From positions 320,341 through 384,340 of the forward strand of contig MU004188.1 in NCBI GenBank assembly GCA_010093605.1: a stretch of DNA of 64,000 nucleotides, in the 5' to 3' direction. The position numbers and the translations under genes were made by a program. This DNA comes from Lophium mytilinum (Eukaryota > Ascomycota > Dothideomycetes > Mytilinidiales > Mytilinidiaceae). The notes beneath the pieces are model-generated. The model had not been told where the DNA came from and made no database searches. It saw only the letters and a list, made by a program, of their open reading frames with translations. Position 1 is the stretch's first letter. Each line of letters starts with the position of its first letter. Shown here one piece after another: positions 1-64,000 of the stretch.

Positions 1-1343
1 CGTGGATCGAGCCAAGGCAGTTTGCCTGGAGAGAACGGGCCATAGCCACTCTCATCCTAAACCAGATGTCGATGCGTATAGCAGCTCTACATCAGCGAGG
101 CATGGAGATCTTGGAATCCAACAGCTCACTCTCCTCATCAGACAGACCCAGATAGGCTTCCAAATCCCGAATTTTCCACCTCAAACGTCACCCAAGCCAC
201 TTACAGGGCTCTCCGGAAAGACAAGCCCCTTATTCGACGTCAAAAACAAGACGTGAGACGTGCGTTAGGCCTCCAAGAGGCTTACCACCGACCGATCGGT
301 AAGAAATCCAAAAAGAAACCACGCCAGTACATCCACTATGTCTACACGATCCTATAATAGTCATATTAAGGTTCCTCTCTTGACTTTCTTTTCCCTATTA
401 CCCCTTATTATACTCCCTCCCAAACAACCAAATCACTTCTAGAATATATCACACGCATCATCATCTCACGCACTCTCTTCTCCACCCCTACATCTGCATA
501 ACCGAACGTCCAACCGTCATTACCCGAGCCTTCACCGATCAGCCCTACGCTCCGCGATCTAGGCCTGCATCAGCCCTATGGCTATTTTCTTAACCGTCAG
601 CCCTACAAGCTTACTATCCTGTCATCATCCATGCCCGTGCAGCTCGTTAAGGTTGTAGCGAGCTCGGATCCATGCGGATGGTAATATCAAGGCTTCCCTT
701 TCAGTCGCTTTCGGAAACCTGGTCTGACCTCATTTGATCATTCATCTGGGAGGGTGAGTTGGTGGTGTATGGGTAATTTCAGCGGACTAGTGTCGCGAGT
801 CATGGTAAAGCCCGTTATTTTGACGCTGACGTTTGGGTTGGCGGCTTCGCGGATTATCCGTGGCTGATGGTGGGATCTGAAGGCATGTGATAGCTGCTGC
901 TCCGAGGCTTTGGCATTCATCGCTCAAGCCTTTCTGGGACTCAGGCGAGCGACGAATTTCTGGCTTCAGAGAAGCATGAGATCCGGGTCATTAAGCGCAG
1001 GAGAAGGACGATTGGCGTTTCCTCTCAATGCCCAATACCAAGGGGAGATATATCGCCACCCCCTTTTTCCATATCTCAAACTCTATTCTATTCACTTCTT
1101 TGGTCGACACATTCATACTAGCATGAACAATTTACGTTTGCGGGCTTCAATATGGACTTCATTACAAGATTCTCGTGTTAATCTACACCTAATTCACATG
1201 ACACTCTTATAGAATCAACCAACTTTATCCACTCCCTAAGCTTACCCCTCAACTCACCACGTTCAAGATCTCCTATCTGCTCCACCAGCACCCCATTTAC
1301 CATCTACCCCGCAGTAAGTAAGCAAACAAAAACAAAAACAAAC
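1..1343. other. Left-edge region without a supported gene
   Basis: All open frames here are short and overlap on both strands, and none resembles a family I know. The right end (about 1322-1343) is an A-rich run of CAAAAA repeats. Read on the minus strand this is a T-rich tract just after the first tRNA-like cassette, so it could act as a Pol III terminator. Confidence 0.5.
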
Positions 1344-1453
1344 GTCCGGCGCCAAGGATCGAACTTGGGTCCACAGCCCCTTTTTCCCAAGGTTACTAGG
1401 TACCTAGCCCTCGGATCGGGGTTGAGAATGCTAACCAACTACACCACACCGGA
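1344..1453 (-). tRNA. tRNA-like cassette 1, atypical centre
   Basis: On the minus strand the 5' end TCCGGTG pairs with the 3' end CGCCGGA as a 7-bp acceptor stem with one G-U pair. It is followed by a D-arm and A-box-like segment (TGGTGTAGTTGG). Before the 3' end lies a perfect T-arm (CCAAG, loop TTCGATC, CTTGG) holding a B box. The segment between the D and T arms is about 60 nt and does not form a normal anticodon stem with U33, so I assign no amino acid. T-runs lie directly downstream. It could be a tRNA gene with an odd intron, a decayed tRNA, or a tRNA-derived repeat. Confidence 0.45.
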
Positions 1454-1552
1454 TGGAAACGATGGCCGCTGGGGCGAGCTAGTGTAGCTATATACACAAA
1501 GTATAGAGTGTGCCAGCTAAAAGAGAAGTGCGCAAAAGCAAAAGAAGACGAA

Positions 1553-1632
1553 GTCCGGCGCCAAGGATCGAACTTGGGTGCAGCTCTACCCGCAGGATGG
1601 GACTGTATGCTAACCAACGACACCACACCGGA
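1553..1632 (-). tRNA. tRNA-like cassette 2, 80 nt
   Basis: The acceptor stem and T-arm match cassette 1; the D-arm differs by one base. The centre is unrelated and shorter. It can form a three-pair CCC/GGG stem with a 7-nt loop, in which a U sits at the position of U33 and CCT would be read as anticodon. This is the most tRNA-sized copy, but the weak stem makes decoding activity doubtful. The 98-bp spacer to the next copy is repeated between the copies. Confidence 0.45.
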
Positions 1633-1730
1633 TGGACAATATGGCTGCCGGAGCTAGCTAACGTAGCTATACACGAGGCAACAGACTGCTGGGTAAGAAA
1701 AGAAAGTACGCAAGCGCAAAAGAAAACGAA

Positions 1731-1798
1731 GTCCGGCGCCAAGGATCGAACTTGGGTCTCGCCAGAGGCAATATGCTGGCCAACTACACCACACCGGA
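1731..1798 (-). tRNA. tRNA-like cassette 3, 68 nt
   Basis: It has the same acceptor ends, A-box-like D-arm and B-box T-arm as its neighbours. Only about 16 nt lie between the D and T arms, too few for a canonical five-pair anticodon stem, seven-base loop and variable loop. TTTT-containing sequence follows on the minus strand. It is either a shrunken relic or a tRNA-shaped non-decoding RNA. Confidence 0.4.
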
Positions 1799-1899
1799 TG
1801 GACAAGATGGCTGCTGGGGCAAACTAGCACAGCTATATACACAACACAACAGACTGCTAGATAAGAAAAAGAAGGTACGCAAGCGCAAAAGAAAACGAA

Positions 1900-2007
1900 G
1901 TCCGGCGCCAAGGATCGAACTTGGGTCCCACGGCTTCTCTCTTCTCAGGAGAGAGCGCTCCTGAGACGAGAGCCGCCGCGTTTGCTGACCAACTACACCA
2001 CACCGGA
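1900..2007 (-). tRNA. tRNA-like cassette 4 with long hairpin centre
   Basis: Acceptor stem and T-arm are as in the other three copies, and the D-arm is slightly changed. The centre is a long imperfect hairpin at 1931-1975. An 8-bp stem (CTCAGGAG with CTCCTGAG, 6-nt loop) is extended outward by TCTC/GAGA and CGGC/GCCG pairs across small internal loops. This could be an intron, an expanded variable arm or an insert. Confidence 0.45.
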
Positions 2008-2454
2008 TAGAAACGATGGAAGGAGTGAGCGAATTAGCGAGCTTGTAGACCTAGAGAAAAGATACTTGCGAAGCAAAAGAAAATGGGAGAGAAGGCATAG
2101 TATAGGATGTCTAATACTAAGGGTTAAAATTGTACGTCTTTACCCCTGTTTGGCAAGACGCATTGGTTGTAGAGGAGGATAACCTGACCAACTGTACCAC
2201 ATCGAAAGGAGGGGCTAGTTGCAGTCAATTAGAGAAGAATGAGAAGGTTTCTTCGTCAACTTCAACGCTTGCGGATATTGGTTCGGTAATTGAGGCTTCG
2301 ATGTGACTTGAGCGGTTCTCGAGATGTAATGATACTGAAGATTAAGTCTAGCCACACGAGTCTGCCACTGCTTAACTCCAATGTTGCTCACTCAACGCCA
2401 CTATAGGGGGTATCTTGGCTGCCGAGCAGCCACTTACTCAAGAAGCAGTCCAAT
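2008..2454. other. Intergenic, contains a 5' tRNA-like relic
   Basis: At about 2178-2206 the minus strand resembles the 5' third of the cassettes (GTGG-ACAGTTGGTCAG), with no matching T-arm. Nothing else is recognised before the 3' end of the LOV gene. Confidence 0.4.
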
Positions 2455-4613
2455 CTACCGCCCATTACTACTAGACACACTCCGCAAACTCCTTTCACTC
2501 GGCGCATCCGACTTGCCCTCTCGCCTTAGGTAGTCCGCATACAACTTCCCCCCCTCAAACTTCTTCCCCGCCGCGCCCCTAAAAGGCAAATGATACTGCC
2601 CCGTCGTCCCCACAATCCCCGGCGCGCCATCTCTTAGGTTACTCTCCACACGATTCAACCTTCCCGTCACCTCCTCCCTCTCCACCATTACAACCATCCA
2701 CACCCCGACCTTCGAGTCCGACCCGATGAGCGGCGTGCAGTGGATCCAGCGCGGCTTCCCGTCCGCGGGCTGATCCGGCGCGGTTTCTGAGTCCTCGGAG
2801 CTCGCGGTGCCGGGGTGCGGGGCGCTGTGCAGCCAGGAGATCTTCGCCGTGACGCCGATGCCTTGGGTGAGTGCTTCTGTGATGCCCTCGCGGACGTGCG
2901 CGGGCCCGCCGATGCGGGAGAGGAAGCGGGATTGGAGGAGGCCCGGGATGCGGAGGGCGGGGGAGAGGAAGGTGATGCGGAGGGAGGGGGCGGGGCGGAC
3001 GAGGAGGTACTGCGCTCTTGTTAATGCTGGGAAGAATTGGGAGAAAAAGGAGACAAGAAGGGACCGGCGGGAGCGAGCAAAGGGATGAAAAGTGTATTTA
3101 AAAGAGGAAGCACACTGGCTGACTTACGTTTTGATACACACCTGGCAGCCGCCCTGAAGGGCCGAACTGCGACGGCGGCCACATGCTCGCCTCTGCCTCT
3201 GCTTCGTCCATGCCGACGTAGCGTCGTGTGGTGCGCGCGGTGCTGGGCCGCACGGGGGTGTTGCGGCCGGAGTCGCTGCGGCTGTTGGGGTGGTGGTCGT
3301 AGTTCAGAGCGTGCCTTTCGTCGTTGTCGAGGAGTTGGCCGAGTTCGGCGAGGTCTTTCAAGGAGGGTTTTGAGAGGGAGTTGATGGAGGCCCTGCGGCT
3401 GACTTCTTCGTTAAGTAGCCGCTGGAAAGACTCGAGGCCTCGGCCACCTTCAACAAGGTAGGTGATGTCGATCTGTGCGCCGATGAAGTAACGAATTTTG
3501 CCTCTGTTGTCGTATAAGGGCGCGACTAGGACGAGGTTGAGGAAGGGGGTGCCGTCTCTTTTACTGAAATATCGTTAGAATCCATGCATATTTGTATACA
3601 ATCCAAACCCCTACTAGTTGAGTATCACGTCGCAAACTTCTTGTCCACCATCTATAGCTGACCTGAGTCGTGTGACCGCTGCTCTCGAAGTTTTCGGACC
3701 TTGAAGAAAGCGGCAGTTTCGGCCAAGCACGTACTCCCTCCCGTACTGGGTAGTCTTGAAGAACTCTGCTAGTCATTAGTGGGCGTTACAGAAGGTTGAA
3801 AATCTAGAGCTAACCTTCAGACGCGTATACGATTGGATTGTCCTCTATAGACGGGTCCGTCAAGCAAAATACCTCCGCCAGGCCTTGTACAAGCTGCCTC
3901 ATGATAGGCGCATTGTTACCGGTAATCTCCTTTACCAAAGTTTCCGTTACCACCGAAGTCATTCGATGTGTAATATACGCAGGTAATGCATCTGTGACCA
4001 ATTCTTCTAGAGCAACTCTTGCCCTTGAATGGAACGATGAACTCAGAGTTGCGGCTGCTCTAGACGGAGCCCGGCTGGAGCCCATTTCCTCTATCACGGC
4101 ATTCGCATATTGCACCGCAAATGTGGCTTTCTGCGAATCAATGTACTGTGATAGAGTTGATGTCAACATTGGCCTGTATCTATCAATGAAGGCTTTGAAC
4201 GGGCGTGCTAAATCATCGTCGCGCACTATTAGATCGAGATGGCTCGCGGAGAACAGCTTGTCCGCCAATCTTTCACCATTGGCGTGCGAAATGAAAGGAG
4301 GGGGAGCTTGGAGGTCGTATCCAGGCTGTTCGTCTTGCAATTGCTCTCGAGAGGCCTTCTGTGTGGGCGCTGTTGGCTCTGTCGGTTCCATGGGGTCGCC
4401 TTCCGCGGAATCGAAGATGGAGTGCACGGGCGAACTGTCTGGCGAAGACGGCGCGTCCGGAGGCATGAATGCGGCCTCGTCGAAGCTTGGACTTTTCTCC
4501 GGTAGTAGTTTGGACGGATTGAAAGGCATGATAGGGCTGCCAGCCTTGCTGGAAACCCTCGGAGGTAGTGGAAAGGGCAGGTCGGTCATCCTGAAGATAT
4601 CTGTGTCACTCAT
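2455..4613 (-). CDS. RGS-LOV blue-light photoreceptor (BcLOV4-like)
   Basis: Four exons: 4613-3815, 3765-3663, 3563-3128 and 3009-2455; all phases close, giving about 630 aa. The N-terminal 100 residues are Ser/Pro-rich. Residues about 120-240 resemble the helical RGS-like domain of fungal RGS-LOV proteins. A LOV/PAS domain follows, with flavin-adduct motif GRNCRFLQGP and Cys at about residue 284 in exon 2. Its core continues in exon 3 with KRDGTPF, NLVLVAPLYD and YFIGAQIDITYL. The C-terminal 185 residues form a further conserved-looking region. In the family, blue light forms a cysteinyl-FMN adduct; Botrytis BcLOV4 then binds membrane phospholipid. The start is the second Met in the open frame, because the stretch before it looks untranslated. 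A role in light signalling here is inferred from family. Confidence 0.88.
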
Positions 4614-6319
4614 GGTGCAATAGAATAATAGTACGGGAAACAAGAGAAAGGCTGTCAACTGGCTATGAAGTTCAATTACCTGGTACTTGTACAGAGGCTC
4701 AAGCGTGCATCGATGTTAGACTAATGCGCTCATGGTGGAAGGCGAGTGCCAGCAGATTGCGAAGGAAACGAATGGAGGAAGCTGTAAGAAATGTCCAGAC
4801 GGGAAATGTACACTCTTATGACCAATGCACAAGCCCTGCTGCAGTCACAAAGAGGGCAACCGTACACGGTGAGAGCCATAGGCGAGCGGTGCCGACGCAT
4901 ATCAGGCCGTGTTAGTGACCCATCACAGGAAGACACAAATGATGTAGGAGGCTGATCGCTTTGCTACGCGGAGCCGACGCCGCCAAAAGGAAAGATTGCG
5001 TCTGCCGCGCTGTGTACCTGCCGTGATGTTGTACCAGGGAACCATGCCAGGTCGGCCTGGGCCCACGAGGCGCCATCGGAATTGATCTCAGCAGGGATGA
5101 TCGGGGCCTGCGATCGGGCCATGGACGGAGGCGGCGTCTTACGGGACCGCGATTTCAATAGAAACGGCGGCACGATACGAGGCCAGCGTGGTCGCGTTTC
5201 GTATGCCTTGGGGCGGCGCCGGCCTGATGCCTCTTGCAGGTGATGGACTTGGATCGTTGTGATGGAATATTCAAGGTTTGGCATTTGAGACTAACAAGTC
5301 ACAAAAAGACTCGGTATCGTAGAATATCGGGAGGTAAATCAGTCGGAGAGATCCTTCAAGAAAACGGACTAAAAGTGGCTGATTTCCGAGAGACCAATCA
5401 ATGGAAGCGGAGGGGACCTGCATATCCCACGGTAATATCGACCTAGCTTAGTTTGTAGGGCTAAGCGAGGTCTAGGCAGGTGTATAGAAGGATCCGCTAG
5501 CTGCAGAAGAAGCGTAGGCAGGGTTCATTATTGAAAGCGGCAGTCCACGAATCTATGATCGTACTCTAACACTTCCAATACAGTACCTCGTCTTAAGTCT
5601 ATGCACACTCGTTCATCACCGCTTGAGCTACCCTCGTACGCTTTTAGAACTCCATACACGAAGTTGGGTTTGGCGCCATAGAAATTAGGCTGCCTTTCTA
5701 CTTACTGGGCATGTTACAGCTCAACACCATCAAATTTAGACTTCTATCTAGTCGACCAGCTATCTACTGTCTAGGGCGCCCCCTACAGTGTTATTAGACA
5801 AGCAAATATCAAGCTGCAGCAACATTATACGCGTGGTGCCCGAGATAATACCTACAATTGGTACACCATATCAACATCGGCTCAACACCATGGAATTTGG
5901 ATTCCTATTTAGCCGACCAGCTCTATCTTACCTAGGACACCCCTTACAGTGTTATTAGACGAGCAGGTATAAAGCTATAGCAATGTAATATTCGCTTACC
6001 TGAACGGACACCTAGAATCAGTACACCACATCGACATCAAGCTCAACACCACCAGAACCAGCCTAGCTTTGAACCTCGCACCCACCTACTAGCCAGGGTC
6101 CTCCTCACGGCGGTATCACGGGCGCAAGAACAGAGCCCTAGTAGTCTCATCTCCCTCCCCTCCTCCCTCATCACACCACATCATATCACTCAGTCACGAT
6201 ATCGCATGTCGACACTGTCTGGAGTGGCCTCACGAGTTTACTCGTGATCTAAAATGCTGTTCTTTCTCTTATTCGAAACGCTACTACTACTCTAAGGCCT
6301 CTCACGCAGCGTCGAACAA
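4614..6319. other. Intergenic region with tandem repeats
   Basis: This is the upstream region of the LOV gene and the downstream region of the next gene. A 106-codon frame on the minus strand (4964-5284) has no family resemblance and is not called. The right half holds the repeat given separately. Confidence 0.5.
5720..6130. repeat. Degenerate ~161-bp direct repeat
   Basis: The phrase CTCAACACCA recurs at about 5720, 5881 and 6042, a steady 161-bp period. Between copies GACCAGC, CCCCTACAGTGTTATTAGAC and ACAC(A/C)AC-like blocks recur with point changes. The third unit runs into a segment at about 6085-6130 (CTAGCC-GGGTCCTC-CAC-GCGGTA) that matches the repeat family near 20.5 kb. Confidence 0.7.
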
Positions 6320-6877
6320 CTACTCGAGGTTCCCTTTCCGCCACCTCTTCTGCGTCCCGTAGTCATCCATGCCCTCGTCGTACCGATGTACCAGTCTTTC
6401 ATGATCTTCTTGTTCTGCCTCTTCCATGTCGTCTTCGTAGCGCCGAAGAGCTTCCAGAGCGTGTGGATATACCCACGCTTCGTGGTCGCGAGGATACTTG
6501 ATGGGGATCGGGGCCGTGGTCGAATGAGAGAAGCTTGGGGGGGACTCTGCCGATGATGTTGAGGTTGCGGGGGTGGAGTAAGCTGCCTTCGCGCGGGGAA
6601 TTTGGAAGGATGATTCTGAGCATGACGAGATGGCACTATCGGAATCTGTATACGACGTCGCCGTGGAGTCGGTGGGTGCTTCTTCCTCATCGGCAAAGCC
6701 GCTGGTATGGACGTGTAAAGCCGCGCCTGAGGGTTCTGCGTTCTCGGCGACATTGTTCGTGGGAGTAGCAGCGGTCTTGTCGACATCGTTGGTCGTAGCG
6801 ACGGCTTGCTGGCGACGGCTTGGGAGGATGGCGGCTAGAATAGCTAGGTAGGTGGCGCGAACGTTGAAGAATGCCAT
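6320..6877 (-). CDS. Small hypothetical protein, acidic, 185 aa
   Basis: I do not recognise this protein. Starting at the ATG at 6877, which follows a pyrimidine/purine-rich leader, it has a short hydrophobic N-terminus (AFFNVRATYLAILAAILP) that could be a signal anchor. Then come a Thr/Ser/Ala-rich low-complexity middle and an acidic, charged C-terminal third with EEAEQEDHE. The open frame continues upstream to 7399, but that part is AC-repeat-like and unlikely to be translated. Single exon. It could be a lineage-specific small protein; coding status is moderately supported by frame length only. Confidence 0.5.
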   Translation of the reverse strand: MAFFNVRATYLAILAAILPSRRQQAVATTNDVDKTAATPTNNVAENAEPSGAALHVHTSGFADEEEAPTDSTATSYTDSDSAISSCSESSFQIPRAKAAYSTPATSTSSAESPPSFSHSTTAPIPIKYPRDHEAWVYPHALEALRRYEDDMEEAEQEDHERLVHRYDEGMDDYGTQKRWRKGNLE

Positions 6878-8060
6878 AGTTGCAAGTTGGGCTTTTGCTG
6901 GTTGAAGCGTTGCGAAGGGTTGTGCGTGTGAAGACTGTGCGTGCGAAGAGTTGTGTGTGTTGGGTTGAGTCGTGTACGTGTAAAGGTGAGATTTATGTGT
7001 GGGAGAGATGATTATTGTATTGTGTAGGTATTGTGCTCGGATCGTATTGTGTGCGCATTGTGCTCTGATTCTGGTCCTGTGGTTATCACTTTGCTGTACC
7101 AGGGTCGCTATTGCGGTCGATTGATCCACGGATGCCCAGCGGCGTGTACCAAAGATTCGTGGTTCTTGGCCTACAGGAATGAATTGACAGGACGCACTGA
7201 AAAGTGATGAAGCGTTATCCTCGCAAGAAGCGAGTAATGGGATACATAACACCTTGCCTATTGCCTGAGGTCGCCCGATGGGGGTGGAATAGATCCGGCT
7301 CGTGGTTCCCAGCCATCCCCTATAATTTGTGTTGAGCGCCGCGTTTAAGATTTTTGGCGATTTTTTCTTCGAACAATAGGGAGCTGAGAAGCAGAGCAAG
7401 TTTGCATATATTTCGACTGGACCTTAAGGCACCAGTTCGTATAGAGGAGCACTTGTCTCGATCCATAGTATACCTGGCCGTTGAGTGATTGAATTGAGAT
7501 TGAGGTACTTGCACTTGCGCAATGACTAAACTGTGCCCGCAAGCCATCGAAACGAAGTCAAAGGCAAGTTGGAAGTCTCTACATGTGATTGCTAGCTACT
7601 CAACTCGTGTTTTTCATTAGTTCTGCATACTTCTCCTTGGTAGACCCGCGAAGCATTCTTGCGGGGGAAAAGGTAGTAAGAGGCGCCAGGGCACCTGCAC
7701 AATAGGCCAGCCATGACAGTCACATCGCCCAGGAGGAATTCGTTTTTCCGACTCGATGTTCAATTAAAGTCAATTGACTGGGTGAGCGATGGCAGATAAG
7801 GAGATGGAGGAAGACATCCCGACGTGTCGTGCCCAGCCCTACGAGGCACGTGCGAGGAACCCCTGGCAAATCGTGAAGGCGGAGAAGCACGTCAGCGCCA
7901 AGCCGATGTCGAAATTCTGCCAGTGGACCAGTCCGTCTCACAGCGAACTCGGACTCCGCCTGCAATATAAAGCCATTGGGCCCTTCACGTTCCTTGTTTG
8001 CCTCGAGACTTCCCACGGACACGCTCATTACTACAAATTACTTGAGCAAAATTTCCCACA
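6878..8060. other. Intergenic / divergent promoter region
   Basis: Overlapping open frames on both strands here (for example 7320-7547 minus and 7789-8076 plus) have no protein-family character. The left part has repeated ATTGTGT/ATTGTGC words (about 7014-7064) in the leader of the upstream small gene. Confidence 0.5.
7966..7972 (+). promoter_or_regulatory. TATA-like box before APS kinase
   Basis: TATAAAG lies 95 bp before the ATG of the APS kinase gene and on its strand. The distance fits a fungal core promoter, but the motif alone is weak evidence. Confidence 0.3.
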
Positions 8061-8842
8061 ATGGCAACGTGAGTAGAATACCCCGCCAGCGTCTACTCAA
8101 TCGTGTACTTTGTTAACAGGGCACTAGCAACATCACCTGGCATCCGTCACTCTCTCGCAGCGAGCGCCAAACCAACCGTAAACAGCGAGGCTTCACACTG
8201 TGGTTCACCGGGCTATCTGCGTCTGGAAAATCCACGATTGCAACTGCGCTCGAGCAGCATCTCCTCCACCTTGGACTAGCTGCATACCGTCTGGACGGTG
8301 ACAATGTGCGATTTGGATTGAACAAAGACCTGGGATTCTCTGAGTCGGATCGCAATGAAAATATTCGGAGGATAGGAGAGGTAGGCACTTTGGATCGTCT
8401 ACGTTAGACGTCTCTCGCAAGGAACTCTTATTGATTGAACATGCAGGTCGCGAAACTCTTCGCTGACTCCGCGACCATTGCCATAACCTCGTTCATCTCG
8501 CCATACCGGAAGGACCGACAGGTTGCGCGTGATCTACATGCCGCAAAGAACCCAGCGAACCCAGACGACGAGCCGTTGCCATTCATTGAAGTCTTTGTTG
8601 ACATTCCACTCGAGGTGGCTGAGCAGAGAGACCCCAAGGGGCTATATAAGAAGGCACGAGAGGGGAAGATCCCTGACTTCACTGGCATCTCGGCTCCGTA
8701 CGAGGCACCAGAATCACCAGAGATCCACATCAGGAGTGATCTGAAGAGCGTTGAGGAATCTGTAGTTGCGATAGTCGACTATCTTAACAGCAAGGGGCTG
8801 CTAAACCTGAATAGCTCTGATGGAAGAGGACTTGAGTATTGA
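8061..8842 (+). CDS. Adenylylsulfate (APS) kinase
   Basis: Cytosolic sulfate assimilation: phosphorylates adenosine 5'-phosphosulfate with ATP to give PAPS. Three exons: 8061-8068, 8128-8380 and 8447-8842, giving 218 aa (family about 200-210). The first coding exon is only 8 nt; joining at the TAG at 8125-8127 gives the family N-terminus MATNITWHP. The alternative AG a few bases earlier breaks the frame. The P-loop GLSASGKST is at residues 31-39, followed by [43 protein letters not shown] and [11 protein letters not shown], all APS-kinase signatures. Fungal homologues are called metC-type in some species and sD in others, so I give no symbol. Confidence 0.95.
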
Positions 8843-9741
8843 ATATACTTCTAGACGATGAATGAATATACATGTGGCCCCGACAGTTTGCTAGATTATT
8901 CCCCTTTGATTGATGGTGACACATCTAGCCTATCAATGGAGATATGGAGATACACGTAATGAACATAAAGTATGAATCATTAGGCTTCTACAAGGCCGTC
9001 CCATGGTCAAAGTCAAGTCGGTTCAATTAGTAGGTCACGTGGTGCCGATGTCTTGGTAAGGATCCCTGGCTCTTTTCGCTCCTCAAACTTCATCCACAAC
9101 AACCTGCAACCGTCATAACGATACTCTCCCAAGTATCGATAGTTGGCTGGCGAACGCTATGTGCTTCCACGTGCAAAGGATGTGATGCTAATGCTACCCT
9201 TGCTCTCCTTTCTCATTCTTCCTGATGGCGCCTCAGAGCCGGAGACGCAAACGCGGTCAGACTGACCCTTCCACGAACAAAGGTGGCCCTTCCAGATCGG
9301 TCTGGTAGATTTTTGGCCTTCATGTACCGACACAGACGACCTAGAAAGTGTTGTAATGTTCGACGTTACGAAGTTGTCGAAGGTCAAGCGTACGATCAAG
9401 CTGAAACAGCACTTCAACATCACTTCAATGACGCTATTAGGGCTCCAGGTAGGGAAACAGTTTTGATATACACAGGTCGACTGTCCTGAGTAGGGCTTCC
9501 AGTCGCCATCGATCCTCCGCGAAGCTGCCGAGCGCTCCAGATATTGAAAGCAAGGTCAGTATACACGTTGGCGTCCTCGAAAGGATGCCCAACCGCTGTT
9601 GAAGAAAGCTTATACACAGTACGAACAGTCGTCCTCGTCGAACGATCTCCCTCAACCCTCCACATTGCCTCCACTCCACACCGGCATGCAAGCCCATTAG
9701 CAGAGAGAGGGATATCGCTCATGTCGCTGTGTCGTATCTCT
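8843..9741. other. Intergenic, no convincing gene
   Basis: Between 9160 and 9490 all three plus frames and one minus frame stay open for 60-90 codons. I could not find splice sites that join them into one consistent protein. No family match. Confidence 0.4.
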
Positions 9742-10236
9742 TCACGCCACCACCAACGTGATGTTGCTCAGCGCCCTCGCAGCCTCCAGCATGACCCGCA
9801 CACACAGCGTCGATCCGGCCGCCCAGAGCGTGCTCCTCAACAGCGTTGGACCGGTAGTAGTCGTCCTCAGATACACAACGGTATACGCAACCCGAATCGC
9901 CAGAAACAAGCCCGCGAAGCCGGAAAGACCATGGATACCGTCGCGCTTCAGGCCGGCCATGTTGCCCAGGATGACTGCCGATGCAAAGAGAGGGAGGTTT
10001 TCCATGCCATTGGCGTGGCATGCTTCGGCGCGCTCATAGCGGGCGTACGTCTCGGCGTCGAGGGTCTTCTTGAGGTTTGCTTTGAGTGTAGAGGAGCGCG
10101 GGTTGAGATTGTCCCATGAGAGGGGCTTGCCATTGGTTGCGAGTTGGATGGCGTAGGAGTGGGGGATGACGGAGAGGATATAGTAGGCTGGGATGGCGAG
10201 GATGGACGGATTGTAGGTTTCTAGAAGGGTTGGCAT
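9742..10236 (-). CDS. MAPEG-family membrane protein
   Basis: 164 aa, single exon, ATG at 10236. Hydrophobic segments lie at about residues 12-30, 82-96, 103-122 and 129-150. The loop motif RYERAEACHANGMENLPLF matches the conserved segment of the MAPEG family (membrane-associated proteins in eicosanoid and glutathione metabolism), as does the overall length of about 150-165 aa. Family members are four-helix, usually trimeric, ER-type membrane proteins; many bind glutathione. The substrate of this fungal branch is not known to me. Confidence 0.85.
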   Translation of the reverse strand: MPTLLETYNPSILAIPAYYILSVIPHSYAIQLATNGKPLSWDNLNPRSSTLKANLKKTLDAETYARYERAEACHANGMENLPLFASAVILGNMAGLKRDGIHGLSGFAGLFLAIRVAYTVVYLRTTTTGPTLLRSTLWAAGSTLCVRVMLEAARALSNITLVVA

Positions 10237-10792
10237 GGTTGCGGTTTGTGAGATTGGAATCTGTGGGCAGTTGGGTTGGTTTATTATAGATAGTTTGGAC
10301 GGGATTTGGACAGGAGATTAATGAGCGGAAGGTTCTGAGTGTCATTAAAATCGTGTCGTCATTACTTTAACTCTCGTCTCGCGGAAGGGGCCTTCGGTAT
10401 CGTGCCAAGCTTCGGGAGTCCCGCGCCGGCCCGAGGTCCTTGCTGCAGATCGTGGCCCATGCAGAGCCTCACCACATGGTCACCTCTAACCTCATCAAGA
10501 CCGGCCTAGCTTACGCGACTTCTATCTTCACCTCCACCTCACCTGCTCGGAGAGCGGAGTTCCTAATGACACATAAGACTACACTATAGCCACCTTACAC
10601 TGTTGGGGGTAGAACAGTTTGTTTCACCTCGCCAGCCTCATCGGCGAAGACAATCTCTTGAGCGTCTAGGCAGACGAGGCAGCGAAACCTAAGAATTGCG
10701 GCTTCATTAGCTTTGAGGCTAAACTCGTGTCCTTCGATAGTCGCAATCCTCACTTAATCATAACCAAGTCTTCTACTTCCAAAACGGTCAAT
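10237..10792. other. Intergenic, nothing recognised
   Basis: Divergent promoter space between the MAPEG gene and the 2EXR gene. No motif or repeat stands out. Confidence 0.5.
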
Positions 10793-11992
10793 ATGGGAAG
10801 AACCAAGCTCGGAAACCGTGTTCGCAAAGTTGCAGAACCGCCAAAAAAGAAAACGCACAAGAAGAGCTCCCGTTTAGCAACTATGGCTGAGCAACAGGTC
10901 AACCAAGCAATGGCAGTTCGACCCACGAACAAACCCGAAGCTTCTCCGTCTCTGGTTGGCAAAACCTCTTCGATCATACAATCCACAGCGTCTCAAATTG
11001 TGAAAGGACCAGAGAAATCTACTGTCCAGCTCAATGATGGTACTTCAGAGCCAAAGACGGGTTTCATGAGCCTTTCCGGCGAGTTGCGAAACATCATCTA
11101 CCGCCTAGCTCTAGTATCCAAAAATCCACTCCTCGTCTACCTCGACATTGGCCCCGATCTAGAGCGGAAGGAAACCTTCGAAGATCCCCCAGCCCTGCTA
11201 TATAGGTGGGGCATAACGAAGACTAGGAAAGGGCACCCCAGCATCCCAAGACCGAAACCCAAACTCCTCAGCAATGCACCCACGGTCGCTCTTCTGCAAG
11301 TCTCGCGACAGATCAACCGCGAAGCGAAGTCAATCTACTACGGCGAGAACTTGTTCACGTTGCACAACGACTTCAGCAAATACTACATGAACAGTGATCT
11401 CGAAGAGAATCGGTGGGTCAAGCGCTTCCAAGAATGGCAGACCGATCTTGGCGACAGCCTACAATGGATCAAACGCCTTCACATCTGCACCTACAGGTTC
11501 TCCGGCCCTGAGCTCGTGCCATACGTCATGTTCGCTATTGAGCATCCAGACATTTCCATCGAAGTCAGCAACATCCAAGGTGCTTGTTTCCGCTGCGAGA
11601 ATAGCGGAGAGGAACTTGACGAACATGCGGAACTCGTGCCCCTTGCGGAGAAACTCGCGATCCTGAAGGACCCGGGTTGGATTGAAGAGCTCCGAGCGGG
11701 GAACATTGAAGACATGCGCTTGTGGCGCTACCATGATCCACCTACTAGAGCAGCACCTTTTGCTCACTACACGATCAACACGAGGAAGTGGCAGTACCGG
11801 GTCGACAAGGTTAGCTATGGGCTCGAGGCGAGTAGGCGTATCAAGGGGGCTCGGGCATGGCAAGAGCTGTGCGACAAGCTCAGTCAGTCCTATGAGTTCG
11901 TTTTGGAACCTCTGAAGGCACGGAAAGGACCTCGCTATACGATTCATGTTGCACCGAGGCTTCAATCTGAGGACGATATGGATATCGACTAG
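10793..11992 (+). CDS. 2EXR / F-box-like domain protein
   Basis: 399 aa, single exon. The ATG at 10793 (context TCAATATGG) is preferred over an in-frame ATG 66 bp upstream. Residues 1-40 are Lys/Arg-rich (PPKKKTHKKSS), a possible nuclear signal. From about residue 85 the segment MSLSGELRNIIYRLAL, then LLQVSRQINREAKSIYYGEN and FTLHN, is the pattern of the large 2EXR/F-box-like family common in Pezizomycotina. The remainder is a conserved-looking globular region of unknown role. Family members have no established biochemical function; a substrate-adaptor role is only a guess. Confidence 0.75.
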   Translation: MGRTKLGNRVRKVAEPPKKKTHKKSSRLATMAEQQVNQAMAVRPTNKPEASPSLVGKTSSIIQSTASQIVKGPEKSTVQLNDGTSEPKTGFMSLSGELRNIIYRLALVSKNPLLVYLDIGPDLERKETFEDPPALLYRWGITKTRKGHPSIPRPKPKLLSNAPTVALLQVSRQINREAKSIYYGENLFTLHNDFSKYYMNSDLEENRWVKRFQEWQTDLGDSLQWIKRLHICTYRFSGPELVPYVMFAIEHPDISIEVSNIQGACFRCENSGEELDEHAELVPLAEKLAILKDPGWIEELRAGNIEDMRLWRYHDPPTRAAPFAHYTINTRKWQYRVDKVSYGLEASRRIKGARAWQELCDKLSQSYEFVLEPLKARKGPRYTIHVAPRLQSEDDMDID

Positions 11993-14088
11993 ACGAATCC
12001 TTCTCTGCCGACATCAGAATAAGTACTGTATGACCAAGAGCTGGTCTAGCGATTCACGGAAGCTTACGAGGGTTGGAGGGGCAAAGAGATTTTATGAGTT
12101 GGTTGAAAGGTTTCCTCAATGGCATCGGCGTTTCACGGACGGCTTCAAGACAGGCATGGACTATTTTATTTCTTCTTTCAAAGGCCGTATCTCCCTCTTC
12201 AATTGGCTTCAAGACGGTTTTTCTCTTTCTTCCTCAAGATTTCTCAACGACCCCAGAGTACCCAACACATCACATCATGGCCGCAAACGAGACTAGATAT
12301 CGAGAAATGAGTGATGAATTGACAAGCAGCCCTAATGACGCAAGGACAGACTATCAACTCCTGTGCATGCTTTCGTTGAAATGACGTGAAGTTTAGTAGA
12401 TCTTATGGTTGCGTCTCCCTCGCGAAGTCGCTGAGGCTCTCAGCAAAATATTCCATGTCACGGGCGTCCGACCTAGCTTGGGTATACATTCTGCCGACAT
12501 CCAACGTGTTTCCCCATATCCACACTCAACCGTCACCTCCTATAACAAGGGGCGTACAAGATCAACGATGACTCCCAACTCGGAGATCCAGCATCTGAGA
12601 CTGGAATACGTTGCAGAAGCATAACCAAATGCCACGTCAGTCCCTCTTGTATTTCCGGACGACACACATCAGCGACAAGATTCTATGAATATCATCCTTA
12701 CCAAGTGCTGTTGTTCGCTACCAGTGAAGTCGATCTTCAGCACCACCATGCCATCGTTCCGGCCATCTTCTCAGTTCACCACCATGGAGGAGCGGATATG
12801 TCGGTTCGACCTCCATTCAGGGTTTCTATTCACCTGTCGATCCACCACGGCATCCACCAGACACCATGTGTTGGTGTTGGTGTTAGTCACTTTTTTTGAA
12901 GGAGAAACTGCTGCACCAGCCATGTTTAGCTGGTTGAACGTGTTTTGAACCCCAGTGCAGCCCTCCTTCAACCTTTGACCTCACCTATGACGACGAGAGG
13001 GACGCGGTTCTTATACCCCTCCGAGCAGAGAAACAGCTGAGAGACCTAACGGATGGCACGTGAGCTACCTACCAGCCGCGTGATCCTAAAGCCTTAGCAA
13101 ACCGTCTCGAGGAACCTATCCACATTTGTGTAACGGTTCTTGTATTTTGATGCCACCAGCTTTCACAAAGATGAAGACTCGCTGAATCTAGTGGTCTGCT
13201 TGGAGGCTGATAGAGCTGGCACCTGTAGAAGTGGATCAGTGGCGCCACGAAGGAAAGGCTAGCGGTTGAGTTGAATGGCTGTTCGGTGAATGGGCGGGAT
13301 GCATCAGGAGAGACTTTCACATGCGTAACAGAGGAGCTCATGGCAGCCGATGGCCTAAATTTCTGCGGTCTCCGACGCCATGACGTGTCAAGTCCTCAGA
13401 CGTTTGAAAGGGTAATAATTTAATAGACTACGAAAATGCACAAGTACCACGTGAAATCGAGAATGTCCCCCTCATTTAAAAATCTAACCTTCATAGAAAG
13501 AGAAGGCAAACTAGTTATTAGAAGGGAAGTTTCAATCTTGCATCAACTATAGACAATTTCTCCCATAGGGTAAAGTGAAGAATGTATATGCTCGTGATGC
13601 GGAAGTGTCCTAAGATGTCGGACTTAGGCTCTAGTGCGTGAGATGCTCCGATATGGCGTGTGACTCAATGATGAGCATCTGAGAGTCTTTCTAGATACGG
13701 GAGCACAACCAGCCAGTCTGCTACTATACCAGGTCACTCATGAAATGCAGGGTAGGTTCATTGGGCGTGCAGGTTCGAACGATGAGAGTGAAAGGAAGGT
13801 AGAAAATGTTCGATTGTGAAAACGAACCGTGCCACAAGGGCGGGTATACTCATTGACAGAAACACCACTACGCCTTTACCAATGTGCCGTAGCTAAACGC
13901 CATATTCATCCCTGCTGTGATGCATCCACAATCGGCATAAGCCCTCCCAGAGCTTGTAAAACCGGGTCGATGCTGCGAATTGAGTTTATAGTCGTTGTAG
14001 CAACTCGTCGCGCTCTCGGATCGAGCATCCTAGTCTTTGAGCAAACTATTTCTAGCGTATCAGATCCAAGGCTTTAAAAATAGACGGG
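11993..14088. other. 2.1 kb gene-poor stretch
   Basis: Contains the 3' flank of the 2EXR gene and several 60-116-codon frames (for example 11946-12296, 12685-12948, 13829-14077). None shows family resemblance or consistent splicing. No tandem repeat or terminal repeat was noticed. Confidence 0.45.
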
Positions 14089-14583
14089 TCAACGATTAGA
14101 CTGCATCGAAATTAGTCCATGCACCTTAGCCAACCGTCGCTGGGAAGCCATGCCTTGCAGATAATCAGCCGCCATCACCAGCTCCAAGCACAACTCTGGT
14201 GGGATATCCAGATCCGGTATATCCTTGCAGTTCTCGTGCTTCTCGTTGTAGTATAGGTACTCGCAGATCTTCTCGAGCACGATGCCGCTGCAAAGCTCTC
14301 GCGTTAGACCGAGAACTCATCGGACGGAACGTGTGGAGTGGTGAGAAGCGCACTTAATGTCCTTGAAGGTGCAACGGTTCTCTCGTGATTCTTGCCAGCC
14401 AGCTGTGGGATGTGGTGTCAGTTTTAGCCTTGTTTGAGCGGAGAATAGGGACGTACTGGCTGGGTTCAACATGTTCTTGATCGTAGGTGCGATACAGGCG
14501 GCTGAGCGGAGGACCTTGAATTCGAACCCGTCGCTCGACACCAGCGTCACATACTGCGTCTGGCCTTCCCCGTTGAGAGCCAT
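14089..14583 (-). CDS. Elongin C (Skp1/BTB-POZ fold)
   Basis: Three exons: 14583-14457, 14402-14354 and 14287-14089; phases close to give 124 aa (family about 100-120). Exon 1 has YVTLVSSDGFEFKVLRSAA and IKNMLNPA; exon 2 has RENRCTFKDI; exon 3 has GIVLEKICEYLYYNEKHEN, IPPELCLELVMAADYL. These match elongin C, a small BTB-fold adaptor. It works in cullin-based ubiquitin ligases and, in animals, in the elongin transcription factor. The final 17 or so residues after AADYLQG go beyond the usual end of the family. Its start lies 205 bp from the divergently transcribed reductase gene. Confidence 0.9.
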
Positions 14584-14788
14584 GGTTGTGGTGGTGAGCG
14601 TTGGTGGATCAGCACAGAGATGAAAGAAAACGAAGGCAACACTAGCGGCCGATTCGTGAGCACGTGATATCGTGTGTCGGAGAATCTATCATCCGGACTT
14701 CTTCACCGTTTCGAAGAATAGGAGCATATATGATATACATCTCTTCCGACTCTAGTGCCCAAAGAAACTCTGTATCTCAAAGTTCAAA
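14584..14788. promoter_or_regulatory. Shared divergent promoter, elongin C / reductase
   Basis: The two start codons are separated by 205 bp and transcribed apart, so this short interval must hold both core promoters. It includes CACGTG at about 14661-14666, an E-box-type palindrome. Functional use is inferred. Confidence 0.5.
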
Positions 14789-15908
14789 ATGCCCCCGCGA
14801 CTCCCCTCCCTACGCCGTACCATCTTCCCGCCCAATTGCACTCGTCACCCCTCACGTTCCTTCTCTCTATCGCGATCCCCGCAAGCCCCAGAAAACACGG
14901 AACCTAGGCATGTTCCTCATTCCCAAAGCCTCTCAGGCAGACACGCCCTCATAACCGGTGGTTCGCGCGGCATCGGCCTCTCCATTGCCCGCCTCTTTGC
15001 CGCCCATTCCTGCCGCATCACCGTTATATCCCGCAATCAGGACATTGGGCGTGGTGCACTCGACACGCTGCCCAAGAGCCCAGACGGCATCCATAGGAGC
15101 ATCGCTGGTGATATCTCATCCAGCGAAATCTGGGCAGAGCCGAACATGCTTGACGAGAAGGTCGACATCCTAGTCAATGCGGCGGGCGTCACGCTGATAC
15201 GGCTACTGGTGCGGTCGAGTATCGAAGATGTGCAGAAAGTCGTACAGACGAATCTCACGGGCTCGATGCTAGCGGTGCGGTATCTACTGAAGAAGAAGCT
15301 GTTGCGGGCTGAGCCAAGAACGCAAGGGAATTTTAGTCCTGTGGTGATCAATCTAGCAAGCCTGCTAGCTGTGCAGGGCGGGAGGGGGTCGGTGGCGTAT
15401 AGTGCGAGCAAAGCGGGAGTATTAGGTGCGTTGTGGTCACAAATTACGAATACATCGGTGATCAATCAGGAAGCTAATGAGAAATCACAGGCCTCACACG
15501 CGCGCTCGCCGCAGAACTCGGTCCAACAGGAATCCGCGTGAACGCTATAGTGCCGGGGTACATCGAAACAGACATGACAGCAGGTAAGCAACTTCTGTAT
15601 TCTATCGTCGGGTTCAGACTTGGGGTATTCCGTGCGTAACCATCGCGCCACCAACCTGACTTGACTCCCCCATCTCAAACCATCCAACCGCCTCGAGATC
15701 GTGGTCCCCACCAAAAGGCCAAAGAAACTAATGTACACATGCAAATGCAGGTATGGACCCCGAAGTCCGCCGCCAAATGCTCCAGCGCATACCCCTGGGA
15801 CGATTCGGTCAAGCAGACGAAATCGCAGACGCAGCGTTGTTCCTGGCTACGAACCAGTATGCCAACAACTGCGTCATAAACCTTGACGGCGGCCTTAGCG
15901 CTACCTGA
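14789..15908 (+). CDS. Short-chain reductase, 3-oxoacyl-ACP reductase-like
   Basis: Three exons: 14789-15425, 15491-15583 and 15751-15908, giving 295 aa. The Arg/Ser-rich, acid-poor first 30 residues look like a mitochondrial presequence. The cofactor motif TGGSRGIG is at about 56-63, NAAG at 130-133, and catalytic Ser191, Tyr204 and Lys208 in YSASK. The C-terminus has [24 protein letters not shown] and [18 protein letters not shown]. This is the FabG/Oar1 pattern of the SDR family, using NADPH to reduce 3-oxoacyl-ACP in mitochondrial type II fatty-acid synthesis. Assignment to Oar1 rather than another SDR is likely but not certain. Confidence 0.85.
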
Positions 15909-16148
15909 AACTCCTTCCGGCCCGATATCTTGATATACATGAGTGAAAAGAAGAAAAGCCCAGAGTGCCAAGTCCAGATGATTGAGCCGCATTCAGATGG
16001 CCTCTCCAGGATATGAGACCCCATCAAATCGTCGTCATTGGTTTTGCCTACTCCAAGCTCCGGCGGTAAGCTCCCGTAGCGACTAGATGAAGCTCTCAAA
16101 GACGAGCTCTTGGAAGCGGGTCTTAAATCAAGGGATGAAGCGGGGTTC

Positions 16149-18237
16149 TCAATCGTCGTCTATCACGATAGCGCCGTCCGCGGAATCGTCTAAGATGATT
16201 GAATCTCCGTTCTGAAGACCTTTGGACGGTTCCTCGACGACCTTGCCACGCTTCCGGATGAGCTCGTCTTCGAGCTCAGCCTCATTCACGTCACGCTTGC
16301 GCTTTGCAGCTCCATTAGTAACGGCGCCATTCCCGTTCGTCTCTGGTGGTGCTGGAGTCTGTTTCGGCTTCCGCGCGATGCTCAACTTCTCGGGAAGGTG
16401 GATGGGCTTCGAGTCTTCTGGTAGCGACTGATCAGAGATAGCAAGAACAAGATTTACTCGAGGGTTCTCGTCCTCTTCATCAATAATGGTGATGAAGCTG
16501 TCGCCGTTGACTCCAAGTTCAGGGAATTTCTTAGACAGATTGTCATCAAGTTCCGGGTCATATAGAGTCCCTGCGTCGCTGTTGACGCTGAACTCCTCTC
16601 CATATCCCATCTGCAGTTTAAGAAAGTCTTCGACCAAGTCGTTGAGCGTAGCACGTGATGTATCGACGATAAGTCTTGTTTGCGCAACGCTGCACACTGG
16701 ACAGTCCGGATTTGGGGCTCTTGGCGGCTCAGGTAGAGTAGCCCTCTCGGTCAATCCCTTTCCGGGATTCAGGAACACTGTCTTAGCTTTGTCCAGCTCG
16801 TCGCGCATGATCTTGAAGCCTTGGAGAACGGCAAGACCGGCCGTCATTGCGTTTGTGGTGGCAATAGCTGGAATGATGTTGCCAGCCATTTCTGTTTATA
16901 TTTAGTGTCGGATAGGCGTCTTGAACGTACTTTTGTGACTTACGCTTGATGTCGAACTTGGACTTCATCTCGATCCCGAATATGTAGGACCTGAGATTAG
17001 CAGTAGCAGCGACGAAGTCTAGGGTATCCACATCATCCTTGTCGAAAGAGAGAATTGGGGGAGCGTTCCCTGCCTCCGTGCTGGCTCTCAGGTCTTCCAG
17101 CCTATTGCTCAATCGTCTGATCGAGTCGACAAAAACGGAGAAGTTCTCGGCTAGTGTCCAGGTAACCTGGTCCTGTTGCGCGATAGCAGAGCCTGATCCT
17201 AGTGCCTCCTGTGATAGCCCATCATAATCCAGCGCGTGTGGTGCCTTCCGGGTCTTCCACATCTCCTCCATCGAGCGCAAACGCTCTATGTCTTCTTTGA
17301 AGACTTTGTTGAAGACTAGGCGGGGGAAATCTTCTGAGCCCATAGATTGTCGTATGGTTTTCAGCGCTTGAGACTCCTGTCTCAGCTTCTCGAGCTCCTT
17401 GCGGTTTTCGGAGTCTTCTGAGTGGTCGAGCTCCGGAGAGTCATCCTCACTCGTGCCAAAGATCTCGGTGAGGAGATAGGACTTCCCCCACACAATGCAA
17501 TGGATCGGCTGGCTAGGTGTACTGCGGATCGTGCAGACCGGAAAGCTCTTGGGGGTTGCTTTGTGCGTGCAATCGTAACATTCCGTTTTCCCCTTTGCTA
17601 GTAAGCCTCTTGTGTCCGAATGTGCCCGTTTATTCCCCAGTGTAGTTCACCTTTTTGATCACCGAAACCTGGCCATTGAAGCCCGTGGTTCCACTCTCGA
17701 CGAGGGCAACGTCGGCCGCCAGACACATCTTGTTGACGTGACGCCGCGCTTCCAGATTATCTAGGGCATTGAAAACGACGGCAAAGCTCTTGAAATAGTC
17801 GACGTTGAATTGGGGATCTTTTATATTGGCGTGATGCGCTTCTATCTTGACGTTCGGGTTGAAGCGCCCTGCGGATTCTTTGGCAACCTATGCACGTCAC
17901 TTCGTCAGCCCTTGTCGCGCAAGACAGCTCCAAGGTTCTCCAAATACGTACCAAAGCCTTTGACTTCTTGATGTGCTCGTGGCGAAAGAGGAACTGGCGA
18001 TTCAGGTTGCTCAGATCGATCGTATCCAGATCCACTATATGAATTTCTCCGAATCCGGTCAGGACGAGGTTCTTAAGGAGCTCACAGCCGATGCCACCAG
18101 CTCCGACCATAAGGACACGCGACTAGAGCTTCGATTAGCGAAAGCGGCGATAGCTGTTGCGGCACCGTAACTCTTACGTCCTTGATCCGGCTGTAGAGAG
18201 AGCCAAGGCTCTGTTTTGGATATCGATCGCGCCCCAT
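16149..18237 (-). CDS. UBA2: SUMO-activating enzyme E1 subunit Uba2
   Basis: Five exons: 18237-18178, 18122-17952, 17887-17651, 17592-16944 and 16891-16149, giving 619 aa with all phases consistent. With Aos1 it adenylates SUMO and carries it as a thioester. The nucleotide motif VGAGGIG is at about residues 26-32, followed by [16 protein letters not shown]. The catalytic Cys is at about 176 in [10 protein letters not shown], the position expected from yeast (177). Zinc-binding pairs are CYDC (161-164) and CPVC (436-439). [19 protein letters not shown] spans the last splice. The C-terminal tail has a basic KRKRD stretch and ends in an acidic IVIDDD, resembling a nuclear signal and SUMO-interacting motif. 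Confidence 0.96.
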
Positions 18238-18760
18238 TGCGAGTAGATGTTGGTGGGTGGACTTGATTAAGACATGTACGGAGGATGAAGGTAGATGAGA
18301 GGAAGACTGGAGGGGCTAGGCGGAGTGAAGAGGTTGTCGGGGGTCCGGATCAGAGCCAAAGGTGAGAGGGCGCCAGGCGCGCGAGAGAGATCGCCTGTCC
18401 GCTTGGCGTCAACGCTAGTAAGAGCCGCATAAATCGGCCCGTGCGAGACCCGGCCCGATTGAACGGCTCAGCTGCACAATCCTGACCAGGCACAAAACAC
18501 GGTCAGGGCTGTCTCTCGAGCTTGAATGGATGCTGCGCTGTGTCTGTCGTCTGCAGTCAAGCTGAGCGTATTCTCAGACTCTCGCAGCGAATAAAGACGC
18601 GCGTAGTCAGCTTTCCCAATCTCCTTTGATTTGGATCACCCGTTGCAAGGAACATCCAGTCTTGGAAACCCGCTGAGAAAAAAAGACATATCACACCAAG
18701 TCTCCCACGTTTCATTCATATTCAGACGTATCACCAACATTTTTCGCCGCTGGTAACACA
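18238..18760. other. Intergenic, divergent promoters of UBA2 and Qng1
   Basis: No gene recognised. A frame at 18636-18905 on the minus strand overlaps the Qng1 start and is a shadow. Confidence 0.5.
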
Positions 18761-20042
18761 ATGTCCGACGATGAGCCTGACCTCGAGCTTCTGGATCTCC
18801 TCCGCAAGTCACTTGGTATTGGGCCTGCTGATCCCAATGCAGCGCCAGAGACGAAAGTGCTACGAGATGCAGAGTACATCTACAACAACAGCATCGACGT
18901 AGCACTCGATATGCGCGGGACTAAGAACGCTGCCATTGCTATCTGGGATTCCATGCAGGAGCGCTCTTACGGTACCAAAACATGGTCAGAGCACGAGCTT
19001 CATCCAAAGAGTAAAGACGTAGCTACCGTCAGTTTCATCTTCACAATGGACTTGCTCAACTTTAGCTTCTGGAGTGAGAAGAACGCGGAGGAGAGATTTG
19101 CAGTCGAGTACAAAGAGAAGAGGTGGACAGGGTACTGGAGTTTGGTGGCTGCACTGCAACGAGCGCTTGACGAAGGTACTTTGAATCACTGTCTCACATT
19201 CTCTTTGCTGTTTCCACTTCAGTGCTCATGACTCCCAGAGATACCTATCACTTCCCCGGCTTTCTGGGCCAATGAAGAAGAGTGCACCGAGGAAGTCCTC
19301 CGCTCCGTCTTCCGATCAGTCACATCCGAAGAAGTCCCCCTATTCGCCGAGCGCGTCGCATGCCTACGCGAAGCGGGCGAGATCCTAGTCGAAGTGTGTA
19401 AATGTAGACATCCTTGTGAACCGCACATTTCTCCGTCCCCAGACTGACAGGACAGGAATTCGACGGCAGTATCGTGACGCTTATCGAGGACGCCAAGAAC
19501 TCCGCCGCAGGGCTGGTCAACATGCTAGCTGATACCTTTCCGTGCTTCAGAGATGAGCACAAGTTCGAGAGGCGACAAGTGAGATTCTTGAAGCGTGCAC
19601 AGATTTTCGTGGCGGACCTGTGGGCTGCTTTTGACGGTGAGAGCTACGGCGAGTTCAATGACATCGATAAGATTACGATGTTTGCTGGTGGGTACTTTCC
19701 TTTTCACCTTCGGCCAATCCCTGTACAGCGTCTAATGTGTGCAAAGACTACCGCATACCGCAAATCCTCCATTCTCTCGGCTGCCTAATCTACTGCCCAC
19801 CGCTCGAGTCTCGCATCCGCCGGCTGGATACGCTCGAATGTGGGCATAGCTGGGAGCTGCAGCTACGCGGATGCAGCATTTGGAGTGTAGAGCTTCTCCG
19901 CCGTGAGATTGTCAGAGACCATCCGGAGGCAAACGTCAACGCTATTTTGATCGATTTCTTTCTGTACGACCTAGCAAAGGAGAAGGAGGACGAGGGCGAG
20001 GAGGAGATACCCCATCATCGGACTAGGTGTATTTGGTATTGA
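18761..20042 (+). CDS. Queuosine 5'-phosphate N-glycosylase (DUF2419)
   Basis: Four exons: 18761-19175, 19239-19393, 19456-19687 and 19747-20042, giving 365 aa. The family (Qng1/DUF2419, human C9orf64) releases queuine base from queuosine 5'-phosphate so that eukaryotes can salvage it for tRNA modification. Recognised segments: VALDMRGTKNAAIAIWDSM, FIFTMDLLNFSFWSE, WTGYWSLVAAL, ITSPAFW, MLADTFPCFRD, RFLKRAQIFVADLW, FNDIDKITMFADYRIPQ (across the last splice), and RRLDTLECGHSWELQLRGCSIW near the end. Cytosolic by absence of a targeting signal. Strong family match by motif memory. Confidence 0.92.
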
Positions 20043-20210
20043 TTCGGGACTGCATCATTGCTTTTCTTCTTTAGTAGTTCTTCCATTTCAAACTAGACTT
20101 TTGAGCACCTGTTGGCACTGTTTGGGGTACTTCGATGAGTGTAAGAATATCCTAGCACGATGTCAAGGTTCCCACAGCGCGAATTAGACTACCTGTTGGA
20201 AGACCGTCTG

Positions 20211-21026
20211 CTTGCTTACTAAGGCACTCCTGATGGCGGTGTTGGCATGGCAAGACCCCCGCACATGATGTAGAGAACGACGCAGTGGGAATCGGACAAC
20301 TCTTTGACTGGCTGGCTACCTGCTTGCTGAGGCACTTCTGACGGTGGTGTTGGTAGGGCAATGCATCCGCACACGATGTAGAGAATGAGGCAGTGAGAAT
20401 TGGACTCCCCTTTGACAGGCTAGTTACCAGCTTGCCGGGGCACTCCTGACGTTGGTATCGCGTGCGAAAGAGCTCTGAATACGATGCAAGGCACCATGCA
20501 GTGGAAACCGGACTATCCTTTTACTAGCTGAGTACCTGCTAGCAGGGGTCCTCTTCACAGTGGTACCGTGCGAGCAAGAGATTAGCCTAAGTCTTAGAGT
20601 TCACGTGTCTAATCTTGTAGCCCAGTTCTAGAAGGCTTCTTGAGGACCTATATACCCTTGGTTGGCACTGCATGTGGGCCCCCAATGTGCTTTTGAAAGT
20701 TAGCACATGCTTTCAAGGTTCCAGCAGTAGAGAAGGGGTTTCCTCCTGACAAATCCAATGTAAGCTAGCTGGGGTCCGCTTCATAGTGGTCTCAAGCGAG
20801 TAGGAGTGGAGTTCTAGCGATGGAATTTAGGTGTTGCAATCTGGGGCCTATTTTGAATGGCTTCCTTAACGGTTATGCACACCCTGTTGCCACTATTTGT
20901 AGGGCTCCCATGAGCTTTAGAAAGTGCAAGCACGATGTAAAGATTGATGCAGTGGAATCTGGGCTGCACTTTGGCTGGCCGGATTACAGGCTAGTTGGGG
21001 TCCTTCTTGCAGTGGTATTGAGTGAG
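20211..21026. repeat. Degenerate tandem repeat, ~110 bp then ~226 bp period
   Basis: The phrase CTxGCxxGGGxxCTxCTxxxxxTGGT recurs at about 20211, 20323, 20431, 20539, 20765 and 20991. The first four are about 110 bp apart, the last two about 226 bp, roughly twice that. Between them CGATGTAGAGAA and GCAGTGGGAATCGGACT-like words recur. Copies differ by many point changes. The 20539 unit matches sequence at 6085-6130, so the family is dispersed. No open frame runs through it. Confidence 0.75.
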
Positions 21027-21159
21027 CAAAAGGGGAGCCGGAGTAGCGGGATATGCGTATACTTAAGTTAAAGACCTGGTACTCTATCAGAAGCCGGAAG
21101 GAAGAAACGCGCGTGCAGTTCAATGTGTAAAGTCTTTTGCATCATTAGGTGGAAATTTG

Positions 21160-21235
21160 AGTTCGCCCAGGGGATCTGAACACGCGACCTTACTAGCAAA
21201 TCGAAAGAGGCAGCTCTTCCATTCATGATGTTCGG
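21160..21235 (-). pseudogene. Possible decayed tRNA
   Basis: The minus strand ends with GGTCGCG-TGTTCAGATCC-CCTGGGCGAA, resembling a T-arm and 3' acceptor half, and begins with a D-arm-like TGGAAGAGCTGCC. The 5' acceptor half does not pair with the 3' half. I can give no anticodon. Could be chance. Confidence 0.25.
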
Positions 21236-21294
21236 TGCTGGTATTATACAGTTACAGGTTTCTACAATAGTGACGCTCTTTGGTGTCTCCCATC

Positions 21295-23262
21295 CTACGC
21301 TTCCTTGGTCAAAATTTCTTCAATCCAATGTTTGACCTCAAGGCACGAGGGCCTTTTTGCCTCCTCAGCGTCCACCATTTTGTCAACTAAGCCGGCGACA
21401 CCCTCCCCCACCCGCTCCACAAAGTCTTTCGGCATGCGGCCTACTTTGAGATCTTGTAGGGTCACGATGCGTTCCATCCTAGTTGGAAATTCCCTCAAAA
21501 GCTCGAAAAGGATGACACCTAGCGCAAATACGTCTATTTTCTCGCTCATTGGGCCCGTCTGCGTCGGTCTGTAGAACTCCGTTCCGACAGCTTTTGGAGT
21601 TTGACCAACATTTATCGCGTCTTCGAGTGCCCCTACGAGGCCAAAGTCTCCGATCCTCGGGTTGATGTATACGCAGTGGGGAGATTCGACGCCGTGTGAG
21701 CATTGGTGGCAGGACGTGATGTCAATCGAACCGGATATTCTCTTGTTAGGGGAGACAGAGAGGAGGATGTTGGCAGGCTTGAGGTCGCGATGAACCACAT
21801 TCTGGGAGTGGAGGTAGGAGACCCCTTTCAGGATCTTGAGGAGGATGCGGAGGGATATGGCCGTGTGGAAACAATGTTTCAAGTGGATTGATGACGCTTC
21901 ATTTGAATGCTCCGATGCGAGGAACTGCCCTAGCGTGAGAGGATGGAGAGACATCTGGATGTTTAGAGTAAAGGTGAGCCTAAAAGTATTGCCAAGGACT
22001 ACTTCTGGTTAGTACAGGATTGTCTCTTGGGAGAGGGAAACATTACTCTGCGAAACATCTGGCGTCATCTCTGGTGCTGACTGCTCGTAAGAGGCAAATG
22101 CCTCTCTCGGAATGGTCTCATCGGCGTCCTCATCATCGGCGTTTTTGCTTTGGCTTTTCGAACCCCTCAGAGGGGTACTGGAACGATCAAAGATATCTTC
22201 AGAAAGATGATCGCTCGACTCTGCTCCAGACACTGTTGGAAGTCTCTCTTCGTCCTCAGAAGTGACATCCTCTGAGCACAGTTCTGAGCTTTCAAAGGTG
22301 CTGGGGCCCTCCAAAAGCTTAGGATTATTGTCAAACTGCGACGAGAGTGCGTCTGGTTCGGAAGCTTCCAGCCAGGCGTGGTGATATCGTACGATGTTGC
22401 GATGGTCTAGTCGTGCTAAAGTGCGTACCTCTTCTAGTAGGAGTTCTAGTTCCTTCTGGCCACCACGTTGGATCTTGTTCATACGCATTGGGCTCAAGGG
22501 AATACGTTTTACCGCGTAATCGAACCCATCGAGTCTATTCTTCGCCATGTAAACGCGTCCATAGCCTCCCTTGCCGAGTAGACACTGCTGCTCAAAGTCT
22601 TGGGCATAGCGCGAAGAATTGTACCCAGATTGGCTCCCTAGTAGTGGACGTAGTGAATCCGGGATTTGGCCATGGAATATGGCACGCTCTCGAGGTGAGT
22701 TCGACCCAGAGCTTCCCGGAAATGTCAGAACGTTCCGAAAAGTTGACGCAAGTGCCGTAGTACTACCAGCAGCCGAAGTGTACGTGTTGGGGAGAGCAGA
22801 AGATCCAGGCTGCGCTCTCGATAGTAGTTGAAGCCCTTGTCGTACTGTTTCGCGTTTGGTGCGGTTACTCTCTGCACTGAATTCCGAGGACACGTTGGCG
22901 TAGGTGTGGAGGCCTTGTGACAAAGTACTGTACTTTTGCTGGCTCAAGGCTACAACATCTGGATGATCTGGTGGTTTCGCTAGCTCTTCGGCTGCCTCTT
23001 TGCGTGCCTTTTCTTCAAGTAAGGCATGGATTATGAGGTCCTTCTCCCGATTACTAGGATGCCTCATTGGACCCGCACGTGGACGCAGTGGTACATCTTC
23101 TCCTTCTTCTGCACCGCTGGTGCTAAGCGTCTGGATACGCGATAGATCATTGAGTTGCTCGCTGTACGAATCGTGAGAGTCTTGGGCATCTTTGGGTGCC
23201 TTATCGCTGGAGTCGTCCGAAGAGGAAGCGTCGTCGCTTGGCGTACGAAAGAAAGAAGGCAT
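21295..23262 (-). CDS. eIF2-alpha kinase, HRI/IfkB-like
   Basis: Two exons, 23262-22016 and 21979-21295, joined across a proposed 36-nt GT-AG intron, giving about 643 aa. The kinase domain has the glycine loop GKGGYGRVY and YAVKRI. A long acidic insert (about residues 310-415) splits the lobes as in PERK/HRI-type kinases. The C-lobe has NIQMSLHPLTLGQFL, HRDLKPANILL, a Cys/His insert CHQCSH, GDFGLVG and SEKIDVFALGVILFELL. Such kinases phosphorylate eIF2-alpha under stress and lower general translation. The N-terminal 230 residues are low-complexity. The activation segment reads GTEFYRPTQ where many kinases have a Pro-Glu motif. Gcn2 is unlikely because no RWD or HisRS-like domain is present. 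Confidence 0.85.
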
Positions 23263-23898
23263 TGTGAAGGAAAAAGAGAATGAAGTTACGAAAGAGGAGA
23301 CCCTATGTAAGTAACGCCAGGTGTCATAATGTCGTAGGGCGGGTTTGTCCTCTGCTGACAGGTCTGGCTGCTGAACGAAGGCAATGACGAAGGAAACGTT
23401 GTTGGCTGACGCTGGCAGGCGTGTCTTGATGCACTCTCAGAGATCTGATTGAGACGTGAGTTGATCGTTGTGGAAGGTCTGTAAACCTGTTGGGCCACAC
23501 CAGACAGCGCTGTCTAAATGTCCACTTGAGAGGAGCGGCTATCCATACCTTAGGAAGGCGTCCGAGCTGGTGAATCGAGATAGAACATCGCAGATTCTGT
23601 GACTCGAAGGTGACCCGACGTAGAAGTCCGGACAGGCAGAAGGGCGCAACTTTGACGATCCCGATGTTGACAGTAAGTCGGTTTTGAACGGTTGCGCTAG
23701 GCTAGAAACGGCTAGCAGGCTCTCGCATCCTCTGCGCGCCACTTGAGCACCCCTCACCATTCACTCTTTGCGGTGAAAGGTCGGCGATGCTTGCTCTATC
23801 GCAAACTCTTTTTGGAGGAGGGAGGTTTCCTGTTCATAACCTCTAAGAGTAGTTGCGCACACCTGCCGCTCCTGCATCTTAACATCTTAACGCAGACG
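23263..23898. other. Divergent promoter region
   Basis: Two short minus-strand frames (23286-23498, 23539-23760) lie in what is probably the kinase leader and have no family resemblance. Upstream reading frames are possible but not shown. Confidence 0.4.
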
Positions 23899-25167
23899 AT
23901 GCCGCGCAAACTCCCATGGCTCACCCAGAGCACAGCGAAGAAAAAGGAAGCAGTGACCTCTTTCGAAGGGCCAAAGACATCAAGGCCCACGAAAAGGCAG
24001 CGAGTGTTTACGCCAGAGTTTGATGAAGAGGAGGAAAATGAGTTCATCAGGGCTGGCGCGTCAAACGCGAGGAAAGGCAAAGAAAGAGCAGGTAAAAAGC
24101 ATCAAGATGCAAGGATATGAGCAGCGCTAATCCTAGCAGAACGTGCAATGTCGTCTTCTCCCATCCGCTCATCAGCTGAAGAGGGGCCACCGCCAAAAGA
24201 GTGAGGCTAAAGTGAGCTTCATTTTGCAAGACGCGTGAAGCTAACAAAGCTCAGATATATGAAGGAAGGCGTCGGCGCGGACGATGACTGGATGATGGTT
24301 GAGGATGAGTTCTTAGCAACTGCAACTCTTTTCACTAAACACCTTCATCAAGCCGAATATGCGCGATTGAGGAAACTTCATGTCGAGACCAAACCCACCG
24401 CTGGTGGCAGGCCAATTCTGCAGAATGGAAAGGTGCCAGCGGAAACAAAGAATCGCCTTAGCGCCGAAGCGAAAGCCAAAGCCCAATGGAACTCGATACA
24501 GAAGTCTTTTGGTTACGAAGAGGGCGAATACCCATCTTCACCAGAACGGTCGAACTTGAGGGGCCTCACTAAAGGGCCGCCTCCTTCGGCCGCTCTGACT
24601 GCAAGTCAGAGACAGGCGAAACCGAAACAGCGACGAGATTTATCTCCTCCGCGGCGGAGAAGAGAAACGACCACTCCGACCGCGAGGCAATCGAATCGCA
24701 GCATCCTAGCTGGAGTGGCGAAAGAACTCGACGGCATTTCTGCATCAGATGACAGCGACGACCTCGACGCTCCAGCAAGACTACGACAACCAGTGAGGCC
24801 GGCTATGTCCCGGAATCGGAAAGTCTTTGGCGCCTCAAATATCAGTAAATCTCTCCCCTTATCGCCACCAAAGCGTCCACCAGACCCACCAAATCCACAG
24901 CCGTTAATGTCAAGGAAGCCACTACCATCGCCCACAACATCGAAACCGGCATCATCATCTCGTTTCTCCACCTCAGATTTCCTAGATGATTTCAAACCAC
25001 GTAGAAGTCAGAAATCTACAGGGTCTACGCCCATCTCCCAAACTCCAGAACCACCAGACGACTCCATGTCCCGTATTGCAAAGCGTAGGGCAGACAGAGC
25101 GAAAAAGCAGGCAGACGAGAAGAAGAAGCGTGTTTTGCTTGAAGAGATACCCACATTCCTAGTTTGA
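23899..25167 (+). CDS. Conserved-looking unknown, nuclear-type basic protein
   Basis: I do not recognise a named family. Three exons: 23899-24091, 24140-24200 and 24255-25167, phases consistent, 388 aa. Start chosen at MPRKLPWL. After a Lys-rich N-terminus comes an acidic patch (FDEEEENEF). Residues about 87-115 (ADDDWMMVEDEFLATATLF, then KHLHQAEYARLRKL) look like an ordered conserved block. The second half is Ser/Pro/Arg-rich and probably disordered, ending in a basic helix (RIAKRRADRAKKQADEKKK). Basic clusters suggest nuclear location. Divergent from the eIF2-alpha kinase gene by 636 bp. Confidence 0.7.
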
Positions 25168-25685
25168 TCTATCTGATAATAATCACTTTCTCATGATACC
25201 CCTTGGATGCGTAGGCGGCTGGTTTCCATGTCTATTCCGAATAGCTTTTCATAATCCTCTCAGCTCTGCTTTCAATTGAACCGTAAAGACGGCGGTTGTG
25301 CTAGACGCACGGTACCCCACGGCGTGCACGACGCGACGCGTCTTTAGAAACACTGGCATGATAGGTACGGTAAGACAGCAGCTGTAACACGAATCGCTAC
25401 GTTGAGCTCAATTGTAATCGAATATTTTGTTCGTCTCTGCCGTTATAGAAACGCCAGAGCCATCATATCTGCTAACCTAAGCAATACCGCCATCGAATCT
25501 AGCAAAAAAGTCGTTGAGCAGCCTAGAAATACAGCCGTCTAGCGGCCATCTATCACACCTCCCGCTCTACAGGAACGCCACAGCGTGGGTATCTAGCTGA
25601 AAATTTTGTTGAACCACCTATCCACCGCATTCCTACACCAAACAGATTAGCCACGGATCCCAAAACACCAATATCCAGAGTAGAC
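25168..25685. other. Convergent intergenic region
   Basis: Lies between the 3' ends of two convergent genes. Nothing recognised. Confidence 0.5.
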
Positions 25686-27698
25686 TTACTTGTCAGGCGT
25701 CGGCACAAAGTTCTTCGTGTACTCCTCGATCTCCTCCAGATCCTGGTACAGATCCACCTCCATCGGACTCTTGAACTTCGTCTTCTTGATCAGCTTCCAG
25801 CCAATATACAGCACCGGAAACACAAAGATCATCATATACGAGAACAAGAACGTCGGCAAGTCCCACTGGCCCTTAAGAAAAACCGGATACCCGCCCACAA
25901 ACGTCATCACAAAGCAGCCCGTAAGCCCATAATACGCGGCAAACGGCTGCCCGAAGCTCTTATAAGGCAGCGTATTCCGATTCAGCCTCTGCGCATCGCA
26001 CGCCTTCTTGAAGCGGATGAACGTAAAGCACATGACGCAGAAGTTGATGAGTTGCGACGCGGTAACCAGGTTCACGAACCACTGCAGCACGACGGCCGAG
26101 TTCTCGGACAGCTGGAGGAACGAGAGGAGCGCCAGCACGAGCACGACGAGCACGCAGTAGATCGGCACGCCCTGCCGCGTACAGCGGGTCAGGAAGCGCG
26201 GCGCCTTGCCTTCGAGCGCGAGGCCGTATAGCGAGCGCGACGCGCAGTAGACGTAGCTGTTCCCTGCGGAGAAGGCGGATGCGAGCACCATGGCGTTGAC
26301 GATGTCGGGTAGGACTTGGATGCTGAGGCGGTTCATGGCGACGACGTAGGGAGAGGCAGCGGCGCCGGGCTTGCCGTCCTTGAAGGCTGCGATGAGCTCG
26401 GCGTCGTTGAAGGGGACGTTGATGCCGACGCACAGGGAGCCTAGCACGAAGAAGGCTGTCAGACGGTAGAAAACGGAGTTGTAGGCGCGTGGCATGACGA
26501 CGCGCGGATTCTCTGCTTCGCCGGCAGCCATGGAGACGTAGTCGGGGCCTGCGACGGTGAAGGATGCTAGGATGAGGCATTGTAGGAAGCCGAGGAAGCG
26601 GCCTAGGTGGCCCTCGTAGTAGAGCTCGGTGAAGGAGCCCGGGTCGACCCAATAGCGGAAGCCAAAGCGGTCGTGTTTGGGGTTGCCACCAAGCATAGTG
26701 ATGAAGGTGTAGATGATGAGACCGATTATGAGAAGAACTTTTCCCAGAGCAGCCCAGAACTCACTCTCACCGTACCACTTGACGGCTAGGAGGTTGATGA
26801 GACTTGTTGAGGGTTAGTTTCTTGGAGAATCTTAAATCATTGAATAGGCTAGATGATCTTGGGAACCTTACCCGTATAGTACAATTACGATTGAGATGAT
26901 CCCTCCGGCCGGGACAGCGTCACTCCAATAGTGAATGATAACGTTGCATGCCACGATCTCGAAAGGTACCAGCATAGCCTCGAAGACGAAGAAGTTCCAG
27001 CCTGCAGCTACTCCAAAGGCATCATCAACGTAGCGACCGGCGAACCGGATGAAAGGCGAGGAGATTGGGAGGTAAGTGACCATCTCTGCCATGCCTAGAT
27101 GTATTATTAGAGGTCTGCGATGGGATTCTTAAGGTTGCTTTCGATAATCAAGTTGCTCGGATGTTCTGAAATTTGTAGGTTCAAGTCGCGAGGCGTTGTT
27201 TGCGCTTTAGGTATGCATCGAATCGCATAGGTCGCTAGGAAATAGGGGTCATACACAGAGTGACAGCAAGAATGAACGAACACCTGTTCACGTCAAATGG
27301 TGAGTATACTCGTGCGCAAAACAAAGCTCGCAGGATAGAGCCATCAATTGAACCGGTCTGACGTATTTTCGAGGTTGGAACCGCTCATAAAGTTTGCGAA
27401 ACTTGAATATTCAGGGGGGGGGAAGAACATACCATAATGTGAATGCGATGAACAGGCTTGCGGGGCCGCCATTGATCAAGCCACGGCCAATCTGAACGTA
27501 TAGAGCGGTTCCAATGGTTCCACCGATACCAATCAATTGGATGTGTCGTGGCTTCAGCTTGCGCTGGGTGGCATCGCCCCTCTTAATTGATATAGAATCT
27601 GGCCGCTCTTCGTCGTCGTAACCTTCCTTCTTGTAATCAGGCTTCTTGTCGTCGAAGGGAGTAGACGTATTGACATAGTCAACCCCGGAAGAAGCCAT
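25686..27698 (-). CDS. Amino-acid permease, AAT family (APC superfamily)
   Basis: Four exons: 27698-27433, 27283-27255 (29 nt), 27094-26872 and 26802-25686, giving 544 aa. A plasma-membrane proton symporter for amino acids by family. The first membrane segment has IQLIGIGGTIGTALYVQIG, close to the yeast AAT consensus. The microexon supplies CSFILAVTL between LFIAFTLW and CMAEMVTYLPISSPF. Later segments include GRYVDDAFGVAAGWNFF and VAGPDYVSMAAGEAENPR. Twelve hydrophobic segments can be picked out across the reading frame. The N-terminal 50 residues are charged and Ser/Thr-rich, typical of ubiquitin-regulated permeases. Specificity cannot be told from sequence. Confidence 0.92.
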
Positions 27699-29992
27699 CT
27701 TGGCCGCAATCTTCTAGGACGATGGTCCTCGGGAGGTTAATTGAATAGCTGAGGATATAGAGAAAGATTAAAAATATGACTTCATGAGCTAGGATTGAGA
27801 GCCAGGGTGAGAAGCTGGTGTGGCGGTGGGGGGATCAGGTTTATGTGGGGAGTAGGAAGACGCAGATAAGTGCGGGTGGAGCTGAGGACTTTTCATTGTG
27901 AGCACAAGCTGCAGAGCTCGGCCGTTACAGGGGACAGACCCTACTAAGGTTCTAGTGGTGAATGGCTCCATGAGGTTGTCAGTGGAGGGGGCACGACAGC
28001 AGGATGCGTGCCCAGACACTGGCCGGCATCGGGGTCTCCAAACGATCGTGGGCCGCGTGAATAGTCTGCATCTCGAGGGTGTCCGTGGACCACCTACCGC
28101 ATTGCGCTTACGGTGGATCGAGTGCAAAATGGGTGCGGATGTTGATGATCATGGTGGTGAATTTTGAGTGATGTCCGTGCCCAGTGGTCCTTTTCCCGTC
28201 CCGAACCTCTCCCCAACCTCCCCACCGTTCTCCCCACCGCCGCCAGAGCACAGCTTCTTCCCCATAGGACCTCACGGCGCCTGACTTGGTATTTTACATA
28301 TTGCCACCTAAATCTGTACTCCTTGTCTCCTTCCATGAGCTGTTTCGTTTGCCTGTTAGCTGCCGTTCGGCATGACCGATGATAGTTTTACGTAGGGGCA
28401 TATCGTGGCCTGTTGTCGCGATACGCCCGTTTGTCTTGGGATTCTTGGACCTCTTGGACTACTTGGCCGCCAAACATCCAGGAAAACCTTGCCCCGCGAC
28501 CGCCGACGAGGTTTCTATGTCGCATCCGGGTGCCACCGATTGAATCAGCCACCAGCCGCTCAAGCACAGTGCAACTCAGAACAGCGGCCTTTTCGCTCAA
28601 TCAACGCTACTGGATCCTATGTCGTGTTTCCATCGATAGCGAGCCCATATCGACTGATGATCAGCAGTTTTCACCGCTCCATCGTGCCGTTTCAACGAAG
28701 CAGCGTGGCAGCATCTCTAGCCGAGAGCGTGGCATCGCTCAATCCCAGTCCCGTCCTCAGGGCAGCCCCGAATTCATGCTCTTGTGCATCTAACGCTACC
28801 GTTAACAGAAGAAAGGTTCCCCAAAAAGAAGAGCCTCACGGCACTCTGCGTGAAGAGCTGTTCCACAACCCTCGCCTCGACCTTGAAGCATGCATCACGC
28901 GCCGGCCTGGGGAAGCAGCCCGGCAGTGAGAATGCAACACGCTATCTCCACCCAGCCGCTCCGCAGTCAGAACATGTCAAATTCACTGTCTATAGCGACG
29001 GAACTATACGCCTTATGAGTTTTGATTTAAAGCCTTGATCGGGTTCTGTCTAGGACGGGTGTCTAATTTAGCAGTAAACATGGGACATTTCGTCGGTCTG
29101 CAGTAATTCTCGATCAACCCTGACTGCTTGCTTCTTCATCTTCAACTAATGGCAGGCTGGTCAACTGCGCTGCAGCTACTTCTTCACAGAAAAAGAAAAC
29201 ATCAAGCTCGTCCAAGCAGCTGGGGCCCTCGTTTACCACGTTCCAAGACACCAGTCGGCCTTCCCTGTTGCACAATCGAATCACCCGCATGCGATAGCTG
29301 CAGCGTCATCCGCAGGCGGCTTACCCGCACAGCAGTAGCGCGGCGATCTTGATAACAACGTTTCATCTCCTATCGCCGGCTGCCAGATCTAACCCCAAGC
29401 AAACGGGTGCGGGTAGAAGATGCTCAATCAAGGCATCGGAACCCGCGACTGCGAATTTAACGCACCCCATCTAGGTGTTTGCCCGCCTTAATAAGAGAAC
29501 TATTTCCCTCAGTTGGCTTCGCCCAAGCGACATGGCTCTAAACCTGCATTGAGATGCGTTCTGCTTTAAAAATAATCTCAGCTGAAGCAAGGGCGGAGGA
29601 GACATCAATCTATTAATGGCATGAATATTCAACAAGTCGGTTAGTCGTAAGACGGAATCCGTGGTAAATCAGAGGGTCTTTGTTACGATGTCTTGGGCTG
29701 AGCTTAGTGATACTCATGACTAACAACAACAAGAGCATACGAGACTTATTCATCAGAACGACGCGCACGAAGGGAAAGGTATGAAACTAGAAGCACAAGA
29801 GTGGCAATGAGACCATATTAGAAGCCTACAATCGAATAGCAGAAGCCATCCCGCTTTCTTATGAACGAGCGCAAGACTTCGGAATTTCCAAAAAAATATC
29901 ACCAACATCGAAAGATTGAAAACCCATGAGCACTACGCAAGGAAAGAGATCGAATGCACCATCTCTTCCACCTAAAACCTGGCCTGAATCTA
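27699..29992. other. 2.3 kb intergenic stretch
   Basis: Several overlapping frames exist (28405-28929 of 174 codons, 28413-28793 of 126 codons). They compete for the same DNA, have no recognisable domain and show no splicing logic. Pyrimidine-rich runs occur at 28190-28250. No repeat was noticed. Confidence 0.45.
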
Positions 29993-31881
29993 TCATCCAT
30001 TTCTACAAGTACAAGATGCCACCGGTCGATGGCCCTGCCTTGTATGGTCCAGCAACTTGTCCTTACGATAGAACCGTTTGACGCACCCTGGCTCCGGGCA
30101 TACGAAAGTCCTCTCGGTCGCGCTGTGTTTGCGTACATGTCTGTCTCGATCCGCACGTCGACCAAAGGACCGCCCGGAGCAGCCAGGGTGCGGACACGTG
30201 AAACGTTGGCCCTTTCGCCGGACTTTATTGTTCGACCGCTGATAGGAACGGTCTTGATCTTGATCTTGATCTTCGTCTTCAGCTTCATCTCCAACTCCGT
30301 CTTCATATTCATCTTCAATGATGTGAGATGGTCGTCTCCGTTTTAGATCTCTATGCATGCCGCAAGGATCCTCCGGCGGCGCAATTCGCGCTTGCGCTTT
30401 CCTGGCCGCAGAATGCGGAAGGTGATGCGGAGTCGACTTCACGGCAGACGGCTGATAGACTTCGAGGATCTCCTGAAGCTGCTAAAGAGTTAGGAATATG
30501 AGATTATGGTCAAAATGAACAGGCTCACCTGTTCCTCCGTCAGGTCATACGGCAGACTGGAAACTGCGGATTCGTTTCGAGGAAAAAAATAATTAGATAA
30601 ATGGTCATGCTGCGTCCCGGCCGTCATTCGGTTGCGCCTGGTACTCGAGATTGTTCGAATGGATTCCCCGCAAGCTTGTGGCGATACTAAGGCGAATCTA
30701 GAATCCGCATCGCTACTGACTGGGCCAAGAGTATGACCGTCGGATCTGTATCGAGTTAATCGAATGAAAGTCAGATTGTGGATCGGGCTCACTTACTCCG
30801 CAGAGAGAACTAGAATAGGTTCTACGCCTTGCTCATGAGGTTGCTTGGTTGGGAAGAATGTGAAGTTTTGGGGCTCTGCAAGATCGAGTCCTTCCAATAA
30901 ATTACTGATTTCGAATTAGTCTATACCCTCGGAAGGAGTGTCCGAGTAACAAACTCATTGAGAGAATCCGAGAACGACGGAGGACTCGCAGTATCCGCTA
31001 CCATTACCATCCGGTTGCCTGAATCTATCTCCATACAATTCAAAAGATTGTTATCAGCGCTCCCGGCTTCAGTTCCGTTTGGGGACAGAATATTTCGTTT
31101 GCTGAGCATGTCCCACGAACCATGAACGTGTTCGGCAGAAAAGGCTCCGAAGGGCAGCTGTGCTGAGGTGTCAAGATCGAAGCTTGAGTTTTGGAAAGGT
31201 TGCACGGTTTGCGTGACGGTCTGAAAGTCGCAACCGGGAGCTTCGAATAAATGCCCAGTCGGGAGACAGGGTGCTAAGCAGCTGGGGTTACTGCAGCTGG
31301 GGTTGCTGCAGCATTCATCGTCTTCGATGAGGTTGACGAAAGAACTGCATGAAATCTTGTAGCCGAGCTTGGTGCGGGCAAGTATGAAGGAGCGCGGGGG
31401 GTCATTTATGTTAGGTTCGTATCCGGGGTGAACCTCTAGGTCTGCTGGTAATTCTAACACTGATGGAAGAGCACTGCTAAAAGTAAGCCGATTTGAAGGA
31501 ATACCGGATGAAGAGCCAGAAGCCATACCCCTCCGAAGCTTCCGCCATGTTCTGGGTCTCAAGCCCTGGCCCATCTTTGTTGTCGAAACCAAATCCATCG
31601 GGCAAGCTACGAGGATAAGCTTGCTGACCGAAACTGTCCGGGTGGTACTCGAACTCGTGCTGAGCGTGGTAACTTGAAGTCTGATTTCCGGCTATCTGTA
31701 AGTACTATGCCTGGCACTATCGCTTTGAAGATTAGGGTTAGATGTGAATTCCACTCACTCGTGCTAATGGTTCAGTAACATACTTTATGTCTGAACCATC
31801 AGCACGAGCATAGCTCGGGATGCAAACAACATAAGGCGATTGAGTACCTCGGTCCAGCATCATCCGAGGCGAGACAGACAT
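29993..31881 (-). CDS. C2H2 zinc-finger transcription factor
   Basis: Six exons: 31881-31759, 31695-31529, 31476-30955, 30904-30797, 30745-30529 and 30478-29993; phases close to 540 aa. Two C-terminal C2H2 fingers: FTCPHPGC...RRADRDRHVRKH and FVCPEPGC...RKDKLLDHTRQGH, about residues 455-520. They are preceded by a basic KRRRPS cluster and an acidic Asp/Gln repeat (EDQDQDQDR). The N-terminal 400 residues are Ser/Pro/Asn-rich, with a CCSNPSCSNPSC duplication in exon 3. Exon 3 to 4 uses a non-standard donor GTTTGT, but the frame continues with NLLEGLDLAEP. The start is the first of three in-frame ATGs. Likely nuclear DNA-binding regulator; targets unknown. Confidence 0.8.
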
Positions 31882-33348
31882 ATTCAGATTCACCTCGGAG
31901 ACTGGGGAGGTACGTATCTAGCACGAGAGATACCTAGGGAGTTTTAAGGCTTGGATACCCCGACCACGGAGGTTCGGACCTAGATTGGGCTTTAACTCCC
32001 AATAAATCGCCCTACGTTGAGTGCACTGCTGAGGTCTTCCGGTCCAGGTTCAATTAGGGCTGTTCCAATCCGGGTTGGGGGGCCTTGGGTACTGAAATCC
32101 GTCCAAATCCGGAAGGATGACTATTAACAGGCACTCTCAAACACTAGCTTCCGCAAAATAGTAGGTCCTTTCTGACTAAGAACTTATTCCACTCATAAAA
32201 CCATTCGATTTGGTCTGGCTCCAGGTCACCGGAAGTATCCAACTAGCAGGGAACTCCAAAAGCGACTGGCAGAAGTTCTATTTCAAATTCGTCCGGTGCG
32301 TTCCAAGCAATCGAAGAAGTTCCACGTAGCCTTGACGATTGGGAATTGTCTGTTGCGTTCACCACGTGAATCGTGGGGTTGTCGTCCTTGGGTCCTCGTC
32401 GAATTCCGTTTGGATACGGCAGTAAGGCGGAAAGCAAGAAATAAGACGTTAGCGGTAATGAGAAGTTTCGAAGAGCGGGCTACAGGCGGGGATTAAGTAC
32501 GACCGCCCACGGCCACATGCCCTCGCCAGCTCGACGGCCCTGACAGGATTGCGGCTGAGCACTCTCAGCAGGCATTGATTGATCTATTGGGCCGAAACGA
32601 CGCCCCTCTGAAGAAAGGGCGTCGTGGCGCTGAAGGACTGCTGCATTATGGCATGACTTGGCCATGCGCAACACTTCCTCAACGAATCAAGCCCGCGAAC
32701 GAGACGGCAGCGTGGGCCTGTGACGGAGGGGCACCAGGAGGGCTAATTCGCCCGGGCAAATGTAAAGCAGACAGGCAAGAAGGCAAAAAAGGCAGCGGGT
32801 CAGGCTGGGTCACATGATACTGATTGAGGATGGACTATCCTAAACGGGTTCACAGACAGACTTTAAGAGAAGTGTGTAAGATTACAACCAGCAAGATCCA
32901 CTCGCATTTCGTGAATCTAGTCATCGGGGAGTCGATGATGTCCTTGAAGTCAATATGGCAAGAGACACAAGTTCCCAGAAAGGTAGGGCATGGTGAAATT
33001 GAGTGGTGAAAGGTGAAGAACACAGTGACAAATGAATTCTTGGCGTCTTCTAAGCGACTAAGATTCCATTCCAATGGTTAAGATATCCAAATTACTCAGA
33101 TACGTAAGGCTCGGCATGAGTAAGAGTAGAAAAGCGTGGACTACAAACTGCCAAGATTCCGTTCGAAGATTTCAATCCTCTGTATCTGACACTTAATAAA
33201 TGCTTCCATTTTTGTTCACCTACCATAGCTCGCATACTTCGAATGAATGTATTCTTTCATAGCCTGATAGTCGGTCATATTGCTCGTCAATGCTCAACCC
33301 GCATACCTTACCCCGACAGTAGACCATATCTAGACCCCGAACTCTCCT
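31882..33348. other. 1.5 kb intergenic stretch
   Basis: Only frames of 60-80 codons on both strands, none recognisable. No repeat or RNA gene was identified. Confidence 0.45.
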
Positions 33349-35865
33349 TTAGTCTACCTCATCCTCTACCTCAACGATCCTCCCCTCCTTCTCCTTCTCC
33401 ACAAGAATCTTCAAAGCCTCTACCGCCGTCGCGATAACCTCCTGCCGTCGACTCTTCGTCAACACCCCTTTAAGAATCGCAACCCCATTTTTCTCTCCAA
33501 CCACCTCCACAGCCTTCTTCCCTACCTCCCCGCCCGCTCCCACCAAGCTTCGCACACACACAACACCCCTATGTCGCACATCTTCATTCTCATCCTCACA
33601 CAACCCTAGCAGAATCTGCACACCCCGCTCCTTGCCCAGCACCACCTCGACAACAGGGTCGAAACCAAGTAACATAGCCAGAGCTCCTCCAGCCGCCGAC
33701 CTTGTCTTCAAGTCCTCAACATCCGCCATCGCCAGCAAGATATGCAGCCGGTTCCCCGCGCGCTTGCTGCCATCGGCGAATCTCTCGATGCCGAGAGGCG
33801 AGAGGACGAGGTTGCAGATCAGCTCCACGCTCGCACGCTGCACGAGCGTGTTCTCCGAGAGCACCAAATCGTCCATAATCGTGTCCCACGCAAGCCTAAT
33901 AATCGTGTCGCGGCTCGTGTCGTCCGTGCTCGCGAGGTTCGTGAGCGCGAGCAGTGCCTCAAACGTCTGCAGGAGGTTCGCAGATTTGGCGTCCTGATCT
34001 GGTTTCAGGAGGAGGATGAGGGGGCGGATGGCGTTGGTTGCAGGAAGGGCAGATGCAGCGGAGAAGACGTGGGTGGGGTTGACGGAGATGAGGATGCGAG
34101 CCAGGGCGTGGGCGGCGGCGCGGTTAGAGGCAGGGGAGTAGGAGGACGCCTGGGGATGCTCTTCAGCGTGGATGTGGTCCCAGATGTGGATGATTAGCTT
34201 GACAGCGCCTTGTTGCGCCATGAGGCCGCGGTGCTTTTGTTCTTGGGAGAGTGAGAGGAGGATATGCAGCATTTGGGAGAGGACGCTGGGCGAGGCGCGC
34301 TTGCTGGAGGCGACGAGGAGGGGGACGATGCCTGAGGCGAGGACTTTGTTGCAGCGGGTGGTGACGTGTGATTCGTCTTCGTAGGGGTCGGGGTCGGAGG
34401 GTTTGGAGGCGTTGGCGTAGACTTTTAGCTGGGCCATACGTTTCTCCTCTTCGGATTGGAAGGGGAGGTAGGTGGTTATGTTGACGAAGATTGTCAAGCC
34501 ACCAAATAAGACTGGCTTCGCTGCTTCCGGGTCGGCCATTGTTTCTATGAGGCGGAGTAGGAATGGGTGATCGTTTGCGAGATTCTCTCGGACTTTAGGT
34601 TGTAATGAAGCGTACGCGAGACCTTCGACTGAGTCTTGTTTGCTGGTATTATCAGCGCTGAGAACCATGCCCTTGAATCTTGATATCAAATCATCTTGGT
34701 CGACCTTTCCTGGAACAACGATCTGGGGAACTGTGCCGGATGCTTTCTCCTCGCCTAGTTTCATGAGGATCAAAGCCGCCAGATTTGATCGCCGTCGGTC
34801 GACACCAGCTTCGACGACATCCTCTAGCCATTCCCTGCAGTGACGATTGATAGCTTCTCGACATGTTTTGTCGACACAAGCTGCGCTGATTAGCTCTAGA
34901 GCAGCCTGCTCTAATCTCACGCTCTTTTTGCTTTGCACGAGAGGGACTAAGCTGCTGATGAAGCCTTCCGTGAGAAACAGAGCTGCAGCAACAGATGTCG
35001 TGATTGGAAAGATAGCTGCGGCAGCAGAAAAAGCGACAGTGAGACCATCCGTAGTCGGCCTTGAAACTCGAGACGTGACAAATTTGGAAATGAGGCTTTG
35101 AGCAGTGGCTGGAGCAAGCTCGAGAAGTTTGATGGTAGCCAGAGTTGCCTGGCTACGCAGGCTGTTAGGTAGTCGGATATCTAGCGCTGCGAGAATGACA
35201 TCGAAGCTGTCCGAGTCGATGATGCCTTTCAGATGGGAAGCATGCGCAGCAAGCAATCGGGCGATGGCTTTCATTGCACGTTCCGGATGGTCCAGAGCTT
35301 CCTCCATCATCATCGCCAACGAGAGCATAAAAGAGTCGCGATGGCCTTGGATCCAGGTTGCATCTGTAGGCCAAGCAGCGCGGTTAAGAAGCACCTGGAG
35401 AAGCCCGTCCATGCTATCGTCGCCTCGCTCGAAGAATTGGTAGTAGGCCTCAGTCGGATGATCTTTGATGAACGTCGCCAGTACATTTTGGGCAGTCTGA
35501 TACTTCAATAACTCTCCAGTAACGTGATCAAGGGTGTCGCATTCGCCCTTGTACGCGTTCAAGATGCTCATGGCATGCTCCGCGACTTCGTTAGTTAGCC
35601 GCACGCCTTTGATCTCTTTCAGCGCCTTCTCGCCATCATTTTCATCGCGGCTGTGCACCCATTGAGTGCAGATGTCCAACAGCGGGCTTTTGCTCTCCTC
35701 CTCTTTCAAGTAGACCCACGCGGCTTTGACTTTCTGGTTTTGTGGTGCGATAGACGTTGCTTCGCGAAGCGCGCGCGCGGCATCTGGCAATTTTCCTACC
35801 TTTACGGCGGCGGTGGCGGACTGAGCGAGCTGCTCTGCCCGCTCGTCCTCGGTAGTTGTGGCCAT
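33349..35865 (-). CDS. UCS-domain myosin chaperone (UNC-45/She4/Rng3-like)
   Basis: 838 aa, one exon. The ATG at 35865 (MATTTEDERAEQLAQ) is chosen; the frame stays open 47 codons further up, but that part looks untranslated. The N-terminal segment (AAVKVGKLPDAARALREATSIAP) is TPR-like. The bulk is helical armadillo-type repeat with motifs of the central and UCS regions, for example LLQVLLNRAAWPTDATW, LRSQATLATIKLLELAP and GALAMLLGFDPVVEVVL. Fungal relatives (She4, Rng3, Cro1) fold and stabilise myosin heads and are needed for actomyosin rings and polarity. Cytosolic. It is followed by the septation scaffold gene on the same strand, 418 bp away; any functional link is inference. Confidence 0.85.
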   Translation of the reverse strand: MATTTEDERAEQLAQSATAAVKVGKLPDAARALREATSIAPQNQKVKAAWVYLKEEESKSPLLDICTQWVHSRDENDGEKALKEIKGVRLTNEVAEHAMSILNAYKGECDTLDHVTGELLKYQTAQNVLATFIKDHPTEAYYQFFERGDDSMDGLLQVLLNRAAWPTDATWIQGHRDSFMLSLAMMMEEALDHPERAMKAIARLLAAHASHLKGIIDSDSFDVILAALDIRLPNSLRSQATLATIKLLELAPATAQSLISKFVTSRVSRPTTDGLTVAFSAAAAIFPITTSVAAALFLTEGFISSLVPLVQSKKSVRLEQAALELISAACVDKTCREAINRHCREWLEDVVEAGVDRRRSNLAALILMKLGEEKASGTVPQIVVPGKVDQDDLISRFKGMVLSADNTSKQDSVEGLAYASLQPKVRENLANDHPFLLRLIETMADPEAAKPVLFGGLTIFVNITTYLPFQSEEEKRMAQLKVYANASKPSDPDPYEDESHVTTRCNKVLASGIVPLLVASSKRASPSVLSQMLHILLSLSQEQKHRGLMAQQGAVKLIIHIWDHIHAEEHPQASSYSPASNRAAAHALARILISVNPTHVFSAASALPATNAIRPLILLLKPDQDAKSANLLQTFEALLALTNLASTDDTSRDTIIRLAWDTIMDDLVLSENTLVQRASVELICNLVLSPLGIERFADGSKRAGNRLHILLAMADVEDLKTRSAAGGALAMLLGFDPVVEVVLGKERGVQILLGLCEDENEDVRHRGVVCVRSLVGAGGEVGKKAVEVVGEKNGVAILKGVLTKSRRQEVIATAVEALKILVEKEKEGRIVEVEDEVD

Positions 35866-36283
35866 AGTGAAACGGATTTGGGGTTGGAGGACATGGTGGA
35901 AGGATTGCAGGGCATGTGAAGTTGATAAAGAGTGGTCGAGATCACGGGAGAGGCATTTGAGTTTGGGGGTCCGCTCCGACCCCACCCCACGCGTTCGAGA
36001 CAACATGACATCGGGTGACTACTAGGTAGTAGATTATTTCAATGCGTCACCGCACCACTGCAAGCGCGGAAGATAACATGGAAGCTCTACCAAATGTCTA
36101 TTCATGATAATACAACCGCCAGGAGGGCTTTTGAAATATATCCGCGACGCCTAGTAACGACAATGCCTCATGATACATTATACCCCACACCGGAGGCCCA
36201 AAAACAAACCATTACTCCCCGAGAACACCAACAGTATGCATCTATTACCCGAGACAAAGTGGCACAAGACCCGAGCCAAGCGT
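35866..36283. other. Intergenic
   Basis: Space between UCS and Nud1/Cdc11-like genes, transcribed in the same direction. Nothing recognised. Confidence 0.5.
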
Positions 36284-39200
36284 TCACCCCGTTTCCTGCG
36301 TTATTTCGATCTCATCAGGACACCGCTTCGCCTTTTTAATGATACCCAAATCCCGCAGTCGCTCCCAAACCTCATCTTTTTTCAACACATCTCGAGAATC
36401 GAAAGGCAGGCCATCAAGGTCCTGTAAACTGGCACAATTGGTCGCCATCATCATCTCATGCACGCGACGCCTGAGCCGTGTTCCCTCGTCTAGGTTTTTG
36501 AGAAATTTGTTGTCGCTCATCCGGTTGCTCGCGGGAAGACTAAACGGCTCCAATTCTTCGCCTTGGAAGACTCCATCTTTGAGGGCAACTAACCGATTCT
36601 CTATAGCCGGAGGGTAGAATCCGAGCGTGAGAGGGTTGTCGCGAAGATCAATCTTTGTCAACGAAGTCAACTTAGACAGCACCGCCAAGTTTTTGCGCAA
36701 CTGGGCAAGCCGATTGCCAGCAATCAAGAGCTCCTGAAGTCTCTTGATATTGAGAAGTGGACGTAGATCTTTCAACGCGTTGAAGTTCAGATTCAAGAAG
36801 CGAATGTTAGGAGCCATTTGTCCAAGATCTGATGGAAGCGACTGCAGGCCAGACGCCGCCAATTCCAGCCGCTGGAGGTTGAGGAAGTCGTGATTCATCG
36901 CAAACGTCGGCATGGCGTTCGCTGACAAGTAGAGGTTGCGAATATCCGAATGGCGTACCAGCGGTTGCGTGTCCGATGCCCCAGACAATCCTTCGACGTA
37001 CTGTTCCCTCGCCGACAGCGTCCGCAGGTATTTCAGACTGTCCAAGCCCGTGATCTCAGTGAGACCGTTCTTGTCTACGTATAAAGACTCAAGGCTTGGA
37101 AACGATTTGCTGACGTCTAGCACTTCAAGCGTGTTGCTGCATAGTCGCAATGACCGGAGGGACCGACAAGGTGTTGAGCTGGGGTCCGAAATCGGGAACT
37201 CGCGCAGGGAGTTATCGTCTAAAAAATATGAGCTATGTTTACTTGTAGTAAGATAGGTACACTCACCGAGATTCAGATGCCTAAGCTGTGGCAAGCAGTG
37301 AACATTCTTTATCTCTAACATGTTGTTTCCAGACAGATCCAGATCCACCAGGGAAATTCTACTATTGTCAGTATTTTCCAACTGTATAGGAAGACACCAA
37401 ACTTACAACTTGGAGAAATCGAAGTCCACAGTCTCGACTCTGTTCCGTCGTACACTCAATTCAATCAATCCATCCATTTCTAGCACGCCGTCGAAAGACT
37501 CGATCTGATTATCGTCGGCCTTCAAAGTCCTGAGGTGTATGAGTTTGCTAACGCCTTTCAGGCTATCTAGGTCATTTTGAGAAATGTCCAGATATTGCAA
37601 GTTCATCAGGTAGCTCCATGACGTGAGGCTTGTTAAAGCATTGTCCTGTATCTTTAGGCGTCGAATAGTTGAAGGCGCGCCGTTGAGCTGGCTGATACCA
37701 TTCTTCGAAACATCGAGATCCTCAACTCGACAACAGAACTCGTCCAACCTATGCAGATTGGGAAGTCCTTTGTCGTGCAAGTCTAAGTCGCGGAGATCCT
37801 CCCAATAAGGCTCATCGGGTTCAACATCCTGTAAAGCTTTGACCAATTCGGCTGTTCCCAAAGCATAGCGGTCCTCTAGCTGTCTTATAGAGCCATCTCG
37901 CCTGACAATCACTCGGTCCGGGAGCTCCCGCTCATCGACCTGGTTGACTGTGAAATCCGGCAAGTCGCTAAGCATGAATGTGACGTCTGCTACCCCCCCT
38001 GGAGTTGGCGGTGTCGGAATGAGAGCATGCTGGCCATGTCGAGCCAACCGTGGAGCGGAAACGCTGACTGACATCTTCATGCGGCGAATTGAATCGTCAA
38101 CGATAGGCATCTCTCCGTTTTCATCGATTGGTGGGACAGCTGCCGCGAAGAATGGTACGGCGCCTGAGCGGAAAGTACTCTTCGACTTGGTTTTAATAGT
38201 GGACGAATTTCGAGGCTCATTCGCAGTCCTTGCTTCGAATTGACTCGCATGCTCAGCCTCACCGAGTTTGAACGCGTCCGAATGCATGCGTGGTGCGTAA
38301 GGGGACGAGAAGGTGATTGTAACATCGCGAAGCCGCGCATTAGTCGGACCTATCGGTGCGGTAGTGCGACCTTCGTTGATTTGTATCTCATGCTCGACGT
38401 CTTCTCTCTGGATTTGCCTCGTTTGCTGAAGCCTTGATTGTACGTAGATCTTCTCAGTTGCTCTAAGATTAGCATCTTGCTCACTCCAGGATGTAGCTCG
38501 AGTTTCGACTTGAGGTCCACTCCATGCGAGATTGGAAAATTTCGATGGGACAGAGCTGCTGTCTACAGGTGGAATCGCTTTGCCATCCCGTGTTTCCGGT
38601 CTAGTGTCGTCTTGTAGGCTTGGTTCCGGTCGCTCCTCGAGATCGTCTCCGTCTGGCATTTGGGCGCTGCGTGGCTCCTTGGAAGGAGCTTCCTGCATCT
38701 CATCCACCGTAAGATCAGGTATGTTTCCGAACGGGTCGTCCTCACTTTCGTTGGTAGAACTGATATCCGCAAAATATTTCTTTTCTTTCACGGGACTCTT
38801 ACTTTTCACCCATATCCCCTTTTCGCGATCAAAGCTCATACCAGCGACTTGCTCGGGAATCAAATGCGCGACAGCTTCAGGAGCCAAGGTGGCTACATGA
38901 TCGGAGCGACGAGAAGTGTTGGTGACGACAGTCCTACCAAAAGAAGATCCGTTAGATGGTTGAGATCCCTGAGTTCTTGGCCCCGATTCTATGGATCCAT
39001 ACGACCCATGGGAATGATATCCGGACTGGCCGTGGTTGACGTTCTTCGTAATCCGAATGTTGTTTTGTTGAACAGCAACGTTCTCATTTGTGCCATGCTC
39101 GAATTCCCTTGATCGACCAAGCTTTAAGGATTGTATTGAGGACGCCATGAATTCATCAGAATCCTTATCCTGAAATTTCTGCAGGTGGCTGGCAACGCGA

Positions 39201-41764
39201 GCATCGATTTCTTTCTGGCGTTGTGGCATCCTCCACCCTCCTACTGCACCCTCCCTACTCGGTGGTCTAGAGAATGTGAGTGGGGTTGAGGGAGTCTCGT
39301 CTTCACCGGCGCTGGGCGATTCCGTTTCTGTCTCTTCAAGACTCCCGAGCCCGCTCATCGGCCTTCCCTTGGTACGGATGAATTCCATGATCTTCATGGC
39401 TTCATCAAGAAAGTCCTGCGTGGTCACAGAGCGTTTGCGCGCACCATCCTTCATCCCCTGGGCGACTTTCAGACTGAATGCAGCAACTTCCCCGGCAACA
39501 GCAGTAGCTTGAGCTGCCTCTGGAGAACTATTACCGACACCCGGTGAATTCAGATGCTCCTGGATGGCTTGGAGTTTCGGAGAGCTCATCAAGAACGCTT
39601 CGGTCGCTTCGTAGATCTCTGCTTCAATCTCCTCTCGTCGTCTTTGGCTCGGAGTTGGATTACGCGGCCTGAGAATATGGCGGCGAGCAAGAATCTCAGG
39701 GTCCGCAACGTTTTGAGCACCGCCTTGACGGGCGTCTTTTCTCTTCCTCCCAATCACAGATTGCATAGCAATATGCTTCTCTTTAATGGATTCCATCTCG
39801 GTTGCCACGCTCTCTTCTGCGTCTAACGCGGGCAGCGTTCGACGTCGTTTGGGCGTAGGGTCTTTGCGAGGAGAAGTCGGAGGGCGCTTTCCCTCAGCAT
39901 GCTCAAAGTCAATCTGCTCCTCCCCCTTGACGGAGTCGCCGGCATGCTCAGCTGGCTCATTCATATAACGTCTTTGAATTTCTGAAATCTGCCCCTTCAG
40001 CCCTGTCATATGACCTGTGGACGAATTTCTGGACGGTTTCCTTCTGAAATTGGAGTTGTTGCACAGTTGATGTAATGAGTCTGTCCGGAATTGAAATTGA
40101 GGTTGCGAGCCCGGAGGAGCTATGCTTGCATCAGGGGAGTCTTCAGGGTCTGTACCATGATCGAAAGAGCCGTCGCCAGAAGAGAGGTATGAGATCTCGT
40201 CCGGGAACTGATAGGTATCTAGATGACCTTGTCCGAAGGTTTCCCTCCTCGATTGGAGAGTGGTGATTTTTTGGATACTCACTTCCTCAACTGAAGTAAG
40301 TCGAGATTCTTTATGTATTCTTCTAGGGGAGCCGCTCTCAAGCGTTTGCGTGACACCCGCATGGTGCTGGATGGGGTTCTCTTCTAGCTGGCTGAGTCTC
40401 CTCTGAAGTCTATTGCTCGTGAAAGTATCGTGTGTGTCGAACAGCTTCAGCGGGCTTCCTGACGATCGGGTCCTGTCTGGGCTAGGCATTTTGGCGTTTT
40501 GTCGACGAGAAGGCGTTATAGGAACGACGTGCGGCGGGCTTGGAGCACGAGGCCTCATGTCTGCCTCGCTTCCCTCGTCATCGTTGAAAGTGATTTCGGG
40601 ATTCTGCCCGGGTCGCACTTTAACAGAGCCTTCCATTTCGCTGTTTGAAAGAAGTTGCGACCCGGGAGTCGGAGTGAGTGGGCGCCTCCGAAACGACCCA
40701 TCTGCAGAGTATCCGCCTCGTCTCGTGCTCACAAATTCTCCCAGATCCGCTACATCTGGAGTTCCGGCGGGCAGGTCTTCTGGTAGCGTGTCTTCTTGTA
40801 GTCTAGCATATGAGGAGCCCTCCGCATTTTCTGTTGAGCCTGTATTGTTCATTGATGACTCGCTATTCTCCTCCTGATGCACTGCAAGCTTCCGTAGCCG
40901 CTCGACAATATCAGACTTGTGAAGGTCCACCGCCGCGTAATCGACCCGTCCATCTACTGTGTTGTGTTTCGAGATATATACAGGGCTGAAGCTCTCGTTT
41001 TCTAATTCGAGCTGCCCACTCGCGGTACGAGATGCCTCAAGAAAGGCCTGATCAACGTTGGTCTCCGTATGTCCGTTCGCGGTAACGTTTGACGCATGCG
41101 AAGAGTTCCGCGAGGGCTGGTTATGAACAGGATTGCGGTCTAAGGCGGATGGCCATGGTGGTGGGCTGGACGGGATCGCGTCTCCGGGATCAAGGAATCG
41201 TAGTCCGCTCTTCGCCTTCTTTGCAACTTGCTGAGGCGGCCCCGCTGGCTGTTGAAAGATATTCTCCAGGCCCATTGGGCTAAACAGGTCCTTCTGATCC
41301 CCATAGCCCATGTCGCCTTTGATCAGCCTCTTCCTCCACTCCGGCGTGTCATGTATTCTAGCCTTCCCAGACGACGCTTCTACGGGCCTTTGCGCAACCG
41401 TGCCATTGTATACGACAGACCCAGTAGACGATTCGGAAACAGAACGGGAGGCAGGCTGTGGCCGTATCATGTTGTTGTCTTTGTGCGGGATGGGAGACGA
41501 AGTTGGCAGGATGTTTTGTTCGTTGCTAGTGCGTTCTGATAGGGGCCCTCTCTGCTTCTTGGGCTGAATTGGGCGCGTCTTTACCGCAGAGTAAGAGCCG
41601 GAAGAATTCCTAAATCGTGGGAGGCGGCTTCGAGGTTGAGATGACAGCTCGTCGGCATTGTGTGTTGCGGAAGACCTGAGATCAGGAGTCGCATTAGCAG
41701 GTGGAGAAGAAGGTTGCGGTTCGGCGATCCAGTCCTCTGAGAGGTCTTCTAACCAGGGCTGCAT
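36284..41764 (-). CDS. Septation-network scaffold, Nud1/Cdc11-like LRR protein
   Basis: Three exons: 41764-37407, 37358-37267 and 37218-36284, giving about 1,794 aa. The N-terminal opening PWLEDLSEDWIAEPQPSS resembles that of Cdc11-type proteins. The following 1,200 residues are Ser/Pro/Glu-rich and disordered. The last 450 or so hold leucine-rich repeats (LRDLDLHDKGLPNLHRL, LEDLDVSKNGISQL, LQYLDISQNDLDSL, LRTLKADDNQIESF, IRFLNLNFNALKDL). Nud1 (budding yeast) and Cdc11 (fission yeast) anchor the mitotic-exit/septation kinases at the spindle pole body. The Aspergillus homologue is SnaD. The long N-terminus offers many potential phosphosites. Symbol left empty as the species name is unknown. 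Confidence 0.85.
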
Positions 41765-42380
41765 CTTGAGGTCGTGGGTGCGGAGAGTCGTGGAACGGCG
41801 GCGGAGGTTTGTTTACTTCGGAGCCGCGAGAAAGAATTGGGTTGAATAACAGCAATTGGGTGCCGATTCTCCCTAAAATGCCCAATATGTGCAGAAAGTC
41901 ATAGAAATAGACGCGTCAAGGGCGAGGGAGTGGTGCCGTCGCGATAATCATGACTTGGTGGTGGGGAAAAGTACTGATGGAGCGTGGTGGCCGTTTTGCT
42001 GCTAAAACCGTTGGCCCGGTTACGGAAAGCGCGAACTTACGGAAAGCGCAAACGAGTAACTTCAAATTCGACGACGTATTCACCACCTTTACCCCTCCTC
42101 GACAAATTTGCCCTTTCTGGTGACAATCCAAAGCTCATACGGAGCCCACCGGTCCTCCCGTTAATATTTATCCTTCACTCGTTCTATGACTGCTCCTTCG
42201 CCGAGCTCTACCCCCAACCCGGTCGTGAGCGTCGATCATGACCACCGGCTCCACCATCCAGGAACATAGCTAGCCAAGGCCTCACAGTGGGAGCGAGAGG
42301 TACTGTCTCCACTGCATGCTCGAATACCTGGTTATAGGGAACATAAGGCTGAGCTAAACACCTTCCAGCGGGGCGTTGCA
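41765..42380. promoter_or_regulatory. Divergent promoter, scaffold / basic protein
   Basis: 616 bp between two divergent starts. No distinct motif is called. Part must act as 5' leader for the 4.4 kb first exon on the left and the 3.4 kb gene on the right. Confidence 0.4.
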
Positions 42381-45300
42381 ATGCCCAATCTGGCCACTCG
42401 CTTTCCTCACTATCTCTTGTCGAATGTAGTTTACGAGCCTGTGTCTGGGTACCCTGGGAGTTCGGCCAATTCGATCGGGAACGGACAAGCAACATCTGCG
42501 CACGATCTTGAGCGCAAGCAACGGATTGAGTCAATTGCCAGGGCATATCTACAGGGAAGGATGCCTCGACTCTCTTCTACATCTTCAAGGGCACCCCGAG
42601 CCACCAGACCGCTCCCTGGCAACCCCAAAACCAACATTACCTATGATCCCGTGCCGGCGACCCGTCGGAATGCCTCACGTCGGGCGTCAAACAACGTGGG
42701 AGTTGAAGGGGAGCGTGCGGCCAAGCAGCCAAGGATAGAAGCTGTTGCGAAAGGGTACAATCAAGGAAAGATGCCAGTGATACAATCAGCGTCTCTGAGG
42801 GGACCTTTGGAGAAGGGCTGGAAGAATCCTTGGGCAAAGGCGTCAACTGGTAGAGGCTCCAGTGCTGCAACTCCTCGGCCCCGTCCCGTTCAAGAGTTTG
42901 ACACGATTGTCGTCTCAACTCCTCACCTGGTACCCCATTCGAGTACTTCAACGACCCGGAATGGCGACTTGCGAAGCTTGAGTCCATCCTTGGAGCAATC
43001 GGTCGCAGATCACGATAGGGCGGCCTCTGAAACCACGGCTGTCAATCACCGACTCCCTAAGGGCATCGTGGCTGCTGCTTCTTTGCGCGAAGAAACAAGT
43101 CACCTAGAAACTCAAGATGTAGAAGGGCATATGCTAAACGAGCCCAAACGCTCCGATAATATCATGGTGATGCCCGTGGGAGAAAGGAGCTCTGCGAACC
43201 CCACTACTGCTCCGCCGATCCTAGCTACTAAGGATCACCGCCATCCGTCGAAGATTAAGGAAGAGAGCAGGAGGAAGCTGGCGAGTAAGAAGAGAGAAAA
43301 CCCTCCAAATATCGAATCGCCTTTCCTATTCAGGTACCAGAAAGACGTGGCGAAGGAGAGAGATAATGGGCGAGTCCATGCTCCAGAAGGCATTCATGCA
43401 AATGAACCAGATATTCTTCCACGGAGAAAGGGACCGCGGCGAATGAATTTCGACTCCTCGCAAGTCGTCGTTAACGAAACCCAGCCAGAGCCGCGTTCGC
43501 AGCGGAACCGGCCGTCCACTTTAATCTCTGAGCCACGAGTTACTACAAACAGTCTGCCTAGTAACGAGGAAGCGATAGAAAATGGCACGGACATTACAAA
43601 CATGAAAGCGACCACGGGCTTGCCTAGAGTCGCCTCGACAGTTGAAACAGCTCCTATACTCTCACCTCCACCAACCCTTGACCGTAGTACAGATAGTCCT
43701 TTACCTGTACAAAGGGACAATACCACAATCACTCCACTCTTAGAATTGGAGAGGGAGCCGGCAACATCAGGAAAGAAGCGCAAGAAGAAGGCAGCTCTTG
43801 AGATTATCGAAGCTACTTCCCAAGCAACGGAGGGTTCACAAACACACCCACGGAGGGAAAAACTAAGGCCTGCAAGATTACCTCCGCCAACCGTTCCATC
43901 TAATCGCGCCTCAAAAGAGGCAAGTAATGGTGTAGGAATGGGCTGTACGCCTAGTACACTATCGACACATGATCCCGAGGGGAGTACTAGAGGCCTTGGA
44001 GAAAATAATGATCCACAAATTGCTCTTAACGACGTACACCAGCTTCTAGATGCATCGGGGGTTCTACGGGCACCTCTAAACGAGCATGTGGAGGAAACTG
44101 AGCAGGAGCCTGCCCCTGAGCGTGAGATTCTTCAGGACCCAGAGCCTCACTCGCCGAGGGAAAAATCGCGCTCCCAGAAATTCGTCACAGCAGCTACTTC
44201 GAATATCGCACCAAATCGGCGTAAGACAGGAGAAAACAGGGTGGACTCTGCAACTCACCAAGCAACAACCACCGTCCCTTTGGCAATACCCACAACGCTC
44301 AATCTGCCGGACCCCTCCGCTATCCGTTCGAAGAAAAAGAATAAGCAAAAGAAAGGGTCTCTCGTGCCAGAAGCTTCCACCACGCATCAATCAAAGACGG
44401 CTCGGATCTCGAGGGCCAATGCTCACAGCGACGAGGGAGATATTATGGAGCTTATTGTGGTAAAGCCACGCCAGAATAAGTCACGGGTCCAGAACACAAT
44501 CCCAGCTGCAGTAACAGAACTCGCACCACCTCAAATAATAGAAGCTACAGAGGTCGACATGCCATTCCAAGAACCCCCGGAAGTCGCTGTTACGGTAGGT
44601 GCGCCCATAGGCGACGGAACTCTCGCGGCGGAAGAAATCATCCACGTGCCAGCGGCTCAGGAGGAACCTAAGGGTCGTCCACGGAAAAGGAAATCACGAT
44701 CTTCTGCTTTAGAAACAGAAGTTGTGTCTGGTGCATCGGCTAAAAAGAAGAGAAAGCGGCATGTAATGAGCCCTGTGCCTGAACCTACTACGAACGACAA
44801 TATCAGGGCAGACGTGGAAATCTATGATGGGGATCTCCCACAAGAGGATGTCTCGGGCCAGCAGGCGTTCAATGAGCCGAAAACCCCTCCGCGTAACAAA
44901 AGAGGTCAACTTGCGTCTACTCACTCCTCAGATGTTCCAAGAACCCGTTCGGAACGAAAGCAGGCACAAACACCAAACAATGCATTATCTCCGGAGATTC
45001 AGCGGGAATTTCGAGGAATTGTGGATTCTATTCACAGTGCTCCGGACGTGCAGTCAGAAAATGATGAGGACGTTGAATCGACAATCGACTTCATCACCAG
45101 CGGTATTATTCCATTTTCGGTTTTCAAGACAGGGGTGGTCAACCGGCATATACAAGCTGCTATGGAAATAAAGCAGCCTATGAGTACTCAACAACTGTTC
45201 GAGGCCCAGTCTCCAATTGCGTTCAGCACGGAAAAGAAGAGAAGGGTGCAAGAGCGATTTGGCCCTCCCTATGACGACGAGACGGAGTACCTCGATACTC

Positions 45301-45800
45301 AGGCACTATTCGACGCCGCTGGGGTCCGCAATACTCCGAATGTGGATTTGAGTGCAGAGGAAACGCCGGTGAAGTCGACATCGCGCCGTAAAAGTCGACG
45401 TGCATTGGCAGATGACGAAATAGATTTTACACCAAAATCACGTCGCAAGAGTGGACGCAATCTGAACAATGAAGATCAGGAATACACGCCGGAGATTGCA
45501 AAATCACGGCGGCGTAGTGGACGAGGCCAGGAGGCTCCTCATGCATCCCGTCAAAGCCGTCCTTCTCGTCAGATTGTATCCGCCATTGACCGAATTCCGC
45601 TTCAAGAGAAGCTATCCTCTGCAAGCTCGAACGCGCCGTCAGACTCCCTTCGAAAGTCGTCTAGGCTGCGTGAAAAGGACTCTCCTTATCTTGCACACGG
45701 TCAACATTTATCACAGCCATCGCAACAGTCCGAACCTGATGTTGACTTCAGTTTCATGGACTCGGTGTTGCACATGAGTCCCTTGAGCACTCGAGCGTGA
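42381..45800 (+). CDS. Large disordered basic protein, unknown function
   Basis: 1,139 aa, one exon. I do not recognise a named family. The N-terminus carries a duplicated motif, RIESIARAYLQGRMP (residues 48-62) and RIEAVAKGYNQGKMP (118-132); the second is followed by ASLRGPLEKGWKNPW. The middle is Ser/Thr/Pro/Glu-rich with several basic clusters (KKRKKKAAL, KKKNKQKKG, KKKRKRH). Near the C-terminus a basic repeat SRRKS(R/G)R recurs about every 20 residues (SRRKSRR, SRRKSGR, SRRRSGR) alternating with acidic DFTP/EYTP words. This suggests a nuclear, chromatin- or RNA-associated protein with Ser-Pro/Thr-Pro phosphosites. Coding is supported by the uninterrupted 3.4 kb frame. Confidence 0.75.
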   Translation: MPNLATRFPHYLLSNVVYEPVSGYPGSSANSIGNGQATSAHDLERKQRIESIARAYLQGRMPRLSSTSSRAPRATRPLPGNPKTNITYDPVPATRRNASRRASNNVGVEGERAAKQPRIEAVAKGYNQGKMPVIQSASLRGPLEKGWKNPWAKASTGRGSSAATPRPRPVQEFDTIVVSTPHLVPHSSTSTTRNGDLRSLSPSLEQSVADHDRAASETTAVNHRLPKGIVAAASLREETSHLETQDVEGHMLNEPKRSDNIMVMPVGERSSANPTTAPPILATKDHRHPSKIKEESRRKLASKKRENPPNIESPFLFRYQKDVAKERDNGRVHAPEGIHANEPDILPRRKGPRRMNFDSSQVVVNETQPEPRSQRNRPSTLISEPRVTTNSLPSNEEAIENGTDITNMKATTGLPRVASTVETAPILSPPPTLDRSTDSPLPVQRDNTTITPLLELEREPATSGKKRKKKAALEIIEATSQATEGSQTHPRREKLRPARLPPPTVPSNRASKEASNGVGMGCTPSTLSTHDPEGSTRGLGENNDPQIALNDVHQLLDASGVLRAPLNEHVEETEQEPAPEREILQDPEPHSPREKSRSQKFVTAATSNIAPNRRKTGENRVDSATHQATTTVPLAIPTTLNLPDPSAIRSKKKNKQKKGSLVPEASTTHQSKTARISRANAHSDEGDIMELIVVKPRQNKSRVQNTIPAAVTELAPPQIIEATEVDMPFQEPPEVAVTVGAPIGDGTLAAEEIIHVPAAQEEPKGRPRKRKSRSSALETEVVSGASAKKKRKRHVMSPVPEPTTNDNIRADVEIYDGDLPQEDVSGQQAFNEPKTPPRNKRGQLASTHSSDVPRTRSERKQAQTPNNALSPEIQREFRGIVDSIHSAPDVQSENDEDVESTIDFITSGIIPFSVFKTGVVNRHIQAAMEIKQPMSTQQLFEAQSPIAFSTEKKRRVQERFGPPYDDETEYLDTQALFDAAGVRNTPNVDLSAEETPVKSTSRRKSRRALADDEIDFTPKSRRKSGRNLNNEDQEYTPEIAKSRRRSGRGQEAPHASRQSRPSRQIVSAIDRIPLQEKLSSASSNAPSDSLRKSSRLREKDSPYLAHGQHLSQPSQQSEPDVDFSFMDSVLHMSPLSTRA

Positions 45801-47009
45801 GCTGAGAGGGCATCCAGTCTTTTGGGCAACTTGGGATAGGGATATCAGGCTCCGTATCGCCTGTCATTGGAGAGCTGTTAGATTCATCTGTTTTTGTTTT
45901 GTTTTGTTTTTCGGTCAAGCGTTCACAGCAAGGCGTACTATCCGGCGGGTCATGATGACCCTGGCGCCGGGGTCTTGGTGTTCTCCTTCAATTCTGATAT
46001 CGCCAGATGGCGTGACGACAGCTGAGTGCTCGGACGTCGGCGCCGTGAGGCACACGTATAGGTACCTTCTGGGACAGGTATTGGTGTTCACCATAGATAT
46101 CTCAGCACGTGGCGCGATGGACAGCAATCGTCCACGCCCATCTGCCAGCAGCATGAAGCATGAAGGCATTACGAGCTCTCCTCACACAGACTAGCTGTCT
46201 CACCGTTCTCGCAGCGATGTTCCCGCATTATTGTGATCTGTAGAATCCCTCCCGAGCACCCGCTTTGAGCAAACACGGGCTGCCGGATGATAGCCTCTGG
46301 ACCGACGAGCCAGCCGACTCGGAGGCAGAGGCGGACGTCAGCGTTGGCCTGTCTCCCGGCCTATTCGGGATAGGCCCTTGTCCATACATTGCACGTTCGC
46401 GATCGATTGGAGTTCGACGGACTGCGTGCACGGCCAACCACATGTTACCCTCCGCACGCCGATGCAAGGTCGATGGCCGGAGAGAGGCGGTGAATTGGGC
46501 TGGCCGCGGGGAGAGGGCCGCGGGAGTGCCTGGTTTATAACGTCGCGGGCATCGTGATGGCGGGCGGGCGCCGCTGTCGCAGTCGTCGCTGGCAGGCGGT
46601 AGTAGTGGGATACAGCGCGTGGCAGCGCCTGCGAGTTGATATGTAGAGTCATGGACAGCAGCTGTTGGGGAAGGGTGCTGCAGTGCGGTCAAAGAATCTG
46701 CGGCAAAAAACGTCATCTAAGGCTGGCCCCGTTTTCTAACACCCAGACACCTGCTGGGCTCGCACACCTGCACTCGCGACCTCCACCGCCCGTCGCCCGC
46801 CTATAGCACACCCGCCCTCCCTCTCGTGGAGCCCCATAGGCACCGCTTGCAAGTCCCTGTACTCTGGCTGTCCTTGCTCCGGCTCAGCTTATCGGCGCCT
46901 CTTCTGGCAGCTTCGCAGCCCACGCCGACCAGCGCCCAACCACCAACGGGGAATTTCCTGCCAGTCCTCAACCCACGCCCCAGCAGCAGTACTGACCAAT
47001 GTCGCCTCC
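45801..47009. other. 1.2 kb intergenic, likely long Kcs1 leader
   Basis: Starts with a TTTTG repeat (about 45889-45912). Two opposed frames at 45904-46194 (plus) and 45915-46169 (minus) and one at 46228-46716 (minus, 162 codons) have no known domain. The 250 bp just before the Kcs1 ATG are C-rich, like an untranslated leader. Confidence 0.4.
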
Positions 47010-50000
47010 ATGTCGCACACCTCTCCTGCTCCCTCAAATACCTCACCCTCCGCCTCGGTGAGGTCCATAGGCGTCCGTCTGCGCAATGCCCAACCCACCA
47101 CTCCTGCCTCCCCTCTGCTCGAGGGCCCCGAATTGAAGACACTCGCGCAGACCGGCCGATCGAAGACTGCACCCCTAGCCCTAGACACTCTGTGGACCTC
47201 TTCCAACGGAAATCCCCAATTGTCGGAACGCGACAGTATCTTCGCCACAACATACGCCCACCACGACAGTCCCACATCGTCACCAACCCTCTCTCCTCGT
47301 TCAGACGCTGCCGCCGACAATGAGCCAATTGAAAGTATCGCAGACATGGCAGCCTCTCCCATTCGGCGACTGATGGCCGAACCTCTGTTGCCGCCGCTTG
47401 ACCGCCCTTCTGTCAAAGACCCTCCTCGCCGCGATAGACACCGGCCTGCTATTCCTTCGGGCGAGTATACTGGAACAGCCGCCCACTCTGCAGCACAGAA
47501 TCTCCGCCATACGGGCATGAATCATTCGGGTAGCCGAGCTAGTCCGCCGCCTTTCATGAGTCCCGTCGATTCGCCAATTCAGCGGCCATCAACACCCCAC
47601 GACCATGATTTCGGCACGCGAGTGTCCCTGGGTTTGGCGACGGACGATGATAAACGCATGCGATATCGGTCTTGGCGTGAAGGAAAAGCTACATTGGGTG
47701 CGGTTGGATCTGCTGCTGTCAGAAGCAAAAGCCGGGATGGCTCTCACGTGGACAAAAAGATCGAAGCTACACTGCTGAAAGCTGAGCACGTTCCTGCTCC
47801 CAGGAGCCGGAAAGCAAGTCATTATTTAGGCCTCTTCAAGGAGAATGATGCCGCAGAGGAGCAAAGGAGAAGAGACGCCAAGGAACGCCAATCAACGGAG
47901 AAAGGTTCTCGAGCACCACACACTGGGAAAAAGCTGCCGCCAGCGAAAGCTCCAGCCCAGGACACTCCGCCTTCACTACAAAGCCTCCGACCCCGTCCTG
48001 TATCCGACGCCGATGGGACGCAAGACGACAAAGGCAAGCCGCAAGAATCGCAAGAACAAGATGCGTCCCGAACTGCGCGCAATGAGTCCAGTAGTGATCC
48101 TGTATCATTGGAACCAGTGTCTCGCGGTCGTCCATCCGAGCCGAGATTGACTCTCGGCACCGCTGCAGGGCTTGATTTGCAGAATACCATTGCGAACACA
48201 GCACAGCAAGAATTTCCGTTGCGGCTACTTGACGAGATTAGAAGCCATCACAATCTTACTCCTGGCGCTGAGCGAGGCACCTCCTTCTCCAGAAGCTTGC
48301 CCACTGCTGCGTCTGAGAGACCAAGAGGCTCATCTGCAAAGGACAAGCCAACCTCACTACATGACCACGCTGCTGACTACTTTCCTCCGGTACGGGATGA
48401 TAGCGAAGAGCCGTCACCGGTATCTGACGAAGAAGAGTCTGAGCGAGAACAGATATCCTCGGCATTGTATTTTCCTCATCGCCACAGATCTTCTGAGCAA
48501 ATATCTCCAGAGCAAGAGATTCGAAAGGCAGAAATTGAAGGGGAACGTAGAAGGAGGCCAACCCTCGTATCGGCGAGTAAACTACCCAAAGGCTGGGGCA
48601 CCGAAGAGATTGTAAAAACTCCTGAAGAGGTAGAAATTTCTCTGCAATCCCAAGATGAAAACCAATACCTGCACGGTGACCTACAGCCATCAGCTCCCTT
48701 GTCTGAGGACGAGCTTCACAACCCATTGACGTCGCCGACGGGAGCCACGTCGGTTTCCGAATCTGATTATGAATCGTTCGCAGAATCGTCTCACTCTTAT
48801 CGCGGGTACGAATCCAGCGCCACTGATGATCTAGGAACCACACCGACAGCGCCATCGATCAAGCGAACCGAGCGTAAGCCACATCATACTGCCACTCAGC
48901 CACCTGCTCCGATTGGGGCTGTCGAATTGAAGCCGTACGACCATCAGGTTGGCGGGCATACTACTGTGTACCGATTTTCTCGCCGAGCCGTATGCAAACA
49001 GCTCAACAACCGAGAAAACGAGTTCTACGAGACGGTTGAACGCAATCATCCGGAGCTGCTAGATTTCTTACCCCGGTAAGATCAATTTTGTCATCCTTTC
49101 CGTGGCTTGAAGCTGAAACATCAGCAAGATGCGCTCGCCCGCACCGGACACCCGTTCATTGTCAGTAAATCAGGCATGCTAACGTTATGCTGTCAAATTT
49201 TATAGATACATTGGCGTTTTGAATGTAACATATCGCAAAGCTCCGAAGCGTAAAAAGACCCAGAGGAAGGACGAAGCCTTTGGGGACCAAGTAGTGCAAT
49301 CTGCATCGCAGACCAACACGGGTAGCGAGTCAGTGCTTTCGTCCAAAGAGATGTCCAGGGGTCCTGAAGATCGCAAAGAAGAGGCTCCAAGGGTGGTTAG
49401 TCATTCACAGAACACGACTTCCATCCCTCAGGTTATCTTCGAGAACAACCGCCACATCATCCCGGATAACCTGTTTCGCGTTCCTCCTCGGTCCAGTACT
49501 CCCGATCCTTGGATCGGAAACTCGTCTCCCTCGTCACAGATACATCGACGATATCAGAGTGATATGACTATGAATGGGTCTTCAGAAAAGAGTCCATCAC
49601 GGCCTCCGATCCATCAGCATGCAAGCTGGGGTGTTACTACCATCAACACCAAGTTGCAAGAAGAAGTCCTTCGCCAAGTATTCGCGCCACCACCCATCCA
49701 TCATCGCTCGAGACACAGCCATCAGCATCACAGCATCCCGTCGAGGAAAATGAGGCTTGACTCGAAAGGAATCGTGGGCTCTGCGCCGACGGCTCGTAGG
49801 AATAGTGCCGATGTCAGCCAGCTGCACAATACACATTTCGATGAAGACTGCACTCGCAAGCAAGTATTGAAAGCGGAAGCGGAGCGGCATTTCCCAGGCA
49901 ACGGAGGGGACGCATCACGGCCCTCGCCTCCAGAGCGCCTCTATTTTGATTCGGACAGCGAAGCGGCCCTCAGTAGAAGTGATACAGACATGCGGCCATC

Positions 50001-51165
50001 CTCATCCCCATCCGCCATCCCACGACGCCGGCATTCTGGCGGCGGGCTACGGCGTCCCTTCGACATCGACCACAAGCAAAGACGAGGCCTGGAGTACCAC
50101 GAAGAAGACGGCTATGGCGGCGACGGAGAAGACGAGCTCTTCACCATGGACGACGAAGCACGAAACGGCGCAGTCAAACTAAACGGCATCCGCGAAGAAC
50201 CGGGCCCAGCCCAGCCGCAAGCCCCCATCCCACCCATAGCGACCATGCTGCCAGCACCCGTAACCGCAGGCCCGAAAAGCAAGCCTCATACCTCTGAGCC
50301 CAAACCCCTCGAACCCTCAAACCCAGAGGAAGCCCAGCTCCAGCCCGACGAGCGCGTGCAGCACTTCCTCCTCCTCGAGGACCTCACGGCCGGCATGTCC
50401 AAACCCTGCGTCCTGGACCTCAAGATGGGCACGCGGCAGTACGGCATCGAGGCCGATGAGAAGAAGCAGCGCTCCCAGCGCCGCAAGTGCCAGATGACGA
50501 CGTCGCGCGGGCTCGGCGTGCGCGTCTGTGGGATGCAGGTGTGGAACGTGAAATCACAGTCCTACGTCTTCGAAGACAAATACTTCGGCCGCGACCTGAA
50601 AGCCGGGAAAGAGTTCCAGGATGCGCTGACACGCTTCTTCTTCGACGGCGTCGGGAACGCGGCGGCGCGGCGGCATATCCCAGTCATCTTGGAGAAGATC
50701 AGGATGCTGGAGAACATGATCCGTAGACTGCCGGGATACAGGTTCTATGCGAGCAGTTTGCTGATGTTGTATGATCGTGGCGACGGGGAGGCTGGGGAGA
50801 AAGAGAAGGATCCTGCGCAGCGTGCTGCAGGGGAGGATGGACCGCCGAAGTCGGTGATTCCGCCGACGATCAAGCTCAAGATTGTGGATTTCGCGAATTG
50901 CGTTACCGCGGAGGATGCGCTGCCGGATTCGATCCCTTGCCCGCCGAAGGACCCGGATGGCGTGGATAGGGGCTATCTGCGCGGCTTGCGTAGTTTGCGG
51001 ATGTACTTCCAGCGTATATGGAAGGACGTCAGCGATGTCGAGTGGGTTGAGCGCGGCGAGGGCGAAGGGATGGCGCTGGGTGAGAGCGGGATCGGGCTTG
51101 GGAATGTGGGGGGCGCGTGGGAGGAGGGTACAGGCCCGGACGATGGGGGGTGGGTCAGTGTTTAA
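47010..51165 (+). CDS. KCS1: Inositol hexakisphosphate kinase, Kcs1-like
   Basis: Two exons, 47010-49075 and 49206-51165, giving about 1,341 aa. Makes inositol pyrophosphates (5-IP7) from IP6 and signals phosphate and energy status. The inositol-kinase signature PCVLDLKMG is at about residues 1089-1097. Also present are [16 protein letters not shown] across the intron, [34 protein letters not shown] and [16 protein letters not shown]. As in yeast Kcs1, a very long low-complexity N-terminus precedes the catalytic half. The splice phase gives Arg689, then Tyr690. The C-terminal tail after the catalytic core is short and Gly-rich. Confidence 0.93.
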
Positions 51166-52398
51166 GAAGCAAAAAGCAAAGAAAGATCAGGATCAGGATC
51201 AAGAGGATTGTTGGTCTATTGCTCAATGAGAGTGGACGGTTGAACGGCATTGCTGGCGCCGTTGTTGGTGCGTTTCGAAGTATGTGCGCTGTCTCTTTTT
51301 CTCGTTTCCTTCGTGTCTTTCTTCCTCTCTCTCTCTCTTAGTCTACGGTTCTTGTTTCAAACTTGCGCGTGTCGGGAGTCTCTGTGGATCGGATCTCTCT
51401 TGGAGCGGGCATGGCGTTTTGAAAGGTTACTATACGTTTGGGGGGTTCTGGTAAGACAAAACTCCATTTGATTTATTTGTTTTTGCATGTGCGTGTTCGG
51501 TAAATTGTATTCGGGGGCGGCATTGGGGTGTTTTGGGGGTCTGCATACTGAGGGGTTGAGGGGGTTCTTTTCGAGTATATAGATATTTGGGCGGTTTGGG
51601 GAATATGGGGATGATTAGGGTGTTTTACATAGCTAATGAGAAATACTGTGTAATACCTCTATAAATGGTGGAGATGTGAGGATCCAAGGACGATTCTTTG
51701 ATTGGAGTGTACAGTACTAGGACTTCCATATGGACAGAACCGAAGGCCATACGGGATCCTAGCGTATGTATGCCCATTTGGAAGTCTATGAAGTATAAGG
51801 AAGACATACTAGGCTGACTAGGTGACCCCGATTTACTAGTTTTCTGCTCTATGACCGGTCCAACCCTTTTTCATAAAAAGCCCTTGTCAATGGAAAACTG
51901 GACCCGAAGCATTGGTTGCTACCTCCTTCCACAAAACGCGACGTGAAGCGTTGAGGTGTACGGTTCGCAAGGGGAATAGCGCCGTGATGCGGGGTTGCTC
52001 AGGGGTAGCTTTCGTGCTTTAGCGCTTTCTGGCCCCTTTCATCCAACGAACCATCTCGTCATCATTCAATGCTGCCTTTGATAGCTAGAAAAATCCATCT
52101 TCGAATCCCTCCAGAAACAGAGCTGATATAACTTGCTGACGCCAGCCCCATGCAGCGTTCCCACAGGCTCCGCGAAGCTATGAACATCTCCAGAATGCTG
52201 GCAAAAGGGCATCGTATCCACAAGTCCAGGAGCCTTGACTTGGCGACAGGGACCTGGTAAGCTGTCGATCACCTAATTGGGCCTATGCCAGAGTCAGTCA
52301 GTCTCTAAGCCCATGAGCATTTCTCCCCTCAATTCGTTCGAGCAGCTCTTCTTCTTCTCCTAAACTTCGTCAAATTCCATCCAAATCCTTCAGCCACG
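51166..52398. other. 1.2 kb intergenic
   Basis: The left part is the Kcs1 3' flank with a TTTCTTCCTCTCTCTCTCTC run (about 51318-51340) and G/T-rich sequence. The right end is the leader of the PNPOx-like gene. A 60-codon minus frame at 51625 is not supported. Confidence 0.45.
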
Positions 52399-53320
52399 AT
52401 GGTCAAGTTCTATCCTTCAATCAACTCCGATCATGCTGAGTTCATGCTTAAACAGCCCCTCTTCTACGTCGCCTCTGCCCCGTATGCTGGAACGCACGTA
52501 AATTTGAGCCCCAAAGGTCAGCCCTCGCGCTCATTTGCAGTCCGGGGCGAGAATTCCATGGCATACGTCGATGCCACAGGGTCTGGGTGTGAGGTTTGTA
52601 AATTTTCTCCACGCATGTATTCTAGCTCTTACTGAACATCATCATAGACAATATCGCATGTATACGAGAATGGCAGAGTCACAGTGATGTTTTGCAGCTT
52701 TGGAGTCAGTCCAAAGATCATGCGTCTGTTTTGTCGAGGAACCGTTATTGAGCTTGGAGATAAGAAATTTGAACCTCTCGCTGCCAAGATGGGTCATTCA
52801 GTGGGTTTGCCAGGCGCGAGAGCTATTATCTTGCTAGATGTTTACAAGGTTCGAATCCTCTCTAATAGCTTCAAGACGAGCAAGCTAACACTTCTCCTCA
52901 GCTTCAAACATCATGCGGATTCGGTGTTCCTTTGATAGGAAACTCTAAAAATGCTACCACTCCCTGGGAGTCCGAGACCGAGGACGATGGGCAGAACACG
53001 CACGACGAAGAGAAGAACATGGGCTCCGTAGGAGGGTTTTCAGACCGTCCGACCATGGATAAGTGGGCCAACGCTAGAATGAGAAGAGGGCACTTCTTGG
53101 GTACCAGAAGAACTCCAACTTCCAAAGTCTGGACGGCTTACCAGGCCTCCGAACTGCGAGGAGAGCTCGTGGACAATGGATATTATTGGAAGATACCAAG
53201 GCTCATGCGAGGAGACTCATGAGGCAATGGGATGCGATTATTGCGGGTTCGCTGCTTACTGCGCTTGTGATAGCTGTTCTCAGTAGCTCCGGGATCTTGG
53301 TTGTTGAGGTTAGAGTATAG
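52399..53320 (+). CDS. PNPOx-like FMN-binding protein, apparent frameshift
   Basis: Exons 52399-52593, 52648-52848 and from 52902. The start (KFYPSI, LFYVASAPYAG, HVNLSPKGQPSRSF, AYVDATGSGCETISH, RVTVMFCSFGVSPKIMRLF, LQTSCGFGVP) is a fungal split-barrel flavoprotein of the pyridoxamine-phosphate-oxidase superfamily. The frame that continues exon 3 stops at 53222 with a tail unlike the family. Between about 53078 and 53104 the conserved reading moves to another frame. That frame gives YQKNSNFQSLDGLPGLRTAR and then a membrane segment (IIAGSLLTALVIAVL), ending at the stop 53318-53320. So either a one-step frameshift in this strain or a sequence error. No intron that restores frame without losing conserved residues was found. 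Cofactor and substrate are unproven. Confidence 0.75.
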
Positions 53321-53490
53321 CATTGATTATGGTGGAACAAGCACGTGACTACTTCTACCTACTGGGTGCGAAACTGCAGCCTTGAGAACCCTGCGACCTC
53401 TGCAAACTCCCCAGCATCAACTCACAGCATGAACGAAGCTTGAACCCGCTTTTTTTTACACCGAAATCTCCCTCAAGGACTTAGGCAAAC

Positions 53491-53985
53491 ATGGCAGAAT
53501 CGGAAGTCCAAGGAGCCAAGCAGGCTGACGACAGCCCCATTCACCGCGACGTCATCCTCGCCATACAGGACCCTTACATGAGCCAGATCTTCGACGGATC
53601 GAAGACATACGAATTCCGAAAATATCTCATAACGCCTACTGTCGAACGAATATGGTTTTATCGAACCTCTCCACACTCGAGCATCGAGTATGTCTGCGAA
53701 ATCGACCCTGCAAGAACGCGAAAGCCTGGAGATGAGCCGCTACCAGAAGACGGACTTGGCAATTTTGAATTCAATTCGGGGCACAAAGACTGGGATGGAT
53801 ACGACTATGCCTACAAGATAAATGCGGTCTGCAAGCTGAAGATTCCGATTAAGCTCGAAGACTTGAAGAATGAGCACGACATTAAGGCTGCACCGAGGGG
53901 CCTCGTTTACGCACCAAAATCCATGACTGACATTGACTGGCGAGGAAGTACCCGGATCAGATCTCTTGACGATACCTCTGGCTGA
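53491..53985 (+). CDS. ASCH/PUA-like domain protein
   Basis: 164 aa, one exon, ATG in context AAACATGG. Residues about 20-80 (VILAIQDPYMSQIFDGSKTY, EFRKYL, VERIWFYRT, YVCEID) follow the ASCH pattern: a beta strand, a helix ending in G-x-K-T-x-E-F-R, then strands. ASCH domains have the PUA-like fold and are thought to bind RNA or modified bases. The C-terminal half (NAVCKLKIPIKLEDLKNEHDI) continues the barrel. The cellular role in fungi is unknown to me. Confidence 0.7.
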   Translation: MAESEVQGAKQADDSPIHRDVILAIQDPYMSQIFDGSKTYEFRKYLITPTVERIWFYRTSPHSSIEYVCEIDPARTRKPGDEPLPEDGLGNFEFNSGHKDWDGYDYAYKINAVCKLKIPIKLEDLKNEHDIKAAPRGLVYAPKSMTDIDWRGSTRIRSLDDTSG

Positions 53986-55329
53986 TAATGCTTGCTCGCT
54001 ATCTACAGATCACCGGCCCGAGACTTTCTGCCCTAAGAACGCCATGAGGTTCCAAAAGTCAGGAAAACAGCTGTATTTATTTTAGCGGAAGAATCACGTA
54101 GACTCTTTCCTTGGCTTGCTCTACCCTGGTCTCCTCATCTCGCAGTTGACGCCTTTCAGTTTAAGCTGCCTTTCATGCTTCCGCACCGCAGCTTAATTTG
54201 GGGAGTTCGGACACCCTGCGTACTAAGTATAGAAAATCATTTCCTCTACGGGTCTCTATCTCGGTTTGCGCTTGGAGAGGAGCCACAATCTACGATCTAT
54301 GAACAAGCCGCCTAGGGGCTCGTTGCAATATATATTTTCCTAGTATGGCTATAATCACTTTCATTAGAGGTCATCTGGCCATGTCGCTAATTTACTCGCC
54401 ACACCCTGTCTCGCTTCGCAGGTATATGAAGTGCACTCAATTAACCGTCAGGCCCTAAGGAGAGCTACCGACGGGCCACTCTAGAGATTGTACCTCTTCT
54501 GGATACCTAATTTGCAGCGTTGTTGCCGCCCCGGACTCGAAGCCTAGGCTTCTTCAACTCTTGCTACATCTCATAGACTAACACCGGCCTGGTCGCGAAA
54601 GACTCGGGAACTATCCATGCAGCATAGCTTCAACGCTCGAGTGGACTATCGCTCGAACATAGGTTCTATCGGAGGTAGGTCTTTTGGTCGAGCCGGATCG
54701 CAACGGTCTTACAGCGATCACGCCATGGCTGGATAGACCGTTGGTCATTGCCTTGTCGGAAACGACCCGTGCTTTACCTCCATGGAACAACACTCTCGAT
54801 AGATGTACGCGACGTCCCACAAGAACATTCCAGAACGTGCCATACGGCAGGTGTCCCAGAGCACTTCATGGGTGAGGGGAGCGCGCATTAGGCCTGAACC
54901 TCCACAGGCAAGCTTCTCAAGGGCGTTTGCTACCAACTCAGTGGCTAAACGATAACGCCTCTCATTTTCTGCGAATGATCCATTCGAGGCCTCTGTCATC
55001 TCCGTAGATTGTTCGCACCACGAGCAATGGAATGACCAGAGCCCTTCTGGAAGGCAAACATGCGATACCATCCGCCGCGACTGCCTCAACGGCTGCAAAG
55101 TCATTCATCTAAATTGTCTATACGAAAGCCTAGACTTATTGTTTTCAGAATATGGAAGTTGGATGTCGCGTTTGGGTATCAAGATAACTCTCGACATCGG
55201 GTCACGGCGGTGTTATTCCTTGCATAGCTAATGTATATGAAGCCCGCCTGTGCCCGAGAGGTCTCCTATCAAGTTGTCGTCACTGTCCATCCCCCACATC
55301 GTTTTTGAGCACTCTTGAGAAGAACCAAC
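53986..55329. other. 1.3 kb intergenic
   Basis: Mostly featureless. The one frame that reads somewhat like protein is the 119-codon minus frame at 54745-55104, listed separately. The right end is the leader of the secreted repeat precursor. Confidence 0.4.
54745..55104 (-). CDS. Doubtful 119-aa ORF
   Basis: No family recognised. It begins with an ATG at 55104 and contains EGLWSFHCSWCEQSTEM and a charged amphipathic stretch SFAENERRYRLATELVANALEKL. Codon choice looks ordinary, but there is no neighbouring exon that clearly joins it. May be a remnant of a longer gene or chance. Confidence 0.25.
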   Translation of the reverse strand: MTLQPLRQSRRMVSHVCLPEGLWSFHCSWCEQSTEMTEASNGSFAENERRYRLATELVANALEKLACGGSGLMRAPLTHEVLWDTCRMARSGMFLWDVAYIYRECCSMEVKHGSFPTRQ

Positions 55330-56043
55330 ATGCGATTTAGGTATACAGTGCTCGTTGCTACGAGTCCATTGCTGTTCAACGTCCAGGGACTTCCAACACC
55401 TGAAGCCGTCTCCAAAGTATGTATTCATTCGTACGCCGCCAAAACTCCTATACAACTTCTCCGGTTGCCGGCTTAGCATCAAACTCTATTATCGACGAAT
55501 ATCAGGCTAACCGTACGGAAGCGAGATCTAGTAGCACCCGTAGACAGCGGTATAATCGACCTCACACCACCCGACACGACTATGACCTGGGGCAAGAACA
55601 GGCGCGAAGCAGGTGCAAACCCCGACTTAGTCGTTCCAGTCAACGGCGGCGTGATCGGTCTAACGCCTCCCGACACGACTATCACCTGGGGAAAGGACAA
55701 GCGGGATCCGGATTCAGTCATTCCCCTTGACGGTGGCATCGTCGGCCTCACCCCGCCAGACACTACTGTCACTTGGGGAGACGACACTGTAACATCTACA
55801 ACGACAATTGGAAAAGAGAAGCGTGGTCCAGATCTGGTCGTGCCGATCGACGGAGGCATTGTTGGCCTCACTCCTCCAGACACAACCGTCACCTGGGGCG
55901 ACGACACCACCGGAGATGTTTCATCAACAACAGTCGTCGAGAACGAGAAACGGGATCCCCAAGACCCAGCTTTGAGCACACCATCTTCGACCATCACCTG
56001 GGCAAAGGGCAAGCGAGACCTCCCAATTCTCGCATTAGTCTAG
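55330..56043 (+). CDS. Secreted Kex2-processed repeat precursor
   Basis: Two exons, 55330-55416 and 55477-56043, 217 aa. Choosing acceptor CTTAG at 55476 keeps the frame. Residues 1-20 (MRFRYTVLVATSPLLFNVQG) form a signal peptide. Dibasic sites end at residues 45 (RKR), 72 (NRR), 105 (DKR), 145 (EKR), 188 (EKR) and 209 (GKR). Between them are four repeats of the core GxxxLTPPDTTxTWG and a fifth weaker one (STITW). Peptides after a dibasic site often begin with EA, DP or GP, as trimmed by Ste13-type dipeptidyl aminopeptidases. This is the layout of fungal Kex2-processed repeat proteins: pheromone precursors, repellents and ustiloxin-type RiPP precursors. No UstY-like tailoring gene lies beside it, and the core has no Cys or Tyr, so the product class is open. 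Confidence 0.8.
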
Positions 56044-56897
56044 AATAACGAGAAGGCGATCCTCATATCTCTCTTTAGTCCCGTCTCCCAGAGTCTCTCG
56101 TAATTTGTAGGAAGGCCCCATGGCTTCGGTGAACTTAGACTCTTGCTCCTTCATGAATGCCCCCGTTGTAGATTGTTACGGATTCTGTCATCAGATTTAG
56201 TATAGCTAGGTCATTTGGAAGGCGTGTTATTGCAAATCTGGTGGATTCTGTACGAGTCTATGATCTAGTGTTGAATGTGTTTGGAGCAACTCAGAATGTC
56301 CGATTGAGTGTTGTTAACTTCATACCCAGGGAATTATATATTCCAGTCTCTTTGCTCACAACAGTCACGTAATGAACATCCGCAAACCATCAGTGACTCC
56401 CCCTACCCCTATCTATCGCCATCTATATCCATAATGCCTCCGAAAACTCACCATTGCCTCCATAAAAGCACCCCCCTACAACCATACGCATCAAACCCAC
56501 CAGCCCATCTCCCTCACCGGTCCACGCCCCCTCTCCAAGCCCACCGACAAGGCAACCCGCACCAGCATCCACGCAATGCATGCGCCATCGCCTCATCGCC
56601 TTCTCCTCTAGACCGCTGCCTAGAACCCAGCCTCCGCGTTTAATATACCTAATCGATGCCCTCCTAATACGAAAGGCGGGGCCAGTCTTGGCCCATGCCC
56701 CTCCCTCGCCTGGCTACGTCACCGCGACGCGTGATGCGTATAAAGCGGCCACATCCAACTCCAACCACCACCATATAAGAACTCGCCAGCAAACACTTCC
56801 TAACCTCACACACCAAACCAACCATCCACCCACCACGACGATCCGAAAACTCCATTTTCCGCCAAAGATACACTTCCACACCACCCGTCCCGCAACC
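56044..56897. other. Intergenic, C-rich leader of I78 gene
   Basis: A 111-codon frame at 56308-56643 is C-rich and Pro/His-biased without domain features, probably untranslated leader. A TATAAAG word lies at 56739-56745, about 155 bp before the next ATG. Confidence 0.45.
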
Positions 56898-57320
56898 ATG
56901 CCACTCGTAGTGCCCGGTCTGCAGTCCAAAGACGGCGCTAGCAGCAGCGGCGACGACTGGATGAACAAGCTGATGGGGAAGAAGATTGGCGAGACGAGTG
57001 ATACGACTGTGCGTGCGCCCGTTAGTTTTGTTACATTTTCTGTTCCGCCTGCTCCGAGTTCCCCGCCCTCCTGCATACTGTTGAGATGGCGAGATAACGA
57101 GCTAACGCGTAGATGTGCAGACATTTGCTAAGCAGGAGCTGCCCAAGGAACACCGCGTGATCAAGGAGGGCGATATGGCAAGTATGGATTTCAAGCCGGA
57201 CCGGTATGCCTCCTTCCCCCCACCTTATCCTGCTATGATGGGCTGCGCTAATGCGGGTGTTGTAGGCTGAACATTCATACTGCGGAGGACGGTACGGTTA
57301 AGAAGGTTCAGTTCGGTTAG
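56898..57320 (+). CDS. Protease inhibitor I78 family protein
   Basis: Three exons: 56898-57008, 57121-57203 and 57266-57320, 82 aa. It reads MPLVVPGLQS, then DDWMNKLMGKKIGE, TFAKQELPKEHRVIKEGD and DFKPDRLNIHTAEDGTVKKV. The RxI motif followed by a PDRLNxHxxEDGxVxxV strand is characteristic of the I78 peptidase-inhibitor family. Fungal members are small, mostly lack a signal peptide as here, and are thought to inhibit serine proteases. Target unknown. Confidence 0.85.
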
Positions 57321-57713
57321 ATCGGCTCTGCTGGTACCCTTCGACTGCGATATTGGAGTTATGGGTATGACTGGGACAGGACGGGATAGGGAGGCGGAGG
57401 CCACTCTTATATAATACCCAGAACAATGTCATGATAATGAAATATGGTTATGAATGGATATTCGTGAGGCTGAGAATAGCAGTAACGATGGTATATTGTA
57501 ATGGTGATGTGTTGCGCACTAGCTATTCCCCTTCTTCCAGCTCCAATGACCGTAACATAAGAAGAATACATGGTTTAGAAGCGAAATAGAAAAACCCCCA
57601 AAGATCGACGGTCGCTTTATCCTTTTCCTCGCCCCAAACGCCTAACTCCCAACAAATCCTCCTCTTCCCCAAAGCTCCTAGTACCCAAACACCATGCCAT
57701 CAATCCCCAATCC
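57321..57713. other. Convergent 3' flanks
   Basis: Space between the convergent I78 and DUF3468 genes. Nothing recognised. Confidence 0.5.
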
Positions 57714-60008
57714 TCACCACCCCGTCGCAATCCCAGCAACCCCCTCATCAACCCTCCTCCGCTTCGCCCTCCCCTTCCCCATCTCCCTCTGCCCCTCCCT
57801 CTCCCCATCTCTATCCCCCACAACCTCCCCAAACCCGCTCCCAACCCTCTCCGTCACCCTCAGCAACCTCCTCAACGCCCCCACAACGGCGCCCCCGTGC
57901 TCAAACGCCATCACAATCGAGCAGCGCACCGTGAGCGCCGTGAGCCATTTCCGCGTCGCTTTCTGCTCTATGCTCTCTTGCGGCGTGGTGGGTCGAGCCG
58001 CCGCGCCACCAACGAGCCCGACCCAAAACAGGACGCCGGCGAGGTCGGACCACACGGTCTGGTGGGGTGTGCGGAGGATGGCGTGGTGGAGGGCGGTCAG
58101 GAGGGAGGCGTGGGCGGGCTGGGGTTCGCGTGGGGAATAGAGCGTTCCGAAGGGCGTCGAGGCAGTCGAGTGCACGGACGGTGTGGAGGGCGAGGGGAGC
58201 GGGAAGAAGAAGTCGTTGCCGGCGTAGGGGTACGCGACAGCCGGGGCAGACGTGGGCGTGTAGGCCGCTGTGGCTGCTGAGATGGCGGTAGTGGTCGTGG
58301 ATGCTGAGATGGTGAAGGGGGAGGTGTTGCCGCTGGCGCTGGTGCTGGCGCGCTTGCTCGCTTTGACAGCTTTGTGCCCGCGATCCTTTTTCAGGAGTTC
58401 TTCGGCGATGGTTACGGCCTCGGAGAGTTTGACGCGCTTGACGATGGCGGTCGCTTGGATGAGGGAGGCTATGCGGATGCTTTCGTAGATCATGTCGCCG
58501 AATTCTGGGTTGTGACCGCGTAGTTCGCTGGCGCTGGGGAGTTGGATAAACTTCTTTAGATATGCTTTCAGCGTCTCTTCTTTTCTCCGGCCTTCGGTGG
58601 TGGTCAGGCTGGAGGCTGTGTCGAGGTACAGATCCGTCATATTTCTCACGTCTTTTAAGAGTGAAAGTGTATGTGGCTTGCATAGGTCATTGACTTCCAA
58701 TGTCTCAAAATCCGGCCGTGGGCAGAAAAGCGGCGACTCTGGGATCTTCCTCCCTGAGACAATGTCGGGATATGACACACGCGAGCTGTATCGGAGGTAT
58801 AAAGTACTGGGCTGGGCTTCGCGGAGGATGGCGGACTGGAACGATATGCTTAATATGATGGTCGCAAGGGCGCCTTGCACACCCAAACGCTCGAGACCTC
58901 CTCGCTGCCGAACCATGGTCTCGATGCCTTTCTCGTGGAAAGCGAGCATGGCATTGTTGCCCGCGATGACCTCGCTATAGATGAGCTGGACAACAGCGAT
59001 GATGGTGGAGTCGTCAATGCGGGAGTTTGGGTTGAGGAGGCTGCGGTTGATAAGGTTGATCACTTCTTGACGGAGGGCTACACTCTCAACGCTCTCAGTG
59101 AGCCGGTAACGTGAGGCGTCTAGGTGGGCGGAGGCAATACACAGTGTGCTGAGGAAGGCATCTCGTCTATACGTGATGGCTGGTATCCAAATCTGGCCCA
59201 TTGCTTTGGTGCCAAATGCTCGACTGCCTGGGATCTTGTTAGCGCGTCTATAGTACTAGAAGAAAAGAGGAAACATGCAGTGAAACTTCAGTTGTTCTAC
59301 AGACACCCCGGGATGAGAACTCTGGAACATTCTCTTGAAGGGATCCACGGGTGTCCCAAGTGCCCGCTCTGGCGGCTCCAATACAAAGCTGCTCCGAGCA
59401 TGATTTGAGGGCCTCTGTGACGCAAAGATGAACGGATTGAGGTCGCTCTCAAGAAGACGGAGCTCCATGTCAAGTCCGTCATACGGGAGCCTATCATTTA
59501 CTCGAGCGGGTTGAATGAGGGGTTGATATTGTTGACACGCAGCAAGAGATTCAGGGATGGACAAGAGCATTTGGTTGCCCCATTGTCCAGGAGAAGGGGT
59601 CTGGATCGCGAGAGAGTTCGTCTCTTCTTCATGACTCGACGTGGGTCTTGTGGGCGAGTGCTCTGGTTTCGATGCTCCGTGGAAAAGCTTCAAGGCAAGC
59701 TCCGACGGCATCACATCTTCAACCTCATCGTCGCTCTCAGTCACTTGCGAGGCATTCGAGTCTTCACTGTGCAGTCTGGGCCGTCTCTGCTGCTGCTGCA
59801 CACGCAGCCCGCTCGCAGCGCTCATCCGCTTCCCTTTCTTCCTCAAGTGGTCGTTCATGGCCCAGGTACGGATCTTCTTCATAGCTCTGGGCTGCTTGAA
59901 ACCTATGGGATTGCTCGCAGTGATCCATAGCAGCGGCGAAGTATTCGTTGGCGATGCAGCTTTTACATTCCCGGCTCGTGGTTTCGGGCTGTCGGAGGCT
60001 GGTAGCAT
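57714..60008 (-). CDS. DUF3468 fungal transcription-factor-like protein
   Basis: About 753 aa in two exons, best joined as 60008-59257 and 59223-57714 across a 33-nt GT-AG interval. That is unusually short, so the boundary is uncertain. The N-terminus lacks a Zn2Cys6 cluster but has SPLLWITASNPIGFKQ and KKIRTWAMNDHLRKKGKR, a basic motif typical of the group of DUF3468 proteins without zinc finger. The body (AFGTKAMGQIWIPAITYRRDAFLSTLCIASAHLD, then IAVVQLIYSEVIAGN, EKGIETMVRQRGGLERLG) is the Fungal_trans_2 domain. The C-terminus is Ser/Thr/Ala-rich with a basic KGRAKRRR end. Probably a nuclear regulator; whether it binds DNA is unknown. Confidence 0.78.
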
Positions 60009-61147
60009 TCACAGTTAGAATTGTGAGAATTGTGGGCTAGAATAGCGCGAATGGCAGAGCGGAGGAAACGAGCTGGGGGCGCACCCAATGAGCTCCACGA
60101 TTGCTGCGAGCCATCCGTCGAGGCGGGCGAGACGCGCATTGCCGCGCGCGCGTCGTCGGACACGGAGTAGGGAGCAAGGCTCGCGGCGATGGTTGGGGCC
60201 ATGTTTGCGGAGGTGTGGAGGGGGATGGGGAGTGGCCAGCTGAAGGGGAGGGTCATGGTCGGAAAATATAATCTGGGGCTGGCATATGCCTTATGAGTGA
60301 GACGGCAGCGGCTGGCGGCAAGGTTGGTGGGCGATGGGGCGTCTGCTGGCTCGATCTCCAGGGTGCTTCCTACATATAAAGGGCAGCGAGGCCGATTAAC
60401 GACGACACGGCGTGGGAGGCCGCCGTCATGGTGCTGTACTACCGCGTCAACTCAGGGTGCAGTTGCATGAGGCGTTGAGGCGCTGAGGCATCGAGGGCGG
60501 AGCTCGACAGCTTGACGCAATGCAGCAGTGGTGGGAGCCCGTATCATTGGAACGCGCCCTGCATGCCACGGCCGATTGCACTGCACTGCCTGCGCCATCC
60601 CTGGCCCTCGAGAAAGAAAGAGAGCAGCAAAGCAGTTCGCTGCCCGCTGCACACCGGCCGAGCTGTCAGGGATGCTGCATAATTACGCGGGGACACCAGC
60701 CCGATAGAAGGGCTCGACCATCTGGGCCTTGCACTGCGGACCATTCTCGTGAGGGCTTACCTGCAGCCACCGTCCCTACCGTCCGCTTACCGCATCTCTA
60801 GGGCCCGCACTGTGATTGCAAGTGCACCATGCGAGCTGAGGACCGTTCTGAATTGAGCCAGTTTGAAGCCGGCCGGTGACATGTGGACACGGAAAAAGTA
60901 GGACTCAGTGCTCCGCAGCCTCGGTCAGCAGTGTCTGTTATCTACACAACGAACCACTAGGTCGTAGTCATATTTTCGGAGATTATACACAGGGAGTAGA
61001 CTAAGCTCAGTTTAGAAGATTGGCAGATAGCTATATTCGAAAGCGGTGAATGCGTTGAAGTGTGACCAAGGTCCTATTTTCGAGTCGTCGCACCACTTTT
61101 TGCCTTTTTTCGTACGCCCAAGGCGATCAGCTGCCTCACAGCAGGCA
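60009..61147. other. 1.1 kb intergenic
   Basis: Upstream of the DUF3468 gene a 97-codon minus frame (59963-60256) overlaps its start and is probably leader sequence. The rest, up to the RIC1 stop, holds only short competing frames. Confidence 0.45.
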
Positions 61148-64000
61148 TCAATTGTATTCACCATCGCGCGCGTGTGCGCCCGGACTGCCGTGCTCGCTAC
61201 TTGGGCTGCGGCTGGTGCTGCGACTCGATCCACGGCCCGAGAAATCAATGCCCATGCCCACTGCCGTGCCATTGCGACGCCGACTTGGCACGCTCAAACG
61301 CATCTGGTCGAACATGAAGCTATGCTCCCCACTGCCCGGTTCCCCGTTCTCTCCTGTCGGAGACCGCAGCTCAACCAGCTCCAGTGCTTCGCGCAGGGTG
61401 CCACCAGACTCGTCGAGCGCCATCAGGAAACGTGCCAGCTCTTTGCACAAGTCCCAGTCCTGCTCCTGCTTCGCGCGTTGCAATAGACGCACTAGTTGCT
61501 GTGAGCTCGTGCTGAGCTCTTCGAACGTGTGCAAGACAAGCAAATAGCCACCCGCCGTCTTCAAAGAGTCCTTCTGAAGTGACTCTTCAAAAAGCTCCTG
61601 TGGCGGTGGCAAGTACGAAAACAGCGTCCGCCACGAGCGCACTTCTGTCTTGCGCGTACACTGCACCACAATATCAAGATACTGCGGGAACGAAGAGAGA
61701 AAAGAGAGCACACTCGGCAGCAAGGCCTGCTCGGGAGGGGGCGACGTGTCCACCTCTTCATCCAGAACATCATGCAGTAAGATCTCCAGGGCATGGGCAA
61801 AGTATTGCAGGTGCTGGTAGTGCTGCGATAAGTGTAGGGCTGCTGGTGAGTTGTATTGCCCGAGGTGGTGCCGAAGGAGGGCGGGCAGAAAGAGGTGCGT
61901 CTGCGATCAGGTCAGCAATGCCTCTACACAACATGATTGGTCGGTACCCACCCGAGCTACAAAGCGCATATACCCAAAGCTGACGTCCCTCCGCTGGACC
62001 AGCTCCGATTCGACTCCAAACAAGATGCCCTTGTTTATTAATGCCGACAGGGGGTAGAAGTCCACCGGGATCTTGACCGTTGACGGCAGATCTCGGCCCA
62101 GCTCAACTGACGCAGACGACAGCACGTCTAGCATATCGATCCACACGCGAACATCGCTCCCGTCGAACAGCCACAACGAATCTCGCAGATCGTGGCCGTG
62201 CACCCCGTTCATGACCAGCCCTGCAGACGGGCTTGGCGGCAGCGAGTCGTCCTGCGCCTCGAGGTTGAACGAGGGGTTGTCGCGCATGAGGACGTAGTAC
62301 TCGACGTTGTGCGCGATGATCCGCATCTCGTACTTCAGCTCCCCCGCTTCTGACGTTGCGGGCTGCAGTAGCACTAGCTTACCATCGAGCAGAAACAGAA
62401 TTGAAGCAACAGCCACATCTTGCGAAGGGTCACCGTTGTCTGCAAACGTCAGCATGTCATTGTGTGTGGCGAAGTGTGTGATCGTACGTAGCTGCTCCTC
62501 AGGTAGTATCCAGCTCAAGGCGCGCACTCGTGCCGGCGACCGGATAACGCCATTCAACGTGATTTGCCCGACCTGCACCAGCTTGACCGCTGCATTTGCA
62601 ACGCTTATAATGTAGTGATAGAGCACGTTGTCGTGTGTATAGACGAGAAGGGAATCTTCTCCCGAGGGCACCATGAGAACAATTGGGTCTGGGAGATGTT
62701 CTACATGCATTACATGATTAGTGTCTAGTGATAGCTCGCGGGAATAAATCCGAATCTGTTCTCGAGCATTAGCTTTGGTGAGACGGAGGAATGGAATCGA
62801 TGCTTACTTCATGGGAATCGCTGGACTCGATGGCGGCGATGAGCACGTGCTGGTACCAGCACATGCCCCCGCGCACCGTAAACTCATTCTCCATCAAGGG
62901 GTCCTCAAATGTTTTCCAGCGCCCGCTGTTGACGCTGTAGTGCGCCAGGCCCCGCCTGCCTGCAACTGCCACATATCTGCCGTCAGATGAGATGACAGCG
63001 CTTCTGATTGGCCATTGGTCAATCAGGTAGTGTGCTGGAATCTGGACATGATGCCAGAGTGAGACCTCTGCAGAGATTGTCGTCAGGTCGGGTAAGTCAT
63101 ATCCCCGGTAGATCATGAAGCCAGCGTTGGTCTGCATGAGCGATCGAGAGACATTGGCGGACGAGAAGCAGCCAGTGATTGCATTGCGAGCCATTTCGAG
63201 CAACCAAATTCGATTGTCCCCTTTCCCGAGGAGGACAATTTCTGACCCGCCGCCAATCCAGAACCCATCTTGAACTCCAAGCAACCAACCCTCCTCGTTG
63301 GCTTCGGAAAGAGAGCGGTCTGCGGCAAAGCTGCTAGCCCCTGGCTTGCCATATACACTCCACATCATCCAGCCGTTCTCATATCCGGCAAAGAGACAGT
63401 ATCCGTCAGGAGAGTAGCAGAGGATATTGAGCGTTCCGTGTGAACTTGAACTAGGTCGAAGCTTGTGGGACAAAGGAATATTTCCCGTGTAGTCCCGAGC
63501 CGTGTACACGTATATATCACCATTTGCACACCCGACTGCGAGAAGGGAGAACCGCGCGTTAATGGCAGCCTTGGTACCATGATCATCTTCGCCTATCGGA
63601 GAGTGGAATGCGTAACCGCGGAATAGGTTTTGTGCCTTGGGATCCTGCGATCGATCCCTTGCAAGTCTTTGCACCGCAAACCCCTTCCCATCCCCAGTTA
63701 TCCAGGCGGACAGATTCATTGGCCGGTCATACACCATCTCAGCAATCGTGGCCTTCTTGCCCAACCATGACATCCGGCTCAAGAGTTCAGTGCTGGTCTG
63801 GCTCCCCGTGTTGTCCGGGGCCCATCGTATGCACTGTATAGCTGCGGGCTTCTCCGTTGCCACTATCAGCTCATCGTCCAGAGCAAGGGCTCTGGCTATC
63901 CCGGCATCAACTCTTATGACCATGCGGAACCGCAGGCTAATTTCTCTGACGCCGCTGCCCTCGCCCGGGCCCGCATTTGCATCGTTAGCGCGGTGTGTCC
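61148..64000 (-). CDS. RIC1: RIC1-like Ypt6/Rab6 exchange-factor subunit (5' partial)
   Basis: Three exons seen: from the window edge (64000) to 62808, then 62755-61952 and 61900-61148; the start lies beyond the right edge. About 917 residues are visible. With Rgp1 it activates the Golgi Rab Ypt6 for retrograde transport. The visible N-terminal part is WD40-like (VREISLRFRMVIRVDAGIA, AIQCIRWAPD, LAVGCANGDIYVYTARD, LNILCYSPDGYCLFAGYENGW). Past the second splice come the RIC1-domain segments HLFLPALLRHHLGQYNSPAA and HYQHLQYFAHALEILLHDVLD. The C-terminus is Ser/Arg-rich. The first visible Met is not a start, because the frame continues upstream with family-like residues. Confidence 0.92.

Follow-up and report, generated by a model that had tools for sequence, protein, structure and literature searches.

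A gene at positions 55330-56043 on the plus strand of the window, i.e., the 64,000-nucleotide stretch of Lophium mytilinum DNA analyzed here, has the layout of a Kex2-type repeat precursor of the KEP class, with two exons and a product of about 202 amino acids after splicing. We tentatively propose that this precursor releases linear acidic peptides and that the most likely use of these peptides is as an extracellular signal to the fungus itself or to its kin, not as a mating pheromone. The assignment to the KEPs, in line with the Kex2-type repeat precursor recognized in a preliminary description of this DNA, is well supported by the anatomy of the gene; the signal use, which we infer, is less certain than this assignment.

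Six KR or RR sites punctuate the translation, and between them lie four copies of LTPPDTTxTWG and a fifth, degenerate copy (LSTPSSTITWAKG), just as the preliminary description had counted. The 11-residue core that it named is real, but the conserved unit is longer; it comprises 23 residues, D[LS]V[AVI]P[VLI][DN][SG]G[IV][IV][DG]LTPPDTT[MIV]TWG, and starts with D[LS]V. In unit 1 this start directly adjoins the Kex2 site, and in units 2-4 EAGANP, DP or GP comes in between. All features of the array lie on the plus strand. The first Kex2 site (KR; 55414-55524) is split by the intron of the preferred splice model, with K at 55414-55416 and R at 55522-55524, and is followed by unit 1 (55525-55593; DLVAPVDSGIIDLTPPDTTMTWG). 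An RR site at 55600-55605, in the context TWGKN-RR, leads via EAGANP, a run of three X-A/X-P dipeptides, into unit 2 (55624-55692; DLVVPVNGGVIGLTPPDTTITWG), whose end TWGKD-KR contains the KR site at 55699-55704, followed by DP. Unit 3 (55711-55779; DSVIPLDGGIVGLTPPDTTVTWG) carries a Thr-rich tail up to the KR site at 55819-55824 (GKE-KR, then GP), and unit 4 (55831-55899; DLVVPIDGGIVGLTPPDTTVTWG) a Ser/Thr-rich tail up to the KR site at 55948-55953 (ENE-KR, then DP). The degenerate fifth unit (55954-56016; DPQDPALSTPSSTITWAKG) contains the terminal KR site at 56011-56016, and the C-terminal tail DLPILALV plus the stop codon occupies 56017-56043. Compared with units 1 and 2, units 3 and 4 have longer, acidic and Ser/Thr-rich tails ahead of KR; since the C-terminal tails vary in this way, the released copies would not be identical peptides. 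KEPs are recognized by at least three similar fragments bounded by KR or RR and by repeats that make up at least 15% of the protein; here, four full units and one degenerate unit are present, and the full units alone account for 4 x 23 of the 202 residues. The core lacks both Cys and Tyr, as had been noted before: the entire 202-residue protein is devoid of Cys, and its sole Tyr is residue 5, inside the signal peptide.

The start codon at 55330 and the stop codon at 56041-56043 agree with those given in the preliminary description. Because the unspliced frame holds a single stop, a TAG at 55474-55476, the gene needs an intron, and 12 in-frame pairs of donor and acceptor sites are available for it. 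The most likely intron, which we presume to be the best of these on the basis of the fungal splice consensus, spans 105 nucleotides (55417-55521) and possesses a GTATGT donor at 55417, a GCTAAC branch site and an AAG acceptor ending at 55521; its removal yields the 202-residue product. AAG is a less usual acceptor of fungal introns than CAG or TAG. An alternative intron of 60 nucleotides (55417-55476), whose acceptor ends at 55476, would give a protein of 217 amino acids with all repeats retained, and acceptors at 55525-55547 would deprive unit 1 of its start. In the preferred model, exon 1 (55330-55416) encodes the putative signal peptide MRFRYTVLVATSPLLFNVQG, with the cleavage point placed by eye, and then LPTPEAVSK, while exon 2 (55522-56043) encodes the repeat region and the stop; across the exon junction the product reads MRFRYTVLVATSPLLFNVQGLPTPEAVSK / RDLVAPV. 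By codon usage, the gene cannot be told apart from other frames (spliced gene, 0.013; frames of exon 2, -0.051 to 0.021).

The signal peptide is the weakest element of the gene anatomy. The hydrophobic start with an early basic residue is present, but its hydropathy is modest and is equaled by 63 of the 792 open stretches beginning with ATG in the window, 31 of which also have an early K or R.

The repeat array itself stands well above chance. Beyond the first KR, the protein contains five dibasic sites, compared to 0.44 on average when the residues are shuffled, and not one of 100000 shuffles reached five. The window contains 202 stop-to-stop frames with a length of 90 amino acids or more; when we ranked them all by the number of dibasic-bounded fragments that share a 4-mer, the KEP frame came first (four other fragments; two for the runner-up). 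At the DNA level, the four full units are only 68-75% identical to each other. Their pS values amount to 0.59-0.76 and their pN values to 0.08-0.18, with a pN/pS of 0.19 summed over all six pairs, and third codon positions hold 80 of the 118 pairwise differences. Since the differences between units are mostly silent, the peptide sequence looks kept by selection, with the DNA diverged and the protein conserved. A caveat to this argument comes from the other five frames: four of them, with 1 to 11 stops over the units, gave pN/pS values of 0.99, 1.23, 1.53 and 2.65, but one antisense frame without stops gave 0.27. This antisense frame (186 amino acids; 55482-56039, minus strand) is open across the repeat array; inspected by eye from its ATG, it contains no KR or RR and has no hydrophobic start, and it is probably a by-product of the repeat composition. 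Tandem Repeats Finder reported 11 rows for the window, none of which covers the KEP array. Elsewhere in the window, at 1606-1927, 5717-6051 and 20213-20486, stretches of about 169, 161 and 108 bases, respectively, are duplicated in tandem.

X-A or X-P dipeptides follow four of the six Kex2 sites (binomial probability 0.0057, a value to be read with the relatedness of the units in mind, as the sites are not independent). They match the Ste13-type signature of alpha-pheromone precursors and suggest a defined N-terminus for the predicted peptides; the X-P dipeptides may, however, simply belong to the repeat unit. In the proposed sequence of events, the precursor would enter the secretory pathway, Kex2 would cut after every KR or RR, Kex1 would take off the C-terminal basic residues, and a Ste13-type dipeptidyl aminopeptidase would trim EA-GA-NP, DP and GP. 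The predicted products are linear acidic peptides of about 25-39 residues that begin with D[LS]V[AVI]P and carry LTPPDTTxTWG inside. Between the Kex2 sites, the four main predicted peptides comprise 25-41 residues and have net charges of -2 to -8. One predicted linear peptide, DLVVPVNGGVIGLTPPDTTITWGKD, has a calculated monoisotopic mass of 2563.353 (2+ ion at 1282.684), and its EAGANP-extended form a mass of 3102.587. The genome, searched as 24 contigs totaling 43.18 Mb with the window on contig C8, contains one match to the P-domain (PF01483), in an open frame of 913 amino acids on contig C5, and one to DPPIV_N, in a frame of 803 amino acids on the same contig; at the domain level, these are consistent with Kex2 and Ste13.

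According to sections of the survey by Le Marquer et al. (PMC6339444), neither Rep1 nor the toxic cyclic peptides nor the epichloecyclins carry the Ste13 signature, and KEPs that possess it are named as hormone candidates. Passages of Vogt et al. (PMC9769878) describe peptides of basidiomycete KEPs that were detected and that likely stem from Ste13 processing. Because the pattern is present in our precursor and reportedly absent from these other product classes, we favor a signal over other uses: the peptides would most likely serve the fungus in communicating with itself or its kin, with alpha-pheromone-like processing yet separately from the mating pheromone. A more specific version, a non-mating peptide hormone that passes through the full alpha-pheromone route (Kex2, Kex1 and Ste13) as an unrelated, Cys-free ligand and thus implies an unknown receptor, is conceivable, if doubtful.

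The main rival to a signal is a role at the cell surface, in which Rep1-like or repellent peptides released by Kex2 would be retained on aerial hyphae or in the wall. The size of the four main predicted peptides, their units rich in V, I and T and their Ser/Thr-rich tails would suit such a function, and Rep1 peptides are said in parts of Vogt et al. (PMC9769878) to form amyloid-like fibrils. The acidic character of the four peptides and the Ste13 signature, which Rep1 is reported to lack, speak against it, and we regard a surface role as rather unlikely. It is distinctly unlikely that the peptide is directed as an effector or antimicrobial at a host or a rival microbe. Some KEP genes of other fungi shift their expression during infection, as sections of PMC6339444 relate, but the peptide has no Cys and the near neighbors recognized by Pfam form no obvious pathogenicity cluster. 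They comprise an inositol polyphosphate kinase upstream (49183-51162) and, downstream, a small three-exon gene for an I78-type inhibitor that adjoins the KEP gene (56898-57320, plus strand; Inhibitor_I78, E 1.8e-08, spliced by eye), a fungal transcription factor (57717-59255, minus strand) and RIC1 (61151-63998, minus strand); this Pfam scan covered 18 of the 53 window frames plus two spliced proteins.

That the gene encodes the alpha mating pheromone precursor of the fungus, or a second one, has to be weighed because in Ascomycota the Ste13 signature generally marks alpha mating pheromones (parts of PMC6339444 and PMC9769878). The alpha-factor-like layout and the Ste13-type dipeptides would fit, and a gene for the Ste2 receptor is present on contig C1; taken together with a fungal transcription factor domain and genes that bear introns, this receptor gene also points to a filamentous ascomycete. 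The core, however, contains neither a Cys pair nor PYGxPxG, and the genome offers another candidate. On the minus strand of contig C4 (527694-527795), a Pro/Ser-rich frame of 634 codons with a signal-like start ends in APWCPYPGQKCHVPSQKPEPTETKSKKWCPYPGQNC. With its two terminal copies of WCPYPGQ[KN]C, this secreted-looking protein is a better alpha-pheromone candidate than the KEP gene; it is itself only a candidate, since the precursor would be unusually long. The Cys-type pheromone pattern gave 32 matches in the genome, compared to 16 for its reversed control. We translated 16 of the 32 and judged the remaining 16 from position alone; for 13 of those translated, the frame runs through the motif without a stop, and the two C4 copies are the only ones to share a single frame. 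The pheromone pattern of Pleosporales had no match in the genome, and neither did the MAT alpha-box, in a search run without a positive control. As far as an alpha mating pheromone is concerned, the earlier suggestion of a new pheromone is weakened by the Cys-type candidate and by the Cys-free core; a mating role for the KEP gene itself appears quite improbable.

An uncut, repeat-bearing secreted or wall protein with incidental dibasic sites, or a decaying gene, would account for the Ser/Thr-rich tails, the degenerate fifth unit and the modest signal peptide, and the peptides are so far predicted only; yet a dibasic site bounds every unit, far beyond chance expectation, and pN/pS is low, which makes this reading very improbable. 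UstYa (DUF3328) yielded no match on contig C8 and at least 24 matching stretches in the genome, all on other contigs; these stretches, in which exons and genes are not distinguished, cluster in places on contigs C18, C7, C12 and C13 and may represent ustiloxin-type clusters. The least probable of all readings is a precursor of a dikaritin-type cyclized RiPP, an option raised in the preliminary description: the layout is shared, Trp is a possible crosslink site and UstYa genes occur elsewhere in the genome, but there is no such match on the contig of the KEP gene, the mature region contains no Tyr, and the Ste13 signature is, as noted above, said to be absent from toxic cyclic peptides.

The preliminary description had called the peptide family undescribed. 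This holds for the peptide unit in what was searched, while the gene layout is that of a known class, the KEPs (in the accessible parts of PMC6339444 and PMC7329392). For the KEP protein, Pfam gave no match above the cut-off, NCBIfam gave matches at chance level only (best E 0.16), and the PDB contained no match at E values up to 10. A Pfam match to C1-set (E 0.0015) was rejected, as its 19.2 bits fall below the cut-off of 21. In the open text of the literature, the letters of the core led to an unrelated paper only, and among the papers listed for shorter pieces, the titles were unrelated and PPDTT alone matched. A protein search of the genome at E values up to 10 returned no paralogue but the KEP gene alone; the pattern TPPDTT occurs 12 times genome-wide, four of them within this gene, compared to five for the reversed control. 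Rfam had no match in the window, and a search for 5.8S rRNA likewise gave none. One more unplaced core is to be expected among KEPs given their number and diversity: one survey, as far as its accessible text goes, lists 7878 of them, with 838 types and 2560 without homologues. No function has been assigned to most KEP peptides. Should the product turn out to be a coat or orphan peptide of the usual kind, it would be just another sequence on this long list; a KEP with the Ste13 signature in an ascomycete with a seemingly separate mating pheromone, on the other hand, is a concrete candidate, amenable to testing, for a fungal peptide signal outside mating.

Several known systems can be set beside this gene. 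The dikaritin precursors of ustiloxin, phomopsin and asperipin resemble it in their Kex2-bounded repeats and in a signal peptide, which is putative in our gene, and differ in the Tyr of the core and in their UstYa genes. According to parts of Umemura (PMC7329392), 22% of KEPs have UstYa genes in their vicinity, but only three of the putative pheromone precursors do. The Rep1 protein of Ustilago maydis is likewise cut by Kex2 into peptides a few dozen residues long. It differs by the reported absence of the Ste13 signature (in sections of PMC6339444). Two-Cys alpha-pheromones have been described for part of the Dothideomycetes, Leotiomycetes and Sordariomycetes in the passages available from Le Marquer et al. 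(PMC6339444), and it is the WCPYPGQ[KN]C copies on contig C4 that resemble them. The KEP gene differs from alpha-pheromone precursors of ascomycetes by its core, without a Cys pair or PYGxPxG, and by the presence of the other candidate in the genome; it shares with them the X-A/X-P dipeptides after the Kex2 sites, the several copies and the absence of UstYa nearby. As to the KEPs at large (Le Marquer et al., 2019, PMC6339444; Umemura, 2020, PMC7329392), the motifs that the compared parts of their text name do not include the 23-residue unit, which may yet match an entry in the figures or supplementary tables. With the KEPs, our gene has in common three or more related fragments between KR or RR sites, a large share of repeats and a precursor that is predicted to be secretory.
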